A DNA stretch of 64,000 nucleotides, from positions 1,736,001 through 1,800,000 of the forward strand of contig NZ_WKJO01000001.1 in the NCBI RefSeq assembly GCF_009674605.1, in the 5' to 3' direction. Source of the DNA: Haloferax litoreum (lineage in GTDB: Archaea > Halobacteriota > Halobacteria > Halobacteriales > Haloferacaceae). Shown piece after piece: positions 1-64,000 of this stretch; position 1 is the stretch's first letter; every line of letters begins with the position of its first letter. Below the pieces are notes generated by a model. That model saw only the letters and a program-made list of their open reading frames with translations. It did not search any database and was not told the DNA's origin. Made by a program: the position numbers and the translations under genes.

Positions 1-8
1 CCGAAGAC

Positions 9-878
9 TTAGAGGAAGTCTTCGATGTGGTCGGCGACTTCGTTCGGGGTGTCGCCGACGGGGACGCCCGCGTCGTTCAGGGCGTTGATTTTGGACTCTG
101 CCGTGCCGGTCCCGGACCCGGAGACGATAGCGCCGGCGTGACCCATGCGCTTGCCCGGCGGTGCCGTGCGGCCGGCGATGAAGCCAGCGACGGGCGTGTC
201 CATGTTCTCGGCGATGAACTTCGCCGCCTGCTCTTCGTCTTCGCCACCAATCTCACCGCACATGACGACGGCGTGCGTGTCGGGGTCGTTCTCGAACGCT
301 TCGAGGGCGTCGACGAACGACGTGCCGATGATTGGGTCGCCGCCGATACCGATGGCGGTGGTCTGACCGATGCCGCGCTCGGTCAGGTTCGAGACGACCT
401 GGTACGTGAGCGTACCGGAGCGCGAGACGAGACCGACGTTCCCCTCTTCGAAGATGTTGCCGGGGAGGATGCCGAGTTTGGCCTCGCCGGGCGTGATGAT
501 ACCCGGACAGTTGGGGCCGATGAGGCGCGTGTCGACTTCGGACAGGCGCTTGTTCACCTTGGCCATGTCCTGCGTCGGGACGCCCTCGGTGATGGCCACG
601 ACGAGGTCGAGGTCCGTGTCGAGTGCCTCGAAGATGGCGTCGCCAGCGAACGCCGGCGGGACGAACACGACAGACGCGTTTGCGTCTTCCTCTTCGACTG
701 CTTCGGAGACGGTGTCGTAGACGGGAACACCTTCGACTTCCTGCCCGCCCTTGCCGGGGACCGCACCGGCGACGACGTTCGTGCCGTACTCCATCATCTG
801 CTGGGTGTGGAAGCGGCCTTCCCCACCGGTGATACCCTGTACAACTACGCGCGTGTCGTCGTCGACGAAAATACTCAT
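9..878 (-). CDS. sucD: Succinyl-CoA synthetase (ADP-forming) alpha subunit
   Basis: Catalyses, with SucC, the reversible conversion of succinyl-CoA, ADP and phosphate to succinate, CoA and ATP in the TCA cycle; cytoplasmic. The 289-residue length is normal for the family. The N-terminal CoA-binding Rossmann segment begins [11 protein letters not shown] (about residues 11-21), and the phospho-histidine loop [13 protein letters not shown] lies near residue 245. The middle of the protein has the family segment [13 protein letters not shown]. The ATG overlaps the sucC stop codon (ATGA), so the two subunits are almost certainly translated together from one mRNA read leftwards. The stop is near the window edge, but the gene is complete. 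Very secure. Confidence 0.97.
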
Positions 879-2020
879 TGGGACACCTCCTGTGCGTTCT
901 CGACAGCACGCTGGACAGCGTCTTCCAGCGTCCCCTCGACCTGTACGAGTTCCGTGTTCAGAATCTCCATCCCCTCTTCGGCGTTCGTGCCTGCGAGGCG
1001 GACGACGACCGGTTTCGGAATCTCGTCGAAGCTCTCGAGTGCCTCGTTGATACCCTTGGCAACCTCGTCACCGCGGGTGATTCCGCCGAAGATGTTGAAG
1101 ACGACGGAGTCGACGTTCTCGTCGGAGAAGACCATGTCCAACGCGTTCGCCACGCGTTCGGCCTTCGCGCCGCCACCGATGTCGAGGAAGTTGGCGGGTG
1201 TGCCACCGAAGTAGTCCACGAGGTCGAGCGTCGTCATGACGAGACCGGCACCGTTGCCGATGATACCGACGTTGCCCGACAGACGGACGTAGTCGAAGCC
1301 GTATTCGCCAGCCTTGGCTTCGAGTTCGTCCTCGTAGGAGTCTTCTTCCATCGCCGCGAGGTCCTCGTGGCGGAAGAGTGCGTCGTCGTCGATGTTCATG
1401 ACGGCGTCCGCAGCGACGACGTCGCGGTCCGACGTGATCATGACCGGGTTGATTTCGATGTCGGACGCGTCGTTGGCCTCGTAGAGGTCGTAGAGCGTCG
1501 AGAGGAACGAGGCGACGTCGAAGGCCACGTCACGTGGGATGCCCGCGTCGAAGACGAGTTTGCGGGCTTGATACGGGTGCAGACCGAACGCGGGGTCGAC
1601 GTGTTCGCGTGCGATTGCGTCGGGGTTCTCCTCGGCGACTTCCTCGATGTTGACGCCACCTTCGGTCGAGACCATCGCGACGGGCTTGCCCGCGCTCCGG
1701 TCCATCGTGACACCGACGTAGAGTTCGTTCTCGAAGTCGACGCCCGCTTCGACGAGCACCTGCTCGACGGTGTAGCCCTTGAGGTCCATCCCGAGGATGT
1801 CCTCTGCGGCCTGCCGGGCCTCGTCTTCGTCCATGGCGATCTTGATACCGCCGGCCTTGCCACGCCCACCGACGTGAACTTGCGCTTTGATAGCCGCGGG
1901 GTATCCGATGTCCTCGACCGCCTCCATGACCTCGTCTACAGACGACGCGAGACGGGACTCTGGGACCGGAATCCCTGCCTCTGCGAAGATATTCTTCGCC
2001 TGGTATTCGTGAAGCTTCAT
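875..2020 (-). CDS. sucC: Succinyl-CoA synthetase beta subunit
   Basis: Nucleotide-binding subunit of succinyl-CoA synthetase, with an ATP-grasp N-terminal half and a ligase-CoA C-terminal half. The canonical start [12 protein letters not shown] is seen at 2020; [17 protein letters not shown] (about residues 40-56) is the ATP-grasp lysine loop, and [11 protein letters not shown] plus FLDIGGGAK mark the CoA-ligase domain. The product is 381 aa. A second in-frame ATG two codons upstream (2026) lies 26 bases from the centre of a TATA box at 2049-2055, so a leaderless mRNA could begin at 2026 and add two residues. First gene of the sucC-sucD operon, overlapping sucD by four bases. Confidence 0.97.
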
Positions 2021-2026
2021 TACCAT

Positions 2027-2339
2027 GCGTGGGAGGGGAAGGCACGCGCTTAAATCCCATCCATCTCGTTCAGTATTGTCTCGGAAAATTACGGGACGCG
2101 GGTTTACTCGGTGGTCGAATAATACTTTCATTCGGCCGATGGAATTCGGGTGACAACGGTGTTCGGCTGCCGTCGCTCGGACGGCGTGGTGTCACAGACG
2201 GGTCTCTCACACGCGAACTCACATCTCTCGACCCGTCTCCGAGCGTGAAGTGTGCCCACCAGTAGTGTCTCCGAATCGTACAGTCTCGATTACCCGCATC
2301 TACCGGTGTGTGTTTGTCACTCAAGGACGTACTCGGCGT
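2027..2339. promoter_or_regulatory. Intergenic region holding the sucCD promoter
   Basis: About 310 bases without a gene, between divergent genes. On the minus strand, the TATA-like TTTAAG (2049-2055) sits 26 bases before the upper sucC ATG. A second AT-rich patch (about 2116-2131) could be an upstream element or a promoter of the rightward gene. No convincing TATA was found at the right distance from 2340. No RNA gene or clear palindrome was recognised here. Confidence 0.55.
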
Positions 2340-2624
2340 ATGGGAACCGAGACAAACGAACGCCGCCACACTGGAGGGTTCGGTTGGGCCCTCGGCATGG
2401 TCCTCGGTCTCTCGTTCGGCGTCGCCGCTTGGTGGATGACGGGGCAGATAACGATGCTCCTCGTCATCTTCGTGGCGACTGGGACCGCATTAGGGTTCGC
2501 GCTCGAACGGTCTCTGCACCCCGCGCCGCTCACACCCCGCCAACGACGCATCCTGTTGGTCCTCCTGACGTTCGGTGTCGTCGCCGGTGTCCTCGCCTTC
2601 CTCGCTGGGGCAGGACTTCGGTGA
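2340..2624 (+). CDS. Small two-helix membrane protein
   Basis: A 94-residue protein of unknown function. It begins with a polar stretch (MGTETNERRHTGGFG), then has two hydrophobic segments at about residues 15-55, the second rich in Val/Ile (MLLVIFVATGTALGFAL), a charged RQRR loop and a final helix (ILLVLLTFGVVAGVLAFLAGAGL). It resembles other short haloarchaeal membrane proteins without a named family. The start is placed at the ATG of MGTETNE because residues further upstream do not look like protein. Coding is supported by GC-rich third positions and typical helix spacing. It stands alone between sucC (divergent) and the quinone oxidoreductase. Confidence 0.7.
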   Translation: MGTETNERRHTGGFGWALGMVLGLSFGVAAWWMTGQITMLLVIFVATGTALGFALERSLHPAPLTPRQRRILLVLLTFGVVAGVLAFLAGAGLR

Positions 2625-2796
2625 GTCACCGCACACTCGCCCTCCAGTGAAGCACGCCGCCTCTGGCACTAGTAGCGATAGCGCTCCACGTGACACGGAC
2701 AGTGATACCTCGCTCAGCGAGTCGTCACGAATGCGAACACCCCCGTATCTGGCCGGGGTGTCCGATTTTATCACGAATGAGGACACACATCTCGCC

Positions 2797-3762
2797 ATGC
2801 GCGCTGTCAGATTCCACGAACACGGTGGACGCGACGTACTTCAGGTAGACGACATCGACACGCCCGAACCGGCGGCAGACGAGGTGCTCGTCGAGGTTGC
2901 CGCGGCGGGCGTCAACCCGGTGGACACCTACTTCCGCGAAGGGTCGTACCAACCGTTCGCGATGCCGATGATTCCCGGCGTCGACGTTGCCGGCGAAGTC
3001 GCGGCGGTCGGTGCCGACGTGACCGGATTCGAGGAAGGCGACGCAGTCGTCGGCACCGGTATCGGGAAGGACCACTACGGTGGATACGCCGAGTTTGCCG
3101 CCGTTCCGACCGACCGCCTCGCAGTCCTCCCAGAAGGAGTGGACCTCGTCGCGGCCGGCGGTGCGGGCGTCGCCGGCGTCACCGCGTGGCGAGCACTCGT
3201 CGACCACGGCGAGATGCAACTCGGAGACACCGTCCTCATCCACGGCGGGTCCGGCGGCGTCGGTCACGCGGCGGTTCAACTCGCCGCCGCGGCGGGTGCC
3301 CACGTCATCGCGACTGCGGCCCCTGAATACCACGACCGAGTGTCCGAACTCGGCGCTGACGTCGTCCTCGACTACGACCGCGACGACCTCGCAGACGCCG
3401 TCGTCGACGCGGCGAAGGGCGACGGCGTCGACTTGACACTCGACCACCGTCTCGACGACTACCTGCAGTTCGACGCCGACGTGGCGACGACCGGCGGCCG
3501 CGTCGTCGGCATCGGCGAGAACGACCCGCAGGTCGGCTTCGACCTCTCGTCGTCGGCCCGCGGCAAGGACCTCCAGATTACGATGATGAGCATGTTCAAC
3601 ACGCCGGAACTCGCCGCGCCACTGCGCGAACTCGCCGGACAGATGGGCGCTGACGAGTTCGAAATCGACGTGGCACGAACCTACGGCCTCGACGAGGCGG
3701 CCGAGGCCCAGCGAGCAGTCATGGAAGACAGTTTCCTCGGCAAACTCGTCATCACGCCCTGA
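2797..3762 (+). CDS. NADPH:quinone oxidoreductase, zeta-crystallin-like (MDR family)
   Basis: Zinc-free medium-chain dehydrogenase/reductase of the quinone oxidoreductase type, expected to reduce quinones or enones with NADPH in the cytoplasm. The N-terminal GroES-like domain (about residues 1-120) begins MRAVRFHEHGG and contains GVNPVDTYFREG. The Rossmann motif VLIHGGSGGVGHAAVQLA is near residue 150. No structural-zinc cysteine cluster is visible, consistent with the zeta-crystallin branch. The 321-residue length is normal. The start was chosen at MRAVRF, the conserved N-terminus; an upstream in-frame extension is of poor quality. Monocistronic by its context. The physiological substrate cannot be read from sequence. 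Confidence 0.9.
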   Translation: MRAVRFHEHGGRDVLQVDDIDTPEPAADEVLVEVAAAGVNPVDTYFREGSYQPFAMPMIPGVDVAGEVAAVGADVTGFEEGDAVVGTGIGKDHYGGYAEFAAVPTDRLAVLPEGVDLVAAGGAGVAGVTAWRALVDHGEMQLGDTVLIHGGSGGVGHAAVQLAAAAGAHVIATAAPEYHDRVSELGADVVLDYDRDDLADAVVDAAKGDGVDLTLDHRLDDYLQFDADVATTGGRVVGIGENDPQVGFDLSSSARGKDLQITMMSMFNTPELAAPLRELAGQMGADEFEIDVARTYGLDEAAEAQRAVMEDSFLGKLVITP

Positions 3763-3855
3763 CCACACTCGGACTGCGGTTTTCTGTCTCAGACATCGAC
3801 CAGCGGTTGCACGGCCACGACCAAATTATGGGCCTCGCTCACGTAGGACACGGAC

Positions 3856-4563
3856 ATGGACGTGAACTACGACTTCGATGGAACAGTCGCACTGGTCACT
3901 GGCGCGAGCGGTGCCCTCGGCGGCGCTGTCGCCCGTGCCTTCCACGATGCCGGTGCATCTGTCGCGGCCGCGGACGTGGTCGCTCCCGACGACGATGACG
4001 GCTTCTTCGACTCCGAAGGCGTCCGCTTCTACGAGGGCGACTTCACCGACGAGGACGAGGTGGCCCGCGTCGTCGACGCCGTCACCTCGGACTTCGGGCG
4101 ACTCGACTACCTCGCCAACATCGCGGGGACGTGGCGCGGTGGGACACCTATCGACGAGACGGAGGCGGGGACGTTCGACTTCCTCTTCGACGTGAACCTG
4201 AAGACGATGTTCCTCGCGTCGAAGCACGCGATTCCACACCTCGAAGAGACGCACGGGGCTATCGTGAGCGTCTCTGCTCGCTCCTCACTCGAAGGTGGGA
4301 ACGGTGACGGCATCTACCGGGCGTCGAAGGCCGGCGTTCGCCTCCTCACGGAGACGATAGCGAAGGAGAACCTCGGTGTCGTCCGCGCGAACGCGGTGAT
4401 GCCGAGCGTCATCGACACGGCGATGAACCGCGAGATGATGCCCGATGCCGACTTCGACGCGTGGGTAAAACCAGACGAGATTGCGAGCATGGTGTTGTTC
4501 CTCTGTTCAGATGCGTCGTCGTCGACGAGTGGGGCCGCGGTTCCGGTCTACGGAGAGGCGTGA
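3856..4563 (+). CDS. Short-chain dehydrogenase/reductase
   Basis: Classical SDR oxidoreductase, 235 aa. The cofactor loop LVTGASGALGGAVARAF (TGxxxGxG) is at about residues 12-28, the structural ANIAG follows at about residue 90, and the catalytic Ser and YRASK (Tyr-x3-Lys) lie near residues 137-157. An Asp after the second beta strand (AADVVAPDD) suggests a preference for NAD(H). The TATA-like AAATTATG (about 3822-3829) lies close to 30 bases before the ATG, so the message is likely leaderless. Substrate unknown. It shares its strand with the quinone reductase but has its own promoter. Confidence 0.9.
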   Translation: MDVNYDFDGTVALVTGASGALGGAVARAFHDAGASVAAADVVAPDDDDGFFDSEGVRFYEGDFTDEDEVARVVDAVTSDFGRLDYLANIAGTWRGGTPIDETEAGTFDFLFDVNLKTMFLASKHAIPHLEETHGAIVSVSARSSLEGGNGDGIYRASKAGVRLLTETIAKENLGVVRANAVMPSVIDTAMNREMMPDADFDAWVKPDEIASMVLFLCSDASSSTSGAAVPVYGEA

Positions 4564-4758
4564 TAGCACGTTCCGTGATACATTATTCCACACTCTCGCG
4601 CACGAATTATTTCACCCCGAGTGAGCCATTCACGAACACGACACACGTTAGAATTTAGAAGGGAATTTTCCCCGATATTCGGACGAACGTCTTTCCATAT
4701 ATAATCGGTTGGAGAATTATGTCGATTTTTCCTCCGATATGCGACGGCATACCGCGTC

Positions 4759-4766
4759 ATTTATCA
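4759..4766 (+). promoter_or_regulatory. TATA box of the first SNF-family transporter
   Basis: The AT-rich ATTTATCA is centred about 32 bases before the ATG at 4795, inside an unusually AT-rich 230-base gap. That gap also holds a stronger-looking CATATATAATC at about 4695-4705, which could drive an alternative, longer leader. Confidence 0.55.
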
Positions 4767-4794
4767 CACCCACATCGGCAACAGGGTGGTAGAT

Positions 4795-6132
4795 ATGAGC
4801 GAACGTGAAACATGGGCAAGCAGGGCAGGATTCATCCTCGCCGCTGTCGGGAGTGCCGTCGGCCTCGGGAACATCTGGCAGTTCCCGTTCAAGACCGCAC
4901 AGTTCGGCGGCGCGTCGTTCCTGATTGTCTACCTCGTCGCCGCACTCGGCATCGGCCTCCCGGCCATCCTCGCCGAGTTCATCATCGGACGCAAGACTAA
5001 CCTCAACACCATCGACGCCTTCGAGAAACTCGGGCACAAGAACTGGCGCATCGTCGGTGCCCTCGGCCTCTTCACCGGATTCTGGATTCTCTCGTACTAC
5101 AGTGTCGTCGGCGGGTGGGTGCTCCGCTACATCGGCGGGAGCCTCACTGGCGCGTACTTCGGTGCGCCCGCCGAGTACTTCGGACAGATTTCGGCCGGCA
5201 TGGACGCTCTCGTGCTCCACGCTGTCTTCATGGCACTCGTCGTCGGCATCGTCGCCGCGGGCATCGAAGACGGCATCGAGAAGGCGACGAAACTGATGGT
5301 TCCGAGTATCGTCGTCATCCTCGGCGCACTCGCCGTCTTCGCCTTCACGCTTCCCGGCGCGTCCGCAGGGTACGCGTACTTCCTCTCGCCTGACTTCGAC
5401 GCACTCGCCGCGAACTTCACCGACATCGTGCCGTTCGCCGTCGGCCAGGCGTTCTTCTCGCTCTCGATTGGGATGGGAGCGATGATTACCTACGCCTCCT
5501 ACATCGACGGTGACCAGAGCCTGTTCGGTGACGGTATCACCATCGTCTTCCTGAACAGTTTCGTCGGCATCCTCGCTGGTCTCGTCGTCCTTCCGCTCTT
5601 GTTCGCACAGGGTATCGACCCCAACACGAGCGGTGCGGGCGCGGTGTTCATCAGCGTCGCCGGCGCGTTCGGAAACCTCCCCGCTGGACAACTCATCGGT
5701 GTCGTCTTCTTCGGCGTCGTGCTCATCGCGGCGCTCTCGTCTGCGATTAGCCTCCTCGAAGTCGTCGTCTCGTGGGTCATCGACAACTACGACGTGTCCC
5801 GTCCGCAGGTGGCCGTCACTCTCGGCGGAATCATCTTCCTCCTCGGCGTCCCGTCGGCCATCGACACGGCGTGGCTCGGCTGGTTCGACACGCTCGCGTA
5901 CAAGTTCTTCCTGCCGGTCGGTGTGCTCGGTATCCTCATCTTCGTGGCGTGGGTCTACGGCGCACCCGCAATCGACGAACTCATGAAGGGCAGTGGCCTC
6001 GGCGACGGCGTCGGCCTGACGTGGCTCTGGCTCGCGCGGACGCTCGTCATCGTGGGCGTCGTCGTCACGCTTGCACTGGGCCTCCAGACCCTGTTCCTCG
6101 GCCCGAACCCGGCTATCATCCCGCCGCTGTAA
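4795..6132 (+). CDS. Sodium-dependent transporter, SNF/NSS family (paralogue 1)
   Basis: LeuT-fold Na+/solute symporter of the cytoplasmic membrane, 445 aa with about 11-12 hydrophobic segments. The first helix carries the family signature AVGLGNIWQFPF (about residues 19-30), which forms the sodium and substrate site. Helix 6 has the usual glycine-rich interruption (ALSIGMG-like, here SLSIGMGAMITYAS). A GTG three codons upstream is in frame, but MSERETWASR matches the start of the neighbouring paralogue. Amino acids are the usual substrates of the family. The tandem second copy at 6328 suggests duplication followed by specialisation. Each gene has its own AT-rich upstream region. Confidence 0.92.
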   Translation: MSERETWASRAGFILAAVGSAVGLGNIWQFPFKTAQFGGASFLIVYLVAALGIGLPAILAEFIIGRKTNLNTIDAFEKLGHKNWRIVGALGLFTGFWILSYYSVVGGWVLRYIGGSLTGAYFGAPAEYFGQISAGMDALVLHAVFMALVVGIVAAGIEDGIEKATKLMVPSIVVILGALAVFAFTLPGASAGYAYFLSPDFDALAANFTDIVPFAVGQAFFSLSIGMGAMITYASYIDGDQSLFGDGITIVFLNSFVGILAGLVVLPLLFAQGIDPNTSGAGAVFISVAGAFGNLPAGQLIGVVFFGVVLIAALSSAISLLEVVVSWVIDNYDVSRPQVAVTLGGIIFLLGVPSAIDTAWLGWFDTLAYKFFLPVGVLGILIFVAWVYGAPAIDELMKGSGLGDGVGLTWLWLARTLVIVGVVVTLALGLQTLFLGPNPAIIPPL

Positions 6133-6327
6133 CGCGGGAGCAAACCGCCGTTCCGCGGCAGAAACAATCCACTTTTTTGAGCAGTTACGAATCGTAGGTG
6201 GTTATGCATATTTCCCGACCAATCGACAGCGAATTTCGCATTTGTGGCCGGTAGAACCGTTAAATTTCTGCGATGACGTTTCTTCGGTTCGAAAGCCATT
6301 TTAGGGGCGGACTGACAATGAGTCTCA

Positions 6328-7746
6328 ATGGCACGAGAAACATGGGCAACACGGCTTGGATTCATCCTCGCCGCTGTCGGCAGCGCCGTTGGCCTCGGGA
6401 ACATCTGGCGGTTCCCGTGGCAGACCGCAGAAAACGGCGGGAGCGCGTTCCTCGTCGTGTACCTCGGAATCGTCCTCCTCGTCGGCGTCCCCGGACTCCT
6501 CGGTGAGTTCGTCATCGGCCGGCGAGCGAAGAAATCGCCGGTCGGGGCGCTCCGTGACCTCTCTGGGTCGAAGAAGTGGGGCATCGTCGGCGCGTTTTCA
6601 GTCATCACGGGCATCTCGCTGTTGTCGTTCTACAGCGTCGTCGGCGGGTGGATTCTCCGCTATCTCCTCGAAAGCGGTGCGTCCATCGTCTCCGGGAATC
6701 CCGCGTACTTCGCCAACCCCGGCCAGTACTTCGGTGGCGTCTCCGCCGGCGTGGACGCCGCTGTCTACCACCTCCTGTTCCTCGGACTGACCGCTCTCAT
6801 CGTGTTTGGAGGCGTCCGCAAAGGCATCGAACTCGGCACCAAAGTGATGATGCCCGCTGTCCTCGTCCTCCTCGTCGGCCTCGCGGCGTGGGCCGCGACG
6901 CAACCCAACGCGGCGGCCGGATACGCCTTCTTCCTCCGATTCGACCCGTCGGTTCTCTCTGAGAACTTCTTCGCCATCCTCGGCCCCGCCGCCGGACAGG
7001 CGCTCTTTACGCTCTCGCTCGGTGCGGGTACGATGATTACCTACTCGTCCTACCTCGACGAGGACCGGTCGCTCCCCTTCGACGGGTCGGCCATCGCCGT
7101 CCTCAACACGAGCGTCGGTGTCATCACCGGCCTCGTCGTCTTCCCGCTCCTGTTCTCGCAGGGCATCAACCCCACCGAGACCGGAACCGGCCCCGGTGCG
7201 CTGTTCGTCGGCCTCGCGGGCGCGTTCTCGCAACTGCCTGCCGGCACGCTCATCGCCACGGCGTTCTTCGCCGTCGTGACGCTCGCGGCACTGTCGAGTT
7301 CCATCAGCATGCTGGAGATTCCGGTCGCGTTCCTCGTCGACGAGTACGACATCTCGCGCAAGCAGGCGGTCCTCGGCATGACCGGCCTCGTCGCCGTGAC
7401 GGGTACCGTGTGTGCGTTCAACCCCAGTATCTTCGGATTCGTCGCGGGCACGCTCGTCAACGTCCTCCTGACCGCTGGTCTCGCGGCGTTCCTCCTGTTC
7501 GTCGGATGGGTCATGGGCCGCGACGCAGTCGACGAGTTCACCGCGGGTGGCGGGGCCGTCGCGAAGGCCCTCGGCACGCCGTGGCTCTTCGGTGCCGGTG
7601 TCGTCCTCCCGCTGTTCCTCGTCTTCACGCTCTTGACGCACTTCGGCGTGGACGCGAGTCTCGGCTTCTGGCCGACTGTCGGCATCTCGGTGCTCGCGAG
7701 TGCCGCCGCGTTCGTCGGCCTGCGACGACCCAACTCGGTCGTCTAG
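6328..7746 (+). CDS. Sodium-dependent transporter, SNF/NSS family (paralogue 2)
   Basis: Second NSS-type Na+ symporter, 472 aa, clearly homologous to the gene just upstream: MARETWATRLGF against MSERETWASRAGF, then AVGLGNIWRFPW in helix 1. Helix 6 reads LSLGAGTMITYSSY. Substitutions around the substrate pocket (QFPF in the first copy, RFPW here) suggest a different substrate, but this is inference. The TATA-like ATTTTAGG at 6298-6305 is 27 bases before the ATG, indicating separate leaderless transcription. A T-run at 6173-6178 after a GC-rich inverted repeat could terminate the first copy. Confidence 0.92.
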   Translation: MARETWATRLGFILAAVGSAVGLGNIWRFPWQTAENGGSAFLVVYLGIVLLVGVPGLLGEFVIGRRAKKSPVGALRDLSGSKKWGIVGAFSVITGISLLSFYSVVGGWILRYLLESGASIVSGNPAYFANPGQYFGGVSAGVDAAVYHLLFLGLTALIVFGGVRKGIELGTKVMMPAVLVLLVGLAAWAATQPNAAAGYAFFLRFDPSVLSENFFAILGPAAGQALFTLSLGAGTMITYSSYLDEDRSLPFDGSAIAVLNTSVGVITGLVVFPLLFSQGINPTETGTGPGALFVGLAGAFSQLPAGTLIATAFFAVVTLAALSSSISMLEIPVAFLVDEYDISRKQAVLGMTGLVAVTGTVCAFNPSIFGFVAGTLVNVLLTAGLAAFLLFVGWVMGRDAVDEFTAGGGAVAKALGTPWLFGAGVVLPLFLVFTLLTHFGVDASLGFWPTVGISVLASAAAFVGLRRPNSVV

Positions 7747-7832
7747 GTCGCGTTCGGGTTCTCTTTCTGCCGCCGCATCGACGCAGTCTGCCGATTCCAC
7801 CGCGTGATTTGTGATGAACGTTCGACCCATTA

Positions 7833-7848
7833 TTCGACAGTTGTCGAA
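7833..7848. promoter_or_regulatory. Palindrome upstream of pccB, candidate operator
   Basis: TTCGACAGTTGTCGAA has two perfect 7-base arms around a GT centre. It lies 58 bases before the leader mini-ORF and 78 before pccB, in the only non-coding gap upstream of the carboxylase genes. Its size and symmetry fit a dimeric regulator site. No regulator gene is adjacent, so function is inferred. Confidence 0.4.
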
Positions 7849-7905
7849 GTAAGGGTTGCCGGATTGCGGAACTCCTTTGACCCCAGACTACGCACCGACG
7901 TTCCA

Positions 7906-7929
7906 ATGAGCGAAGGTGGTCTGGCATGA
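7906..7929 (+). CDS. Possible seven-codon leader ORF coupled to pccB
   Basis: ATG followed by six sense codons (MSEGGLA) and a TGA whose bases overlap the pccB ATG (ATGA). The same overlap joins pccB to pccX. It may let ribosomes reinitiate at pccB or act as a short leader. Alternatively it is chance, since GGTGGT within it can serve as pccB's ribosome-binding site. No homology can be claimed for a peptide this short. Confidence 0.3.
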
Positions 7930-9476
7930 CGATGGAAGACCGGATCGACGAACTCCGTGAGAAACGCGAAGAAGCACTCAAGGGCGGCGGTGAGGACCGA
8001 ATCGCCTCCCAGCACGACAAGGGCAAGATGACCGCCCGCGAACGCGTCGATTACTTCCTCGACGACGGCACGTTCCAGGAGTTCGACCAGTTCCGCACGC
8101 ACCGAAACCACAAGTTCGGCATGGAAGAGTCGAAACTCCCCGGTGACGGCGTCGTCACTGGGTACGGCGAAGTCGACGGGCGAACCGTCTTCGTCTTCGC
8201 CCACGACTTCACCGTCTTCGGCGGGTCGCTCGGCGAAGTCTTCGCCGAGAAGGTCTGCAAGGTGATGGACAAGGCGATGGAAGTCGGTGCACCCGTCGTC
8301 GGGTTGAACGACTCCGCCGGCGCGCGCATCCAAGAGGGCGTCCAGTCGCTCGGCGGGTTCGGCGAAATCTTCCGCCGCAACACCGAAGCGTCGGGCGTCA
8401 TTCCGCAGATTTCCGCTATCATGGGTCCCTGTGCCGGCGGTGCGGTCTACTCCCCGGCGCTGACGGACTTCACGTTCATGGTCCGCGACACCAGTCACAT
8501 GTTCATCACCGGCCCGGACGTCATCAAGACGGTCACGGGCGAGGAGGTCACTTTCGACGAACTCGGCGGTGCGACCACCCACACCTCGACGAGCGGCGTC
8601 GCGCACTTCGCGACGGACACCGAAGAGCAGGCACTCGACGACATCCGCCACCTCCTCTCGTACCTCCCGCAGAACAACGTCGAGGACCCGCCCCGCGTCG
8701 AACCGTGGGACGACCCGGACCGCGTCGACGACCACCTCGCCGAAGTCGTCCCCGACCAACCGCGAAAACCGTACGACATCCACGACGTGCTCGGTGGCGT
8801 CCTCGACGAAGGCTCGTTCTTCGAGGTGCAAGAAGACTTCGCGAAGAACATCGTCGTCGGCTTTGGCCGCCTCGACGGCCACTCGGTCGGTCTCGTCGCG
8901 AACCAACCCCGCGTGAACGCCGGCACCCTCGACATCGAGTCGTCCGAGAAGGCCGCGCGGTTCATCCGGATGTGTGACTCCTTCAACGTCCCCATCCTGA
9001 CGTTCGTGGACGTGCCCGGGTTCCTCCCCGGTACCGACCAGGAACACAACGGTATCATCCGTCACGGCGCGAAACTCCTGTACGCCTACTCCGAGGCGAC
9101 GGTGCCCCTGATGACAGTCATCACGCGCAAAGCCTACGGCGGTGCCTACGACGTCATGGCCTCGAAACACCTCGGTGCCGACGTGAACTACGCGTGGCCG
9201 ACGGCAGAGATTGCAGTCATGGGCCCGCAAGGCGCGGTCAACATCCTCTACCGAGAAGAACTGGCGGCGGCCGACGACCCCGACGCTCGCCGCGACGAAC
9301 TCATCGAGGAGTACCGCGAAGAGTTCGCGAACCCGTACACTGCCGCCGACCGTGGGTTCGTGGACGACGTCATCGAACCCGGCGAGACGCGCAAGCGACT
9401 CATCGCGGACCTCCGCATGCTGAAGTCCAAGCGCAAGTCCCAACCGGACAAGAAGCACGGGAACATCCCGCTATGA
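7926..9476 (+). CDS. pccB: Propionyl-CoA carboxylase carboxyltransferase (beta) subunit
   Basis: Transfers the carboxyl group from carboxybiotin on PccA to an acyl-CoA, most likely propionyl-CoA (giving methylmalonyl-CoA), possibly also acetyl-CoA. It is 516 aa with two crotonase-like lobes. Visible family segments are [17 protein letters not shown] near residue 40, [17 protein letters not shown] near 125, and [18 protein letters not shown] with [11 protein letters not shown] in the C-terminal lobe. The gene is immediately followed, with ATGA overlap, by the small pccX gene; pccA lies 12 kb away at 21166-22965. This split arrangement with PccX matches what is known of Haloferax PCC, which supplies precursor for propionate assimilation and PHBV-type polymers in some species. 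Confidence 0.94.
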
Positions 9477-9739
9477 GCGACGACCTGCTCTCGGGACTGT
9501 CGATTCCCGACGATGCAGACCCCGAAGAGGCGGCCGCCATCGCCGCCGCCGTCGGCGCGCACCTCCACGACCAACAGGCCGCCGCTGCCGCCGCCGCGGC
9601 CGACGACGAAGAGACGTGGAACGAAAAGCGCTGGCAGTACGCCGGCCGACTCCACTCCGTCACCGGGTGTAGCCGCCGCGTCCCTTCAGGTGCGCCCACG
9701 AACGCGTGGGCGGCATCTGGTCGCGTCGACCGGTTCTGA
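9473..9739 (+). CDS. pccX: Propionyl-CoA carboxylase small subunit PccX (epsilon-like)
   Basis: An 88-residue protein overlapping the pccB stop by four bases (ATGA). It begins with an acidic, alanine-rich helix ([19 protein letters not shown]) and ends with W..AGR and [16 protein letters not shown]. This last pattern recalls the C-terminus of actinobacterial acyl-CoA carboxylase epsilon subunits. In Haloferax mediterranei a small third subunit named PccX is cotranscribed with pccB and needed for full carboxylase activity (recalled, not looked up). It probably bridges the beta hexamer and the biotin subunit. Naming rests on position, length and the C-terminal motif. Confidence 0.82.
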
Positions 9740-9747
9740 GAACTGCT

Positions 9748-10449
9748 CTACGCTTCTCGCAGTCCGTTACCGACGACGGCCGGGTCGTCGACGATGACGC
9801 CATCGACTCCCCACTCGCGGAGACGTTCGACTACCTCCCGTTCGAGGACCGTCCACGCGTTGAGTTCGAACCCTGCGTCGTGAGCCTCGGCGACGCGCAC
9901 GGCCGAGAGCAGGTCGTAGTGGGGGTGGACCGCCACGCAGTCGAGTTCGGCCGCGACGCGGAGTGAACGGTCCCAGTCGGTCGCGAAGAGAAACGCACGG
10001 GGAAGGTCGGTGGTTCCGAGTGCGCCCTCTCGTTCGGCGGCCTCTCGCACCTCCCGAAGCGCATCTGGGTCGAACGACGAGACGAGAACGTCGTTCGCGG
10101 CGTCGGCGACGAGGGCGACGATGTCGTCGGCGAGTCCCGCTTCTTTCAGTTCGACGTTGACCGAGACGCGGTCGGGAAGCGCGGCGAACACCTCGGCGAG
10201 CGTCGGAATCGACTCCTCAGAGTCACCGACACGGAGCGCGCGGAGTTCAGAGCGTGTCGCGTCGGCGACGGGGCCGGTTGCTTCGGTCAGTCTGTCGAGC
10301 GTCGAGTCGTGGAAGACGACGAGTTCACCGCTCGCACAGCGCCGAACGTCGAGTTCGACCCAGTCGAGGCGTGCTGCCGCGGCGCGGAAGGCCGCGAGCG
10401 TGTTCTCCGGGCCGAGTGCGGGGCACCCGCGGTGACCGATGACGCGCAT
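9748..10449 (-). CDS. Glycerophosphodiester phosphodiesterase
   Basis: Hydrolyses glycerophosphodiesters to glycerol phosphate and an alcohol, probably in the cytoplasm because no signal peptide is visible. The start MRVIGHRGCPALGPENTL carries the catalytic HRG and the metal-binding Glu. VELDVRR and VVFHDSTLDRLT (about residues 35-58) supply the E-x-D and HD metal/acid-base residues, and VNVELKE (about 120) a further metal-binding Glu. Length of 233 aa is typical of the short GDPD family. The TATA-like box (10473-10480) is 27 bases before the ATG on the minus strand. It converges with pccX, leaving eight bases between the stops. Confidence 0.92.
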   Translation of the reverse strand: MRVIGHRGCPALGPENTLAAFRAAAARLDWVELDVRRCASGELVVFHDSTLDRLTEATGPVADATRSELRALRVGDSEESIPTLAEVFAALPDRVSVNVELKEAGLADDIVALVADAANDVLVSSFDPDALREVREAAEREGALGTTDLPRAFLFATDWDRSLRVAAELDCVAVHPHYDLLSAVRVAEAHDAGFELNAWTVLEREVVERLREWGVDGVIVDDPAVVGNGLREA

Positions 10450-10575
10450 GGGTACTGGTCGGACGACGACGGCCTAAATCCCTGTCACGCGACCCGGCGT
10501 CGTCACGTGGCCGGCGCTATCGCTCCCGACGTGGGTGGAGAAGAGTAGTCGCAGAGAGAATCGTCTGCTTCGAAT

Positions 10576-10764
10576 TTACGCGGTCTGGGCGCCCTTCTTC
10601 CGGGTGATGTAGCCCGCGATGCGGTTGCGGACGCTCTTCGACTCCACCGTCGTCAGTTGACTGACGCTGTCTTTGTTCGTCTCGAAGTCCGTGTTGAACG
10701 CCTGCGGGTATTTCTCCAGCAGGATGTTACCAAGCTGCTTGACGTACTTGGGCTTGATTGCCAT
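10576..10764 (-). CDS. rps17e: 30S ribosomal protein S17e
   Basis: Archaeal/eukaryotic-type small ribosomal subunit protein, 62 aa, the short archaeal form. MAIKPKYVKQLGNILLEKYP and the C-terminal SKSVRNRIAGYITRKKG are characteristic. It lies 24 bases behind the DUF447 gene on the same strand, so it may be read through from the cofD operon. It also has its own TATA element, which overlaps the DUF447 stop codon (see 10789-10794), as expected for a gene needing strong separate expression. Identification is secure. Confidence 0.97.
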   Translation of the reverse strand: MAIKPKYVKQLGNILLEKYPQAFNTDFETNKDSVSQLTTVESKSVRNRIAGYITRKKGAQTA

Positions 10765-10788
10765 GTGCGGAATTTCCCCGGACGAACA

Positions 10789-10794
10789 CTAAAA
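10789..10794 (-). promoter_or_regulatory. TATA box of rps17e overlapping the DUF447 stop codon
   Basis: Read on the minus strand, TTTTAG is centred 28 bases before the rps17e ATG, the spacing expected for a leaderless haloarchaeal transcript. The TAG of this box is also the stop codon of the upstream gene, so three bases serve both roles. Confidence 0.55.
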
Positions 10795-11454
10795 CGATTC
10801 GTTCCGTCTTTGCGACGCCCGCTCGCGCCACCCCGTCACCTCGTCGATGCGTGCGAACGCCTCACACTCTCTCGGTCCCCCACACTTCTCGACTGTCTCC
10901 GCGAAGTACGCGAGTCGGTCGAGGAGGACGTCGGTATCGAACGTCGGCACGTCGAGACGGGAGGCGGCGACTGTCGCGTCGACGACGGCCCCGAACCCGC
11001 GGTTGATGGTGAACGGCCGGGTCGATTCGACGGCCGCATCGACGGGGCGGAGTTCCCATTTCTCCCACTGCGTCCCGCCATCGTCGCCGGAATCGACGTG
11101 TGTCGCTTCGACTTCCGCCCACGCGTCAGCGGAGTCGAGGACGGGAGACTGCGCCTCGCGGATGGTCATCGCCGCCTCGACGAAATCCATCGGGTCGGTG
11201 ACGAACTGGACGACGCCGCCACCTTGGCGATGGAAGTTTCGTCGCGTACGGGTGTTCCCCCACGTCGTCGCGGTGACTGTCCCGTCGGGGCCGTCTGGTT
11301 CGTCGGAGTCGTCGGGCGCATGGAGTCCAAGCGCGGCGAGGTTCCACAGGTCGTTCGGGCCAAGCGTGGCGACGACAGACTCGGTGACGCCGCGGAGTTC
11401 GACGGGCCACTCGACACTCGCACCAGACCGCACAGGTCTACCGTCACCAGTCAC
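10789..11454 (-). CDS. DUF447 family flavoprotein
   Basis: A 221-residue protein of the archaeal DUF447 family, whose members are thought to bind FMN. The diagnostic N-terminal region reads ELRGVTESVVATLGPNDLWNLAALGL, followed by RRNFHRQGGGVVQFVTDPM, and the C-terminal half is helical. The GTG start at 11454 overlaps the stop of the CitG-like gene (GTGA), which decides the start. Last member of the overlapping cofD-dus-citG-DUF447 run. As remembered, DUF447 and CitG-like genes also occur with tetrahydromethanopterin genes in methanogens and methylotrophs, pointing to cofactor synthesis. The precise reaction is unknown. Confidence 0.82.
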   Translation of the reverse strand: MTGDGRPVRSGASVEWPVELRGVTESVVATLGPNDLWNLAALGLHAPDDSDEPDGPDGTVTATTWGNTRTRRNFHRQGGGVVQFVTDPMDFVEAAMTIREAQSPVLDSADAWAEVEATHVDSGDDGGTQWEKWELRPVDAAVESTRPFTINRGFGAVVDATVAASRLDVPTFDTDVLLDRLAYFAETVEKCGGPRECEAFARIDEVTGWRERASQRRNESF

Positions 11455-12308
11455 AACGGGACCCCCCGCTCCAACGCGATGAACGTCGCCGCACAGACGA
11501 TGTCTGCGGTCGTTCCGGGGTTGATTCCCTCGGCGACGAACGACTCGGCGAGTTTCTCGGCCTCGTCCGGATTCGAGACGGCGGCAGCGCGGTCCATCAC
11601 GTCGCGTGCGACTGCGGCACCGTGGTTCGTGACGACGAGTGTGTCGGGTTCCTCGGCGAGCAAGTCGAGAAACGCTCGCGCGACCCGGTCGGTGACCGGT
11701 CCTTCGTCGGCGAGAATCGACTCGGCGGCACAGAAGGTTCGGGTGAACCCACCAGTCCACTCGCGGCCGTTGGCGTCTCTGTCGGCGCTGAGTTCCATCA
11801 CGTCGTAGAAGGTGAGACCCTGTCCTCGCAGGGTCGACTCGGCGTCCGCCCCGCGTCGGACGTCGAGGGCAGGAGCGTCTTCCGGGGGGTCGCCGACGGC
11901 CACGTCGACGTGTTCGAACGCCCGGTAGAACGACACCGCGTCGTCGACAGTAGTCTGTTCGACCACGTCGGTCACGCCCGTCGGAGAGAGGTCCCCTGCC
12001 GCGGCCGCCCGGACGAGCGGAACGAGGAGGAGCAAGCACCCGAATTGCGTGTTTCCGCCGCCCTGTTCGCTCATCCCGGCGACGGCCGTCTCGAACGCCT
12101 CGCCGACCGATGCACCATCCTCGGCGAGTCGGAGACCCGACGCGGACCCGACGGCACCGGTCAAAAAGTGTTCGAAGTGCAGGTCAGAGAGGTCACGCCG
12201 TCGGTCCACGTTCCCCGGCTTTGGGGTTCCAGCGACTTCGAGGAGAAGCGCGAGTTCGGCGTGTCGTGCCGGGCCGAACCCTCGGTCGGAGACCGGTGTC
12301 TTCGTCAT
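11451..12308 (-). CDS. Triphosphoribosyl-dephospho-CoA synthase-like (CitG/MdcB family) protein
   Basis: A 285-residue CitG-family protein. Family features include LLLEVAGTPKPGNVDRRRD (about residues 20-40), GGGNTQFGCLLLLVPL (about 95) and the late TNHGAAVARDVMDRA segment. True CitG makes the prosthetic-group precursor of citrate lyase, but no citrate or malonate lyase genes are nearby. In archaea this subfamily sits with F420, methanopterin or DUF447 genes and probably performs a related nucleotide- or phosphoribosyl-transfer step in cofactor synthesis; that is inference. The start is set by the ATGA overlap with the preceding gene. Its stop overlaps the GTG start of the DUF447 gene. Confidence 0.85.
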   Translation of the reverse strand: MTKTPVSDRGFGPARHAELALLLEVAGTPKPGNVDRRRDLSDLHFEHFLTGAVGSASGLRLAEDGASVGEAFETAVAGMSEQGGGNTQFGCLLLLVPLVRAAAAGDLSPTGVTDVVEQTTVDDAVSFYRAFEHVDVAVGDPPEDAPALDVRRGADAESTLRGQGLTFYDVMELSADRDANGREWTGGFTRTFCAAESILADEGPVTDRVARAFLDLLAEEPDTLVVTNHGAAVARDVMDRAAAVSNPDEAEKLAESFVAEGINPGTTADIVCAATFIALERGVPL

Positions 12309-13087
12309 CGGGCAGATGCCTCCGATTCGTCGGGGCTGTGGCTCTCGTCGGCAGATTCGAACCACTCGCTGGCGGCTTCCTTGACACGACTGAGAACGAC
12401 CGGGTCGTCGCTCGGTCGGCCGACGCTGACGGCGTCCGCGCCATATCGGAGATACTCGTGAGCGGTCTCTCGGTCCCGGACGCCGTTGTTGGCGACGACG
12501 AACAGGTCGGGCGCGGCGGCGACGACGTCGGCGACGACGGACTCCGAATCCATCGCATCGACGTGAAGCCACGATGCGCCCGCGTCTGCGAGTTTCGGTG
12601 CGAGTGCGGCGAGGTCGACGCCCTCGACTTCTGCGCGCACTTTCACGCCGACGGGTGCGTCGGACTCGGCCGCCGCGGCGACGTAGTCCACGAGTCGGGC
12701 GGTGTCGCGCAGGAGCGACTCGCCGCATCCGATTGCGCAGAGTTCCGCTTGCCGGCAGTGCGCGTTCACCTCGACGCCAGCGCCGTGGTCGGCACAGACT
12801 GCGGCGACTTCCCGAATCGGGTCGGTCGATGTGGCGCGGACGTTGACGGCGACGAAGAGGTCCGAATCGTCCAGTGCGGTGAGTTGGTCCGCGACGAAGC
12901 CGAGTGGGTCGTCGGTCAGGAACTCGGAGCGTCCGCGGGCGACGAGGGCGTGAGCGGCCTCCTGTGCCGTCTGGTCGAGTGCGACACCGCCGAGGAACGC
13001 CGCACCGACGTGTGGTGACGCGGCGCGTGCCCAGTCGGCGTCAGATTCGCCGCTGAGACTCGCGACGGCGAGGCGAGGCGAGAACAT
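12305..13087 (-). CDS. Dihydrouridine-synthase-like flavin TIM-barrel protein
   Basis: A 260-residue protein of the Dus/PyrD-like FMN-dependent TIM-barrel superfamily. VEVNAHCRQAELCAIG aligns with the Dus N-x-GCP loop and keeps a Cys, but not Gly or Pro. VGVKVRAEVEG corresponds to the V-K-x-R strand, while the H-x-R motif has become LHVDAMDS. FVVANNGVRD and ADAVSVGRPS form the phosphate-binding end. It is also shorter than bacterial Dus and lacks their helical RNA-binding tail, so tRNA reduction is doubtful. The ATG shares a base with the cofD stop (TGATG); an in-frame GTG lies one codon upstream. The operon suggests a role in deazaflavin or pterin cofactor metabolism. Confidence 0.8.
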   Translation of the reverse strand: MFSPRLAVASLSGESDADWARAASPHVGAAFLGGVALDQTAQEAAHALVARGRSEFLTDDPLGFVADQLTALDDSDLFVAVNVRATSTDPIREVAAVCADHGAGVEVNAHCRQAELCAIGCGESLLRDTARLVDYVAAAAESDAPVGVKVRAEVEGVDLAALAPKLADAGASWLHVDAMDSESVVADVVAAAPDLFVVANNGVRDRETAHEYLRYGADAVSVGRPSDDPVVLSRVKEAASEWFESADESHSPDESEASAR

Positions 13088-14079
13088 CACGACACCTCGT
13101 TGAGCGCGTCATCGACGGCGCGAGCGACTCGTTCGGCGTCTTCCGAGTCGTCGATTCGCGTGTCAGTTCTGACGACTGGTCGGTCGAGGTCGGTGCCGTC
13201 CTCGTCGTCGAGGACGAACGCGTCGGCGAACGGGTAGGCGTCGGCGACGCCCGCCGTCGAGGGGTCGTAGCCCACGCCGGCCATGAGGTCCGCCGCAGGG
13301 CCGGAGAACACCCGGTCTTCGACGAACGGCGAGACGGCGACGACGGGTGTCTCGGCGAGTACCTCGCGGAACCCATCGAGGGCGAGCATCGGTCCGATGC
13401 TCGTGACGGGGTTCGACGGACCCACGACCACCGGGTCCGAGAGGGCGTCGACCACGTCGTCGGTGAGACGCGCCGCCTCCGCGCCGCGGAACTCCACGTC
13501 TCGAACTGCGGGTTCGGCGCGGCGGTGGACCCAGTATTCCTGAAAGTGCATCGTCCCCTCGTCGGTGTGGACGAGCGTCGCCACGGGGTCGTCGCTCATG
13601 GGGAGCAGTGAGACGTCGAGGCCGAAGGCGTCTGCGAGGGTTCGCGTGACGTCGGTGAGCGAGTACCCCTCGTCGAGGAGTGACGTGCGAGTGATGTGGA
13701 CTGCCCGGTCACGGTCACCGATTTCCATGAACTCCGCGATGCCGGAGAACCGTCGCCAGCGTGCGATGTCACGGCCGGCGGTCTGTGCATCGTCGGAGAG
13801 ATATCGCGGCCCAGATTCGAGGCCGGCCGCGTCGGCGAGGCGGTGGAGTTCGTCGTCCGTCTCGGTGGTGTCGTCGGCGATGCCCCACCACCGGTCGGTG
13901 TCGAGGACGCCACCGCCCCAGAAGAGAACGGTGTCCACGTCGGGACAGACGAGGTGGCCGCCGAGTTCCACGTCGTCGCCCGTGTTGGCGACGACTGTCG
14001 TCTCGGCGGGGTCGAACACCTCACCCGCACCGTCGAGGAGTTTGGGGGTGCCCGTGCCCCCAGCGAGGAAGGTTACCAT
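13087..14079 (-). CDS. cofD: 2-phospho-L-lactate transferase (F420 biosynthesis)
   Basis: Joins the activated lactyl group to the deazaflavin Fo, forming F420-0; cytoplasmic. The 330 aa begin with [17 protein letters not shown], the family's nucleotide-binding start, followed by [22 protein letters not shown] (positions about 29-50, with the metal-binding Asp residues). [15 protein letters not shown] near residue 220 is the second conserved loop. It is the first gene of a four-gene run with overlapping stops and starts, with a TATA-like stretch (CTTTCAAA) about 29 bases upstream. F420 is present in haloarchaea. The fused downstream translation suggests that the products work on one cofactor pathway. 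Confidence 0.95.
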
Positions 14080-14133
14080 GCTCCGCCGTAGGGTGAGTGG
14101 CGGTTTGAAAGTTCCTTCACCGGACGTCGTCGT

Positions 14134-14394
14134 TCACCGACCGCCGCGATACGCCACGGACGTGTCGAATTTCGACGGCATCACCTGCCCCGCGACGGCC
14201 TTGCGGACGAAGTACCCGGTGAACCCAGTCGTCACCGACAGTCCGAGCGAGAACACGATTGCCGAGGCGCGTGCGATGGTGAGGCCCGTGAGCGCGCTCA
14301 TACCCACCAGATACGCCGCGTTGAGTCCCGCACCACCGGCCACGACGAGCAAGAACAGACCGAGGAGGTTCCCGAGAGTCGATTTCAGACCCAT
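14134..14394 (-). CDS. Small two-helix membrane protein
   Basis: An 86-residue protein that I do not recognise. It starts MGLKSTLGNLLGLFLLVV and has two membrane helices (about residues 8-40 and 45-68), followed by a basic and polar tail (FVRKAVAGQVMPSKFDTSVAYRGGR). The start is the ATG at 14394 since the upstream in-frame translation is not protein-like. It is divergently arranged with the secreted-type gene at 14521 and ends before cofD. Coding is supported by helix spacing and GC-rich third positions; function unknown. Confidence 0.68.
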   Translation of the reverse strand: MGLKSTLGNLLGLFLLVVAGGAGLNAAYLVGMSALTGLTIARASAIVFSLGLSVTTGFTGYFVRKAVAGQVMPSKFDTSVAYRGGR

Positions 14395-14520
14395 GCGACC
14401 ACTATCACCCGCGTGGTGGAGTGGTTTGTGGCGGCCGACTGCGCAGTCATACCAATCGATTGCGCCGCGAGACAGCACGAACCACAGAATAACTATCCGT
14501 TTTGCCAGACGATACGGAAT

Positions 14521-15129
14521 ATGGCACAGTCCTCGCTCTCCCTCCCCTCCATCCTCGTCGCCGCCCTCGTCGTTCTCGTAGCCCTCAGCGGTGCGTTCCT
14601 CGTCGTCGACTTCGACGCGGCGACCTACCAGACATCGGCGGAGCACACGGCAACCGCCGCCAGCGCCGGTGCCGAGTCACTCCCCCCGGTCAACAACGGG
14701 TACCTCGTCGTGGACGCACCCGACGCCATCCGCGACGACCTGACCGACGAACTCGTCGCGTCGTTCCAACGCGAGGGACTGTCTCTCGACCCAATCGAGG
14801 CCCGTGACTCGTACGACCGGGCCGTCGTGGTCGTCGTCGTCGACGAGTGGAACCCGCGCTGGAACCCCGTCACGCCGTCGGGGTCCGTGACGTGGCGTGC
14901 CGCGTTCGACGCCGGCGGACACCGCCAGCACATCGATGCGGGACTCTCCGGTGACCCGTTCGTGTTCAACTCGACGATGGGTCCCGACGTCGCGGGAACC
15001 CTCGACGCTCGCGTCGACGTGTCCGGTACCGGTCTCGTCTCACGACCAGCCTATCGGACCCGCCTCATCGACGCCGTCTCCAACACGACGGCCGAACAGG
15101 TCACAGCACAGTTCGAGCAGGGCCGATAG
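14521..15129 (+). CDS. Membrane-anchored or exported protein of unknown function
   Basis: A 202-residue protein with an N-terminal hydrophobic segment (residues 6-28, ILVAALVVLVALSGAFLVV) that could be an uncleaved anchor, then an extracellular-looking acidic domain. The domain includes NNGYLVVDAPDAIRDDLTDE and VVVVVVDEWNPRWNP, the latter a strongly predicted beta strand. There is no Tat motif or lipobox. An AT-rich stretch (GAATAACTATC) about 30 bases before the ATG could be the TATA. I do not recognise the family; it appears to be a haloarchaeal orphan. It precedes the first HD phosphohydrolase by 62 bases. Confidence 0.7.
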   Translation: MAQSSLSLPSILVAALVVLVALSGAFLVVDFDAATYQTSAEHTATAASAGAESLPPVNNGYLVVDAPDAIRDDLTDELVASFQREGLSLDPIEARDSYDRAVVVVVVDEWNPRWNPVTPSGSVTWRAAFDAGGHRQHIDAGLSGDPFVFNSTMGPDVAGTLDARVDVSGTGLVSRPAYRTRLIDAVSNTTAEQVTAQFEQGR

Positions 15130-15191
15130 CGTCGGTTCTCTGCACCGGGTGAACACTCGGGATATTTGACACTCGTCGTACAAGCATCGGT

Positions 15192-16364
15192 ATGACCGCG
15201 GTCAAAGACAGCGTCCACGACTACATCTCGCTCGACCCTGTGGCCGCCGAACTCGTCGACACGCCCGAGTTCCAGCGCCTGCGACACATCAAGCAACTCT
15301 CGACGGTTCGACTCGTCTACCCCTCCGCGAGTCACACACGCTTCGAACACAGTCTCGGCGTCTACCACCTCGCGTCTCGCGCCCTCTCGCATCTCGGCAT
15401 CGACGGTGACCGCGCCGCCCACGTCCGTGCTGCTGCCCTCCTCCACGACATCGGACACGGGCCGTACGGCCACCAGACCGAAGACCTGATTCGCCGTCGA
15501 ACTGGCCGCGACCACGACGAGATACACCATCTGCTCGATGGAACGGCCGTCGGTGACGTACTCGACGCACACGGCCTCGACCCGGGGCGCGTCGCCACCC
15601 TCGTCGCAGGCGACAGTGGACTCGGGCAACTCGTCTCTGGCGAACTCGATGTCGACCGGATGGACTACCTCGTCCGCGACGCCCATCACACCGGTGTCCC
15701 CTACGGCACTATCGACCACGGCCGACTCGTCCGCGAACTTCGGTACCGGGACGGCAAAGTGGTCCTCGCGGAGGGAAACGTCCAGACTGCCGAGTCACTC
15801 TTGTTGGCCCGCGCGTTGATGAACGGGACGGTCTATCGCCACCACGTCTCACGTATCGCGGGCGCGATGCTCGAACGGGCGTCCGAACGACTCGTCGACG
15901 ACGCCGTCTCACTCGACGAGTTCGTCCGGATGGCCGACCACGACTTGCTGGTCGCTCTCGGCGACCACGTCCCCGAACTCGGCCGTCGCATCGAGTGCAG
16001 AAACCTGTACAAGCGAGCGGTCTGGGCACCCATCGACGCGGTTTCGACAGACGTGGTCGAACTCGATTACGAGGCGTCGCGGGCGGCCGAACGTGAGATA
16101 GCCGACGTGGCGGGCGTGTCCCCCGTCTCGGTCATCGTCGACGCCCCGTCGCGGCCACGAATCAAAGAGTCACGGTCTCGTGTCGTCGTCAACGGCGTCG
16201 TCCGCCGACTCGAAGACGCGTCAGAACTGGTCGGTGCGCTCCGGGCAGCAGAGCGAACCCAGTGGCGACTCGGCGTCTACGCTCCCGAATCCGTTCGCGA
16301 CGAGGTTGCGGCGGCAGCAATCGACGTGTTGGACGTCCCGACGCGAGTGACGACCCACGCGTAA
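15192..16364 (+). CDS. HD-domain phosphohydrolase (paralogue 1)
   Basis: A 390-residue metal-dependent phosphohydrolase of the SAMHD1/dGTPase-like HD superfamily. Metal ligands are visible as HTRFEHSLGVYHL (first His), ALLHDIGHGPYGH (the HD pair and a downstream His) and ELDVDRMDYLVRDAHHTG (late Asp). TATA-like GATATTTGAC (15161-15170) is centred 27 bases before the ATG, so the message is leaderless. Its close paralogue follows at 17034, with a small membrane protein between them. Likely substrates are nucleotides, but family members also include regulators, so the substrate is uncertain. Confidence 0.88.
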   Translation: MTAVKDSVHDYISLDPVAAELVDTPEFQRLRHIKQLSTVRLVYPSASHTRFEHSLGVYHLASRALSHLGIDGDRAAHVRAAALLHDIGHGPYGHQTEDLIRRRTGRDHDEIHHLLDGTAVGDVLDAHGLDPGRVATLVAGDSGLGQLVSGELDVDRMDYLVRDAHHTGVPYGTIDHGRLVRELRYRDGKVVLAEGNVQTAESLLLARALMNGTVYRHHVSRIAGAMLERASERLVDDAVSLDEFVRMADHDLLVALGDHVPELGRRIECRNLYKRAVWAPIDAVSTDVVELDYEASRAAEREIADVAGVSPVSVIVDAPSRPRIKESRSRVVVNGVVRRLEDASELVGALRAAERTQWRLGVYAPESVRDEVAAAAIDVLDVPTRVTTHA

Positions 16365-16480
16365 CGGCACGGGTCGCTGCCAGTTCGAGTGACTATCCGA
16401 CGCTGTCCGACATCCACCACCACCCGACTTTCAGATTGTATGTCCTCAAACCCGGGATTTTCATGATACCTGTCTGAGGT

Positions 16481-16490
16481 ATTTAATCGA
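16481..16490 (+). promoter_or_regulatory. TATA box of the DUF5518-like gene
   Basis: ATTTAATCGA is centred 28 bases before the ATG at 16512. This favours that ATG over the in-frame GTG at 16503 and predicts a leaderless mRNA. Confidence 0.55.
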
Positions 16491-16511
16491 TTTCACATCG
16501 TTGTGAGAGAT

Positions 16512-16910
16512 ATGGACATTAACTGGCGTGCTGTCCTATACGGTTTCGCGACCAACATCGTCCTCGGACTGCTCAGCGGGTTCGTCATCCCGTTCACAGA
16601 CGTCGCGCTCCCAGTCGTCGGCGCAGGGTTGGCCGGTCTCATCGCAGGTGGTGTCGCTGGGTACTACAACAACCGCAGTACGATGAGTGACGCCACGCAC
16701 GGCGCATTGGCCGTCGTTATCGGTGCGCTCATCGTGGGTGTCATCCTGACTGTCCTCGGAACGCTCGTCGCGGGTATCTTCGGCCTCGGTGCGGGGCTTG
16801 GTCTCCTGGTCCTCATCTTCGTCGCAGGTATCCCCGGCGCTGTCGGTGGTATCATCGGTGGCTACATCAACAGTGGCCGTGGAGAGGCCGCAGGTCGCCC
16901 GGCAGCCTAA
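16512..16910 (+). CDS. DUF5518-like small membrane protein
   Basis: A 132-residue, glycine-rich four-helix membrane protein. It begins MDINWRAVLYGF, typical of haloarchaeal DUF5518 proteins, and repeats G-V-A-G-Y-Y and G-G-I-I-G-G-Y patterns in its helices (IAGGVAGYYNN near residue 50; GAVGGIIGGYINSGRG near 110). Two relatives occur in the window (42657 and 54365). No function is established; the glycine zippers suggest tight helix packing. It is placed between the two HD phosphohydrolase paralogues but has its own promoter, so a functional link is not shown. Confidence 0.78.
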   Translation: MDINWRAVLYGFATNIVLGLLSGFVIPFTDVALPVVGAGLAGLIAGGVAGYYNNRSTMSDATHGALAVVIGALIVGVILTVLGTLVAGIFGLGAGLGLLVLIFVAGIPGAVGGIIGGYINSGRGEAAGRPAA

Positions 16911-17000
16911 TCGGACCGCTGAGACAGTCTGCGTCCACGGTTCCCGTTTTGTGACCCATTCGACACAGAGCCACCGGCCCGTTCGCGCCTCCCCGCCCGA

Positions 17001-17010
17001 CCTTTTTAGC
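17001..17010 (+). promoter_or_regulatory. TATA box of the second HD phosphohydrolase
   Basis: CCTTTTTAGC is centred about 28 bases before the ATG at 17034 but only 7 bases before the in-frame ATG at 17013. This spacing selects 17034 as the true, leaderless start. Confidence 0.55.
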
Positions 17011-17033
17011 CGATGACGACCGAATGCCCCACC

Positions 17034-18257
17034 ATGACGACCATCAAGGACAGCGTCCACGACCACATCGAGGTCGAGGGCGCGGCCGAGGCCCTCCTCG
17101 ATACGCCGGAGATGCAACGCCTTCGGCGTATCAAGCAGTTGGGGACGGTCCAACTGGTCTACCCCTCTGCGAACCACACGCGCTTCGAACACAGCCTCGG
17201 CGTCTACCACCTCGCCTCCCGCGCCCTCTCGCACCTCGGCATCGAGGGCGACGCTGCCGCCCACGTCGAGGCGGCGGCCCTCCTCCACGACGTCGGTCAC
17301 GGCCCCTACAGTCACAACATCGAGGACGTGACACAGCGACACACGGGCAAGTACCACGACGACGTGGACGAACTCGTCACGAGCGGGAACGTCGGCGAGG
17401 TGCTCGAATCGGAGGGACTCGACCCGACGCGCGTCGCCGCCCTCGTCGCCGGTGAGGGTGAGTTCGGCCAACTCGTCTCGGGCGAACTCGACGTCGACCG
17501 GATGGACTACCTCGTCCGCGACGCCCACCACACCGGCGTCCCCTACGGCACCATCGACCACGAGCGACTGATTCGGGAACTCGCGTTCGTAGACGGTGAA
17601 CTCGTCCTCGCGGAGGGGAACGTCCAGACGGCCGAGTCGCTTCTGCTGGCCCGTGCACTGATGAATCCGACCGTCTACCGACACCACGTCGCGCGTATCT
17701 CGAAGGCGATGCTCCGCCGTGCGTCCGAGAGACTCCTCGCCGAACCGGACATCGACGCCGACGAACTCCGCCGGATGGACGACTACGACCTGCTCGTCGC
17801 GCTCAGACTCAATCCCTCGACGAACGAGTTCGCCGAACGTCTCGCCAACCGCAACCTGTACAAACGGGCGGTCTGGGCGGAACTCCCGGACGTCCCCGAG
17901 TCGGTCATCGACGCCGACCACGAGACGATAGCCGACTTCGAACGCGAGATAGCCGCCCGTGCCGACGTGCCTCCCGAGTCGGTCATCCTCGACGTGTCGT
18001 CGCGCCCCTCGATGACCGAATCGTCTTCACGGGTGATGGTCAACGGCGAGATTCGGCAGTTAGAACGCGAGTCGCCGCTCGTACAGGCGCTTCGAACCGC
18101 GCAAGAACAGCAGTGGCGACTCGGCGTCTACGCGCCGAGTGACGAGACCGAACGAGTCGGACGCGCCGCGGCGGATGTCCTCGGACTCGACATCGACGGC
18201 GCACTCGTCTCGGAGGTCAGACGCAGTCTGAACACGACGTTAGACGAGTTCGAGTAG
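17034..18257 (+). CDS. HD-domain phosphohydrolase (paralogue 2)
   Basis: A 407-residue HD-superfamily phosphohydrolase very similar to the product of 15192: MTTIKDSVHDHIEV against MTAVKDSVHDYISL at the start. The metal-site motifs are kept (HTRFEHSLGVYHL; ALLHDVGHGPYSH; ELDVDRMDYLVRDAHHTG). The C-terminal third has the sequence NRNLYKRAVWAELPD and a regulatory-like tail. The start at 17034 is chosen over the in-frame ATG at 17013 because it matches the paralogue and lies 28 bases from a TATA box. The pair probably arose by local duplication. Both copies appear catalytically intact, so divergence of substrate or regulation is likely. Confidence 0.88.
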   Translation: MTTIKDSVHDHIEVEGAAEALLDTPEMQRLRRIKQLGTVQLVYPSANHTRFEHSLGVYHLASRALSHLGIEGDAAAHVEAAALLHDVGHGPYSHNIEDVTQRHTGKYHDDVDELVTSGNVGEVLESEGLDPTRVAALVAGEGEFGQLVSGELDVDRMDYLVRDAHHTGVPYGTIDHERLIRELAFVDGELVLAEGNVQTAESLLLARALMNPTVYRHHVARISKAMLRRASERLLAEPDIDADELRRMDDYDLLVALRLNPSTNEFAERLANRNLYKRAVWAELPDVPESVIDADHETIADFEREIAARADVPPESVILDVSSRPSMTESSSRVMVNGEIRQLERESPLVQALRTAQEQQWRLGVYAPSDETERVGRAAADVLGLDIDGALVSEVRRSLNTTLDEFE

Positions 18258-18334
18258 CGGCACCTCGCCCGTCGAAACGGGGCGACCACTCCGAGACGAG
18301 AGGTTCAAGCCACGGGACGACCGATTCGAGAGCG

Positions 18335-19348
18335 ATGCATCTCGAGGGAACCGTACTTCGTGGCCGCGACTTCGAACCAGTCGAGGGACGGGTCGTCGTC
18401 GAAGACGGGACGATTACCGCCATCGAGGAGACCGAGACAGACTCGACGGATATCATCCTCCCCGCGTTCGTCAACGCACACACCCACCTCGGCGACTCCA
18501 TCGCGAAAGAGGCGGGCGAAGGACTCTCGCTCGACGACCTCGTCGCCCCGCCGGATGGGCTGAAACACCGACTCCTTCGGGCCGCGAGCACCGACGAGAA
18601 GGTGGCCGCGATGCGCCGGTCGTTGCGGATGATGGAACGCGGTGGAACCGCCGCCTGTATCGAGTTCCGCGAGGGCGGCGTCGACGGTGTCGACGTCATC
18701 CGGCAGGCGCTCGATGGCCGTGATATCGAGGCCGTCGTCCTCGGCAGAGAGACCGAGGCGGCGATGGAAGTGTCGGATGGGTTCGGTGCCTCCGGTGCAC
18801 GCGACGCGGAGTTCGGCGAACTCCGGACCGCGACGGCGAACGCCGGTAAACTGTTCGGCATCCACGCCGGCGAGCGTGACTCGCTGGACATCACCCCCGC
18901 GTTGGACCTCGACCCCGACTTCCTCGTCCACATGGTCTACCCGAAACCGCCTCATCTCGAACGCGTCGAGGACAGCGAGATTCCAATCGTCGTCTGCCCG
19001 CGGTCGAACCTCGTCACCGGCGTGGGCGTCCCGCCGGTGCGAGAACTCGTCGAACGAACCACCGTCGCCCTCGGCACGGACAACGTGATGCTGAACAGTC
19101 CCTCGATGTTCCGCGAGATGGAGTTCACCTCCAAACTCGCCGACGTTCCGGCCGCCGAAGTGTTGCGGATGGCGACCATCAACGGTGCCGACATCGCCGG
19201 GCTGAACTACGGACTCGTCGAAGAAGGCCGTGAGGCGAAGCTACTCGTCCTCGACGGCGACACCGACAACCTCGCCGGCGCACAGGACGTGGTTCGCGCC
19301 GTCGTCCGGCGTGCTGGGATGGCGGACGTGAAAGACGTGTACTGCTGA
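18335..19348 (+). CDS. Amidohydrolase-superfamily metal-dependent hydrolase
   Basis: A 337-residue member of the cytosine deaminase/chlorohydrolase-like group of the amidohydrolase superfamily. The N-terminal beta-sandwich (MHLEGTVLRG...) is followed by FVNAHTHLGD with the H-x-H metal pair (about residue 48). The third metal His is in FGIHAGERD (about 173), a further His in FLVHMVYP, and the metal Asp in ALGTDNVMLNSPS (about 250). No carboxylated-lysine motif is seen, consistent with a mononuclear deaminase-type site. Substrate unknown; haloarchaeal relatives are annotated as amidohydrolases. It is likely a single transcription unit after the HD gene. Confidence 0.88.
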   Translation: MHLEGTVLRGRDFEPVEGRVVVEDGTITAIEETETDSTDIILPAFVNAHTHLGDSIAKEAGEGLSLDDLVAPPDGLKHRLLRAASTDEKVAAMRRSLRMMERGGTAACIEFREGGVDGVDVIRQALDGRDIEAVVLGRETEAAMEVSDGFGASGARDAEFGELRTATANAGKLFGIHAGERDSLDITPALDLDPDFLVHMVYPKPPHLERVEDSEIPIVVCPRSNLVTGVGVPPVRELVERTTVALGTDNVMLNSPSMFREMEFTSKLADVPAAEVLRMATINGADIAGLNYGLVEEGREAKLLVLDGDTDNLAGAQDVVRAVVRRAGMADVKDVYC

Positions 19349-19435
19349 GTCGGCGACAGACCGCTCGCTATTCTCGGAATATTCTCACTGTCGCAAAGTG
19401 TTATTACCTGCCGTGGTAATATGTCACTTAGTGTC

Positions 19436-19987
19436 ATGGTGTTGTACGACCGAATCATCGTTCCCATCGACGGGTCCGCAGGGTCGGCCCGCGTGGCGAC
19501 TCACGCCGCCGCACTCGCCGCAGTGCACGGGGCAGAACTACACGGCGTCTACGTCGTCAATGCCGGAAGTTTCGCCGGACTCCCGATGGAATCCTCGTGG
19601 GAGGGGCTGGACGACCTCCTGCGCTCGGATGCTGAATCGGCGCTCGAACTGGTGAGACGGGCGGCCGAAAAGGAGGGCGTCCCAGTGGAGACACACGTTC
19701 TCGAAGGGACACCGAGTCGAGAAATCGTCGAGTTCGCCGAACGCGGCGAGTGTGACCTCGTCGTGATGGGGACACACGGCCGAGGGGGTATCGACCGCCT
19801 CCTCCTCGGGTCGGTTGCCGAAAAAGTCGTCCGCGCGTCTTCGGTGCCGGTGCTGACCGTCCGCATCGAAGGCGGTGAGGACGCCTCCGACCTTGCCGCG
19901 GACGCGGCAGGCGAGACGGCGACGGAATCACCAGTCGAGACAGACGGGTCCGCCGACACCGCCGCGACGGCCGACGGCGAACAATAA
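19436..19987 (+). CDS. Universal stress protein (UspA family)
   Basis: A 183-residue cytoplasmic Usp-domain protein. The N-terminal strand MVLYDRIIVPIDGSAGS contains the Asp that contacts ATP. The C-terminal loop GTHGRGGIDRLLLGSVAEKV matches the G-2x-G-9x-G-S/T ATP-binding signature, so it is of the nucleotide-binding type. About 40 extra residues, acidic and Ala-rich, follow the domain. An in-frame ATG is present at 19421, but MVLYDRIIVP is the normal start of the family. Stand-alone gene. Such proteins usually respond to stress or energy state; the specific role is unknown. Confidence 0.9.
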   Translation: MVLYDRIIVPIDGSAGSARVATHAAALAAVHGAELHGVYVVNAGSFAGLPMESSWEGLDDLLRSDAESALELVRRAAEKEGVPVETHVLEGTPSREIVEFAERGECDLVVMGTHGRGGIDRLLLGSVAEKVVRASSVPVLTVRIEGGEDASDLAADAAGETATESPVETDGSADTAATADGEQ

Positions 19988-19998
19988 CCTGTTTTCAG

Positions 19999-21099
19999 TC
20001 AGTCGTCACCGGCCGGTCGGAGGTGTTCGCAGTCACCGGCGTGGACACGGACTGCTCCATCGTCGGTCTGGACGACGAGTGTACCGGGGTGTTCGACGTC
20101 GACTGCCTCGCCTTCGACGACGCCGCCCGCAGTGTGGACCCGTACTCGTCTTCCGAGCGTGTCTGCTCGTTCGCGCCACGCCGGGAGCACGCTGTCGAGG
20201 TCGGTTCGGAGTTCGTCGAACCGTTCGAGCACACGCTGGACGAAGACGCGGCGTTCGACGTCACCCGCTTCGGCGGACACGCTCGTCGCACCCGCTGGGA
20301 GCGTCGCCGGGTCGAGATTGACGTTGACGCCGGCCCCGATGACCAACCACGAGACGCGGTCCGCTTCGCCCTCCATCTCGGTGAGGATGCCGCAGAGTTT
20401 TCGGTAGGGGTGGGGTTCAGACGCTGGCGCGCCCGACGATTCATCGCCCGTCGTTCGCTTCCACGGGCGACTCACGATGACACCATCTGGTTCTTCCGAA
20501 CCAGATGAGCGATTGTTCGCTTCGCTCACAATCACACCATCTGACTCCTTTGAGTCAGATGAGCCATCGCTCGCTTCGCTCACGATGACATCGTTCGGCC
20601 ACTTGATACTCGCATCCACCCCTGCTTCTCGCGCCGCGTCACACACCGCGACGGCCATCGCCAGCGTGTACAGCGGTGCGAACGCCGGCGGTTCGTCCGG
20701 TCTGACGAGGACGCTCATCCAGACGCCGCCGTCGGGTGAGGCCCACACGCGGTCTTTGCGGCCTCTGCTGGCCGACTGCTCGCGGGCGACGACGACGACG
20801 TCGCTCGCACCCTCGGCGGCGAGTTCGCGGGCCCGGTCGTTCGTCGAATCGAGCACGTCGTGGAACTCCACGTCGTAGTCGGCGTCCAGTTCGTACTCGA
20901 TGGCCGGGCCGCCGTACTCCGGCACGTCGGTCACGACGTACCCCTCGTCGGTGCTCTCGATGCCGAAGCCGTCGTCTCGAAGTGACTCGACGTGTTTCCA
21001 GACGGCGGCGCGGGAGACGCCGAGTCTGTCGGCGAGTTCGGGACCGGAGACGGGTCCCTCGGCGAGTGCGGCGAGCAGGGTACGTCGCGTGTCGCTCAT
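19999..21099 (-). CDS. birA: Bifunctional biotin protein ligase / repressor with in-frame palindromic insert
   Basis: Attaches biotin to the carrier domain of PccA. The 366-residue protein has an N-terminal winged helix (about residues 1-60, GPELADRLGVSRAAVWKHVE), so it is the BirA type that can bind DNA. The ligase domain contains REQSASRGRKDRVWASP, then IKWPNDVIV, and after an insertion KLCGILTEMEG. Between NDVIV and YRKLCGIL, where relatives have only a few residues, lie about 60 extra residues encoded partly by two 54-base repeats (20476-20583). The frame is kept. The gene is 66 bases downstream of pccA on the same strand, so biotin subunit and ligase are probably cotranscribed. Confidence 0.93.
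   Translation of the reverse strand: MSDTRRTLLAALAEGPVSGPELADRLGVSRAAVWKHVESLRDDGFGIESTDEGYVVTDVPEYGGPAIEYELDADYDVEFHDVLDSTNDRARELAAEGASDVVVVAREQSASRGRKDRVWASPDGGVWMSVLVRPDEPPAFAPLYTLAMAVAVCDAAREAGVDASIKWPNDVIVSEASDGSSDSKESDGVIVSEANNRSSGSEEPDGVIVSRPWKRTTGDESSGAPASEPHPYRKLCGILTEMEGEADRVSWLVIGAGVNVNLDPATLPAGATSVSAEAGDVERRVFVQRVLERFDELRTDLDSVLPAWRERADTLGRRVRVHTAGGVVEGEAVDVEHPGTLVVQTDDGAVRVHAGDCEHLRPAGDD
20476..20583 (-). repeat. Two tandem 54-base in-frame palindromic units inside birA
   Basis: Read on the minus strand, each unit starts GTGAGCGAAGCGA and ends with GATGGTGTSATY. Unit 1 occupies 20530-20583, unit 2 20476-20529. Each contains a perfect hairpin with 10-base arms (CATCTGACTC/GAGTCAGATG in unit 1; CATCTGGTTC/GAACCAGATG in unit 2) and a smaller GAGC/GCTC hairpin. 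The stems differ between units, yet both remain fully paired. Each unit encodes 18 residues (VSEASDG... and VSEANNR...). The insert is flanked by the direct repeat TGTCATCGTGAG. Confidence 0.85.
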
Positions 21100-21165
21100 G
21101 GAGTCGGCTACTGCGGCGCGCAAAAAGAGGTTCGCGGTTCGTGGTTCAGTCGTGGCCGGCGTCGT

Positions 21166-22965
21166 CTATTCGATGACGATGAGCACGTCGCCCATGTCGA
21201 CGCTGTCGCCTTCACCGACGAGGACTTGCGAGACGGTGCCGCCGCGTTCGGCGACCACGTCGTTTTCCATCTTCATCGCTTCGAGGACGCAGACCGTGTC
21301 ACCGGGTTCGACTTCGTCGCCTTCCTCGACGTCGACAGAGAGGATGGTCCCCTGCATCTCGGCGGTGACGGACTCGCCGTCACCCTCGATGATTTGCTGG
21401 TCGTCGTCGCCGTCGTCACGGCGCTTGCGCGGGCCGGACGGCTTGGATGCGGATGCTGCCGCAGCACCACCGACCGGGATGGCGGGCGCGCCGCGTTCTT
21501 CGAGGCTGACCTCGAAGCGCTTGCCGTTGACTTCGACGGTGAACGTCCGTTCGGTGGTCTCTTCGTCGTCGTCGTCGCCGGCGACGGCCTCCGGGGCCCA
21601 GCGCTCGACGGCGGCCTGAATGCGGTCTGGGTCGAGAACGTTGTCGAGGTACTTCGTCGTGTGCGTTCCGGCGCGGAACTCCTCGTCGGTGAGCATGAGG
21701 CGGTGGAACGGGATGACCGTCCGCAGGCCCTCGATATCGAACTCGGCGAGTGCGCGTTCGGCGCGGGCGAGGACTTCCGTGCGGTCCGACCCCGTGACGA
21801 TGAGTTTCGCAATCATCGAGTCGTAGTCGCCGCCGATTTCGTCGCCCTGACGGACGGCGTCGTCCATGCGGATGCCGATACCGCCCGGCGGGTCGTAGGT
21901 CGCCAGCGTGCCCGTCGCGGGTGCGAAGTCCTTCTCGGGTGCTTCCGCGTTGATACGGAACTCCATCGAGTGCCCGTCGATTTCGACGTCGTCTTGCGAG
22001 AAGTCGAGTTCCTCGCCGGCGGCGACGCGAATCTGCCACTTCACGACGTCGAGACCCGTCACTTCCTCCGTGACGGTGTGTTCGACCTGGATGCGCGTGT
22101 TGACTTCCATGAAGTAGAACTCGCCGTCTTCGACGAGGAACTCCACCGTGCCGGCGTTGTGGTAGTCGGCGGCGCGGACACCGCGTCGTGCGGCCTCACC
22201 GATACGCTCGCGCAGGTCGTCGTCGAGGGCGGGCGACGGTGCCTCCTCGATGACCTTCTGGTGGCGGCGCTGGAGTGAGCAGTCACGCTCGCCGAGGTGT
22301 CGGACGTTGCCGTGTTCGTCGGCGAGAATCTGCACTTCGATGTGGCGCGGCGCTTCGAGGTACTTCTCGACGTAGACGGAGGCGTTGTCGAAGTACGCCT
22401 CACCCTCGCGTTTGGCCGTCTCGAACTGGTCGTCGACTTCGTCTTCGGAGTGAACGACCTTCAGGCCACGGCCACCACCGCCACCTTCGGCCTTGATGGC
22501 GACCGGGTAGCCGTAGTCGTCGGCGACGGCCTTCACGTCCGCGGCGGACTCGGCAGGTTCGGTCGTCCCGGGGACGACCGGCACGTCCGCGTCCTGCATG
22601 AGCGCACGGGCCTTCGTCTTCTCGCCGAGGCGTTCCATCGCGTCGGCCGATGGGCCAATCCACTTGAATTCGGACTCTTCGACCTTCCGTGCGAACGTCG
22701 CGTTCTCCGCGAGGAAGCCGTATCCGGGGTGGATGGCGTCGGCACCGGCCTTGCGCGCCGCTTCGATGACCGACTCGTGGTCGAGGTAGGAGTCGGCCGC
22801 ACGAGCAGGACCGATGTTGTACGCCTCGTCGGCGTAGCGCACGTGGCCGCCGTGCTTGTCGGCCTCGCTGTAGACGGCGACGGTTCGGACTCCTAACTCC
22901 TCACATGCACGCATGACGCGTACTGCGATCTCGCCTCGATTGGCGACGAGAACCTTGCTGAACAT
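21166..22965 (-). CDS. pccA: Propionyl-CoA carboxylase biotin carboxylase / biotin carrier (alpha) subunit
   Basis: Uses ATP and bicarbonate to carboxylate its own biotin, and hands the carboxyl group to PccB. It is 599 aa: biotin carboxylase N-domain ([20 protein letters not shown]), ATP-grasp with [13 protein letters not shown] near residue 165, catalytic [15 protein letters not shown] near 290, an acidic linker, and a C-terminal biotinyl domain with [10 protein letters not shown] (biotinylated Lys about 32 residues from the end). The start at 22965 is the conserved [11 protein letters not shown]. The TATA-like box at 22993-23000 is about 31 bases upstream. Followed by birA on the same strand, with pccB-pccX located separately. 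Secure. Confidence 0.96.
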
Positions 22966-22992
22966 TTGCGGTAGTCTTTCAGGGAACTCCAC

Positions 22993-23000
22993 GTTATTCT
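22993..23000 (-). promoter_or_regulatory. TATA box of pccA-birA
   Basis: On the minus strand AGAATAAC is centred about 31 bases before the pccA ATG. It lies in the 197-base divergent gap shared with asd. TTCGAC occurs twice further upstream (23032-23037 and 23055-23060), and TTCTATC/GATAGAA form widely spaced inverted repeats. Confidence 0.5.
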
Positions 23001-23162
23001 ATCGGTTTCCACAACGCACGTCGGTACCCTGTTCGACGATTGCCGATTTGTGTGTTCGACCGTGATAGAACGTCCGAAACTGCCGTTCTCTCGAACTGTT
23101 TGGGGTGAATATCGGCTCGAATCCAAACGGCCTTATGCGTGTGCCACACTACGACACGGGTA

Positions 23163-24197
23163 ATGGCAGTACGAGTCGGAATTCTCGGCGCAACCGGTGC
23201 GGTAGGACAGCGATTCATCCAACTCCTCGAAGACCACCCAACGTTCGAACTCGGGGCACTGACTGCGAGTGAGTCCAGCGCGGGCAAGCGCTACGACGAA
23301 GCGGCGAAGTGGCGCGTCAATACCCCTATCCCGGACCACGTCGCAGAGATGGAAGTCGGCCGAACCGACCCCGCGGACGTTCCTGACGACATCGACCTTC
23401 TCTTCTCGTCGCTCCCGTCGTCTGTCGCCGCCGACGTCGAACCCGACTTCCTCGACGCGGGCTACGTCGTCTCGTCGAACTCCTCGAACGACCGCATGGC
23501 CCCGGACGTTCCCCTGACGATTCCCGAAATCAACCCCGACCACCTCGACCTCATCGAGGTCCAGCAGGACGAACGTGGGTGGGACGGCGCACTCGTGAAG
23601 AACCCGAACTGTTCGACCATCACGATGGTCCCGACGCTCGCCGCACTCGACCAGTTCGGCCTCGACCGGGTCCACGTCACGACCCTCCAGGCAGTCTCCG
23701 GCGCGGGGTACGACGGCGTCACCTCGATGGAGATTATCGACAACGCCATCCCGCACATCGGCGGCGAAGAAGAGAAGATGGAGACCGAGTCGCGCAAACT
23801 CCTCGGGTCGTTCGACGGCGCGGAACTCTCGCTCCACGACGCCGAGGTCAACGCCTCGTGTAACCGCATCCCGACGCTCGACGGCCACCTCGAGAGCGTC
23901 TTCGCCGACCTCGAAGAAGACGCCTCCCCCGACGACGTCGCCGCCGCGATGCGCGAGTTCCCCGGTGTCGACCTGCCGAGCGCACCCGAGCAACTCATCC
24001 ACGTCTTCGAAGACAACTACCGCCCACAACCCCGTCTCGACCGTGACCGCGGCGACGGCATGCAAATCTCCGCCGGCGCGATTCAGGAGACGCCCAACGG
24101 CGTGAAGTACAACTGCCTCGCCCACAACACGATTCGCGGTGCGGCGGGCGCGTCCGTCCTCAACGGCGAACTCCTCGTCCAAGAAGGCTGGATTTAG
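23163..24197 (+). CDS. asd: Aspartate-semialdehyde dehydrogenase
   Basis: Reduces aspartyl phosphate to aspartate semialdehyde with NADPH, for threonine, methionine and lysine synthesis. It is 344 aa, of the archaeal/fungal type. VGILGATGAVGQRFIQLL (residues 4-21) is the cofactor loop; LVKNPNCSTITMVPTL (about 145) carries the catalytic Cys; LHDAEVNASCNRIP (about 228) and ISAGAIQE are substrate-binding segments. The start at 23163 matches the family; a TATA-like CTTATG is about 28 bases upstream. It diverges from pccA and converges with the GNAT gene, with a single base between the stop codons. Secure. Confidence 0.96.
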   Translation: MAVRVGILGATGAVGQRFIQLLEDHPTFELGALTASESSAGKRYDEAAKWRVNTPIPDHVAEMEVGRTDPADVPDDIDLLFSSLPSSVAADVEPDFLDAGYVVSSNSSNDRMAPDVPLTIPEINPDHLDLIEVQQDERGWDGALVKNPNCSTITMVPTLAALDQFGLDRVHVTTLQAVSGAGYDGVTSMEIIDNAIPHIGGEEEKMETESRKLLGSFDGAELSLHDAEVNASCNRIPTLDGHLESVFADLEEDASPDDVAAAMREFPGVDLPSAPEQLIHVFEDNYRPQPRLDRDRGDGMQISAGAIQETPNGVKYNCLAHNTIRGAAGASVLNGELLVQEGWI

Positions 24198-24198
24198 A

Positions 24199-24780
24199 CT
24201 AGAACCATTTGTCTGCGGTTCGGCCGCGTTCTTCTCCTTCGTCTTCGACTACGTCTCGTTTCCACTCGTCGAAGAGCAACCCGTAGCGAAGCGTGTCGAC
24301 GTGTTCGCCGTCGACGAAGCCCTGTTCCCTGAGGACGCCTTCTCGCTGGAACCCCGCTTTTTCGAGGACGCGACACGACGCCGGGTTCGTCTCGTAGGCG
24401 TTCGCGTAGACCTTGTTCAGTCGTCGCTCTCGGAACGCGTATCCACAGATAGTCCGAAGCGCATCGGTCGCGTAGCCCTCCCCCCAGTGGTCCGGTGCGA
24501 CCGAATACCCGACTTCGACGGCCCCGTTGATTACGTTCGGGGCCTTGAATCCGATACTCCCCACGGGAGTGCCGTCGTCACAGACGACGAAGTTGCTGTC
24601 GTCGCCGTCGCCGCGCGATTCGACCCACTCGCGTTCGTTGGTGCGTGTGATGGGGTCGACGGCCGCGATTCCGTTTCGCACGCGTGGGTCGTTGACCATC
24701 TCGTGGAGGAACTCGATATCGTCCGTTTCGACGGTCCGGAGTTCGACGAGTTCGCCTTCGAGGAATACTGCGCCGGGCAT
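24199..24780 (-). CDS. GNAT acetyltransferase, RimJ/RimL type
   Basis: A 193-residue N-acetyltransferase of the RimJ/RimL (N-terminal or small-molecule acetylating) branch. It begins MPGAVFLEGELVELRTVE; the region GAVEVGYSVAPDHWGEGYATDAL (about residues 100-120) holds the acetyl-CoA-binding Gln/Arg-x-x-Gly-x-Gly/Ala equivalent (here W-G-E-G-Y-A). NKVYANAYETNPASCRVLEKAGF and the next strand are the normal GNAT C-terminus. It converges with asd, and its start region lies close to the HPP gene. The acceptor is unknown. Confidence 0.88.
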   Translation of the reverse strand: MPGAVFLEGELVELRTVETDDIEFLHEMVNDPRVRNGIAAVDPITRTNEREWVESRGDGDDSNFVVCDDGTPVGSIGFKAPNVINGAVEVGYSVAPDHWGEGYATDALRTICGYAFRERRLNKVYANAYETNPASCRVLEKAGFQREGVLREQGFVDGEHVDTLRYGLLFDEWKRDVVEDEGEERGRTADKWF

Positions 24781-24888
24781 GCAGACGATGTCGCCGCGAA
24801 ACCATTTGAAACTCCGCCCACAACTCGACTCACCACCCTGCTGGCCGAGTCAGCACTGTTTTCAGTGTGCACCAGTGCATCGAACGAT

Positions 24889-25392
24889 ATGGATGGCCGA
24901 GGTGTCGAAACCGCGCTCTCTGCAGGCCTCTCGTTCGCTGTTCTCGGGGTCGTCGCGTGGGCGACTGGTGCGGCCTTCGTCTTCCCAAGCCTCGGGCCTT
25001 CGGCCTTCGTCCTCGCGTTCGCGGAAGCCAACGAACGTCCGCGAGGGGCCACCGTCGTCGGCGGACACGTCATCGGGGCCGTCGCTGGCTTGCTCGCATA
25101 TTCACTGCTCGCACCCGGCGTGGCACTCACAGCATCCATCCCGGCGTTTTCGGTCGCTGGACTCAGACTCGTCGCCAGCGGCATCGTCTCAGTCGGCCTG
25201 ACCAGTTGGGGGATGGTCGCCGCCGACACCGTCCACGCACCGGCGTGCGCGACGACGCTCATCGTCTCGCTCGGCTTGCTCTCGTCGCCGATGGGCGTCG
25301 GCATCATCGTGGTGAGCGTCGTGGTGTTGGTTGCGGCCCACGAGGTGGGTCGGTGGACTGTCGCTCACTCACCAGTCTCGGCGGACGAGTGA
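24889..25392 (+). CDS. HPP-family integral membrane protein
   Basis: A 167-residue protein with four to five membrane helices, of the HPP family named for a His-Pro-Pro motif. The region SLGPSAFVLAFAEANERPRGATVVGGH is the family's conserved stretch (about residues 33-60), though here it reads R-P-R-G rather than H-P-P. HAPACATTLIV occurs later (about 120). Bacterial relatives have been linked to nitrite transport, but no such genes are nearby and the role is unknown. An upstream in-frame ORF extends far leftwards antisense to the GNAT gene and is discarded. Confidence 0.78.
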   Translation: MDGRGVETALSAGLSFAVLGVVAWATGAAFVFPSLGPSAFVLAFAEANERPRGATVVGGHVIGAVAGLLAYSLLAPGVALTASIPAFSVAGLRLVASGIVSVGLTSWGMVAADTVHAPACATTLIVSLGLLSSPMGVGIIVVSVVVLVAAHEVGRWTVAHSPVSADE

Positions 25393-25407
25393 CCGGAGAG
25401 ACTCGAC

Positions 25408-25746
25408 TTAGAAACGGCCGTACAGGGAGTACGCGATAGCGACCAACCCGGCGATTTCGCTCAGGTTCGTCACCAGCACCACGGCCGACCCGGGGAGGGT
25501 CGTAAACGTGGAGAGGCCGAAAGAGAACACCGCCGGGACGGCGGTCAAGAGAACGATACCAACCGCGAGGAGGAGCATCGGCGTGCTGTCGTTGCGGCGG
25601 TAACCCTGGTAGGCCTTCCGCGCGATGAACAGGCCGAGTACCGCGGAGACGACGAAACTCGCGAGGACGAGTGCGACCTGAGTGGTCGAACCCGTCTCGG
25701 TTACTTGGAGGGCGAGTTGTAGGGCAGGGGCGTGTGGTAGATTCAT
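25408..25746 (-). CDS. Small three- to four-helix membrane protein (DUF7521-like)
   Basis: A 112-residue membrane protein with hydrophobic segments near residues 22-43, 55-78 and 85-108. Its pattern, including the basic loop ARKAYQGYRRNDSTPMLLLAVGI, resembles haloarchaeal DUF7521 proteins (recalled). Its ATG overlaps the stop of the upstream HTH regulator (ATGA). HTH/DUF7521 pairs recur in haloarchaea, suggesting a membrane protein controlled by, or signalling to, the regulator. The function is not established. Confidence 0.78.
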   Translation of the reverse strand: MNLPHAPALQLALQVTETGSTTQVALVLASFVVSAVLGLFIARKAYQGYRRNDSTPMLLLAVGIVLLTAVPAVFSFGLSTFTTLPGSAVVLVTNLSEIAGLVAIAYSLYGRF

Positions 25747-26096
25747 CGTAGCTCCTCGTAGAGGCGGGTGAAGCGGTCAGCGGGGGATTCCCCGTCCGAT
25801 TCGCGGTCGACGTCGAGTGTCATTCGGCCGTCGTCGAACGTGACTCTGAGTTGGCCGACGTTCGCGCGGTAGACGGCGAAGTGGTGGCCCGATTCGGCGT
25901 ATCGAGTCTCCTCGGTGAGGAGTGCGCATTCTTTGAGCGCCTCGACACGACGATAGACGGTCGGTGGTGACATCTCGTAGGTTTCTGCGAGTTCGTTCGC
26001 GGACAGGGGTTCGTGACTCGTTGCGGTGAGGATGGTACGTGCGTACTCGTCGTCGAGTAGGCTGAGTACCCTCGCGTCGTCGCAATCCTCACTCAC
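25743..26096 (-). CDS. Winged-helix transcriptional regulator (ArsR-like)
   Basis: A 117-residue DNA-binding protein. The helix-turn-helix spans about residues 10-60: LLDDEYARTILTATSHEPLSANELAETYE, then MSPPTVYRRVEALKECALL, the recognition helix. A short wing and a beta-rich C-terminal segment (HHFAVYRANVGQLRV) follow. The GTG start at 26096 is chosen because an exceptionally clear TATA (26121-26129) lies 29 bases upstream. It is the first gene of a two-gene operon with the DUF7521-like membrane protein, and diverges from the sensor-type membrane protein at 26198, which it might also control. Confidence 0.85.
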   Translation of the reverse strand: MSEDCDDARVLSLLDDEYARTILTATSHEPLSANELAETYEMSPPTVYRRVEALKECALLTEETRYAESGHHFAVYRANVGQLRVTFDDGRMTLDVDRESDGESPADRFTRLYEELR

Positions 26097-26120
26097 GTTC
26101 TTGCATGCCACGACGAGGGT

Positions 26121-26129
26121 ATATAATAC
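26121..26129 (-). promoter_or_regulatory. TATA box of the HTH/DUF7521-like operon
   Basis: The minus-strand sequence TATTATAT is one of the best TATA matches in the window. It is centred 29 bases before the GTG start at 26096. Confidence 0.7.
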
Positions 26130-26164
26130 ATTGCCGAGTTTCTGACCCGGAAAGTCGGCGACGA

Positions 26165-26172
26165 GATATAAC
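26165..26172 (+). promoter_or_regulatory. TATA box of the sensor-type membrane protein
   Basis: GATATAAC is centred 30 bases before the ATG at 26198. It faces away from the HTH promoter 36 bases to its left, so one bound regulator could affect both genes. Confidence 0.6.
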
Positions 26173-26197
26173 TGGCTCCCCACTGAACGACTGTACC

Positions 26198-26941
26198 ATG
26201 AACCAGACCGAGTCGAGTTCGCCCGACGTCCTCGACGTTCTCACGCGCGCCGTGAGTGCCCCCCTCCAGCGACAGACGTACAAGAACTTCCTGTACCTCG
26301 CAGTCGCGTTCCCGCTCGGACTCCTGTACTTCGTGACGCTCGTCACGATGGGTGCACTCGGCGTCGGTGGCATCGTCCTCCTCTTCGGGATTCCGTTACT
26401 CCTCATCACCCTCTTCCTCGGCACCGCATTCATGCGAATCGAGACGGAGAGCGTCCGCCGACTCGTCGGGTTCGAAGTAACTCACCGAACCGGTGACACG
26501 ACGCTCGAAGACGGCATCCTCGCGTACGTGAAAGACCTCGTCACCGACTACGGCACGTACGTGAGTCTCGTCGTCGTCTTCACGAAGTTCTGGGTCGGTC
26601 TCGGACTGCTGGTCAGCCTCACCGTCTGGTCCTCGCTCACGACGGCGTTCGTGTTGCTTCCGTTCTACTACGACTACCCCGGTGTCGGCGTCGACTTCGG
26701 CGGGTCACTGGTCGTCCTTCCCGAACTGCGCATCACGCAGGACCTCTGGACCATCAGCGTCGCCGGACCGATTCACCTCGTCAACGGTGAAGCCACCACA
26801 CTCCAGGGCGCACTGGTCGTGTCGGCACTCGGCCTCGCTCTCCTGTTCGTCGGTCTCAACTTGGTGAACGTCACGGCGTGGCTCCTCGGGTACGTGACGA
26901 AACACCTCGCACCACACGCTCGCGTCGTTCGACTCGGCTGA
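26198..26941 (+). CDS. Putative sensor-domain membrane protein
   Basis: A 247-residue integral membrane protein resembling the 'putative sensor' domain, which in bacteria precedes histidine kinases. QTYKNFLYLAVAFPLGLLYF (about residues 28-47) is the characteristic start, followed by a second helix (VLLFGIPLLLITLFLGTAF), a soluble stretch, and two C-terminal helices. No kinase domain is attached. It is transcribed from its own TATA box, divergently from an HTH regulator. The pair may form a simple membrane signal/regulator module; this is inference from arrangement only. Confidence 0.78.
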   Translation: MNQTESSSPDVLDVLTRAVSAPLQRQTYKNFLYLAVAFPLGLLYFVTLVTMGALGVGGIVLLFGIPLLLITLFLGTAFMRIETESVRRLVGFEVTHRTGDTTLEDGILAYVKDLVTDYGTYVSLVVVFTKFWVGLGLLVSLTVWSSLTTAFVLLPFYYDYPGVGVDFGGSLVVLPELRITQDLWTISVAGPIHLVNGEATTLQGALVVSALGLALLFVGLNLVNVTAWLLGYVTKHLAPHARVVRLG

Positions 26942-27041
26942 GACGCCGACGTACCTGTTCTTCCCGAACGGCAGTGTCGATTTCGACTAGTCTCTGCGCC
27001 GAACGAAGAGGCTACCTTTCTCAACGACGCGGGTGACTACA

Positions 27042-29294
27042 ATGACACTCGAGGACGACGCTCGGGAGTACCACCGCAAGGACCCGCCCGGAAAGATAGA
27101 GATTGCGACGACGAAACCGACGAATACACAACGAGACCTGAGTCTCGCCTACTCTCCCGGGGTGGCCGCGCCGTGTCTCGATATCGCGGACGAACCCACA
27201 CTCGCGTACGAGTACACGGCGAAGGGGAACCTCGTCGGCGTCGTCTCGAATGGCTCTGCGGTCCTCGGCCTCGGCGACATCGGCGCGCAGGCGTCCAAGC
27301 CAGTCATGGAGGGCAAGGGCGTCCTGTTCAAACGCTTCGCCGACATCGACGTGTTCGACGTGGAGTTCGACATCGCCGACCCCGAGGCATTCGTCGAGAG
27401 CGTCGCCGCGATGGAACCGACGTTCGGGGGCATCAACCTCGAAGACATCAAAGCGCCGGAGTGCTTCGAAATCGAACAGCGACTCGGTGAGAAGATGGAC
27501 ATCCCCGTCTTCCACGACGACCAGCACGGCACGGCCATCATCTCCGGTGCCGCCCTGCTCAACGCCGTCGAAATCGCCGACAAGGACCTCTCTTCCCTCG
27601 ACGTGACGTTCGCCGGGGCGGGTGCTGCGGCGACGGCGACGGCCCGGTTCTACGTCTCGCTCGGCATCCCTCACGAGAACATCACCATGTGCGACATCGA
27701 CGGTATCCTCTCGGAGTCGCGTGCCGAGGCGGGCGAACTCAACGAGTACACCGAACCGTTCGCTCGTGGGGTCGAAGACGGGTCTCTCGAAGACGCGATG
27801 GAGGGTGCAGACGTATTCGTCGGCCTCTCCGTCGGCGGTATCGTCTCCCAAGCGATGGTCCGGTCGATGGCCGACGACCCAATCATCTTCGCGATGGCGA
27901 ACCCGGACCCCGAAATCACCTACGAGGATGCGAAGGACGCTCGTGACGATACGGTCATCATGGCGACGGGTCGCTCTGACTACCCGAATCAGGTGAACAA
28001 CGTCCTCGGGTTCCCGTTCATCTTCCGCGGCGCACTCGACGTGCGGGCGACGGAGATCAACGAGGCGATGAAGCGCGCCGCCGCCGAGGCGCTTGCACAC
28101 CTCGCTCGACAAGACGTGCCCGACGCCGTCGTCAAAGCTTACGGTGACGAACCGTTACAGTTCGGTCCCGACTACCTCATCCCCAAACCGCTCGACCAGC
28201 GCGTCCTCTACGAGGTGACGCCAGCGGTGGCGAAGGCGGCCATGGAAAGCGGGGCCGCCCGTCTCGAACGCGACTTGGCGGCGTATCGCGAGGAACTCGA
28301 AGCGCGTCTCGGGAAGTCCCGCGAGATGATGCAAGTCGTCCTCAACAAGGCGAAGTCGAACCCCAAGCGCGTCGCTCTCGCCGAGGGGGAAGACGAGAAG
28401 ATGATTCGCGCGGCCTACCAGATGCAGGAGGAGGGAATCGCCGAACCGATTCTCATCGGCGGAACGCGACGGATTCTCCGGAAAGCAGAAGCCCTCGGCC
28501 TCGACTTCGACCCGACTATCGCCAACCCACACGACGGCGACTGGAGTCACTACGCCGACCACCTCTACGAGAAGCGACAGCGGAACGGCCTCACCCGCGT
28601 CGAAGCGGGCGAACTCGTCGGACAGGACTCCGATTACTTCGCCAGCGTCATGGTCGATATCGGCGACGCCGACGCGATGCTCACGGGCCTGACCCATCAC
28701 TACCCGTCGGCGCTCCGTCCGCCGTTGCAGGTCGTCGGCACGGCCGACGACGCGAACTACGCCGCCGGCGTCTACATGCTGGCGTTCAAGAACCGCGTCG
28801 TCTTCTGCGCCGACGCGACGGTCAATCTCGACCCGGACGAGGAAGTCCTCGCCGAAGTCACCAAACACACGGCCGAACTGGCCCGTCGGTTCAACGTCGA
28901 ACCGCGCGCCGCACTCTTGTCGTACTCGGACTTCGGCAGTGTGGACAACGACGGGACGCGAAAACCACGGAACGCGGTGAAACGCCTCCACAACGACCCA
29001 GAGGTGGACTTCCCCGTCGACGGTGAGATGCAAGCCGACACAGCACTCGTCGAGGAGATGCTCACCGGGACGTACGAGTTTTCGGACCTCGACGAACCGG
29101 CGAACGTCCTCGTGTTCCCGAACCTCGAAGCGGGCAACATCGGCTACAAACTCCTCCAGCGCCTCGGTGGCGCAGAGGCCATCGGTCCGATGCTCGTCGG
29201 CATGGGCAAACCTGTGCACGTCCTCCAGCGCGGTGACGAAGTGAAGGACATCGTCAATCTAGCGGGAGTGGCCGTCGTCGACGCACAGGAGTAA
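27042..29294 (+). CDS. maeB: NADP-dependent malic enzyme with phosphotransacetylase-like domain
   Basis: Oxidative decarboxylation of malate to pyruvate with NADP. It is 750 aa: malic enzyme N-terminal domain with [14 protein letters not shown] (about residues 34-48), catalytic [19 protein letters not shown], the metal-binding [14 protein letters not shown] (about 160), a Rossmann segment [16 protein letters not shown] (about 190), then from about residue 425 a phosphotransacetylase-like domain ([19 protein letters not shown]...). In bacterial MaeB the PTA-like part is regulatory, sensing acetyl-CoA. An in-frame GTG at 27033 exists, but the ATG at 27042 fits the family. Monocistronic. Secure. 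Confidence 0.95.
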
Positions 29295-29370
29295 GGTCCC
29301 CCGACGACGGCGTCGCTCTTCGCCACCGACGGGACCACCGTTCCCCCGACGAATACGTCACGCAGAAGTC

Positions 29371-29380
29371 ATTTATGGTG
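29371..29380 (+). promoter_or_regulatory. TATA box of the CPBP protease gene
   Basis: ATTTATGGTG is centred 28 bases before the ATG at 29402. The in-frame ATG at 29375 falls within this box, so 29402 is preferred as the translated start. Confidence 0.55.
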
Positions 29381-29401
29381 TGGCGTATCGAACTGTCTCG
29401 C

Positions 29402-30280
29402 ATGGTGTCCCGATTTCGAGAGGTCGTCGACCGACATCCGGTCGTCACGTTCTTCGCGCTGACGTACCTGCTCTCGTGGACTGTGTGGGCACCGCTCGTG
29501 TTCGGTCCGGGGCGACCCGGTCTTCGTACGACGCTCCTCATCATGCTCGGTGGGTTCGGACCGGCCGTGGCCGCGCTCATCCTCACGTGGGTGCGTGGAG
29601 AGAGCGTCCGCGGGTGGTTCAACCAGATACTCCGGTGGCGTGTTCCGCTCAGATACTGGGTCGTCGCACTCGTCTTGCCGGCGGTGTTCGCGCTTGCGGG
29701 GAGTTCGCTCGACATTCTCGTCTTCGGCGGGGCGTTCGACCCGACCCCACTCGCCGCGCTGGCGAGCTATCCCATCGGTATGCTGCTCGTCTTCTTCGTC
29801 GGCGGTGGGAACGAAGAACCGGGGTGGCGAGGATTCGCACTCCCGCGACTGCAAGCGAGGTACAGTGCGCTCACGGCGAGCCTAATTATCGGTGTCGGAT
29901 GGGTTGTCTGGCACCTTCCGCTGTTTGTCGTACCGGGGTCGGCGCAGGCGAACCTCCCGTTGCAATTCTACGCTATCGCCGTCGTCGCGGAGTCAGTCGT
30001 GTTCACGTGGCTCTACAACGAGACTGGCGGAAGTGTCCTCGTGGCGATGGTTCTCCACGCGTCAGTCAACAACTCACCGCTGTTTTACCTCGCTGGGGGG
30101 AGCGAGGCTATCAGGTCGCCTACCGGCTATGGCGTCGTGGCCCTCGTGATTGTCGTCGCCGCGTCGATACTGGTCGTCGTGTACGGCCCGGAGCGCTTGT
30201 CGAACGGAGAGATTCCACGGGGGCCACCAGAAGTGCTGGCAGACAGTGGGCGGACGCCACCCAGTCACCCAACCGACTAG
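29402..30280 (+). CDS. CPBP-family intramembrane glutamic protease (CAAX/Abi type)
   Basis: A 292-residue membrane protein with about seven hydrophobic segments. The family motifs are visible: NEEPGWRGFALPRLQ (EExxxR-like motif 1, about residues 140-155), WHLPLF (motif 2 His, about 180), and a late VLHASVNNS with the motif-4 His and Asn (about 220-230). These define the active site of CPBP/Rce1-like proteases, which cleave prenylated or other membrane proteins; in bacteria relatives include bacteriocin-immunity proteins. The substrate in haloarchaea is unknown. The start is fixed by the TATA box. Confidence 0.87.
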   Translation: MVSRFREVVDRHPVVTFFALTYLLSWTVWAPLVFGPGRPGLRTTLLIMLGGFGPAVAALILTWVRGESVRGWFNQILRWRVPLRYWVVALVLPAVFALAGSSLDILVFGGAFDPTPLAALASYPIGMLLVFFVGGGNEEPGWRGFALPRLQARYSALTASLIIGVGWVVWHLPLFVVPGSAQANLPLQFYAIAVVAESVVFTWLYNETGGSVLVAMVLHASVNNSPLFYLAGGSEAIRSPTGYGVVALVIVVAASILVVVYGPERLSNGEIPRGPPEVLADSGRTPPSHPTD

Positions 30281-30305
30281 TGCCGGCAATCCGGGTACCG
30301 TGTGG

Positions 30306-30596
30306 TTAGAATCCGTGGTCGCCCCCGATGATTTCCGAAAACGAGTTCATCGACTGGTGGAACTGACTTCGACTGACTCGTGTCCCTTCGTCGGATTCGG
30401 GAACTCGAATCTCGATGTGGTCGAAGTGGGCGTCGTACCTGTCGAAAAGCAGTGCGGAAGTCATCGTCGAGCGTGTGTCTTCGTACTCGTCTTGCTCGAT
30501 GACGAGTGTGTCTCCCGACTCGTGCACGTCGTACACCTCGATATCGTACGCATCGGCGATGTGCTGTACGGTGTGCTCGATTCCGAGGCTATCCAT
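30306..30596 (-). CDS. Hypothetical acidic protein
   Basis: A 96-residue protein of unknown function, predicted cytoplasmic. The N-terminal part, MDSLGIEHTVQHIADAYDIE, looks helical, followed by alternating acidic strands (VYDVHESGDTLVIEQDEYED) and a C-terminal segment with FDRYDAHFDHIEIRV. The start is at the ATG 30596 because TTTTATCG on the minus strand is about 27 bases upstream; the longer in-frame ORF runs antisense through the neighbouring secreted-protein gene. It converges with the CPBP gene (25 bases apart) and diverges from the Tat-exported protein. I do not recognise the family. Confidence 0.68.
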   Translation of the reverse strand: MDSLGIEHTVQHIADAYDIEVYDVHESGDTLVIEQDEYEDTRSTMTSALLFDRYDAHFDHIEIRVPESDEGTRVSRSQFHQSMNSFSEIIGGDHGF

Positions 30597-30812
30597 GGCA
30601 CGGCATTCAATCAGGGTACGATAAAAATTCCCTTTCAGAGGCGACAGAATTCGTGTTTCTATACATTCATTTATACGTTCCGGAAATGCATCACAAACCG
30701 GTAGACGGACTGGTAATGCTGATTCTCTGGTCGGGCGTAGACTCAGAGAGGACACTGAAGTTGACAAGCGAGTCACACTTATCACGGTACTCGTTGTGGT
30801 TATGTTGGGGCA

Positions 30813-31358
30813 ATGGAAAATAAAACCAACATATCTCGGCGGAAACTCCTTCGAGGAGTCGGTGTCGCGGCGACACTCGCGGCGCTTCCGGTGGGGACGG
30901 CAGTGGGACAGACGGCGAAGAGCAAGTACGACGACGAGGATGGAAACGGCATCCCCGACGAGGGAGAGGTCGTCACGGGGACGTACAAGTCGGTCTACGC
31001 GTACGACGCCAACGGGGACTGGTACTGGGACCTCGGTGACGGGCGTGTCCAAGGCACTGTGGGCGGCGTGGACGAACTGGACCAAGAGACGCTGACGGTC
31101 TGTGACTACAAGGTCCAGTACCGTGGGTCGTTCGAGAACGACCCGTTCCTCGACTCTGGGTGGGTTCGAAACAACATCAACTGCAAGGGGTACGACGACA
31201 ACGGGAACTACAACTACCTCATCATCCACAAGACGGACCCACGGTACACCGGGAACCGTCCCCCGGCGTTCGGTGGCGACTGGGAATACTTCGTCGACGT
31301 CGAAAGCAAACTCGGGAACAAACTGGTGCGGCCACAGAACCCGCCGGGTCAAAACTGA
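30813..31358 (+). CDS. Tat-exported protein of unknown function
   Basis: A 181-residue protein with a clear twin-arginine signal peptide: NISRRKLLRGVG then AATLAALPVGTAVGQ, cleavage predicted after about residue 33. The mature part starts with DEDGNGIPDEGEVVTG, a Ca2+-binding-loop-like acidic stretch, and has two Cys (VCDYK and NCKGYD), aromatic-rich repeats (DANGDWYWDLGDG) and no transmembrane tail. Secreted in folded form, as most haloarchaeal exported proteins. Family not recognised. An AT-rich 217-base divergent gap lies upstream, with TTATCA about 33 bases before the ATG. A hairpin/T-tract element begins 100 bases downstream (31458). Confidence 0.75.
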   Translation: MENKTNISRRKLLRGVGVAATLAALPVGTAVGQTAKSKYDDEDGNGIPDEGEVVTGTYKSVYAYDANGDWYWDLGDGRVQGTVGGVDELDQETLTVCDYKVQYRGSFENDPFLDSGWVRNNINCKGYDDNGNYNYLIIHKTDPRYTGNRPPAFGGDWEYFVDVESKLGNKLVRPQNPPGQN

Positions 31359-31457
31359 ACGGGTCGTGTCTCGGTCACGACCGTACCACTCTGGTCGTTT
31401 TTACACTCGTCTCGTTGCTCACCGGAGTGTTGGCGGAGAGTACGTCATCGGTTGTAC

Positions 31458-31549
31458 CGCGAGACGAACGAAGTGAGTCTTCGCGGCCTTTTTGGTCCAG
31501 ATTTTTCGAGGAGAGGTTCCCGCAGGACAGTCAAGCTGTCCGAGGAACC
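31458..31549 (+). repeat. Hairpin - double T-tract - hairpin element, copy 1
   Basis: Hairpin with arms CCGCGAGAC/GTCTTCGCGG (one bulge), then CCTTTTTGG, TCCAGATTTTT, then a nested hairpin (GGTTCC/GGAACC outside, GGACAG/CTGTCC inside). The same layout and core letters occur on the minus strand at 53146-53224. In both cases the element follows a gene for an exported protein, on that gene's strand, as expected of a tandem transcription terminator or a mobile palindromic repeat. Confidence 0.7.
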
Positions 31550-31567
31550 CGACGGTGAAAAAGGTGG

Positions 31568-31592
31568 AGTGGGACCGCTGAGCGTCGAGCCC
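31568..31592 (-). repeat. Partial copy of the tRNA-Pro 3' end
   Basis: AGTGGGACCGCTGAG is identical to 31735-31749, which covers the tRNA-Pro 3' end, and the likeness continues with GTCGA after one mismatch. It lies about 168 bases downstream of the tRNA's own 3' end in the sense of its transcription. That is where the far attachment site of an integrated element would be expected after most of the element was lost. Confidence 0.5.
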
Positions 31593-31637
31593 GGAAGTCG
31601 CAGCTGACGAGCGGAGCGAGGAAGACCGTCTTCCGAC

Positions 31638-31652
31638 GTTCGACTCTCAGCG
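31638..31652 (+). repeat. Inverted tRNA-Pro T-arm fragment
   Basis: GTTCGACTCTCAGCG exactly matches the T-loop and T-stem of tRNA-Pro but in the opposite orientation. Together with the copy at 31568-31592 it forms an inverted repeat, so the region may also fold as one long hairpin. Confidence 0.45.
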
Positions 31653-31736
31653 TTGTGACGAATTCACTCGACGCAGTTTATTTCTCGCCGGAGTCCTAGG
31701 ACTCACGGCTCGAAGGGTTGCGTCGAGAGAAATTAG

Positions 31737-31807
31737 TGGGACCGCTGAGAGTCGAACTCAGGTCCTACCGACCCCATCGGCAGAGGATACCACTACCCCA
31801 CGGTCCC
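31737..31807 (-). tRNA. tRNA-Pro, anticodon GGG
   Basis: A 71-base cloverleaf on the minus strand, including discriminator A. The acceptor stem pairs GGGACCG with CGGTCCC. The anticodon stem is TGCCG/CGGTA with loop ATGGGGT, giving anticodon GGG and G37 (typical of proline). The T-arm is CTGAG-TTCGACT-CTCAG. No intron and no encoded CCA. The D-arm is GGGGTAGTGGTATCCT. A TTAACC-type promoter element lies about 38 bases upstream (31839-31850). Partial copies of its 3' half lie just beyond its 3' end. Confidence 0.95.
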
Positions 31808-31967
31808 AGGGTGCATTCAAAGCGATGCGTGTCTCGCGGTTAAGCCCTTCGTTTCGTCGTCGGAACGCGACGTCGTGTCGTGCGATTCTATCGCACATTT
31901 CCCGGCTGCGAACGGATGGTTAAACGGGGAGTACGGCTATGTTCGTCCGGTCACAATTGACAACCAA

Positions 31968-32249
31968 ATGTCGATTGTCCTCGGTGGCATCTCGTTTGAC
32001 CTACTCTACGGTCTCACTGCCGTCGTCTTCGTGGTCGCACTAGCCGTGGCTGCCGCCCGGTGGCGCGTGATGCGGAACGACGACGAGGCGAGACCGCCAG
32101 AACAGCAACCAGAAGAGTCGTACGGATACCCACTCGCCTCGTGGCGGTACGTCTACGACCTCGACAAGGCGGACGCAGAGCGTGCGGTGAAGTCGGTTCA
32201 CGAGCAGGCCGAGACACTTTCAGAAGCAGAGAAGCAACGGAAACGATAG
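31968..32249 (+). CDS. Small membrane-anchored protein
   Basis: A 93-residue protein with one N-terminal hydrophobic helix (LLYGLTAVVFVVALAVAAARW, about residues 11-31), then a polar cytoplasmic-looking tail rich in Glu and Gln ending in a predicted helix (ADAERAVKSVHEQAETLSEAE). The middle segment YGYPLASWRYVYDLDKADAE is aromatic. I do not recognise it. The ATG at 31968 was chosen because upstream in-frame sequence is AT-rich promoter-like DNA. It converges with truB (24 bases apart). Confidence 0.65.
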   Translation: MSIVLGGISFDLLYGLTAVVFVVALAVAAARWRVMRNDDEARPPEQQPEESYGYPLASWRYVYDLDKADAERAVKSVHEQAETLSEAEKQRKR

Positions 32250-32273
32250 CGAGGAACAGCGATTCGAATCCGC

Positions 32274-33143
32274 TCAGACCAACACGCGCTCTAACGAGAC
32301 GACCGTTCCGGACTCGGCGTCGGCGTTGCCGACGAGTTCGCCGAGACAGACGGCGGACCCATCCTCGGTATAGCAGGCGACGAGGTCACCACGGGCCGCG
32401 TCGGAGTCCACGTCGAATACGCCAGGGGCGTAGACCGGAGCGCCGTTTGCGACTTCGCGGGCGGCACTGTTGGCAATCGTAACTGACGGGAGGTGCGTCA
32501 ATGCGCGTTCGGCGGGCGAGACGAGGTCACGAATCCACGACTCGTCGCCTTCCTCGGCGAAGACGAGGGCGTCTTTCAGGTCGTGGAGACCCACGAGGTC
32601 CGTGTCGTCGAACGGGTCGGTCGCAGTCCGGCGCAGGTGGCCCATGTGGCCGCCGGTTCCGAGTGCGAGACCGAGGTCGTGACACAGTTTGCGGATGTAG
32701 GTACCCGACTCACAGCGAATGCGGAGGAGCGCCTGTCGGTCCTCGACTTCGAGGAGGTCGAGGTCGTAGATTTCGCGGACGCGAAGGCGGCGTGAAACGG
32801 CCGATTTGCGGGGAGGCTTCTGGTAGAGTTTGGTCTCGAACTCGGCGACGGTCGATTCGATATCGGCGGGTGCGGGTCCGTGGAGTTCGAGGACCGAGAC
32901 GTACTCTTTCGACCCTTCGAGGAATACCTGCGCCATCCGTGTCGCGTCGTCGAAGAGGATGGGGAGACACCCGGTGACCTTCGGGTCGAGGGTTCCCGAG
33001 TGCGCGGCCCGGTCGAGTCCCGCCATGTCGCGGACCCACCCAGTCACCTGGTGGGCCGACGGCCCCGGTGGCTTGTCGAGGTTGACGACGCCGAACGAGA
33101 GGAGTTCGTCGACGCTTCTGTCTTCGGGTGGGGTGCGGAGCAT
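32274..33143 (-). CDS. truB: tRNA pseudouridine(55) synthase / H/ACA rRNP catalytic protein (Cbf5/TruB)
   Basis: Archaeal Cbf5-type pseudouridine synthase of 289 aa. It modifies rRNA with H/ACA guide RNAs and can make tRNA pseudouridine-55. FGVVNLDKPPGPSAHQVTGWVRD (about residues 17-39) and the catalytic AAHSGTLDPKVTGCLPI (Asp near residue 53) are family landmarks; KPPRKSAVSRRLRVREIYDLDLLE follows. The C-terminal PUA domain (about 215-289) contains APVYAPGVFDVDSDAARGDLVACY. The gene follows cmk on the same strand with two bases between. The adk-DUF106-cmk-truB order is typical of the archaeal region near secY, although secY is not in this window. Confidence 0.95.
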   Translation of the reverse strand: MLRTPPEDRSVDELLSFGVVNLDKPPGPSAHQVTGWVRDMAGLDRAAHSGTLDPKVTGCLPILFDDATRMAQVFLEGSKEYVSVLELHGPAPADIESTVAEFETKLYQKPPRKSAVSRRLRVREIYDLDLLEVEDRQALLRIRCESGTYIRKLCHDLGLALGTGGHMGHLRRTATDPFDDTDLVGLHDLKDALVFAEEGDESWIRDLVSPAERALTHLPSVTIANSAAREVANGAPVYAPGVFDVDSDAARGDLVACYTEDGSAVCLGELVGNADAESGTVVSLERVLV

Positions 33144-33145
33144 GG

Positions 33146-33724
33146 TTAGAAGTCGTAGCGGACGCCTTCGACGGGGTACTTGCCTTCGTCGTCGTCGGGG
33201 TCGTAGGCTTCGACCGCGGCAGTGATGATTGCAGGCACTTCAGATTCGCCCCAACGGGCCGTGTTCAGTGAGATATCGTAGATAGAGAGGTCCGTGATGT
33301 CGATGTCGTAGTATTCCTCGTAGCGGAGTGCTTCGCTGGCCTCGCGGGTCGTGGTCTCTTCGCGGGCGACGTCTGCGGGTTTGTCCTCGCGGTCGGCGAT
33401 ACGCGCTGCACGAACGTCCACTGGGGCGTCGAGCCAGAGTCGGAGGTCGGCCGCGTCGCCCGCGAGCCAGCCAGCCAGTCGGGATTCGAGGAGCACGTCG
33501 TCGCGTTCGAGTGCAATCGTTCGGAGGCGGCGGTCGAGGTCGCGGTCGATTTGGTCGTCTTCCTCGGCGAGTTTGTTGAACTCGACGGCGGTCATGTCGT
33601 GTTCGGCGGCGAGTTCGCGGAAGATGTCTCCGCCGCTGATGTGTTCGAGGTCGAACGCCTCAGCGAGTGCGGCGGCGGTCGTACTCTTTCCGCTGCCCGG
33701 TGGCCCGGAGACAGTCAGTAACAT
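33146..33724 (-). CDS. cmk: Cytidylate kinase
   Basis: Phosphorylates (d)CMP with ATP. It is 192 aa, the compact archaeal type. The P-loop [18 protein letters not shown] is at residues 3-20, [14 protein letters not shown] (about 30) is the nucleotide-binding segment, and [25 protein letters not shown] (about 80-105) is the Walker-B-like region. The C-terminal end (LSIDTSRWSP-like in relatives; here [11 protein letters not shown]) is the archaeal signature. The TATA-like CTAAAAGA (33746-33753) lies about 26 bases before the ATG, so cmk-truB can be expressed separately from DUF106. Confidence 0.95.
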
Positions 33725-33819
33725 ATTCTGTCTCCGTGGGGTTGGCTAAAAGAGGTTATCGTTGGCGACGGCCCCTGTGGGGCCTTCTCACGCCGGTCGA
33801 GAGAAGTTGGTCCGTCCAG

Positions 33820-34743
33820 TTACGCGGTGGACGGGGTCATGTCGATGTTGAGTCCCTTGCGGATAATCTGGGTGAACCCCATCGAGCAGAGGAAGTACCA
33901 GACAATCCACGCCTGCATCGGGCCGACGACGCCGTCTTTCCAGGCGACTTCACCGACCATCGGGAGGACCAACGGTTCGAGCGTGACGTGTGGCTGGGCG
34001 TTCGCGCCGCCGACGCCGATGGCCCAGTACATCCAGAGGAACACCGGGATGGTGAGGAACATAATCCAGACCATCGGGCGGAACTGCTCTTTGAACATGC
34101 CCATCTGGTCGCCCATCGCTTCCATCTGTTCTTCTTGAATCTTCTCCAGTTCGGCGTCGTCGCCGCGCTCGCGGGCATCCTTCTGCCGTTTCTGGATGTC
34201 CTTCATGCGCTCTTGGTACACGGCCATCTTGTCCATGTCCATGAGGTTCGCCTGCAGGAGCGTGGAGTAGAGACCGGTCGCGAGTGCGAGAACCATCACG
34301 ACGGCGTAGAACGGGAGCAACTCGGCAAGCGGGCCGAGCGCGACGTCCATGACCCCGCCGATGACGTTGCGAACTTCGGCGACGGAGTAGCCGAGGAACA
34401 GGCCAACAGTCACGACTGCCGCGCCTTTGTCGTACTTCGACCACGACGAGTCGCCGGTATCGGCCGACGAGGTCGACGAGGACGAAGACGAGGACCCGGA
34501 CGACGAGTCGTCTTCGAGGCCTGCGCGGGTCGCCGCCACGTCAGCGAGTCGGAACCCTTCGTCACCGTCGACGAGGACTCCTTTCTCGATGAGGCGGCCC
34601 CACTGGCCGCTCGTGAGCTCGTCGCGGACGTCGGCCCACTCGACTTCGCCGTCGTCCGCCCGTTCGAGGACGGTCTCGACGGCGGCGCGCATGTCGGTGT
34701 CCGAACCGACGAGGTCGCGCACCTTAGATTCGATTCGTGCCAT
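33820..34743 (-). CDS. DUF106 (EMC3/TMCO1, Oxa1/YidC-like) membrane protein with N-terminal extension
   Basis: Archaeal member of the Oxa1 superfamily, proposed to help membrane-protein insertion near the Sec translocon. It is 307 aa. The C-terminal part has three membrane segments and the coiled hairpin MDMDKMAVYQERMKDIQKRQ (about residues 175-195) typical of DUF106. Unusually, residues 1-75 form a soluble winged-helix-like region (MARIESKVRDLVGSDTDMRAAVE), joined by a Ser-rich linker (DDSSSGSSSSSSS) to the membrane part. A GC-rich palindrome (GGCCCC/GGGGCC, about 33770) between it and cmk may terminate transcription. Confidence 0.9.
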   Translation of the reverse strand: MARIESKVRDLVGSDTDMRAAVETVLERADDGEVEWADVRDELTSGQWGRLIEKGVLVDGDEGFRLADVAATRAGLEDDSSSGSSSSSSSTSSADTGDSSWSKYDKGAAVVTVGLFLGYSVAEVRNVIGGVMDVALGPLAELLPFYAVVMVLALATGLYSTLLQANLMDMDKMAVYQERMKDIQKRQKDARERGDDAELEKIQEEQMEAMGDQMGMFKEQFRPMVWIMFLTIPVFLWMYWAIGVGGANAQPHVTLEPLVLPMVGEVAWKDGVVGPMQAWIVWYFLCSMGFTQIIRKGLNIDMTPSTA

Positions 34744-34876
34744 TACCGCCCCTTTAGCAACCGGCCGTTATCAAGGTTTTACCTTGTGGACGAGCGCACG
34801 CACGACTGTCACTGGGGTGTCCCTGTCCGAATCGACGCAAAAAAGCGAGTCGAGTATCCAGAGTCCGTGTCGAACC

Positions 34877-35500
34877 TTACTGGCCGACGACGTCGACGAT
34901 GTCCTCGAATACTTCGTCAGGCGTCTGTTCGCCGTCGATTTCGACGAGGACACCTTCGTCGCGGTAGTGCTCGATGACCGGTTCAGTGTTCTCTTCGAAG
35001 ACCGAGAGACGCTCACGGACGGTCTCTTCGGTGTCGTCGTCGCGCTGGACGAGTTCGCCACCACATTCGTCACACACGCCTTCTTCGTCCGGTTGGTTGA
35101 ACTTGACGTGGAAGTTGGTTCCGCACTCGGAACAGACGCGTCGGCCGGTGAGTCGCTCGACGAGTTCGTCTTCGGCGACCTTCAAGTAGAGAACGGCGTC
35201 GAGGTCCGTAATCTCGGTGAGGTACTCCGCCTGCGAGAGGTTGCGCGGATAGCCGTCGAGGACGTAGCCGTCGGCGTCTTCGAGTGCCGCCTTCACGATT
35301 TCGTTGACGACGGCGTCGGGGACGAGTTCGCCCTTCTCCATGAACGACCGAGGCGTGCCGTACTCGGTTTCCATGTCCTTGTTCGCGCGAAGCGCGTCAC
35401 CGGTGGTGACGTGGTCGATGTCGTATTCTTCGGCGAGTTGCTTCGACTGTGTGCCCTTGCCGGCGCCGGGCGCGCCGAGCAGGAGGATGCGCTTGCCCAT
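34877..35500 (-). CDS. adk: Adenylate kinase
   Basis: Interconverts AMP and ATP with two ADP. It is 207 aa, the long-LID, bacterial-like form. The P-loop [20 protein letters not shown] is at the start, followed by [12 protein letters not shown]. The LID domain (about 122-160) contains [13 protein letters not shown] and CDECGG, a four-cysteine zinc site. Two in-frame ATGs exist (35512, 35500). The TATA-like ATATAG (35524-35529) lies 26 bases from 35500, and this start matches relatives, so it is used. Separated from DUF106 by 133 bases, with a hairpin around A6/T6 (34831-34852) that may terminate it. Confidence 0.95.
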
Positions 35501-35523
35501 ATCGACTACCATCCGGCGAGAGC

Positions 35524-35529
35524 ATATAG
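35524..35529 (-). promoter_or_regulatory. TATA box of adk
   Basis: On the minus strand CTATAT is centred 26 bases before the ATG at 35500 and only 14 from the ATG at 35512. This supports the inner ATG and a leaderless mRNA. Confidence 0.55.
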
Positions 35530-35762
35530 TGTTGAAGATACCTGCCCAGATATGCGACGAACCGAGTCGGGAAAAGCGGCAGATGCTGCTGGCTGATTAG
35601 CGACGAGACCGTGGTATCCGGTCACACTACGCTGGTTCGCGGACAGTACTGCCGCTTCCCGCGACGCAGAGCGACACGTTCAACGGGGCGGGAGTCGTCC
35701 GACCCACCGATGCGCGAGTCGCCGGCCGGGGTCGTTGAACGCACCTTCGTTCACGTCGGACT

Positions 35763-36758
35763 GTGAGCGGGACAATATTCGAACGAGTCCAGCGTCTCCT
35801 CCCCGGACTCGTGCTGCTCGCCGTCCTCGCGGGACTCGCGACGCTCGTCGCCAGCGTCGTCCCCGGCGTCAACGCACTCTTGCTCGGTGTCGTCTTCGGG
35901 GCCGTCGTCGCCAACACGACTGGTGTCCCCGCGTGGGCGAGGCCGGGCGTCCGCACGCAAACGGTACTCCTCGAAGCGGGTATCGTCCTCCTCGGCGCTC
36001 GTATCGCTGTCGACGAACTCGTCGCCTCTGGCGTGACGCTCGTCGTCCTCGTCGTCGCGACTGTCGTCGCGAGTATCTTCCTCGTCGAACTCGTCGCCGG
36101 GCGCGTATTCGGTCTCGCCCGCGACACCAGTTCGCTCCTCGCCGCGGGTGCGAGCATCTGTGGCGTCTCCGCCGCGACTGCTATCGCGGGCACTATCGAC
36201 GCCGACGGTGAGTCACTCGCCCACGTCGTGGCGACAGTCCTCCTGTTCGACGCGATTACACTCGCCGTCTTCCCCATCGCCGGTGACGTGCTTCCGCTCA
36301 CTGGGCGTCAGTTCGGCGTCTGGGCGGGCCTGAGTATGTTCAGCACCGGGCCGGTCACTGCCGCCGGGTTCGCCCACTCCGACGTCGCCGGGCAGTGGGC
36401 GACGGTGACGAAACTCGCTCGGAACTCGATGCTCGGCGTGGTCGCCCTCTGGTACGCGTTTCGCTACGCTGACGGGTCGTCGACGGACGTTCGAGCGGTC
36501 CTCGACGGCGTCCCTGGCTTCCTCGTCGGGTTCGTCGTGCTCGCGGCCCTCACGAACGTCGGGGTCTTCTCTGGCGACGTGCTCGCGGCGTTCGATACCG
36601 GCAGCGACGTGCTATTCGCACTCGCCTTCGTGGGCCTCGGCCTCGACGTTCGTCTCGCCGCGATGCGTGAGACTGGCATGACGCCCGTGTTCGTCCTCGC
36701 CGTCCAGTTACTCGCCGTGAGCGCGGTGACGCTGGCGGCGGTCATCATCCTCATCTGA
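35763..36758 (+). CDS. YeiH-family (UPF0324) putative sulfate/anion exporter
   Basis: A 331-residue membrane protein with about ten hydrophobic segments. Conserved family parts include VVANTTGVPAWARPGV (about residues 45-60), LLEAGIVLLGARIAVDELV (about 67-85), AAGASICGVSAATAIAGTI (about 125-143, the best YeiH motif) and FALAFVGLGLDVRLAAMRE near the C-terminus. YeiH relatives are annotated as sulfate exporters with limited evidence. The start is a GTG; no ATG in frame gives a plausible alternative. Ends 25 bases before a stem-loop terminator (36784-36818). Confidence 0.88.
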   Translation: MSGTIFERVQRLLPGLVLLAVLAGLATLVASVVPGVNALLLGVVFGAVVANTTGVPAWARPGVRTQTVLLEAGIVLLGARIAVDELVASGVTLVVLVVATVVASIFLVELVAGRVFGLARDTSSLLAAGASICGVSAATAIAGTIDADGESLAHVVATVLLFDAITLAVFPIAGDVLPLTGRQFGVWAGLSMFSTGPVTAAGFAHSDVAGQWATVTKLARNSMLGVVALWYAFRYADGSSTDVRAVLDGVPGFLVGFVVLAALTNVGVFSGDVLAAFDTGSDVLFALAFVGLGLDVRLAAMRETGMTPVFVLAVQLLAVSAVTLAAVIILI

Positions 36759-36783
36759 CGTGGTGTGACCGTCGTCTTCGCCG

Positions 36784-36818
36784 CGGCCCGCGTCGCCGCG
36801 ACGACGCGGGCCGTTTTT
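36784..36818 (+). terminator. Stem-loop and T-tract terminator, shared with the next promoter
   Basis: Perfect 12-base arms CGGCCCGCGTCG and CGACGCGGGCCG enclose a six-base loop and are followed by TTTTT. It sits 25 bases behind the YeiH-family gene, and looks like an intrinsic terminator. The TTTTTGTA that begins in the T-tract is centred about 26 bases before the next ATG (36844), so the same bases probably also act as that gene's TATA box. Confidence 0.7.
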
Positions 36819-36843
36819 GTACCGAGCGGGAGTAGCCACGACT

Positions 36844-37239
36844 ATGACTCGATTCGAGGCCGACACACCCCGCGAGCGCCGAAAACTCTTCGCCGACGCC
36901 GTCACCGCTCACCGGAATCGCGGGAGTGCGTTCTTGACCATCGAGGCCGAACGCGACCCGGATATCGACGGTGAGAGCCCCGGTCCGTGGATTCAGTTCG
37001 GCGAGCGGACGTTCAACGTGGACGTGACCGACGACGAACTGGCCCGTCTGAAAGACCTCCTCTCGGAGTTCCCGGAGTTCCGTATCGACCAACTGGAGAG
37101 CCCCGACGAGGCGGAAGGGACGAACGTCAGAATCACCGCACGCTCCGACGCGAACCGTCTCGCCGGCTTCGCAGACCGCGTGTTTCAGACGGTGTTCGAG
37201 CGCACAGAAGACTATCGGGCGTGGGTCGTCGCAATCTGA
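36844..37239 (+). CDS. Conserved haloarchaeal protein of unknown function
   Basis: A 131-residue acidic, soluble protein. Sequence landmarks are TPRERRKLFADAVTAHRNRG near the start, FLTIEAERDPD (a beta strand), PWIQFGERTFNVDVTDDELARLKDLL and a C-terminal ANRLAGFADRVFQTVFERTEDY. It reads as an alpha/beta domain without known catalytic motifs. It looks conserved because helix and strand patterns are regular and codon use is typical of the genome. I do not recognise the family. Start chosen at the ATG 26 bases from the TTTTTGTA element; an in-frame upstream start at 36817 falls inside that element. Confidence 0.72.
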   Translation: MTRFEADTPRERRKLFADAVTAHRNRGSAFLTIEAERDPDIDGESPGPWIQFGERTFNVDVTDDELARLKDLLSEFPEFRIDQLESPDEAEGTNVRITARSDANRLAGFADRVFQTVFERTEDYRAWVVAI

Positions 37240-37449
37240 CGACGTACACGAGACGAACCTCCCGTCCGGCTGGCAAATTTCGCCGACACGAGGCTCGGAT
37301 TTGCGAACTTCTATACCAACTCACGTCAAAGCCGGCGATATGAATTCCCGACGGTCACGTTGTGAATCGGGCGCTGTTGGACCCGACACAACCCACCTCC
37401 GCCGGGTCGAATCGCTCGCTGTACACCCAACACACTCGTGTTCCATACT

Positions 37450-37950
37450 ATGACCGAACAGTACCAGCCACTGTTCTCACGTCCACTCCTCCCGCTTGCG
37501 AACGAGGAGGACGCCGAGGTGACGTGCGGTGTCGCCTTCCCGCGTATCGCGGCGAACGACGGCACGGCATTCGTCGTCCACGTCATCGAGAAAGCCGGCG
37601 GTGCTCCGGACAAAGCGGGCGTCGAACAACGCGAAGAAGTCGCAGACGACGTGTTCGACGTCGCTCACCGTGTCGCGGACGATGTCGGCATCGACATCGA
37701 CACCGACCTTCGGTTCGACACGAACGTCGGCGACGCCATCCTCGACGCCGCGAGAGACGTGGACGCGTCCGCCATCGTGTTCACGCCGCGCGGTGGTCGG
37801 TCGTGGTGGGACCTCTTTTCCGGTGACGTCCGCGACCGGTTGATTCGAGAGAGTGACCGCCCCGTGGTCGTCTTGCCCCACGACAGTGTAGAATCCGACG
37901 GCGGAACCGACGAGCAGTCGAACGACACAGGAATGGTGAGACATGACTGA
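37450..37950 (+). CDS. Universal-stress-protein-like (UspA) protein
   Basis: A 166-residue Usp-fold protein. It begins FSRPLLPLANEEDAEVTCGVAF, lacking the usual VDGS Asp after strand 1, and ends with VFTPRGGRSWWDLFSGDVRDRLI then VVVLPHD. The ATP-loop glycines are altered (RGGRSWWDLFSGD), so nucleotide binding is doubtful. Its stop overlaps the start of the APC permease gene by eight bases, so the two are translationally coupled, and the permease itself ends in two Usp domains. It therefore probably acts as a regulatory partner of that permease. A GTG at 37438 is an alternative start. Confidence 0.83.
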   Translation: MTEQYQPLFSRPLLPLANEEDAEVTCGVAFPRIAANDGTAFVVHVIEKAGGAPDKAGVEQREEVADDVFDVAHRVADDVGIDIDTDLRFDTNVGDAILDAARDVDASAIVFTPRGGRSWWDLFSGDVRDRLIRESDRPVVVLPHDSVESDGGTDEQSNDTGMVRHD

Positions 37951-40162
37951 CGAGGAACTCGCAAAAGACCTCGGCCCACTCGCCGCCCTGACGATTGGTA
38001 TCGGGACCATGATTGGTGCCGGTATCTTCGTCTTGCCGGGTGCCGCCGTCGAACAAGCGGGACCACTCGCCGCCGCGGCGTTCGTCCTCGGCGGTGTTAT
38101 CGCACTGTTGACCGCCGCGTCCGCCAGCGAACTCGGGACGGCGATGCCGAAATCTGGTGGTGCGTACTACTACATCAACCACGCACTCGGTCCGCTGTTC
38201 GGCAGCGTCGCCGGGTGGGGCAACTGGATGGGTCTCGCGTTCGCCTCCGCGTTCTACATGACCGGTTTCGGCCAGTACGTCGCAACCTTCCTGACCGTCC
38301 CGAGTCTCTCCCTCGCGGGAGTGACCATCTCTGGCGTCAAACTCGTCGCACTCGCCGGAGGGACGCTGTTCGTGTTCATCAACTACGTCGGCGCGAAAGA
38401 GACGGGGAAACTCCAGAACGCTATCGTCCTCATCTTACTGGCTATCCTCGCCGTGTTCACGCTCTTCGGCCTCTTGAACGCCGACATCGCGAAACTCAGG
38501 CCCTTCGTCCCACCGGACAAGGGCGTGAGTCCACTACTCCCCGTGACGGGTCTCATCTTCGTCTCCTACCTCGGGTTCGTCCAGATTACGTCCGTCGCCG
38601 AGGAAATCAAAGACCCCGGAAAGAACCTCCCACGCGCCGTCCTCGGGAGCGTCATCATCGTCACGGCCGTGTACGCACTCGTCCTCGTGACAGTGCTGGC
38701 CGCCGTCGACAACAGCCTCGTCGCCGGCAACGAAACTGCCGTCGTCGACGTTGCGCGCACACTCATCGGACCGCTCGGTGCTGCTGCGATGCTCTTCGGT
38801 GGTCTCCTCGCGACGGCGTCGTCCGCGAACGCCTCGATTCTCGCCTCGTCGCGCATCAACTTCGCGATGGGTCGTGACCGCATCGTCTCCGAAGAACTCA
38901 ACGAGATTCACCCACGGTTCGGGACGCCGTACCGCTCTATCGCCATCACGGGCGGGTTCATCTTACTCTTCATCCTCCTGGCCGACGTGGGAACGCTCGC
39001 GAACGCCGGCAGCGTCCTGCACCTCATCATCTACGGCCTCCTCAACGTCTCGCTCGTCGTGATGCGCGTCGCCGACCCAGAGGACTACCAGCCCGACTAC
39101 CGGGTGCCGCTGTACCCCTTCACGCCGATTCTGGGCGCGATTACGTCGTTCGCACTCATCGCCTTCTTCGCCGACACCATCGTCCTGCTCGCAGTCGGGT
39201 TCGTCGTGTTCGCGATGCTCTGGTACGCCGTCTACGCCCGCGGACAGGCGAAGAAGCAGGGTATCCTCGGTCAGTACGTCCTCCAGCGGTCCGAAGAACT
39301 GCCGTCCGCCGCCGTTTCGGCGACGACATCGGTCCAACCCGACGGTGGCTACCGCGTCATGGTTCCGCTCGCCAACCCGGAGAGCGAACGTGACCTCGTC
39401 ACGCTCGGCGGGTCAGTCGCGAAAGCGAACAACGGCACCCTCGTCGGCGTCCACATCGTGCAGGTCCCCGACCAGACGGCGCTCGAATCTGCACGAGAAG
39501 AGTACGACTTCGCCGAGGCCGACGAGTTGCTCGAACAGGCCCGCGTCGACGCCGACGAACTCGACATCGACATCGAGACGCACACGATTCTCTCGCACCG
39601 CTCGTTCGAGGAGGTGTTCGACGCCGCCGAGATGTACAACGCCGACCTCGTCGTGATGGGATGGGGCCCCGACAGTCACGGCGCACCGGGCCGTGCGGAG
39701 AGTGCCATCGAAGAGATGACCAACACGCTCCCGTACGACGTGTTGGTGCTGAAAGACCGTGGCTTCGACCCATCGTCGGTCCTCGTCCCGACGGCAGGCG
39801 GTCCCGACTCGGACCTCTCTGCGTCTATCGCCACGGTGCTCACGGAGTTCTACGACGCCCAGGTGACGCTCCTCCACGTCGCCGACGACGAACGAGAAGG
39901 TCGGGCCTTCCTGCAGAAGTGGGCCGAAGAGCGCGGACTCGGTGACGCGACGCTCGAAGTCGAAACCGGCGACGTCGAGCGAGCAATCGAGTCGCACGCG
40001 AAGGATAAGTCGCTGCTCGTCATCGGAGCGACCGAACGCGGTCTCCTCTCGCGCCTCGTCCGAGGGACGTTGGTCCTCGACGTCGTCGACGACGTGGACT
40101 GTTCAGTCCTCCTCGCCGAGCGGAGTCGAAAGCGCAGTATTCGGGAGCGTCTCTTCGGATAA
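37943..40162 (+). CDS. APC-superfamily amino acid permease with C-terminal Usp domains
   Basis: A 739-residue fusion. Residues about 1-430 form a 12-helix amino acid/polyamine/cation permease (GIGTMIGAGIFVLPGAA, the helix-1 substrate motif, and PKSGGAYYYINHALGP). Residues about 460-600 and 610-739 form two Usp-like cytoplasmic domains (VMVPLANPESERDLVTLG, then VLVPTAGGPDSDLSASIATVL). The second ends ATERGLLSRLVRGTL, a Usp-type loop. The start overlaps the preceding uspA stop. Such permease-Usp fusions are known in haloarchaea; the Usp part may sense ATP or cell state. Substrate unknown. Confidence 0.9.
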   Translation: MTDEELAKDLGPLAALTIGIGTMIGAGIFVLPGAAVEQAGPLAAAAFVLGGVIALLTAASASELGTAMPKSGGAYYYINHALGPLFGSVAGWGNWMGLAFASAFYMTGFGQYVATFLTVPSLSLAGVTISGVKLVALAGGTLFVFINYVGAKETGKLQNAIVLILLAILAVFTLFGLLNADIAKLRPFVPPDKGVSPLLPVTGLIFVSYLGFVQITSVAEEIKDPGKNLPRAVLGSVIIVTAVYALVLVTVLAAVDNSLVAGNETAVVDVARTLIGPLGAAAMLFGGLLATASSANASILASSRINFAMGRDRIVSEELNEIHPRFGTPYRSIAITGGFILLFILLADVGTLANAGSVLHLIIYGLLNVSLVVMRVADPEDYQPDYRVPLYPFTPILGAITSFALIAFFADTIVLLAVGFVVFAMLWYAVYARGQAKKQGILGQYVLQRSEELPSAAVSATTSVQPDGGYRVMVPLANPESERDLVTLGGSVAKANNGTLVGVHIVQVPDQTALESAREEYDFAEADELLEQARVDADELDIDIETHTILSHRSFEEVFDAAEMYNADLVVMGWGPDSHGAPGRAESAIEEMTNTLPYDVLVLKDRGFDPSSVLVPTAGGPDSDLSASIATVLTEFYDAQVTLLHVADDEREGRAFLQKWAEERGLGDATLEVETGDVERAIESHAKDKSLLVIGATERGLLSRLVRGTLVLDVVDDVDCSVLLAERSRKRSIRERLFG

Positions 40163-40267
40163 CGGTTCGGCCACGTAACCGGGTCGAACTTCCCCCCGAA
40201 CTACGGGCGCCTCACCCCCGTTCGTGTCGCCGCACCACATTTGTCTTCTGCCCGCGTAGCGAGACGT

Positions 40268-41218
40268 ATGTCGAGCCAAACGGGGTTGAAATGTGAGGAC
40301 GTACAGTTGCCGGTGGAGGCGTCTGGTCGACTTGTCGACGTCGGCGACACCGAACTCTACGTCGTCGAGGCCGGACCCGAAGACGGAGAACTCGTCGTCC
40401 TCCTGCACGGGTTCCCCGAGTGTTGGTACGCGTGGGCTGACTACTTCCGACCACTCACCGAGGATGGGTACCGGGTCGTCGCACCCGACCAGCGCGGATA
40501 CAACCTGAGTGACCAACCGTCGGGCGTCGGTTCGTACAGTATCGACGACCTCACGGGTGACGTGGTCGGCCTCGTCGACGCCTTAGGTCGTGAGAAAGCA
40601 CACGTCGTTGGCCACGACTGGGGTGCCGCAGTCGCGTGGTGGACGGCCCTTCACCACTCCGACCGTGTGCGGTCGCTCACGGCGATGAACGTCCCTCACC
40701 CCTCCGTCTTCGGCCGACACCTCCGACGTGACCCGGCCCAGCAACTCCGCAGTTGGTACGTCCTGTTCTTCCAGGTGCCGAAACTCCCCGAACTCATCGC
40801 ACCCGTCGGCGACTGGGCCATCCTCGAACGGACGATTCAGTCCTCATCTCTCCCGGGGACGTTCTCGCCGACTGACATCGAGCACTATCGGGCAGCGTGG
40901 TCGGTCCCCGGTGCGTATCGCTCGATGGTCAACTGGTATCGGGCCGTCGTCCGTGAGCGACCCCAACCGAGAGCGACCACCGTGGAGGTTCCGACGCTGG
41001 TCGTCTGGGGTACCAAAGACCAGTTCCTCCGCCCCAAGATGGCCAGAGAGAGCCTCTCGTACTGCTCGAACGGTCACCTCCGAACGTTCGAGGGCGCGAC
41101 ACACTGGGTCCACCACGAAGAACCCGTCGCCGTCGCTCGTGCCCTCATCGAACACATCGACGACACGTGGTGGACGCCGAACAACACCCCGGACGAGGCA
41201 GGCCATCGGCCAATCTGA
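40268..41218 (+). CDS. Alpha/beta hydrolase, epoxide-hydrolase-like
   Basis: A 316-residue alpha/beta hydrolase. LLHGFPECWYAWADYF (about residues 44-59) is the oxyanion HGxP region. The nucleophile elbow VVGHDWGAAVAWW (about 115) has Asp, as in epoxide hydrolases and haloalkane dehalogenases, not Ser. A two-tyrosine cap is plausible but not certain. VVWGTKDQFL (about 255) and GATHWVHHEEP (about 283) supply the acid and the His. The start at 40268 is preferred to an in-frame start 27 bases earlier. Substrate unknown; detoxification of epoxides is a reasonable guess. Confidence 0.88.
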   Translation: MSSQTGLKCEDVQLPVEASGRLVDVGDTELYVVEAGPEDGELVVLLHGFPECWYAWADYFRPLTEDGYRVVAPDQRGYNLSDQPSGVGSYSIDDLTGDVVGLVDALGREKAHVVGHDWGAAVAWWTALHHSDRVRSLTAMNVPHPSVFGRHLRRDPAQQLRSWYVLFFQVPKLPELIAPVGDWAILERTIQSSSLPGTFSPTDIEHYRAAWSVPGAYRSMVNWYRAVVRERPQPRATTVEVPTLVVWGTKDQFLRPKMARESLSYCSNGHLRTFEGATHWVHHEEPVAVARALIEHIDDTWWTPNNTPDEAGHRPI

Positions 41219-41520
41219 GACAGTGACACGCGCCCGAAGTCGGCACCGTTTTACGTCGTCTCGATTCCCCTATATAGACCCATCGAGGGGACTTAGCGAG
41301 GTTCTTGTACGTCCAGAGTATCGTTTGAATCGACGCGGTCACAGTCCGGTGGTGGTGGGACGTCCTGTTCCACGTCGAACCGTCTCCGCGTCTTCTTCAT
41401 GAGCAGGGACGGGGGACCGTCCCACCTTCACCCGATGAGGGGGACGGCTATCGATAGTCCACGAGTCGGGCGGTGGCGACGGATGAGTACGTTCTTACTC
41501 ACGGCCACCCGACACCGATT
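41219..41520. other. 302-base gap with a TATA-like box and a hairpin
   Basis: Between the epoxide-hydrolase-like gene and the HypE-like gene. Contains CCCTATATAG (about 41268-41277), a strong TATA match on either strand, and a 7-base hairpin (GGGACGG/CCGTCCC) at about 41407-41424. A 35-codon minus-strand ORF (41293-41400) is listed separately. A plus-strand transcript starting near 41300 would give the HypE-like gene a leader of over 200 bases; otherwise the box serves an unseen small RNA. No tRNA or rRNA is present. Confidence 0.45.
41293..41400 (-). CDS. Possible 35-residue protein
   Basis: An ORF below the usual length cut-off, starting MKKTRRRFDVEQDVPPPPDC and ending with acidic residues (DTLDVQEPR). 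Its composition (basic start, then Asp/Glu-rich) and GC-rich third positions resemble haloarchaeal proteins. No TATA is seen at the normal distance, and no family is recognised. It could be chance within the gap. Listed because the gap is otherwise unexplained. Confidence 0.25.
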   Translation of the reverse strand: MKKTRRRFDVEQDVPPPPDCDRVDSNDTLDVQEPR

Positions 41521-42549
41521 ATGACCGACCTCGGAAAGGTCGACCGCGACTTCTTCGACGAGTACATCTATCCACGTCTCGGCGCAGACCGAGACGACGT
41601 CGCGCTCGGCCCGACCCACGGCGTCGATTTCGGCCTCCTCGATATCGACGGAACCGCAGTCGCACTCGCGACGGACCCGATATCCGTGCTTCCAGCCCTC
41701 GGGTTCGACCGCGCGGGGCGGTTCGCTATCGACATCGTCCTCTCTGATATCGCCGTCTCCGGACTCGACCCCTCGCACATCGCCATCTCGTTTACCCTCC
41801 CGCCGGAGATGAGCGACGCCGAGTTCGCCGAACTCTGGAACGCGATGCACGAAGAAGCGGCGGACCTCGGCGTGAGCATCGTCACTGGCCACACCGCCCG
41901 CTACTCCGGGTGTTCGTACCCGTGGGTCGGCGGTGCCACCGCGCTGGCCGTCGGCGACCACGAAGATGTGGTCCGCCCCGACGGTGCACGACCCGGTGAC
42001 GACGTTCTCGTGACGAAAGGACCCGCAGTCGAGACGACTGGCCTCTTGACGACGCTCTTCCCAGATGGATTCGACGGCCTCGACGCCGACGTTCTCGAAA
42101 CCGCACAGGAACGCCTCGACGAGACGGACGCCGTCCGCGACGCGATGACCGTCTCGGCGGCCGGTGGCCGAAAGGTCCACGCGATGCACGACGCGACCGA
42201 ATGTGGCGTCCACGGCGCACTCAACGAGATTGCGCAGAGCGCCGGCGTCCAACTCGAAATCGACGAGTCGAGTATCCCCTTCCGGCCGGGCGTTCGCGAG
42301 GTGTGCGACTATCTCGACATCGACCCGTGGCGAGCGACGACTGCCGGGACGCTCGTCGTCGCACTTGACCCATCCGTCACCGACGACGTGATTTCGGCGC
42401 TCGAAGCTCGTGGAACGCCTGTCGGCGTCGCGGGAACCGTCGTCGATGGCGAGGGCGTCGTCGTGGACGGCGAGCGAATCGAGCACCCGGACGTCGACCC
42501 GTCGTGGGAAGCGTACGAGCGTCTGGCCACGGCGGCAACAGATGAGTAG
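41521..42549 (+). CDS. HypE-like AIR-synthase-fold protein
   Basis: A 342-residue member of the PurM/HypE/ThiL/SelD ATP-binding superfamily, most like archaeal 'hydrogenase expression factor' HypE-type proteins. DPISVLPALGFDRAGRFAIDIVLSDIAVSG (about residues 48-78) is the N-terminal ATP-binding half. VLVTKGPAVETTGLL (about 160) and MHDATECGVHGALNEIA (about 220) mark the C-terminal half, the last containing a DATxxG-type motif. No hydrogenase genes are present in the window, so a role in hydrogenase maturation is unlikely and the reaction is unknown. Started at MTDLGKVDRDF; weaker in-frame starts lie upstream. Confidence 0.82.
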   Translation: MTDLGKVDRDFFDEYIYPRLGADRDDVALGPTHGVDFGLLDIDGTAVALATDPISVLPALGFDRAGRFAIDIVLSDIAVSGLDPSHIAISFTLPPEMSDAEFAELWNAMHEEAADLGVSIVTGHTARYSGCSYPWVGGATALAVGDHEDVVRPDGARPGDDVLVTKGPAVETTGLLTTLFPDGFDGLDADVLETAQERLDETDAVRDAMTVSAAGGRKVHAMHDATECGVHGALNEIAQSAGVQLEIDESSIPFRPGVREVCDYLDIDPWRATTAGTLVVALDPSVTDDVISALEARGTPVGVAGTVVDGEGVVVDGERIEHPDVDPSWEAYERLATAATDE

Positions 42550-42656
42550 GGTTCTCCCGGTTCCACGGACGAACGACACGTTGTGTCACGGTATCCAGAC
42601 TTTCTTTCAACCCGTGAACACTATTGAAGTTATTTCCGACCATACATTCCGGCGTC

Positions 42657-43067
42657 ATGGTAGTAACGAAGTGGCGTGCGGTCGCACTCGGATTCGGTGT
42701 CGCCCTCCTCTTTTCGCTGGTCGCGTCACTCGCCGCGCAACTCGCCATCCTCGGTGGCGCAGTCGGCGGACTCGTCGGTGGGTGGGTCGCAGGCTACTAC
42801 GCCAATAGCGGACGGGTGAGCGGTGCGTGGAACGGATTCCTTGCGGGGGCGATTGCGTCGCTGTCGGTCATCGCAGTACTCGTCGTCGTGGGCCTCTTCG
42901 TCTCGCTTTTTACCCCCTCTCTGGGCGGTGTGTTCGCAACCTTCGGCCTCGCGTTCGCCCTCCTCCTGTTCGCACTCCTCCACGCGATTCCCGCGACGGT
43001 TGGCGGCCTCATCGGTGGCATGTATCCACGCGAGGAGGCCGAGGAAACCGGCCAACCGACGACGTAA
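42657..43067 (+). CDS. DUF5518-like small membrane protein
   Basis: A 136-residue, glycine-rich protein with four membrane helices, related to the product of 16512: KWRAVALGFGVALLFSLV at the start, GAVGGLVGGWVAGYYANSGR near residue 40, and ATVGGLIGGMYPREEAEE near the end. AT-rich sequence (GTTATTTCCGACCATA) upstream contains a TATA-like stretch about 27 bases before the ATG at 42657. An in-frame ATG 11 codons upstream (42624) is less likely. Function unknown. Confidence 0.75.
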   Translation: MVVTKWRAVALGFGVALLFSLVASLAAQLAILGGAVGGLVGGWVAGYYANSGRVSGAWNGFLAGAIASLSVIAVLVVVGLFVSLFTPSLGGVFATFGLAFALLLFALLHAIPATVGGLIGGMYPREEAEETGQPTT

Positions 43068-43116
43068 CCGTCAGAGCCCCGCTCTTCCCCCCATACTGCC
43101 CCCTCCTGCGCGTCGC

Positions 43117-44097
43117 TCAAATACCGTCTTTCAACGCATGTGCGACTCTGTCGAGTGCCGCGTCTGCCACGTCGACGTCCGCGGTGAGGCTGAGAAAGCC
43201 GTGCGGCATCGCAGGTTCGTGGTCGTGGACGACACCGACGCCTGCCGATTCGAGTGCTGTCGCGTACGCCGCCCCTTCGTCTCGAAGCGGGTCGAATCCG
43301 GCAGTGACGACGTACCCCGGCGGCAGGTCGGCGTACGAGTCCGCCCGAAGCGGTGCCGCGAACGGGTTGTACCGGTCGACCGGCGACCGAAGGTAGGTGT
43401 CGTGCGCCCACAGTACGTCGCGCCGAGTGAGCAGTGGGCCGTCGGCGTTCTCGGAGAGTGACTGGTGGTCGCTGGAGAGGTCGGTCATCGGGTACAAGAG
43501 GTGTTGCGACTCGATTGTCGGACCGCCGAACTCCCTGACGTGGAGGCACGTCGCTGCCGCGAGGTTCCCACCTGCACTCGTTCCCCCCACGGCCAGTCGG
43601 TCGGCGTCTCCACCGATGCTGCCCGCGTTCTCTGCGACCCACTCGGTCGCCCGTACACAGTCTTCGAGGCCTGCCGGAAACGGGTGCTCGGGTGCGAGAC
43701 GGTAGTCGACGGAGACGACGACGCGCCGCGAACGCGTCGCGAGACGACGACAGACACCGTCGATGGAGTCGAGCGTCCCCATCGCCCAGAGGCCACCGTG
43801 GAAGAAGACGAGGACCGGTCGCGTCTCGCCGGGTGCTGGATGATAGACGCGAATCGGAATTTCGCCGGCAGGTCCGGGAATTGCGAAGTTCGTACTTCGC
43901 GCTACGTCGGGGGCGTCTGTCGCGGCGAACACCTCGTCTTCGACGCGTCGAGCGCTCTCGACACCGAGTGCGGACCACTCCGGGATGCCGAGTCGTTCGA
44001 CGTCGTCGACGACTGCCTGCGCTTGCGGGTCGAGCGTGTCCGTCGCAGTGACAGTACCACCGTCTGTGGGAGACGAGTCGTCGCCGAAGAGAACCAT
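43117..44097 (-). CDS. Alpha/beta hydrolase, hormone-sensitive-lipase/esterase type
   Basis: A 326-residue carboxylesterase of the HSL group. The oxyanion motif is VLVFFHGGLWAMGT (HGG, about residues 90-100), the nucleophile elbow AVGGTSAGGNLAAAT (G-T-S-A-G, Ser about 167), the acid TAGFDPLRDEG (about 263) and the His MPHGFLSL (about 293). The sequence begins MVLFGDDSSPTDGG, and a longer in-frame extension is not credible. Transcribed divergently from kynU across 83 bases. Substrates are probably short-chain acyl esters; the natural one is unknown. Confidence 0.88.
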   Translation of the reverse strand: MVLFGDDSSPTDGGTVTATDTLDPQAQAVVDDVERLGIPEWSALGVESARRVEDEVFAATDAPDVARSTNFAIPGPAGEIPIRVYHPAPGETRPVLVFFHGGLWAMGTLDSIDGVCRRLATRSRRVVVSVDYRLAPEHPFPAGLEDCVRATEWVAENAGSIGGDADRLAVGGTSAGGNLAAATCLHVREFGGPTIESQHLLYPMTDLSSDHQSLSENADGPLLTRRDVLWAHDTYLRSPVDRYNPFAAPLRADSYADLPPGYVVTAGFDPLRDEGAAYATALESAGVGVVHDHEPAMPHGFLSLTADVDVADAALDRVAHALKDGI

Positions 44098-44146
44098 ACG
44101 GGAGGCGCGCAGGCGAGCGTGAAAAACACCACGCCGTACGGTCCGC

Positions 44147-44155
44147 AAACATACT
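44147..44155 (+). promoter_or_regulatory. TATA box of kynU
   Basis: AAACATACT is centred 29 bases before the kynU ATG. It indicates a leaderless transcript and lies within the 83-base divergent gap shared with the esterase gene. Confidence 0.5.
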
Positions 44156-44180
44156 TGCGCCGAGCGACTAACTCGCGTTC

Positions 44181-45461
44181 ATGAACGACGAGGGCGACAC
44201 ACCGACACTCGACCGTGCCCGCGAGATGGACGCCGCCGACCCGCTTTCGGACCTCCGCGACCGATTTCACGTCCCCGAGGGCGAACTGTACATGGACGGG
44301 AACTCGCTCGGCCCACTGTCGGTAGACGCCGAGGCGGCGCTGGACCACGTCGTCGACGAGTGGCGTGAACTCGGCATCCACGGGTGGACCGACGCCGACC
44401 CCGACTGGTTCACCTACGGCGAACGACTCGGTGACCGACTCGCACCCCTCGTCGGTGCACGCCCCGAGGAAGTCGTCGTCGCCAACTCCACGACGGTCAA
44501 CATCCACACCCTCGTCGGGACGTTCTACGACCCGGAACGCGGCGAGAAAATCGTCGTCGATGACCTCGACTTTCCGACGGACCACTACGCGATTCGCGCA
44601 CAACTTCGTCAGCGCGGTGTCGACCCCGACGACGCCCTCCGGGTGGTCGAGAGCCGAGACGGCCGGACTATCGAGACAGAAGACGTACTCGCGGCCATCG
44701 ACGACGACGTCGGCATGGTGTTTCTCCCCTCGGTCCTCTACCGAAGCGGCCAATTGTTCGACATCGAAGCCATCACCGAAGCGGCACACGACGCGGGCGC
44801 ACTGGCCGGGTTCGACCTCGCGCACTCGGTCGGCGTCGTTCCGCACGAACTGTCGGCCATCGGTGTCGACTTCGCCGTCTGGTGTCACTACAAGTACCTC
44901 AACGCCGGCCCCGGTGCTATCGCCGGCCTCTACGTGAACGAGCGACACTTCGGCGTCTCTCCGTCGCTCGCCGGATGGTGGGGCAACGACAAGGAGACGC
45001 AGTTCGACATGGCGCTCACCTACGACCCGGCGCACTCCGCCGGTGCGTTCCAGATTGGAACGGTTCCCATCCTCGCTGCCGCCCCGTTGGACGGCACGCT
45101 CGACATCGTCGAAGATGCCGGCGGCGTCGCTGCACTCCGCGAGAAGTCGCTCGCTCTCACCGACTACCTCGTCGACCTCGTGGACGAGCGACTGCCGGAG
45201 TGCGAAGTCGGGACCCCGCGCGACCCGGCGACCCGCGGCGGTCACGTCGCCGTCGAACACCCCGAGGCGTATCGAATCAGCCTCGCACTGAAAGAACGCG
45301 GCGTCGTCGTGGACTTCCGTATGCCGAACGTGGTTCGCGTCGCACCTGCACCGGCCTACATCGGGTTCGAGGACGTGTTTCGGGCCGTGGAGCATCTGCG
45401 CGACATACTGGACGGAAATGAGTACGAACAGTTCGAGACGCGAAGTGGCGGGGTGACGTGA
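44181..45461 (+). CDS. kynU: Kynureninase
   Basis: PLP-dependent hydrolase that converts kynurenine to anthranilate and alanine in tryptophan breakdown. It is 426 aa. Family landmarks are ELYMDGNSLGPLSVDAEAAL (about residues 34-53), ANSTTVNIHTLVGTFY (about 100-115), DDLDFPTDHYAIRAQL (about 130), AGFDLAHSVGVVPHEL and the PLP lysine in WCHYKYLNAGPG (about 238). No other kynurenine-pathway gene (tryptophan dioxygenase, formamidase) is nearby, so the rest of the pathway must lie elsewhere. Annotated with good confidence from these motifs. Confidence 0.93.
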   Translation: MNDEGDTPTLDRAREMDAADPLSDLRDRFHVPEGELYMDGNSLGPLSVDAEAALDHVVDEWRELGIHGWTDADPDWFTYGERLGDRLAPLVGARPEEVVVANSTTVNIHTLVGTFYDPERGEKIVVDDLDFPTDHYAIRAQLRQRGVDPDDALRVVESRDGRTIETEDVLAAIDDDVGMVFLPSVLYRSGQLFDIEAITEAAHDAGALAGFDLAHSVGVVPHELSAIGVDFAVWCHYKYLNAGPGAIAGLYVNERHFGVSPSLAGWWGNDKETQFDMALTYDPAHSAGAFQIGTVPILAAAPLDGTLDIVEDAGGVAALREKSLALTDYLVDLVDERLPECEVGTPRDPATRGGHVAVEHPEAYRISLALKERGVVVDFRMPNVVRVAPAPAYIGFEDVFRAVEHLRDILDGNEYEQFETRSGGVT

Positions 45462-45480
45462 ATCGGGGCACCGAGTGACT

Positions 45481-46197
45481 TCAGTTCGGTCTCACGTCGC
45501 CGGCAGTAGACCGCCGAAGTCGGCGTCGCCACCGGTAGCCGTACACCCCGTAGAGGACCAACACGACCGCCGGAACGACCACGGCATTGGACAGAAACGC
45601 CGAACGACCGTAGGTACCCCAGACCACGAGGGGCATTCCAACGACGACAATCGGCGTGGCGACGATTCGAGCGTAAATCGGGCTGGGAACCGTCACATCA
45701 CGAACGGCGACATCGACACCCATCTGTTCGAGCGCCGATTCGAACGCAGGCACCTCAGCAGTGGAGACAGACGTTGACAGCGGCTTGGCGACTGCCCATC
45801 TGGTGTAGTGAAATCTCACGAGAGCGACGTCGGTGAACCGAAGTATCGTGACGTGGTCGAAGTCGTCCGCGTCGATGGGTGAATACGCTTCGTCCGTGTA
45901 CGGTTTCGTCTTCGTTAGCGTACGGTTCTCGTAGTCGACGGTCACGCGCGGAGCGACGAACTCGTGGCTCATCCACAGAAGCAAGAGCGCGATGCCGAAC
46001 GGCATCGCCGCGGCGAACGGGACGAACACGTCGTGAACCTGCGCCGCGAGGAGGGCGGCGAGTGGAAGACCGACCACGAACCACGCCCATCCCCTGGTAC
46101 TCCCGACCAGCGCGGCGAACGCGAATCGAACAGGGACGTCACGCGTCCGGTCGAGTCGGACACCGAAGACAGCGGTGTCGGTGCCTGTTTCACTCAC
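45481..46197 (-). CDS. Conserved membrane protein of unknown function
   Basis: A 238-residue protein with two membrane helices near residues 35-75 (WAWFVVGLPLAALLAAQVH; AAMPFGIALLLLWM), a soluble PH-like beta domain (VTVDYENRTLTKTKPYTDEAYSPI, then VTILRFTDVALVRFHY), and two further helices near 170-225. The order 'two helices, beta domain, two helices' resembles haloarchaeal membrane proteins with bacterial PH-like domains, but I cannot assign a named family. Converges with kynU (20 bases). Start is the first ATG, followed by an acidic N-terminus (MSETGTDTAV). Confidence 0.75.
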   Translation of the reverse strand: MSETGTDTAVFGVRLDRTRDVPVRFAFAALVGSTRGWAWFVVGLPLAALLAAQVHDVFVPFAAAMPFGIALLLLWMSHEFVAPRVTVDYENRTLTKTKPYTDEAYSPIDADDFDHVTILRFTDVALVRFHYTRWAVAKPLSTSVSTAEVPAFESALEQMGVDVAVRDVTVPSPIYARIVATPIVVVGMPLVVWGTYGRSAFLSNAVVVPAVVLVLYGVYGYRWRRRLRRSTAGDVRPN

Positions 46198-46306
46198 TGC
46201 TCTCGCTGTCCGCAGGCGTTCGTACGTACATTGTGACGAGTCATCGGAGACAGCTGATTAATGTTCCCCAGGTGTCGATAGAATTCGTGAAAGACGGGGA
46301 ACTGCT

Positions 46307-47005
46307 CTACCAGTCGATGACCCGCTTGTCGCGCCAGAACTTCCCGGACGGACTACCCGGTTCGAACTGGGCCACCCACGTCGGCGTCTCGGCACCTTTC
46401 TCGACGGGACGAGACGCGTTCTCGCCACCCATGTCGGTGCGGACCCATCCGGGACAGACCGAGTTGGCGATGAGTCCGTCGTCTCCGTACTGGCCGTCGA
46501 GGTAGACAGTCAGACCGTTGATGCCGGTCTTCGAGATTCGATACGACGGCGACCCGCCGGACTGTCCTTCTTCGAGTGCACCCATGCCAGACGAGACGTT
46601 GACGACGCGACCACCGTCGTTCTGGAGGAGGAGTGGGACAGCGTGTTTACACAGTAGCATCGGCCCGCGCAGGTTGACGGCGAGCGTCTGGTCGATGGTG
46701 TCTGTCGGTTCTGCGACGATATCGTCACCGAACTCCCCGATTCCAGCGTTGTTGACGAGGATATCGAGACGGCCTTCGCTGGCGAAGATGCCGTCGACGG
46801 CCTCTTCGATGTCACCTTCTTGCGTCACGTCGAGGAGGACGCGTTCCGTTCCCTCGGGCGTCTCGTTCGTGACGCTTCGCGACCCGGCGTAGACCGTCGC
46901 TCCGAGGTCACGGAGGTTCTCGGCGATTTGGTGGCCGATGCCTCGATTCGCGCCGGTAACGAGGGCAACTTGCCCGTCGAGGTCGTCGTACACGTCGGGT
47001 TCCAT
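46307..47005 (-). CDS. Short-chain dehydrogenase/reductase
   Basis: A 232-residue SDR. The cofactor loop is ALVTGANRGIGHQIAENL (about residues 14-31), then NNAGIG (about 88), a Ser (NVSSGMG) and SYRISKTGINGL (Tyr-x3-Lys, about 154). Basic residues after the second strand (AGSRSV) suggest NADP(H). A TATA-like GAGAATAACC is about 27 bases before the ATG. Related to, but distinct from, the SDR at 3856. Substrate unknown; carbonyl-reductase-like by its Asn-Arg-Gly-Ile-Gly loop. Confidence 0.9.
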   Translation of the reverse strand: MEPDVYDDLDGQVALVTGANRGIGHQIAENLRDLGATVYAGSRSVTNETPEGTERVLLDVTQEGDIEEAVDGIFASEGRLDILVNNAGIGEFGDDIVAEPTDTIDQTLAVNLRGPMLLCKHAVPLLLQNDGGRVVNVSSGMGALEEGQSGGSPSYRISKTGINGLTVYLDGQYGDDGLIANSVCPGWVRTDMGGENASRPVEKGAETPTWVAQFEPGSPSGKFWRDKRVIDW

Positions 47006-47068
47006 ACGGGGGTCTGAGCACTCGGACCGGTTATTCTCACCGAAAGTCGGCGACTCGGTTCGTGTGAC

Positions 47069-47488
47069 TCACTCGACGACGACTTCGACTTCGCGGAACT
47101 CGTTTCCGGTCCACTCGTGGGCGGTCAGTCGCCCGTCGGGGTTGCAGATGAGGTAGACGTACCCCGGCCACGACGCCTGCGCGCGGTCGGCGGCGCTCGG
47201 AACCGGTGCCGACTCCGGGTGCGAGTGATAGAACCCGACCACGTCATCTCCCTTCGATTCGGCGTCGTCGAAGGCGGTGACTGTCTCTGCGGGGTCGAGT
47301 TCGTAGGCGACCCGCGGGTCGTCGGCGACGTTCGAAACGGGGAGTGAAGCAGAGATAGAGTTTGCTTGGTGGTCCCCCACGAGGACGCCACAGACTTCTT
47401 CGGGAGGGTCTTCGGCGGCACCCTCGCGGGCGTGAGTAAGTACCTCGCCGCGGACGTGCGACGCGAGCGTTACGTTATTCGAAGTCAC
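47069..47488 (-). CDS. jamm1: JAMM/MPN+ metalloprotease, desampylase (HvJAMM1-like)
   Basis: A zinc isopeptidase of 139 aa that in Haloferax removes ubiquitin-like SAMP proteins from conjugates (recalled for HvJAMM1, which has the same motif letters). The active site is complete: Glu in PPEEVCGVLVGD (about residue 31), then FYHSHPESAPVPSAAD (His-x-His and Asp), followed by SWPGYVYLICNPDGRLTAHEW. The start is the GTG at 47488 because the upper in-frame codon is TTG. Its beginning overlaps the end of idi by 14 bases, so it is likely expressed from the idi promoter. Confidence 0.9.
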   Translation of the reverse strand: MTSNNVTLASHVRGEVLTHAREGAAEDPPEEVCGVLVGDHQANSISASLPVSNVADDPRVAYELDPAETVTAFDDAESKGDDVVGFYHSHPESAPVPSAADRAQASWPGYVYLICNPDGRLTAHEWTGNEFREVEVVVE

Positions 47489-48044
47489 GGCGCATCGCAA
47501 TCTCGAACCACGGGCACAGACGCAGTTGGCGGTACCACTGCGGGTGGTCGTGGAGGTGCTCGTAGTCCACCCAGAGCATCCCCGCGATTTCGTCCTCGTC
47601 GGGGTCGAGACTGGTGTCTTCGAGGGTGACCTTCAGGACCGCACAGACCTCCCACTCGAGGCCGGCGTTCTCGTAGTAGCGCTTGTACTCGAACTTGTCC
47701 GTGACGCGCAGGTCGGAGTACTGGTCGGGCGTGATGCCGAGTTCCTCTTCGAGTCGCTCTTCGGTCGCTTCTTCCTGGGACTGCCCTTCGACGGGGTGGG
47801 AGGCGACGGTGCCGTCCCAGTGGGTGTCCCACAGGCGCTTGTTCGGTGCGCGCTGTGCGAGGAGCAGTTGGCCCTCCTCGTTGAACACGAGACAGGTGAA
47901 GGCGCGGTGGCGGATGCCGTCGCCCGTGTGGGCGTCGAGTCGGTTGACGGTCCCCTCCGGGTTGTCGTCGGAGTCGACGGCGATGACGTCCTGTGCTGCG
48001 TTCTTGTGGAGTTCCGTGGCCTCGTCGGCCGCTGCATTGCTCAT
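47475..48044 (-). CDS. idi: Isopentenyl-diphosphate delta-isomerase, type 1, with altered active-site Cys
   Basis: Interconverts IPP and DMAPP, needed for archaeal isoprenoid lipids and carotenoids. It is 189 aa with a Nudix-like fold. HRAFTCLVFNEEGQLLLAQRAPNKRLWD (about 47-74) and the Nudix-type helix SQEEATEERLEEELG (about 90) are visible, with LEWEVCAVL keeping the Glu of the catalytic ENE-type site. The catalytic Cys motif of E. coli Idi (V-C-G-H-P) is here V-A-S-H-P (about residues 80-84), so Ala replaces the Cys and Ser follows. The start at 48044 agrees with relatives. First gene of an idi-jamm1 pair. Confidence 0.92.
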   Translation of the reverse strand: MSNAAADEATELHKNAAQDVIAVDSDDNPEGTVNRLDAHTGDGIRHRAFTCLVFNEEGQLLLAQRAPNKRLWDTHWDGTVASHPVEGQSQEEATEERLEEELGITPDQYSDLRVTDKFEYKRYYENAGLEWEVCAVLKVTLEDTSLDPDEDEIAGMLWVDYEHLHDHPQWYRQLRLCPWFEIAMRRDFE

Positions 48045-48134
48045 GTCCGTCTCGTCGGAGGCGGGGGTCAATTATGCTTCGATGCGGACCAGCCACACTC
48101 GGTCGTGGTCGACTCGTGTCCCGGGTGTCCCGCG

Positions 48135-48548
48135 TCACCCGAGGCGTTCGTCGAGAATCAAGCGCGTCTTCGTACTCTTCACGTCGTCGTGCTCGCGCGC
48201 ACGCGTAATGAGGTCGTTGACCGCTCGCGTGTCGGCCGCGTCGACGACGAGGACGATGTCCTCTTCGCCCGACACCTGCCAGACGAAGTCGACGTCCTTC
48301 CACTCGGACATGAGTTCCGAGACGTCGTTCGTATCGACGTCGACTGCGACGGTCACCTCTATCATCGCCTTCAGGTTGCCCGTGCGGGTCGCAATCGTAA
48401 ATCGTTCGATGACGCCTTCGTCGACTAACCGCTCGACGCGGTTTCGAACCGTCCCTTCAGACGTTCCGACTTCCGCCGCAATCTCCGTGTTCGGGGTTCG
48501 AGCGTCCCGTCGGAGGATGTCGAGGATGCGTCGGTCCAACTCGTCCAT
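48135..48548 (-). CDS. Lrp/AsnC-family transcriptional regulator
   Basis: A 137-residue feast/famine regulator. The N-terminal winged helix begins MDELDRRILDILRRDARTPN, and TEIAAEVGTSEGTVRNRVER (about 21-40) contains the recognition helix. The C-terminal RAM domain (about 60-137) would bind an amino acid or other small effector, with oligomerisation. It diverges from carA, with a 15-base palindrome (48580-48594) between. It may control its own gene and carA, consistent with Lrp-like control of nitrogen or pyrimidine/arginine metabolism. The effector is unknown. Confidence 0.92.
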   Translation of the reverse strand: MDELDRRILDILRRDARTPNTEIAAEVGTSEGTVRNRVERLVDEGVIERFTIATRTGNLKAMIEVTVAVDVDTNDVSELMSEWKDVDFVWQVSGEEDIVLVVDAADTRAVNDLITRAREHDDVKSTKTRLILDERLG

Positions 48549-48579
48549 ACCCCACGTGCCGCCCCCAGCGACTTACCGA

Positions 48580-48594
48580 TTACGAATTTCGTAA
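48580..48594. promoter_or_regulatory. Palindromic operator between lrp-like gene and carA
   Basis: TTACGAATTTCGTAA: seven-base arms (TTACGAA/TTCGTAA) around one T. It covers -32 to -46 relative to the regulator's ATG, where the TATA/BRE region should lie, and sits about 22 bases upstream of the carA TATA (48611-48620, centred 30 bases before carA). This is the placement expected for autorepression and for control of carA. A half-site TTACGAA recurs at 49761-49767, between carA and the PAS gene. Confidence 0.65.
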
Positions 48595-48645
48595 CTCGAC
48601 TTCGAAAGCAACACTTATGCACCCGGGTTCCGTTCGTTTCTCGTA

Positions 48646-49728
48646 ATGTCGGACGCCTATCTGGCCCTGGAAGACGGTCGCGTGGTCGAAGCGCGTGGTC
48701 GCGTTCCGGGACGCACACGTGGTGAACTGGTGTTCACGACCGCATACACCGGATACGAAGAGAGTCTGACCGACCCTTCGTACGAAGAACAAGTCCTCAC
48801 CTTCTCGTACCCCCTCATCGGGAACTACGGCGTCCGAGCCGAGCGATTCGAGTCCGACCGGGTCCACCCGCGTGCCGCCGTTGCACGCGAGTTCACCGAC
48901 GACGTCGTCGAGTGGCTCGCCGACGAGGGCGTGCCAGCGGTCGACCACATCGACACCCGTGACCTCGTGACGTCGATTCGTGAAGAGGGCGCGATGAAGG
49001 TCGGAATCGCCGTCGGCGAAGATGCGACCCCTGAAGCCGCGAAAGAAGAACTCGCGAAGTGCAAGGGCATGAGCGAACACGTCGACATCGGCGCACAGGT
49101 CACGACACCCGAACTCACCACCTACGAGGGTGACGGCGACCAGACGGTCACGCTCGTCGACTGTGGTGCGAAGCAGTCTATCGTCGACTCGCTCGTCGAA
49201 CGCGGGGCGACAGTTCACGTCCTCCCGTACGACGCGACGGCGGACGACGTGTCCGCACTCGACTCCGACGTGCTGTTCATCTCGAACGGTCCCGGTGACC
49301 CGGAGAACTACACTGCGACTCGCGAACTCGTCGAGGAGTTCGCCGGTGACGTCCCCATCGCGGGCATCTGTCTCGGCCAACAAATCGTCGCGAGCGCACT
49401 CGGCGGCACCACCGAGAAGATGGCCTTCGGTCACCGTGGCGTGAACCAACCCGTCCGCGACCTGCAGACTGGGAAAGTCATCATGACGACCCAGAACCAC
49501 GGCTACACCGTCGCAGACCCCGGTGAGCACCTCGACGTGACGCAAATCAACGTCAACGACGACACCGCGGAAGGCCTCGAAAGCGAGGACCTGAGCGTCA
49601 TCACGCGCCAGTACCACCCAGAGGCTCACCCCGGACCCCACGACTCGCTCGGCTTCTTCGATGACGTCCTCTCCATGGCGGACCCTGAGGGAAATGGCCG
49701 TAAGCGGCGCATCGTCGCCTCGGACTGA
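48646..49728 (+). CDS. carA: Carbamoyl-phosphate synthase small (glutaminase) subunit
   Basis: Supplies ammonia from glutamine for carbamoyl phosphate, used for pyrimidines and arginine. It is 360 aa. The N-terminal domain (MSDAYLALEDGRVVEARG, then ELVFTTAYTGYEESLTDPSY) is followed by a class I glutamine amidotransferase domain with SNGPGDPENYTATRELV (about 217), the nucleophile elbow GICLGQQIVA (Cys about 243) and the catalytic His-x-Glu in QYHPEAHPGPHDS (about 325). Only carA is in the window; carB is not adjacent. Expression is probably tied to the Lrp-like regulator across a palindromic promoter. Confidence 0.95.
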   Translation: MSDAYLALEDGRVVEARGRVPGRTRGELVFTTAYTGYEESLTDPSYEEQVLTFSYPLIGNYGVRAERFESDRVHPRAAVAREFTDDVVEWLADEGVPAVDHIDTRDLVTSIREEGAMKVGIAVGEDATPEAAKEELAKCKGMSEHVDIGAQVTTPELTTYEGDGDQTVTLVDCGAKQSIVDSLVERGATVHVLPYDATADDVSALDSDVLFISNGPGDPENYTATRELVEEFAGDVPIAGICLGQQIVASALGGTTEKMAFGHRGVNQPVRDLQTGKVIMTTQNHGYTVADPGEHLDVTQINVNDDTAEGLESEDLSVITRQYHPEAHPGPHDSLGFFDDVLSMADPEGNGRKRRIVASD

Positions 49729-49834
49729 CCGAATCGTCCTCTAATCCACAATTTTACCAGTTACGAACCACTTTCCCTAATCTCGACCAGCGGCGGTGCT
49801 GTCGGTCACTTTGACAGGGATATCCGAGGCCGCC

Positions 49835-50905
49835 ATGAGAGGTACTGTCAAGCGCTTACGGCACGTACCGATTCTCATGGGGGACGCTTCGCTCATCGAG
49901 CGGGGGTTCGACGAACTCCCAGCGGAGATTGCACTACTCGATACACACGGTGACATCATCTACACCAATCGAGCGTGGCGAATGTTCGCCGAGACCAACG
50001 GGTACGTCGGTGACGTCGACGCGATTGGCGTCAATTACCTCGACGTCTGCGAGGCGGCGCGCGACGAGGACGAGACAGCAGGCCTCGTCGCCGACGGCAT
50101 CCGCGCTCTCCTCCGCGGGCAACAGGACCTGTTCGCCATCGAATACCCGTGTCACTCTCCGACGGTATACCGGTGGTTCATGATGCGGGCCGTTCCCTTC
50201 GATACGCCCCGACACGGGCGATTCGTCCTCGTCATGCACCTCGACATCACCGAGCGCCGACTCGCAGAGTTGCAAGTCAACGAGAAGAACCAGCACCTCG
50301 CGATGCTCGCACACGTCCTCTCGAAAGACCTCAAAGAACCACTCACGGCGGCAATCGAGAAGGCAGGGCGACTCGTGGCGAAAGACGCCCCCGACGCGTC
50401 GTCGCTCTCGAAGATACTCTCGCGCATCGACGCCATCATCGAACAGAGCGTCACGCTCGCCGACCAGGTGGCGACGCTGGAACTCGAACCGGTCGACTTC
50501 CGCGAGTACGTCGAAACCGAGTGGGAGGCCATCGGCAACGCGAGCGACATCGACTTTCGCGTGACGGGTGGTGGCGTCCTCGCCGCAGACGAACACCTCT
50601 TCGGACTCTTCCTCAGTTCGCTCTTCACGAACAACGTCCGACGAAGTTCTGTTCCGGGGTACCCCTCGCAAATCGTCGTGGGAGCGACCATCGACGGCTT
50701 CTACGTCGACGACGACGGCCCACGACCCACTGCCGAAGAACGCGCCGCGGCGACGGGACGAAACCAGTTGCTCGGGGTCGATTACGACTCGGTCGAACTC
50801 TCTGTCACCAAACGAATCGCCGACCTGCACGGGTGGGACCTCGACATCACCGAGTCAGAACTCGGCGGTGCCCGGTTCGAGGTCCGCGGCATCACGTGGC
50901 GGTGA
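49835..50905 (+). CDS. PAS-domain protein with degenerate histidine-kinase-like module
   Basis: A 356-residue signalling protein. Residues about 25-145 form a PAS domain (ELPAEIALLDTHGDIIYTNRAWRMF). The dimerisation region reads LAHVLSKDLKEPLTAAIEKA; in active kinases the H-box is S-H-D-L-R-x-P-L, and here S-K-D-L-K-E-P-L replaces the phosphoacceptor His by Lys. The ATPase-like part keeps an N-box (LFLSSLFTNNVR) and a G1-like DDDGPRP but its G2 loop is poor. It is probably a sensor without normal autophosphorylation. Three in-frame starts exist (GTG 49796, ATG 49835, ATG 49877); 49835 has GAGG six bases ahead. Confidence 0.8.
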   Translation: MRGTVKRLRHVPILMGDASLIERGFDELPAEIALLDTHGDIIYTNRAWRMFAETNGYVGDVDAIGVNYLDVCEAARDEDETAGLVADGIRALLRGQQDLFAIEYPCHSPTVYRWFMMRAVPFDTPRHGRFVLVMHLDITERRLAELQVNEKNQHLAMLAHVLSKDLKEPLTAAIEKAGRLVAKDAPDASSLSKILSRIDAIIEQSVTLADQVATLELEPVDFREYVETEWEAIGNASDIDFRVTGGGVLAADEHLFGLFLSSLFTNNVRRSSVPGYPSQIVVGATIDGFYVDDDGPRPTAEERAAATGRNQLLGVDYDSVELSVTKRIADLHGWDLDITESELGGARFEVRGITWR

Positions 50906-50940
50906 CCGCGTCGGTGTCGGTCCAAGTGGTGAGTCTGTGA

Positions 50941-51849
50941 CTACGAGAGGTCCGCTTCCATCACGAAGGTCGGTTGTTCCGCCACGTCGCTCCGCGCGAC
51001 AGAGACGTCTGAGACCCACTGGACGCCCTCGGGGACGAGGACGCGCGTTCGGTCGGCACCGACCGACGCCGCATCACGCCGAACAGCGTCTATCAGCGCA
51101 GTGCAGGCGTCTTCGTCGTTCCACGCGGCGACTGCGTACTCGGCCCACGTCACCTCGCCTTCGTCGTCGAGTTCCCGCGAGTACGTCCGATTGCGGTAGG
51201 TGAAGCCGCGGACTCGGTCGTCGCCGACGACGAACAGTCGGTCGTCTGCCGCCGCGTCGTGGAGTCTGGACCGGGTCAGTTCGGAGACGGCCCACGATTC
51301 GTTGGCGTCGAGAGCGAGCCCAGAGAGTTGGGTTCGCATCTCGCTGCCGGTCCAGAACGCCCACGCCGCGTCGGCGTCGTCGGTGACCGACAGAGCAGGT
51401 GTCGCGTCAGCATTCGGTTCGGGTGTCGCCCAGCGGAACTCCATTCCCGGGTCGAACCCGACGTGTCGGGCGTTGGCGAGACTGGGGACGTTCCACGAGA
51501 AAATCATGTTTCGCACCCGTTTCGCACCCTGGTCGCGCGCCCAGTCGAAGAGGGCGTGCGTGAGTTCGGTTGCGAGGCCTTGCTCGCGGTACTCCGGTGC
51601 GACGCGCATCCCTTGTGCCCACGCTTCGTACTCCGAGAGCATGACCATCTGCGCGATGGCCGCAACCTCGTCAGAGGGCGTCTCGTCACCCATGTCGACG
51701 AGGAGGGTCGCTTGCTCGTTCTCGCCCGGTTCTATCCACTCGTGGTAGATGTCGGGGATGTAGTCTGACCCGCCGCGGTCGGCCCACGTGTCGCGGGTGA
51801 AAGCGACGACAGCGTCGTAATCCTCGGGTCGCGCGGGTCGTATCTCCAT
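50941..51849 (-). CDS. GNAT acetyltransferase
   Basis: A 302-residue protein with two GNAT-like halves. The N-terminal one (about 1-150) is standard: MEIRPARPEDYDAVVAFTRDTWADRG and VAPEYREQGLATELTHALFDWARDQGA, with the acetyl-CoA loop R-E-Q-G-L-A. The C-terminal half (about 155-302) has a weaker GNAT-like pattern and no clear CoA loop. The ATG lies four bases behind the gatD stop on the same strand, so it is probably cotranscribed with gatD. The acceptor is unknown. Confidence 0.88.
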   Translation of the reverse strand: MEIRPARPEDYDAVVAFTRDTWADRGGSDYIPDIYHEWIEPGENEQATLLVDMGDETPSDEVAAIAQMVMLSEYEAWAQGMRVAPEYREQGLATELTHALFDWARDQGAKRVRNMIFSWNVPSLANARHVGFDPGMEFRWATPEPNADATPALSVTDDADAAWAFWTGSEMRTQLSGLALDANESWAVSELTRSRLHDAAADDRLFVVGDDRVRGFTYRNRTYSRELDDEGEVTWAEYAVAAWNDEDACTALIDAVRRDAASVGADRTRVLVPEGVQWVSDVSVARSDVAEQPTFVMEADLS

Positions 51850-51853
51850 CAGG

Positions 51854-53101
51854 TTACTCCCACGGGACCGAGCGCTCGGTCAGTTCGCCTTCGAGGTTCC
51901 GCCCCATGGCACCCGCCGGGTCCGAGTGGTTCGCGAGCGCCCACATGAGTTTCACCTTCGCGGTGCCGGGGAGGGTGTCACCTGCTTCGACGACGCCCGC
52001 GTCGAGGAGGTCACGACCAGTGTCGTAGACGCGGTCACAGACGCGGCCTTCGAGACACTGCGAGGTCATGACGACGACGGTGCCGTCCTCGACGAGTTCC
52101 TCGATTCGCGGGATGAGGTCGGTGTGGATGTGCCCGAGACCCGTGCCCTCGATGACGAGGCCCGCTTTGCCGTCGAGGTAGTCGAGGACGGCGGGGTCCA
52201 TCCCGGGCGTGAACTTCACGAGTTCGACGCCGGATTCGAGGCCAGCGTTGAGTGCGAGTTCCTGTTCGTCGCGAGCGGTGTAGTCGCGACGGAACGTGAC
52301 TTCTTCAGCCTCGTAGTCGACTTCGCCGAGCGGTTTCGCACCGATGGTCTGGAAGGCATCGCGACGCGAGGTGTGGTTCTTGCGGACGCGAGTCCCTTCG
52401 TGGAGGGCGCACACGTCGTCGGACTCGGAGCCGTGCATGCAAATCATGACCTCCGCGGCGTCGGCCTTGGCGGCCTCGACGGCGCAGACGGCGTTCATCA
52501 CGTTGTCGGAAGACGGCCGATCCGCCGAGCGTTGACTGCCCGTGAAGACGATGGGAACGGGGGTGTCGAGCATGAACGACATCGCCGACGCGGAGAACTG
52601 CATCGTGTCGGTTCCGTGCATGACGACGACGCCGTCGGCACCCGCCTCGATTTCCTCGGCGATGGCCTCCGCGAGGTCGACCCACACGTCGGTCGTCATG
52701 TTCTCGGAGAGGATGTTGGCGACGACCCGCCCGCGGTAGTTCGCGCGTCCGGCGAGGTCCGGCACGGCGCGAAGCACGTCTTCGGCGTCGAACTGCGCCG
52801 TCACGGCACCGGTTCGGTAGTCAACCGTCGATGCGATGGTCCCGCCGGTGGAGATGAGCGAGATAGTCGGGAGGTCTTCGTCGAACTCGATTTCGGAGGT
52901 TCCGTCGCTGTCGGACTGTGCGTCTTCGATGTCGTAGACGTCCGTCTCCAGTACGTCGACGTCCGCATCGTCGAGCTCGATGCCGACGTTGTAGCCGCCG
53001 TCGAGTTTGACGACGAGGTACTCGTCGGTCGAAGAGGGCATCAAGACACCTTCGTTCGTGACGCCCGCGTTGGTTACGCGGACGCGGTCCCCTGCGTTCA
53101 T
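51854..53101 (-). CDS. gatD: Glutamyl-tRNA(Gln) amidotransferase subunit D
   Basis: Asparaginase-like subunit of the archaeal GatDE complex; releases ammonia from glutamine to convert Glu-tRNA(Gln) to Gln-tRNA(Gln). It is 415 aa. The N-terminal domain (MNAGDRVRVTNAGVTNEGVL) resembles a beta barrel. The asparaginase domain has SLISTGGTIASTVDYRTGAV (about residues 82-100, first catalytic Thr), VVMHGTDTMQFSASAM (about 168, second Thr and Asp) and NHTSRRDAF (about 240). The start at 53101 is the conserved M-N-A-G-D; a longer in-frame ORF runs into the palindromic element at 53146. GatE is not in the window. Confidence 0.95.
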   Translation of the reverse strand: MNAGDRVRVTNAGVTNEGVLMPSSTDEYLVVKLDGGYNVGIELDDADVDVLETDVYDIEDAQSDSDGTSEIEFDEDLPTISLISTGGTIASTVDYRTGAVTAQFDAEDVLRAVPDLAGRANYRGRVVANILSENMTTDVWVDLAEAIAEEIEAGADGVVVMHGTDTMQFSASAMSFMLDTPVPIVFTGSQRSADRPSSDNVMNAVCAVEAAKADAAEVMICMHGSESDDVCALHEGTRVRKNHTSRRDAFQTIGAKPLGEVDYEAEEVTFRRDYTARDEQELALNAGLESGVELVKFTPGMDPAVLDYLDGKAGLVIEGTGLGHIHTDLIPRIEELVEDGTVVVMTSQCLEGRVCDRVYDTGRDLLDAGVVEAGDTLPGTAKVKLMWALANHSDPAGAMGRNLEGELTERSVPWE

Positions 53102-53145
53102 ATCGCGGGATACCGCGGGGTCAGACTTCAAACCCACCTTTTTAT

Positions 53146-53224
53146 CGGAGGGGTGGCTGAGCCACCCCTCCGACAAAAATCTGGAGGGAAAAAGGCCGAG
53201 AGGCTCGCGATGCTCGCCTCTCGG
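53146..53224 (-). repeat. Hairpin - double T-tract - hairpin element, copy 2
   Basis: Read on the minus strand: hairpin CCGAGAGGC/GCCTCTCGG (53196-53224), then CCTTTTT, TCCAGATTTTT, then a long hairpin with 13-base arms CGGAGGGGTGGCT/AGCCACCCCTCCG (53146-53172). Layout and central letters match copy 1 at 31458-31549, while the hairpin arms differ. It follows the lipoprotein gene (ends 53318) on that gene's strand and lies 45 bases ahead of gatD. The strong hairpins could stop transcription between these genes. Confidence 0.75.
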
Positions 53225-53317
53225 TGCGATTGCTGGTCAGGACAGCACGGGACGCACCCGCACAGCCACCCGTATAGTCTGCCCAGTGCTTTGATGGCCA
53301 AGACAGACCAATCGTTG

Positions 53318-53734
53318 CTATACTTCTACTGTCTCCTCGTCGACCTCGCCACTCGATTCGACTCGCAAAACCGTGGATTCGTAGTCTTGAATGGTGTCGC
53401 TGTAGGCTTCTTGCCCGTCTACGTACAGGGTGACGTCACAGGTTTCGGCGTCGGCCTCTCGTCTGAGTGTTTTCCCTTCACCCGGTCGTATCTCGAATTC
53501 TTCGTCTCGGCATCCCGCGTCCAACACAACCGCTCCAGAGAACGCTGGACTCACGAACACTCTCAGCATCTCAGAGCCCTCACACAGTTGGTACGGGCCG
53601 CATTCGTCTGTCGTCTCGGCGTCATCCTCGGAACGTCGAGTAGATGCATCACTCGTACAACCGGAGAGAGCGACGAGCGAGCCAGCAACCGCGAGAACCC
53701 GTCTGCGTTTCACACTGTTACAGTCGACTGACAT
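53318..53734 (-). CDS. Predicted lipoprotein of unknown function
   Basis: A 138-residue exported protein. The signal is MSVDCNSVKRRRVLAVAGSL with a twin- to triple-arginine stretch, then VALSGCTSD: L-S-G-C is a lipobox, so the mature protein probably begins at the Cys (about residue 27). The mature part is acidic, with a Cys pair (ECGPYQLCEG) and two more Cys (DAGCRDEE; ETCDV) that could form disulphides outside the cell. It looks like a small beta domain. Family not recognised. The start is set by the signal peptide; the longer in-frame ORF is antisense to the neighbour. The hairpin/T-tract element lies downstream. Confidence 0.78.
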   Translation of the reverse strand: MSVDCNSVKRRRVLAVAGSLVALSGCTSDASTRRSEDDAETTDECGPYQLCEGSEMLRVFVSPAFSGAVVLDAGCRDEEFEIRPGEGKTLRREADAETCDVTLYVDGQEAYSDTIQDYESTVLRVESSGEVDEETVEV

Positions 53735-53807
53735 ACTAAGTGTCTTGTGAGGGTTCACCAGCGCACACGGCACAAGAGCCATCACCGTCGCAGACAACCT
53801 AGCAGAC

Positions 53808-54299
53808 ATGCAACGGTCGGACCAAAAAGAGTCTGAGCGGTCCGTCGACGACATCTTCGCCGGGCTAAATCTCGACGAGGACGAATCGACGCCGACGAAG
53901 GACTCGAAACGCGGCGGTGGTCGTCTCGGTGGCCTGTTCTCCCTCCGGACGTTCCTCGTCGCTCTCGTGCTCTCCATCGGTGGCCTCCTCGTTGGTGGCG
54001 CAATCCCCATCGTCGGGTTCGTCGGCCGCTTCGTCGGCATCGCTGCGGTCGGATTCCTCCTCGGACTCGTCGGGTCGAAGCGACGATATGTCGAAGTCGG
54101 ACTCGCGGGCGCGATTGCCGCGGGCCTCGCGTTCGTCCTCTCGACGCTGTTCTCGGTGTTCGCGCCGTTCGCAGTCTCGCTCCTCGCGGACTATGGGCTC
54201 GCAATTGCGGGCGTGGGCGCGCTCAGCGGTGCCCTCGCTGGACTCGTCGGCCACTACTTCGGCCGTGATTTGAAAGACGGCCTGACGAGAGAGGTGTAG
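53808..54299 (+). CDS. Haloarchaeal membrane protein of unknown function
   Basis: A 163-residue protein with an acidic cytoplasmic N-terminus (MQRSDQKESERSVDDIFAG, then DEDESTPTKDSKRGGG) and four hydrophobic, glycine-rich segments from about residue 45 (LVALVLSIGGLLVGGAIPIV; GIAAVGFLLGLVG). The tail is YFGRDLKDGLTREV. It has the look of several haloarchaeal 'DUF' membrane proteins, but I cannot place it. Divergent from the lipoprotein gene. The DUF5518-like gene follows after 65 bases on the same strand. Confidence 0.72.
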   Translation: MQRSDQKESERSVDDIFAGLNLDEDESTPTKDSKRGGGRLGGLFSLRTFLVALVLSIGGLLVGGAIPIVGFVGRFVGIAAVGFLLGLVGSKRRYVEVGLAGAIAAGLAFVLSTLFSVFAPFAVSLLADYGLAIAGVGALSGALAGLVGHYFGRDLKDGLTREV

Positions 54300-54364
54300 C
54301 CGGGGCGTGGCGGTGATTACTTGACGATGGAAAACCATTTTTTCAGTGACAACAGTCGAGACTC

Positions 54365-54790
54365 ATGTTCGAGATTGGTCCCTCCCTAAAGAGGCTCCCC
54401 GATGCGTGGCGGTACGCGCTCGTCGGTGGCCTGCTTTCGCTCCCGTTTACAGTCGCCAGCTACGCGCAGACCCGTTCTGAGTTATCACTCTCGGCGGTAC
54501 TCGTCGGCGGATTCCTCGCCGGATACCTCGCAACGCGGCAGACGGGTGAGAGCACGGGTGTGGGTGTCCGTGCCGGCCTCGTCGGTGCCCTCCCGGTCCT
54601 CTGGATGCTCTCCGACATGTTCGGAACTATCCGCGTGCTACCGAACCCGGTGTGGTTTTCGGCAGTGCTCGTCGCCATCGCCCTCGTCGTGGCCGTGCTC
54701 GCCTTCGGACTAGCCGCGCTTGGTGGGATGGTCGGGTCGAGACTCGGGAGTTGGGTTGCCGGCGGCCCACAGACACCAGCACCTCGGTAA
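54365..54790 (+). CDS. DUF5518-like membrane protein
   Basis: A 141-residue protein with four hydrophobic segments. It starts MFEIGPSLKRLPDAWRYALVGG, has AVLVGGFLAGYLATRQTG (about residues 42-60) where relatives carry G-G-x-x-A-G-Y, and ends LAALGGMVGSRLGSWVAGG. That is the third DUF5518-like protein in the window (with 16512 and 42657). An AT-rich stretch, AAAACCATTTTTTCAG, about 27 bases upstream may hold the TATA. Function unknown. Confidence 0.75.
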   Translation: MFEIGPSLKRLPDAWRYALVGGLLSLPFTVASYAQTRSELSLSAVLVGGFLAGYLATRQTGESTGVGVRAGLVGALPVLWMLSDMFGTIRVLPNPVWFSAVLVAIALVVAVLAFGLAALGGMVGSRLGSWVAGGPQTPAPR

Positions 54791-54892
54791 CGCTCAGTTC
54801 GATTCGGTTGTCACGGTCAACCAAGCCAGTACGTTTAGGCCGGTGCAGGCTGAACGTGGGCTACGCCGATTCACCGTGCGAGGCACTTTTCT

Positions 54893-55696
54893 ATGACACC
54901 GATGGAACTCGACGACGTTCGCGTCGACGCGTACATGACGACTGGCGTGGATACCGTCTGCCCCGAGACGTGGGTGACTGATGTCGTCGACCAACTCAAG
55001 ACCGGGTCGCAGTACGGTGGTCTTCCGGTCGTCGACGGCGACGACCACCTCCTCGGGTTCGTCGGCGCAATCGACATCTTGGAAGTCCACGGCAGCGAGC
55101 AAGTGAAGTCGGTCATGAGTCGGAATCCCGTCGTCGTTCGTCCGGAGATGACGGTGAAGAACGCGGCCCGCGTCATCTTCCGCACTGGCCACCAGTTCCT
55201 CCCCGTTGTGGACGACGATGGGGTTCTCCTCGGTATGTTCTCGAACGGGGACGCCGTCAGGAGTCAAATCGAGCGCACGACGCCCTCGAAGGTGCAGAGT
55301 ACACGGGAGATGCTGGAACGCACCCACGGGATTTCGATTCGCGTCACCGAACGGGACGTGGCCGTCTCCTCGTTGATTCCGACGCAACGCGAAGTACACG
55401 GTGACGAACTCGAAGGTCGCACGTACGAACTCAAGAACGGCCTCGCAGAACCACTCATCGTCGTCTCCTACGGTTCTGAGACGCTCCTCGTCGACGGGCA
55501 CCACCGCGCACTCGCGGCCCGGCGACTGGACATCGAACGGATGGCCGCGCACGTACTCACGGTCTCACCGGAGGAAGTCGGACAACTGGGCCTCCGACGA
55601 ATCGCTCGCCTCGGCGGACTCGACTCCCTCGCGGACGTCGAAGTCAACGACTACGTACAACACCCGCTCATCGAGAAGACGGAGTCTGCCCGGTAG
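54893..55696 (+). CDS. Two-CBS-domain protein fused to a ParB/sulfiredoxin-like domain
   Basis: A 267-residue fusion. Residues about 1-125 contain two CBS motifs (VDAYMTTGVDTVCPETWVTDVV, then VMSRNPVVVRPEMTVKNAAR), usually binding adenine nucleotides. Residues about 135-250 form a ParB-N-like domain: GISIRVTERDVAVSSLIPTQ, NGLAEPLIVVSYG and LLVDGHHRALAARRLD, which has the D-G-H-H-R motif (G-x-H-R of ParB/sulfiredoxin). ParB domains hydrolyse CTP or ATP, and some act as kinases. The CBS part may sense energy state. Start at 54893 or the in-frame ATG 54902. Confidence 0.85.
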   Translation: MTPMELDDVRVDAYMTTGVDTVCPETWVTDVVDQLKTGSQYGGLPVVDGDDHLLGFVGAIDILEVHGSEQVKSVMSRNPVVVRPEMTVKNAARVIFRTGHQFLPVVDDDGVLLGMFSNGDAVRSQIERTTPSKVQSTREMLERTHGISIRVTERDVAVSSLIPTQREVHGDELEGRTYELKNGLAEPLIVVSYGSETLLVDGHHRALAARRLDIERMAAHVLTVSPEEVGQLGLRRIARLGGLDSLADVEVNDYVQHPLIEKTESAR

Positions 55697-55711
55697 GAGC
55701 GACGCGCCGAC

Positions 55712-56365
55712 TCAGTTGATTTCCCAGCCGTCACCGTTGTAGACGACGAGTCCACCCTCGGCGAGACGCTGGAGTGCCGCGTCGACCATGCCGGGGTCGG
55801 CGTTCACGTCCTTCGCAACGTCTCTGACGGTGTCGGCACCGTTCGCGAGGGACGCGAGAATCTCGGCGTAGAACCGACTGTCGGCGTCGACGCCGAGGCG
55901 TTCGTTGATTCGGTCGAGGACGTCGGTCAAGCGACCCTGGACCCACCGCTGGGCGAGTGAGAGTTCGTTGTCGAGTTCCTGTAACTTGCCGAGTTCGCGC
56001 GCGAGGTCGACGACGTCGTTCGTCTCGGTGTTCTCTACGTCGAGCGTGACGTGTGGACATCGACCGGCCATGTCGAGACTCGGACTCGGTGGGTAGGCGC
56101 TCTTCGCGCCGAACCCGTACGGTGAGACGTTCACCTCGAGTCGGAGGTTTCGCGAGATGTGGAAGTACTTTCGTCGCTGGTCGTCGGTCCGTGACTCGAT
56201 GAGGCCCGCGTCTTCCAACTTTCGAAGGTGGTCGATGACGGCCTTTGGGCTGACGCCGAGGTACTCGCTTATCTCGGTGACGTAGCAGGGTTTCTGCGAA
56301 AGTAACCGCAAGATTCGACGGCGGTTTTCGTTCCCGAGTAGGTCTAGCAGTACCGCGGAGTCCAT
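55712..56365 (-). CDS. ArsR-like winged-helix transcriptional regulator with C-terminal extension
   Basis: A 217-residue regulator. The N-terminal winged helix reads LLDLLGNENRRRILRLLSQKP, then VTEISEYLGVSPKAVIDHLRK (about 29-50, the recognition helix) and a wing GLIESRTDDQRRKYFHIS. Residues 85-217 form a mainly helical part (VDLARELGKLQELDNELSLAQRW) and end with a second helix-turn-helix-like segment (TVRDVAKDVNADPGMVDAALQRL). This is an archaeal family with two wHTH segments. It lies between convergent or divergent metabolic genes without an obvious target. Confidence 0.87.
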   Translation of the reverse strand: MDSAVLLDLLGNENRRRILRLLSQKPCYVTEISEYLGVSPKAVIDHLRKLEDAGLIESRTDDQRRKYFHISRNLRLEVNVSPYGFGAKSAYPPSPSLDMAGRCPHVTLDVENTETNDVVDLARELGKLQELDNELSLAQRWVQGRLTDVLDRINERLGVDADSRFYAEILASLANGADTVRDVAKDVNADPGMVDAALQRLAEGGLVVYNGDGWEIN

Positions 56366-56457
56366 TACGTATCCACATAGTCTACGGGTAGGCAAAAGCC
56401 TGACTCATGTGGAACGTGACGCCGTAATGCGATTAGTGATTCCTCCGCACGGTTGGG

Positions 56458-57126
56458 TCAGGAGGCCGACGGTGGGAGACGTTCGAACGCTCGGTCGGCG
56501 AGGAACACCGCGAAGAACGACAGACCGACGGTGATGACTGCGAGCAGGACGCCAGCCTCGTACTTCAGCGGCGGATAGTAGCCGAACCCGTAGTCGAACA
56601 CGTCGTTGACGAGTGCGAGTGCGAGGGCGAATCCGAGCGCACCTTTCGTCGTCGCACCGTAGCGTGGGACGAGATACGCCGCGACGAGAAATCCGAGGTG
56701 GGTGAGCATGATTCCCCAGTAGTCCCAGAGCGCCGCACCGGAAAAGCCGACGTAGAGGTCGGGACGGAGGTTCAGTGCGACGGCGGTCCAGATACCGTAC
56801 TTGACCAACCAGACGAACGCGAGCGTGTGGAGGTACGCGAGCGGTCGATTGACGGGCGCGTCGGCGACGCGGCGGCCGAGGTTCGGGAGCAACGTCGCGG
56901 CTGACAGCGTCATCAACGCGAGGGCCGCCGGCGAGTCGCCGAACAGCGGGTAGAGGAACGTCGGGATGTCGGCGAGCGAAGGGTCGGAGTGGACGTAGAA
57001 ACTCACGCCGACGAGGAACGCCGAGGCGTTGAGGGCGAGGAAGACGACGAGACTGGGGCCGTTTCCGAGGTAGTACTCGACCCACTCGTCGACGGCCTCG
57101 TCGAGGTCGAAATCGCGCAGACGCAT
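56458..57126 (-). CDS. DUF1405 family membrane protein
   Basis: A 222-residue integral membrane protein of about six helices. LGNGPSLVVFLALNASAFLVGVSFYV (about residues 21-46), FLYPLFGDSPAALALMTLSA (about 58-77) and YGFGYYPPLKYEAGVLLAVI are typical of the DUF1405 family. Function is unknown. The ATG at 57126 is chosen; a longer ORF upstream starts with TTG and is compositionally poor. It diverges from gpmI across about 147 bases. Confidence 0.85.
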   Translation of the reverse strand: MRLRDFDLDEAVDEWVEYYLGNGPSLVVFLALNASAFLVGVSFYVHSDPSLADIPTFLYPLFGDSPAALALMTLSAATLLPNLGRRVADAPVNRPLAYLHTLAFVWLVKYGIWTAVALNLRPDLYVGFSGAALWDYWGIMLTHLGFLVAAYLVPRYGATTKGALGFALALALVNDVFDYGFGYYPPLKYEAGVLLAVITVGLSFFAVFLADRAFERLPPSAS

Positions 57127-57273
57127 CGCCGATGTGGACGGTGCGCCGGAAGAAAAGGCCGTCGGGGACGACCTGGAGGAGTCGCCGTCGAACGAGTGGC
57201 CGTCCGAGTCGAACGGGCGGCCGTCGCTGCCGAGAACAAAGGACAATTACCCCGCGGTGCCGAATCGCCGCGT

Positions 57274-58872
57274 ATGAACGCAGCCCTCATCATCCTCGAC
57301 GGGTGGGGTCTCGGTGACCACGACCGCCGCGACGCCATCAAAGCGGCGGACACGCCGAACTTCGACAACTACCGCGACGCGGGTGCCTCCGGCACGCTCA
57401 TCGTCGACGGGCGGCGCGTCGGCCTTCCGGACGGCCAGATGGGTAACAGCGAAGTCGGCCACCTCAACATCGGGGCCGGCCGCGTCGTCAAACAGGCGTA
57501 CACCCGCATCGGCGACAGCATCGAAGACGGGTCGTTCTACGAGAACGAGGCCATCACGGGCGCGTACGACCACGCCGAAGAGACGGGCGGCCGCGTCCAC
57601 CTGATGGGTCTCGTCTCCGACGGCGGCGTCCACTCCGACCAAGAGCACCTCCACGCACTCATCGAACTCGCGGCGGACCGTGGCGTCGAGGCCGTCACTC
57701 ACGCGTTCATGGACGGGCGTGACACCTCTCCGACCGGTGGCGAGGGCTACCTCACCGACCTCGAAGCAGTCGTCGACGAACAGGGAACCGGACAAGTCGC
57801 GACCGTCTCAGGGCGCTACTACGCGATGGACCGCGACCAGAACTGGGAGCGAACGAAGCGCGCCTACGACGCAATCGTCGAACGCGAGGCCGACTGGACC
57901 GCAGCGACCGCCGTCGAGGCCGTCACCGACTCGTACGACCGCGGCGACACCGACGAGTTCGTCGAACCGACACTCGTCGACGATGCACCCGCGCTCGAAG
58001 ACGGCGACTCGGTCATCTTCTTCAACTTCCGCGCGGACCGCGCCCGCCAACTCGTCCGGATGCTCTGCGACATCGAACCCGAGTGGGACTTCGAGACGAC
58101 GCCGCCGGAGATTCTCATGACGACGATGACGCAGTACGACAAGACGTTCGACGTGTCGGTTGCCTTCCCGCCGGAGCAACCCGAAGACACGCTGGGAGAA
58201 GTCCTCGCCGGCAAGGGGATGACCCAGATGCGCCTCGCGGAGTCCGAGAAGTACCCCCACGTCACGTACTTCCTCAACGGTGGCCGCGAAGTCGAGTTCG
58301 ACGGCGAGATTCGACGTATCGTCCCGAGTCCGGACGTGCCGACGTACGACCTGCAACCCGAGATGTCCGCCGAGGAACTCACCGACACGGCCATCGACGT
58401 CATCGACTCGGACGACCCGGACGTGATGGTCCTCAACTACGCCAACCCCGACATGGTCGGGCACACCGGCGACTACGACGCGGCTATCGAGGCAGTCGAG
58501 GCCGTCGACGCACAACTCGGCCGACTCGTCGAGAGCGTCCGCGCACACGGCGGCCACGTGTGTATCACCGCCGACCACGGAAACGCGGACGACATGGGCA
58601 CCGAAGACGACCCGCACACTGCGCACACCTTCAATCCAGTTCCGTTCGTCTATCTCGCCGCCGAGAACGCTGACGAATCGGCAGGCGCGGACGGCGACGC
58701 CGAGGACGCCGAGGACGCCGAGACGGACGAGTCCGAGGCGGCAGACCACCCACTCTCGGGCGGCCGAACAATCCGCGAAGGCGGGTCACTCTGCGACATC
58801 GCACCGACGATACTCGAACTGGTCGAAGTCGACCAGCCTTCGGCGATGACAGGCGAGTCGCTCCTCGAATAA
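57274..58872 (+). CDS. gpmI: 2,3-bisphosphoglycerate-independent phosphoglycerate mutase
   Basis: Interconverts 3- and 2-phosphoglycerate. It is 532 aa, an alkaline-phosphatase-fold enzyme with two metal ions. MNAALIILDGWGLGDH starts the metal-binding D-G-W-G motif, and PDGQMGNSEVGHLNIGAGR (about residues 54-72) has the catalytic Ser. HAFMDGRDTSPTGG and later ITADHGNADDMG (about 432, metal-binding) are conserved. A 30-residue acidic insert (ADESAGADGDAEDAEDAE..., about 468-493) interrupts the C-terminal end, a haloarchaeal decoration built on a short DNA repeat. ATG chosen where the family begins; a long upstream ORF is antisense sequence. Confidence 0.94.
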   Translation: MNAALIILDGWGLGDHDRRDAIKAADTPNFDNYRDAGASGTLIVDGRRVGLPDGQMGNSEVGHLNIGAGRVVKQAYTRIGDSIEDGSFYENEAITGAYDHAEETGGRVHLMGLVSDGGVHSDQEHLHALIELAADRGVEAVTHAFMDGRDTSPTGGEGYLTDLEAVVDEQGTGQVATVSGRYYAMDRDQNWERTKRAYDAIVEREADWTAATAVEAVTDSYDRGDTDEFVEPTLVDDAPALEDGDSVIFFNFRADRARQLVRMLCDIEPEWDFETTPPEILMTTMTQYDKTFDVSVAFPPEQPEDTLGEVLAGKGMTQMRLAESEKYPHVTYFLNGGREVEFDGEIRRIVPSPDVPTYDLQPEMSAEELTDTAIDVIDSDDPDVMVLNYANPDMVGHTGDYDAAIEAVEAVDAQLGRLVESVRAHGGHVCITADHGNADDMGTEDDPHTAHTFNPVPFVYLAAENADESAGADGDAEDAEDAETDESEAADHPLSGGRTIREGGSLCDIAPTILELVEVDQPSAMTGESLLE

Positions 58873-58905
58873 CGGGCTGACTGGGGAATCGGCCTCGTCC
58901 CGATA

Positions 58906-59538
58906 TTACGCTTCGGCCCCTGCCCTGTACCGGCGGTACGCGGGGGGAACGAGTAACCCACATCCTGCGAGCGCTGCGAGTGCGACGAACTCCGGTCGAA
59001 CGACTGCCTGTAGCGACCCAGTTGTGAGCGTCTCGACAGACGCGCCGGCGACGACACCTGCGACTGCCCACGGGAGTTCACCGAGTGCGGTTCCGAGTGC
59101 GAACGCGCCGAGTGGGACGTTCGCGACACCCGCCGCGACAGACACAACGTCGGATGGAACCGGCAGTAGCCTGCTCGCGGTGACGCCCCGAACGGACCCC
59201 GTCATCGCGACGGTTTCTTCGCCAACCTCGGCCAGTCGGGTCGTCCCGCGGAACCGGCGGGCGAAGAGGAACGGAGGGATGCTCGTGAGGACGATGAGCG
59301 CGAGGGCGAACGGAATGCCGATTGGGCCGAGTCCGTACCCGACGACGAGGGCGATGAGTGTCGTCGGCCACGCCAGAAGCGGACGAACGAGGGCGAGGAT
59401 GCTCACCGCGACGACGAGACGAACTGGGTCGGCAGCGACCCACGTCGCGTGCGAGATGGCCGCCGCTGGTGAGACGACGAACGCACCGACCAAGAGGACG
59501 GCCAGTGCGAGGCCAGCGGCGAGGCGTGGGCGGTTCAC
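58906..59538 (-). CDS. TVP38/TMEM64-type (VTT-domain, DedA-like) membrane protein
   Basis: A 210-residue protein with about six hydrophobic segments. PLLAWPTTLIALVVGYGLGPIGIPFALAL (about 53-81) and the amphipathic re-entrant part SVRGVTASRLLPVPSDVVSVAAG (about 115-135) are the VTT-domain motif seen in TVP38/DedA families: acidic/basic residues flanking a Pro-rich turn. Members help lipid scrambling or undecaprenyl/phospholipid transport. The N-terminus reads as a signal anchor (MNRPRLAAGLALAVLLVGAF). It converges with gpmI. Substrate unknown. Confidence 0.83.
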   Translation of the reverse strand: MNRPRLAAGLALAVLLVGAFVVSPAAAISHATWVAADPVRLVVAVSILALVRPLLAWPTTLIALVVGYGLGPIGIPFALALIVLTSIPPFLFARRFRGTTRLAEVGEETVAMTGSVRGVTASRLLPVPSDVVSVAAGVANVPLGAFALGTALGELPWAVAGVVAGASVETLTTGSLQAVVRPEFVALAALAGCGLLVPPAYRRYRAGAEA

Positions 59539-59628
59539 GGTGACTCGCCAGAGCGTCGTCTCGCAGCGACCAAACCCTTTGTGCTTCGGAGGGCTTTAGC
59601 CCGATGCGGCTCGATAGGTACCTGATTC

Positions 59629-60000
59629 GTGACGGAACAGACACGTGAGGAACGCGTCGAACTCGCACTCGAACTCCTCGCCCACCTCGAAGCGGACGAA
59701 CTCTCGCTCGCCGAGGTGGTCGACCGCATCGAGACGGTCACGACAGACCCCACGCTCACGCGGGACATCCTCGACAAAGCAGAACTCCGCGGCATCGTCG
59801 AACGGGAAGACGGCCGAATTCGACACCAACGCGGCGGGACGTTCGTTCGGTTCGAGAGTCAGGTCGTCCAGCGTGAAGGGGACTTCGACTGTCGTCGCTG
59901 CGGTGCGTCCATCTCGACGGGACACTTCGTGCGCTTCGAGTCCGGTGAACTCGGACCCTTTGGCTCGTCGTGTATTCGGAAAGTCCTCGGGCGAGAGTAG
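59629..60000 (+). CDS. DUF5830-like small zinc-site protein
   Basis: A 123-residue haloarchaeal protein. The N-terminal half is a helical domain (RVELALELLAHLEADELSLAEVVDRI). The C-terminal part contains CRRCGAS and a late Cys (SSCIRKVL), with a His in ISTGHFVRFESGELGPFGSSC, so a Cys/His metal site is possible. The GTG start at 59629 immediately precedes MTEQTREERVE-type sequence typical of the family. An AT-poor, GC-rich leader lies upstream. Function unknown; I place it with DUF5830 from memory of that family. Confidence 0.75.
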   Translation: MTEQTREERVELALELLAHLEADELSLAEVVDRIETVTTDPTLTRDILDKAELRGIVEREDGRIRHQRGGTFVRFESQVVQREGDFDCRRCGASISTGHFVRFESGELGPFGSSCIRKVLGRE

Positions 60001-60084
60001 TCGAACACTCGGGGGAATGCGACGAAAGAGAAGGAAGGCGCGTCGAGACCGGTGGTGAGAAGTGGAGTGCGTGAGAGGGCCGGA

Positions 60085-61146
60085 TTATCGGCCGCGGCGA
60101 AGTTCTTCGATGAGTTGCTCGATGAGTTCCTGCTGGTAGCCGAGTTGCTCACTCTGTGCTTCGACGACTTCGCGGAGTGCCTCGACTTCGGCCGCGAGTT
60201 CTGTGATGTCGTCGTTCGAATCAGACGCGGGTTCGAAACCAGACCCCTCGAATCCAAGGTCGGCGGCGTCTGCGACGTTCTTCGTGGTCGTTTCGACCGT
60301 CTGGGCCTCTGGCGACGACGTACTCGTCGTGGCCGTCGCCTCGACGGTCTGTCCCTCGGCCGGTTCTGCGGATTCGTCGTCCGCGCTCCGTGTCGCGTTC
60401 GCTGGTTCGTCGGACAGTTCGCCGGGATTGGCGCTCAGGGGGTCGGGCCCCTCGCCGAAGTCGGTGTTGTCCCGGGCCTCTTCGGCCTCCCCGTCTGCTT
60501 CCTGCTGTTCTGCAATCATGAGACGGAACTCTTCGAGACTCCCCACGTCGTGGTAGGCACAGAGCGCCTTCGAGAGCTTCTCACGGACGACGCGAACCTC
60601 TTCGTTCGGAATCTTGAACCGCTCTTGACGGCCGTCGACGGTGAGTACGACTGTCGTCGCGACGCTCCCGGATTCGAACTCGAGGTCGGTCACGTCGTCG
60701 TAGTGGTACGACTCGTAGTCTTCGTCCCACACCGCGCTTCCGATGTGGCGGACGACACGACACTCGGCGACGGCGAACGTGAGTTCGCTGAACCGGAACG
60801 ATTGGACCACGCGTTCGTCGTCGTCGATGACGCCGGCCGCAGAGAGGACACCTTCGACGATGGGTTGGAGTGCGTCGTCGAGGCGTTTGACCGAGAGTGC
60901 GAACGTCTGGCTGCCGTCGAGGCCGTAATCGAGTGAAATTTTCGCTTTTCGTCGTCCCGCGCTCACAGAGAGTCGCTCGGCAGCGTGTGGAAGCTCATCG
61001 ACCGACTCGTCCGAGAGAAGCCCCTCGGCGCGGTACACGAGGGTCCGCGTTGGAGTCACAAACAGTTCGTCCTCGCCCCCGAGGTGGACGCGAGACACCA
61101 CGTCTTCCTCACCGAGGATGGACTGGACGATCTCCGGTTGGCTCAT
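60085..61146 (-). CDS. Archaeal coiled-coil protein of unknown function (DUF7115-like)
   Basis: A 353-residue protein. The N-terminal 200 residues form a beta-rich, PH-like region (EEDVVSRVHLGGEDELFVTPTRTLVYRAEG, later YESYHYDDVTDLEFE and VVREKLSKALCAYH). A long acidic, Thr/Ser-rich, low-complexity linker follows (residues about 220-310), then a C-terminal coiled coil (ITELAAEVEALREVVEAQSEQL, heptad spacing). It may scaffold other proteins. I do not recognise a function. Start at MSQPEIVQSILGEED; the longer in-frame ORF upstream crosses the tRNA-Met promoter and is discarded. Confidence 0.78.
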   Translation of the reverse strand: MSQPEIVQSILGEEDVVSRVHLGGEDELFVTPTRTLVYRAEGLLSDESVDELPHAAERLSVSAGRRKAKISLDYGLDGSQTFALSVKRLDDALQPIVEGVLSAAGVIDDDERVVQSFRFSELTFAVAECRVVRHIGSAVWDEDYESYHYDDVTDLEFESGSVATTVVLTVDGRQERFKIPNEEVRVVREKLSKALCAYHDVGSLEEFRLMIAEQQEADGEAEEARDNTDFGEGPDPLSANPGELSDEPANATRSADDESAEPAEGQTVEATATTSTSSPEAQTVETTTKNVADAADLGFEGSGFEPASDSNDDITELAAEVEALREVVEAQSEQLGYQQELIEQLIEELRRGR

Positions 61147-61288
61147 GCGTGTGTGCACCCAGTGTCGGGTCATAAATCCGTGGGTCACAGACCCTCGTGA
61201 GTGTGCCGTGAGGGTGCTAGTTGTACGGGCGTATCGCACCCAACCGAGTGCAATGGTGACTCGCCACGGGGTCGGCCAAGATGAGAAG

Positions 61289-61297
61289 CTTAAATAC
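61289..61297 (+). promoter_or_regulatory. TATA box of tRNA-Met
   Basis: CTTAAATAC is centred about 29 bases before the first base of the tRNA. It is a strong haloarchaeal stable-RNA promoter. Confidence 0.75.
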
Positions 61298-61321
61298 AAT
61301 CACCGAACAACGCCAAGTTGA

Positions 61322-61470
61322 GCCCGGGTGGCTTAGCTGGACATAGCGCCGCACTCATAGGGTTTCACAATCGGTGCGGAACGCCTTGGAAGCCTCCGCC
61401 CCTCGCGAGGTCATGCCGGCCTCGCACCTGGGACATGCGGAGATCGTGGGTTCGGAGCCCACCCCGGGCA
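61322..61470 (+). tRNA. Elongator tRNA-Met (anticodon CAT) with a 75-base intron
   Basis: Exon 1 is 61322-61359, intron 61360-61434, exon 2 61435-61470. The mature tRNA has acceptor GCCCGGG/CCCGGGC plus discriminator A, D-arm GCTT/TAGC, anticodon stem CCGCA/TGCGG with loop CTCATAA, and T-arm GTGGG-TTCGGAG-CCCAC. The intron lies after A37, the canonical archaeal site. Its length equals that recalled for the Haloferax volcanii elongator tRNA-Met. No encoded CCA. The 3' half is a known target for haloarchaeal integrases, and foreign-looking genes begin 91 bases downstream. Confidence 0.95.
61360..61434 (+). other. tRNA-Met intron
   Basis: 75 bases between A37 and A38, to be removed by the splicing endonuclease at a bulge-helix-bulge fold. 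It contains internal GC-rich pairing (CCTCGCGAGG, and GCCGGC with GGCCTCG-type stems), so it folds compactly. No C/D or H/ACA box set is evident. Confidence 0.85.
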
Positions 61471-61560
61471 TACTTCAATTCCTTTACATGCCCAATTAAA
61501 AAGGGGAGTTACAACGCCGTCTCCTGATTTTTCACTGGAAACGACGGGGGTGTCCCTCTG

Positions 61561-61626
61561 ATGGCTGTCACGACCAGCAGTGGTTGTGACGGCTGTATCC
61601 TCGAAGACTGGGGTGAGAGTGCGTGA
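61561..61626 (+). CDS. 21-residue Cys-pair microprotein
   Basis: ATG...TGA encoding MAVTTSSGCDGCILEDWGES plus Ala. It has a C-x-x-C pair, as in many very small zinc-binding proteins of haloarchaeal viruses and plasmids. Its stop overlaps the GTG start of the next gene (GTGA), which supports it being translated. The stretch AATTAAAAAG (about 61494-61503) upstream is a possible promoter. Too short for a homology claim. Confidence 0.5.
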   Translation: MAVTTSSGCDGCILEDWGESA

Positions 61627-62204
61627 GTCTCCGCGGTTCCTACTTCACAGCGCTCGCGAACGAGGATGTTGTCCCGGCCGACGACCATCTCGTCTTCGCC
61701 ATCGTCCGCGATGTTCCTGAGTGGGCCGACGATCTCGTCGACCGCGCGCTCCCCCACCTTGCACCACCTGAGTCGCTGGAGCGTGCTCGGCGTCGCGTCG
61801 AGGAAGCTGCCAAGAAAGACGACGATGTGACCAACGCGGTCGCCGTCTCGTGGCACTCGACCAACTTCGAAGAACGCTTCCAGAGCCATCTTCACTCTAC
61901 TGGGCCGCGTGAAGTCCTATCGAAAGTCGAGTCTGACGCCGAGGAGAAGACTGTCTGGCTCGTTTCGTGGCGTTCCGACGAGAGGTACGACCATCGACGC
62001 ATCGTCGTCCGCGAACTCCGACAGCGGACGCAAGACGACCCGTGCGATGAAGGCGAACACGAATGGTGTCGTGGGTCTGCCATCGGCGCCACCGTGTGTC
62101 GTGTCTGCGGCTACGGTTCGCAGTCGATTACAGATTGGTTTGGTCAGGAGGTCCGCATCGATTACGGTCGTGATGCCACGGCTGACAGAGGTGTTCGACG
62201 ATGA
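61623..62204 (+). CDS. Mobile-element-type protein with C-terminal zinc ribbon-like motif
   Basis: A 193-residue protein of unknown function. The N-terminal part (MSLRGSYFTALANEDVV, then LVFAIVRDVPEWADDLVDRA) looks helical. The middle has HSTNFEERFQSHLHSTGPRE. The C-terminal segment CDEGEHEWCRGSAIGATVC followed by RVCGYG gives four Cys and a His in zinc-ribbon spacing. The GTG start overlaps the upstream microprotein stop, and its own stop overlaps the next ATG (ATGA). Codon use is slightly richer in A/T at third positions than the chromosome around it. Likely part of an integrated element at tRNA-Met. Confidence 0.75.
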   Translation: MSLRGSYFTALANEDVVPADDHLVFAIVRDVPEWADDLVDRALPHLAPPESLERARRRVEEAAKKDDDVTNAVAVSWHSTNFEERFQSHLHSTGPREVLSKVESDAEEKTVWLVSWRSDERYDHRRIVVRELRQRTQDDPCDEGEHEWCRGSAIGATVCRVCGYGSQSITDWFGQEVRIDYGRDATADRGVRR

Positions 62205-64000
62205 GCGACGACCGTTCCGGCGATATCGTCGCCGAATTCTCCGTCCTCGACGATGCCGACATCGTCACCTCAGAGGATGACGACACTGTCGCGTCTGCGG
62301 TTGAGGGTGAGTACACGCCCGACCACGTCGACAGAGACGTCCAAGACGAACGAGAGAGCGTCGAGCTCGAGATGCACGAGTACGTCGCGACCTGCCGCTA
62401 CTGCCAGACGACGTTCGAAACCGAAGAGGCCGCTCTCGAGCACGAGTGGAACTGCGACCTGGAGCCGACCGGTGAGTGCCGCTTCTGTGGTGGCACGCAC
62501 ATCCGGAAGGACGTTCGCGAGGACCACTTCTACAGCTGTGTCGAAGCCGAGGAGCACGAGCGTCGTCAGAAACGCGGTGTTCGCGCTCGGACGATGCGCG
62601 GGCAAGACTCGAAGACATCCGTTTCGGGCCTTCGGAAGTTCCTCCTTCCGCAGCCTCACGAGTTCTCGGCGTACCTGAAGTGGGACAATTCCCTATCGAC
62701 GTACTTCGGTCTCGTCTCACTCTACAAGATGCACGATTTCGAGGAGTACGGGAACCTCCGAACCGGTATCGAGTTCGGTGGCGAGGACTGGAATGTCGAG
62801 TTCGGCTACGCCGACAACCCCGGTCTTGCGACGCCAGACGATGAGACCGACCTCGGTCGCTGGGACTGGCGCCTCGACAATGTTCCCGAGTTTTTGATAC
62901 GCGTTTACCCTGCCGCGTACCAGTCGTTCAAAGACGCGAAAGACGACAACCGGAAACGCGCGTACTTCCGTGTCCGGCCGCGCTGGCCCGGTATCGAATC
63001 AAAGAGCGGAAAGTCGATTCCGAACCCCCACGGCATTCTCGGCGTCGACGTTGAGACTCGTGGGAGTTACTTCGAGTTCGACCAGTACCCGAGCATTCTC
63101 TTCGAAGCGCTACGGGAGCTTCGCGAACGTCAGGACGAGTTTAATTGGAACTCGTTCACTGGGATCGACTTTCGGGCACTCCATCCCGAGAAGATCCACG
63201 AGTCGTCTAACATCACCGACGCGGAACTCTACGTGCGCGCGAAGAAGGGCGAGACCGGGAGAGTGTACGCTCTCGACGGGACGCTCCACCGCATCGCACT
63301 GATTCTCGGCGGTGAGCGGAGCGGCTACTCGAAGACTGTTCGCGACGACCGTGAGTGCGAAGGCTGGTATCACACGTCCACGGTCTGCGCCATGCGCGCC
63401 GCCGAGGTAGTGGGTGGACACGAACTCCCGAAGGAGTTCAAGCACTACCACGTGAAGAATCCCGACGCAGTTGCGGGAACGCCGCTGGAGAACCCGAAGA
63501 TTGGTGTCTCCTACCAGAACTCACTGTACGACGATACCTTCCGGTTCAAAGACGTCGACCGCCTCCACAAGGAACTCGACGAGGCGTTGTTGAACGTCCT
63601 CAACTGGTCGGACCTCCCCGTGACGCCCGACCACCAGAAGTTCGTCAAGGACGATTACTTCAAAGTCGAAGGCGAGGCCCGGATGGCCAAAGTCGTCGAC
63701 GACCCGCTTCCGCGTATCGCCCAGCAGCAGGACGACGAGATTCGGAAGTTCGCTGTCGCTGGCAACATGGTCGAGACGGATATCGACGTTGTCGACGAAC
63801 TCGTTACCGACGGTGGTGACCTTTCGCCAGCCGATATTGCCGAGCGTATCGGCAAAGACATCGACACCGTCTACAAGTCCCTCAAACGCCTCGGTGACCT
63901 CGTCATCCACGAATACGCTCACGTTGAACTCGCATCGAAGCACATCGCGAACGGAATCGTCGAACACATCGAGTCTGCACGGCGCACCGTCGAGGCCACT
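62201..64000 (+). CDS. Large two-zinc-finger / winged-helix protein of an integrative element (partial)
   Basis: The open frame runs 600 codons to the window edge with no stop, so the C-terminus is missing. Start ATG overlaps the previous stop (ATGA). Near residues 70-90 is CRYCQTTFETEEAALEHEWNC, shortened here as C-x2-C-x12-H-x4-C, and a second finger follows (CRFCGGTHIRKD...HFYSC). The central 400 residues carry HGILGVDVETRGSYFEFDQY and AKKGETGRVYALDGTLHRIA. The last part has a winged helix (LSPADIAERIGKDIDTVYKSLK). It recalls the large DUF7845-type proteins of haloarchaeal proviruses (from memory). A replication or regulatory role is inferred. Confidence 0.75.
   Translation, partial: MSDDRSGDIVAEFSVLDDADIVTSEDDDTVASAVEGEYTPDHVDRDVQDERESVELEMHEYVATCRYCQTTFETEEAALEHEWNCDLEPTGECRFCGGTHIRKDVREDHFYSCVEAEEHERRQKRGVRARTMRGQDSKTSVSGLRKFLLPQPHEFSAYLKWDNSLSTYFGLVSLYKMHDFEEYGNLRTGIEFGGEDWNVEFGYADNPGLATPDDETDLGRWDWRLDNVPEFLIRVYPAAYQSFKDAKDDNRKRAYFRVRPRWPGIESKSGKSIPNPHGILGVDVETRGSYFEFDQYPSILFEALRELRERQDEFNWNSFTGIDFRALHPEKIHESSNITDAELYVRAKKGETGRVYALDGTLHRIALILGGERSGYSKTVRDDRECEGWYHTSTVCAMRAAEVVGGHELPKEFKHYHVKNPDAVAGTPLENPKIGVSYQNSLYDDTFRFKDVDRLHKELDEALLNVLNWSDLPVTPDHQKFVKDDYFKVEGEARMAKVVDDPLPRIAQQQDDEIRKFAVAGNMVETDIDVVDELVTDGGDLSPADIAERIGKDIDTVYKSLKRLGDLVIHEYAHVELASKHIANGIVEHIESARRTVEAT

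Follow-up and report, generated by a model that had tools for sequence, protein, structure and literature searches.

Two short segments of a 64,000-nucleotide stretch of Haloferax litoreum DNA (the window), at 31458-31549 on the plus strand and 53146-53224 on the minus strand, had been proposed in a sequence-only reading to be copies of one element, in which a hairpin is followed by CCTTTTT, a conserved linker with a second T-tract, and another hairpin. This raises the question of what the element is and what it does where it lies. The shared architecture is real: the pattern CCTTTTTN{1,14}ATTTTT occurs 2 times in the window, compared with 0.00 expected from 100 shuffles. The core and hairpins H1 and H2 had been correctly recognized, but the right arm had been overlooked: this is AAAAAGGTGG, and it pairs with TCCA..TTTTT. 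The two copies and their neighbors in the window are as follows.

30813-31358, plus strand: open reading frame upstream of copy 1, exported (Tat-like signal), no Pfam match
31457-31486, plus strand: copy 1, hairpin H1 (CCGCGAGACG..TCTTCGCGG)
31487-31506, plus strand: copy 1, core CCTTTTT-GG-TCCAGATTTTT, comprising T-tract 1 (CCTTTTT, 31487-31493), linker and T-tract 2, with TCCAGATTTTT at 31496-31506
31507-31557, plus strand: copy 1, hairpin H2 with internal loop GAG..GGT/ACC-CGA
31558-31567, plus strand: copy 1, right end AAAAAGGTGG; the minus strand reads CCACCTTTTT, a T-tract for leftward transcription
31570-31590, plus strand: copy of the tRNA-Pro 3' end (19/21 nt), 2 nt beyond the right end of copy 1
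31736-31807, minus strand: tRNA-Pro (GGG), converging on copy 1
51854-53101, minus strand: gatD (GatD_N and asparaginase domains), start codon 32 nt past the right end of copy 2
53134-53143, minus strand: copy 2, right end AAAAAGGTGG
53144-53174, minus strand: copy 2, hairpin H2, stem near-perfect
53175-53195, minus strand: copy 2, core CCTTTTT-CCC-TCCAGATTTTT (CCTTTTT 53195-53189, then CCC, then TCCAGATTTTT 53185-53175)
53196-53224, minus strand: copy 2, hairpin H1 (CCGAGAGGCGAGC..GCCTCTCGG)
ending at 53318, minus strand: exported open reading frame without a Pfam match, upstream of copy 2

In both copies, TCCA-GA-TTTTT pairs across H2 with AAAAA-GG-TGG(A) of the right end, so that each copy forms one long hairpin whose stem is broken by a 2x2 internal loop, with an extra T-tract ahead of it. 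Both copies fold far better than their shuffles (z -3.5 for copy 1, z -8.2 for copy 2). The hairpin arms had been said to share no sequence; this holds for H2 but was overstated for H1 (CCGCGAGACGAAC versus CCGAGAGGCGAGC). The family to which the two copies belong, which we call E, has the consensus [hairpin H1]-CCTTTTT-nn(n)-CCAnnTTTTT-[hairpin H2]-AAAAAnnTGG. Its members span 55-150 bp, with optional hairpins H0/H1, the CCTTTTT tract, a conserved linker, and CCA-nn-TTTTT paired via H2 with AAAAA-nn-TGG.

Across the whole 3.56 Mb genome, CCTTTTTN{1,5}TCCAGATTTTT occurs exactly twice, both times within the window (reversed-pattern control, 0), and the looser CCTTTTTN{2,15}TTTTT finds the same two sites only. 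Beyond this genome the core recurs well above chance: CCTTTTTN{1,8}CCAGATTTTT is present in 21 of 170 genomes of the family with no match to the reversed control, and the looser CCTTTTTN{1,8}CCANNTTTTT in 147 of 391 genomes of the class, with the control in fewer than 10. Lineages have their own dialects of the core, among them GGTCCAGATTTTT, CGCCCACGTTTTT (Haloarcula-like), GATCCACATTTTT and CCCCAAGTTTTT. Among exact core matches in named genomes, 63 of 68 are haloarchaeal; the other five (L071, L077, L125, L126, L133) come without the right end and are attributed to chance. A viral origin was rejected, as searches of viral contigs returned 0 and 1 exact matches and the single match lacks the rest of the element.

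A covariance model (A1/R1) built from 40 elements matched copy 1 at 31487-31567 (R1, 66.1 bits) and copy 2 at 53194-53134 (R1, 55.1 bits). It found 8 copies in the genome of the window and 6-14 copies in 13 of the other 14 Haloferax species, with none in the remaining one (G032). Across the phylum, 31 of about 43 sampled haloarchaea had matches, and none were found in about 204 non-haloarchaeal genomes. No Rfam family matched the window above its gathering threshold. Within the open literature, a search by topic returned no description of E, GGTCCAGATTTTT was absent, and texts containing TCCAGATTTTT or CCCACGTTTTT concerned unrelated subjects; E may have been described outside that literature. 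E is a widespread, haloarchaea-only family of short folded elements at gene edges, apparently undescribed.

The proposal that the core is kept by sequence and the flanks by pairing was borne out by covariation. In A1, 86% of cells are paired in the named structure, 90 cells carry double changes compared with 39 expected from shuffles, and the covariation score is 0.244, compared with 0.076 for shuffled alignments and 0.04-0.12 for slid versions of the structure. E thus covaries beyond shuffles, as a structured RNA or single-stranded DNA element does. The CCA/TGG and TTTTT/AAAAA pairs are invariant within A1 while the H2 arms covary, and GAG..GGT/ACC-CGA, a possible tandem G.A, is recurrent. 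Orthologous copies upstream of gatD have had their H2 arms swapped wholesale with pairing retained. The dialects L371 (G193), L378 (G170) and L368-L370 (G195) read AAAAAGGTCG or AAAAAGGTCC at the right end, where the left has CGA or GGA instead of CCA; each change is compensated by one on the opposite side, which further supports the CCA/TGG pairing. In H2, G-T oppositions outnumber A-C oppositions (94 versus 41, counted with a crude stem caller that found too few H1 stems), which favors a folded plus-strand transcript. T1, T2 and the A-tract have the same length in 127 of 152 copies, mostly as a property of lineage (within-genome P 0.05-0.1); a triple helix suggested by this equality was set aside, since the equality is mostly lineage-wide.

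Three loci (L170 in G025, L191 in G026, L195 in G029) carry an extra hairpin pair, near CTGTGAGACGCG..CTCACG, exactly inside the linker, separating TCCA from the second T-tract, as though this linker were itself an insertion site.

We examined the position of E relative to genes using an uncurated codon-model caller on 118 elements, 87 of which have no flanking repeat. In 50 of these 87 repeat-free copies a converging stop codon lies 0-8 nt past GGTGG, and in another 16 a start codon lies 32-47 nt past it, which is space for a leaderless promoter and little more; a few adjoin tRNAs. Anchoring on the right is sharp; distances to genes on the left are broad. Both window copies do follow an exported orphan gene on the same strand, as the sequence-only reading had observed, but this does not hold as a general rule and is incidental, because in most other Haloferax species divergent genes flank copy 2, which lies upstream of gatD, and copy 1 directly adjoins tRNA-Pro in several relatives. 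The full element upstream of gatD is readable in 13 of 15 Haloferax species; it is interrupted in G025, and its right end alone remains in G032.

In the genome of the window, a piece of about 165 bp (31570-31735) intervenes between copy 1 and tRNA-Pro. It opens with the tRNA 3'-end copy and holds inverted repeats, and comparable pieces lie beside this tRNA in further Haloferax species (L190, L191), hinting at a second kind of tRNA-end insert.

Neither the sharp right boundary nor the duplications of gene ends described here had been noticed in the sequence-only reading. A direct repeat common to the two 300 bp flanks was present at 36 of 152 elements, compared with 2 of 152 in each of the shifted-position and inverted controls; these statistics mix related loci, and independent events are fewer than copies. 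The repeats are 24-180 bp long and variable, and usually correspond to the 3' end of the left gene, stop codon included, or to the 5' end of an opposite-strand gene. We refer to this gene end as X and to its copy on the right as X'. In 32 of the 36 cases, X' begins 0-9 nt past GGTGG, and the junction typically consists of 3 nt found before the left repeat as well, then 1-2 additional nt (mostly C or T), and then the remainder. Four of the 6 further model copies in the genome of the window have an X', at an Elp3-like gene, etfA, pheT and a gene ending ..FVFEDDF (names judged from protein ends). Throughout Haloferax, X' accompanies 59 of 94 copies, at about 9 genes that several species have in common with an identical junction; the shuffled-pair control of 10 is inflated by pairs from the same gene. 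X' copies were also seen at apparently the same genes in other families (L018, L045, L063, L064, L082, again judged from protein ends), and tandem X-E-X-E arrays are common (L045, L283-L285, L371). At a single gene, X and X' show 98% identity within species as opposed to 91% between species, so that X' evolves in concert with the gene; this excess is small or absent at 3 of the 6 genes compared. In some Haloferax species X' is decayed or missing.

A maeB-like gene end in the window (..VVDAQE*, 29291-29380) has no element behind it; the same gene in about 8 other Haloferax species has an element with a gene-end copy (L253, L267-L269, L284, L293, L294, L297, L299).

Natural empty and filled sites were found at gyrA. 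In G178, G206 and G203, a single gyrA end is followed by intergenic DNA; in G266, G279, G302 and G220, an allelic gyrA end is followed by E and then by the native gyrA end as an orphan. Since X' here is the displaced native end, this event joined two alleles rather than copying one. Three Halorubrum-like genomes contain 10-24 related dispersed copies, the closest 97-99% identical, with a fixed right end and a modular, variable left end; three further genomes of the genus lack such copies. The REP-like dispersal suggested earlier fits, in that E is multicopy, modular, dispersed and lineage-specific. In one of these genomes (G104, L361-L365), a second dispersed palindromic module of about 90 bp (..GGCGCGCCACCGC..) lies left of the copies and also occurs alone, forming REP/BIME-like mosaics.

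We consider it somewhat better than even, at roughly 55%, that E is a haloarchaeal 3'-end element resembling a bidirectional terminator, that it disperses, and that its right end is a breakpoint hotspot; here we infer both termination and the mechanism. The sequence-only reading had offered a tandem terminator, a 3'-UTR structure or a REP-like element, and had considered the conserved TCCAGATTTTT unaccounted for by termination alone. The terminator function suggested earlier fits the T-tracts, which face outward on both strands, and the stop codons 0-8 nt off the right end. Rightward transcripts would stop at H1-CCUUUUU plus the second U-tract, and leftward transcripts at stop-CCACCUUUUU; a two-way 3'-end signal of this kind would explain why E is kept between genes and beside promoters. 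As a counterpoint, copy 2 in its usual setting between divergent genes has no annotated gene that needs a terminator, and T-tracts can terminate transcription with no constant linker, which leaves room for a mainly protein-binding role.

The E hairpin would also act as a breakpoint for DNA synthesis. The fixed junction lies at the base of the inverted repeat CCA..TGG, where a nascent strand that has just copied this repeat could fold off and re-prime up- or downstream. Resuming 24-180 bp upstream in the gene via about 3 nt of local homology would yield gene-X-E-X' and tandem X-E-X-E arrays, whereas forward jumps would remove the DNA ahead as far as the next stop codon or promoter, which would account for a right side cut back to these points. 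Template switching at E is a model drawn from the junctions. New loci would arise, at least in some cases, when DNA is exchanged with a relative carrying a gene end plus E, as at gyrA. More tentatively, and with the balance against it, E may define a new class of haloarchaeal gene-boundary element, a structured two-way 3'-end signal that reshapes gene ends, spreading with a copy of a gene 3' (or 5') end and leaving the old end behind GGTGG, with units kept across species (maeB, pheT, etfA) and some across families.

The best-surviving alternative, though an unlikely one, is that E is a conserved bidirectional terminator and nothing else, with gene-end copies as by-products of homologous exchange and tandem duplication. 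Its position at gene ends, the tandem arrays and the allelic exchange at gyrA all fit this, and termination at T-stretches (T5C, 95% termination) and at some hairpins is known in vivo in H. volcanii (PMC7237163). Ordinary exchange would fix no end, however, and the junction lies within 0-9 nt of GGTGG in 32 of 36 cases at many unrelated genes; the lineage-specific dispersal in three Halorubrum-like genomes also argues against it.

We regard it as improbable that E is instead mobilized by an enzyme generating long target-site duplications, whether as a retroelement or as a REP-like element with a Y1 transposase. The fixed right and variable left ends of the Halorubrum-like copies, the long direct repeats and the natural empty sites would suit such an element. 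Enzyme-driven movement is disfavored because no reverse transcriptase (RVT_1) was found in 18 haloarchaeal genomes and no Y1 (TnpA-REP) transposase in G000, G104, G110 and G195, several of which are E-rich. Conversely, Y1 is present without an E match in G032 and in G098, a Haloquadratum-like genome (genus inferred) with many Y1 copies, and the left copy at gyrA is an allelic gene end rather than a target duplicate.

Slightly less probable again is a functional X' that forms a regulatory unit with E, for example as the template of an antisense RNA ending at CCACCUUUUU, or through a triple helix of the U-tracts and A-tract that stabilizes the mRNA end. X' does recur at the same genes across Haloferax and in other families, and the tract lengths are equal in most copies. 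Yet in some species X' has degenerated or is absent, array turnover accounts for its similarity to X, and the link between tract lengths is largely a property of whole lineages; at gyrA X' is simply the displaced native end. Because X' comes immediately after E, a guide-RNA arrangement with E as scaffold and X' as guide was also considered, and was rejected, as X' at gyrA is the contiguous native end, its length varies, and no common preceding motif was seen. That the two window copies are alike by coincidence, a thought prompted by there being just two exact copies in their own genome, is ruled out for practical purposes by the genome counts, the shuffles, a class-wide family with controls near zero (0 for the family-wide core) and the covariation.

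How haloarchaea mark transcript ends and separate converging genes is only partly understood. H. volcanii allows direct tests of a class-wide, strongly conserved element that has a defined consensus, covariation support, a putative 3'-end role and 6-14 copies per Haloferax genome. Gene-end copies at a fixed junction, together with empty sites and arrays, also offer a trackable case of short non-coding repeats that spread and reshape gene ends, in several genomes where neither RVT_1 nor a Y1 transposase was found.

Compared with known systems, E shares with archaeal terminators a T-tract that lies 3' of a gene and is frequently preceded by a hairpin. Like the Haloferax T-stretch terminators (T5C motif, upstream hairpins; Berkemer et al., 2020, PMC7237163), it places a GC-rich hairpin and then a T-tract 3' of genes, with T-tracts on both strands; unlike them, it has two T-tracts with a fixed linker (GGTCCAGA and its dialects), a second hairpin closed by an A-tract, dispersed copies, and gene-end duplications at a fixed junction. 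E resembles bacterial REP/BIME sequences in being short, palindromic, intergenic, dispersed, modular and near gene ends, but in contrast to REP/RAYT systems the core is conserved rather than the palindrome, the gene-end repeats are long, and the element is restricted to an archaeal class. Set beside non-LTR-like retroelements, which have a fixed 3' end, a variable 5' end and variable target duplications, E shows a fixed right end, left ends that follow module borders, and repeats that are partly allelic. MITEs require the terminal inverted repeats of a transposon and a short fixed target duplication; the outer ends of E form no simple whole-element inverted repeat, and its direct repeats are 24-180 bp and variable. 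The PATEs, SMRs and MITEs of Haloquadratum walsbyi (PMC3119063) are, like E, short, non-coding, dispersed haloarchaeal elements with palindromes, but the PATEs and SMRs make no target duplications. Elements carrying tyrosine integrases at gene or tRNA 3' ends likewise restore the gene end with a new copy and leave the old end as a fragment beyond the insert, but the E insert is gene-free and measures 55-200 bp, its target genes are many and unrelated, and its right end is constant. Finally, in the deletion-coupled insertions of Haloquadratum (PMC3119063), allelic or foreign DNA is likewise placed base-precisely by an unexplained mechanism. E events differ in having one homologous and one fixed boundary plus a gene-end copy. 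The two may be related events, and E may bear on these insertions in haloarchaea.
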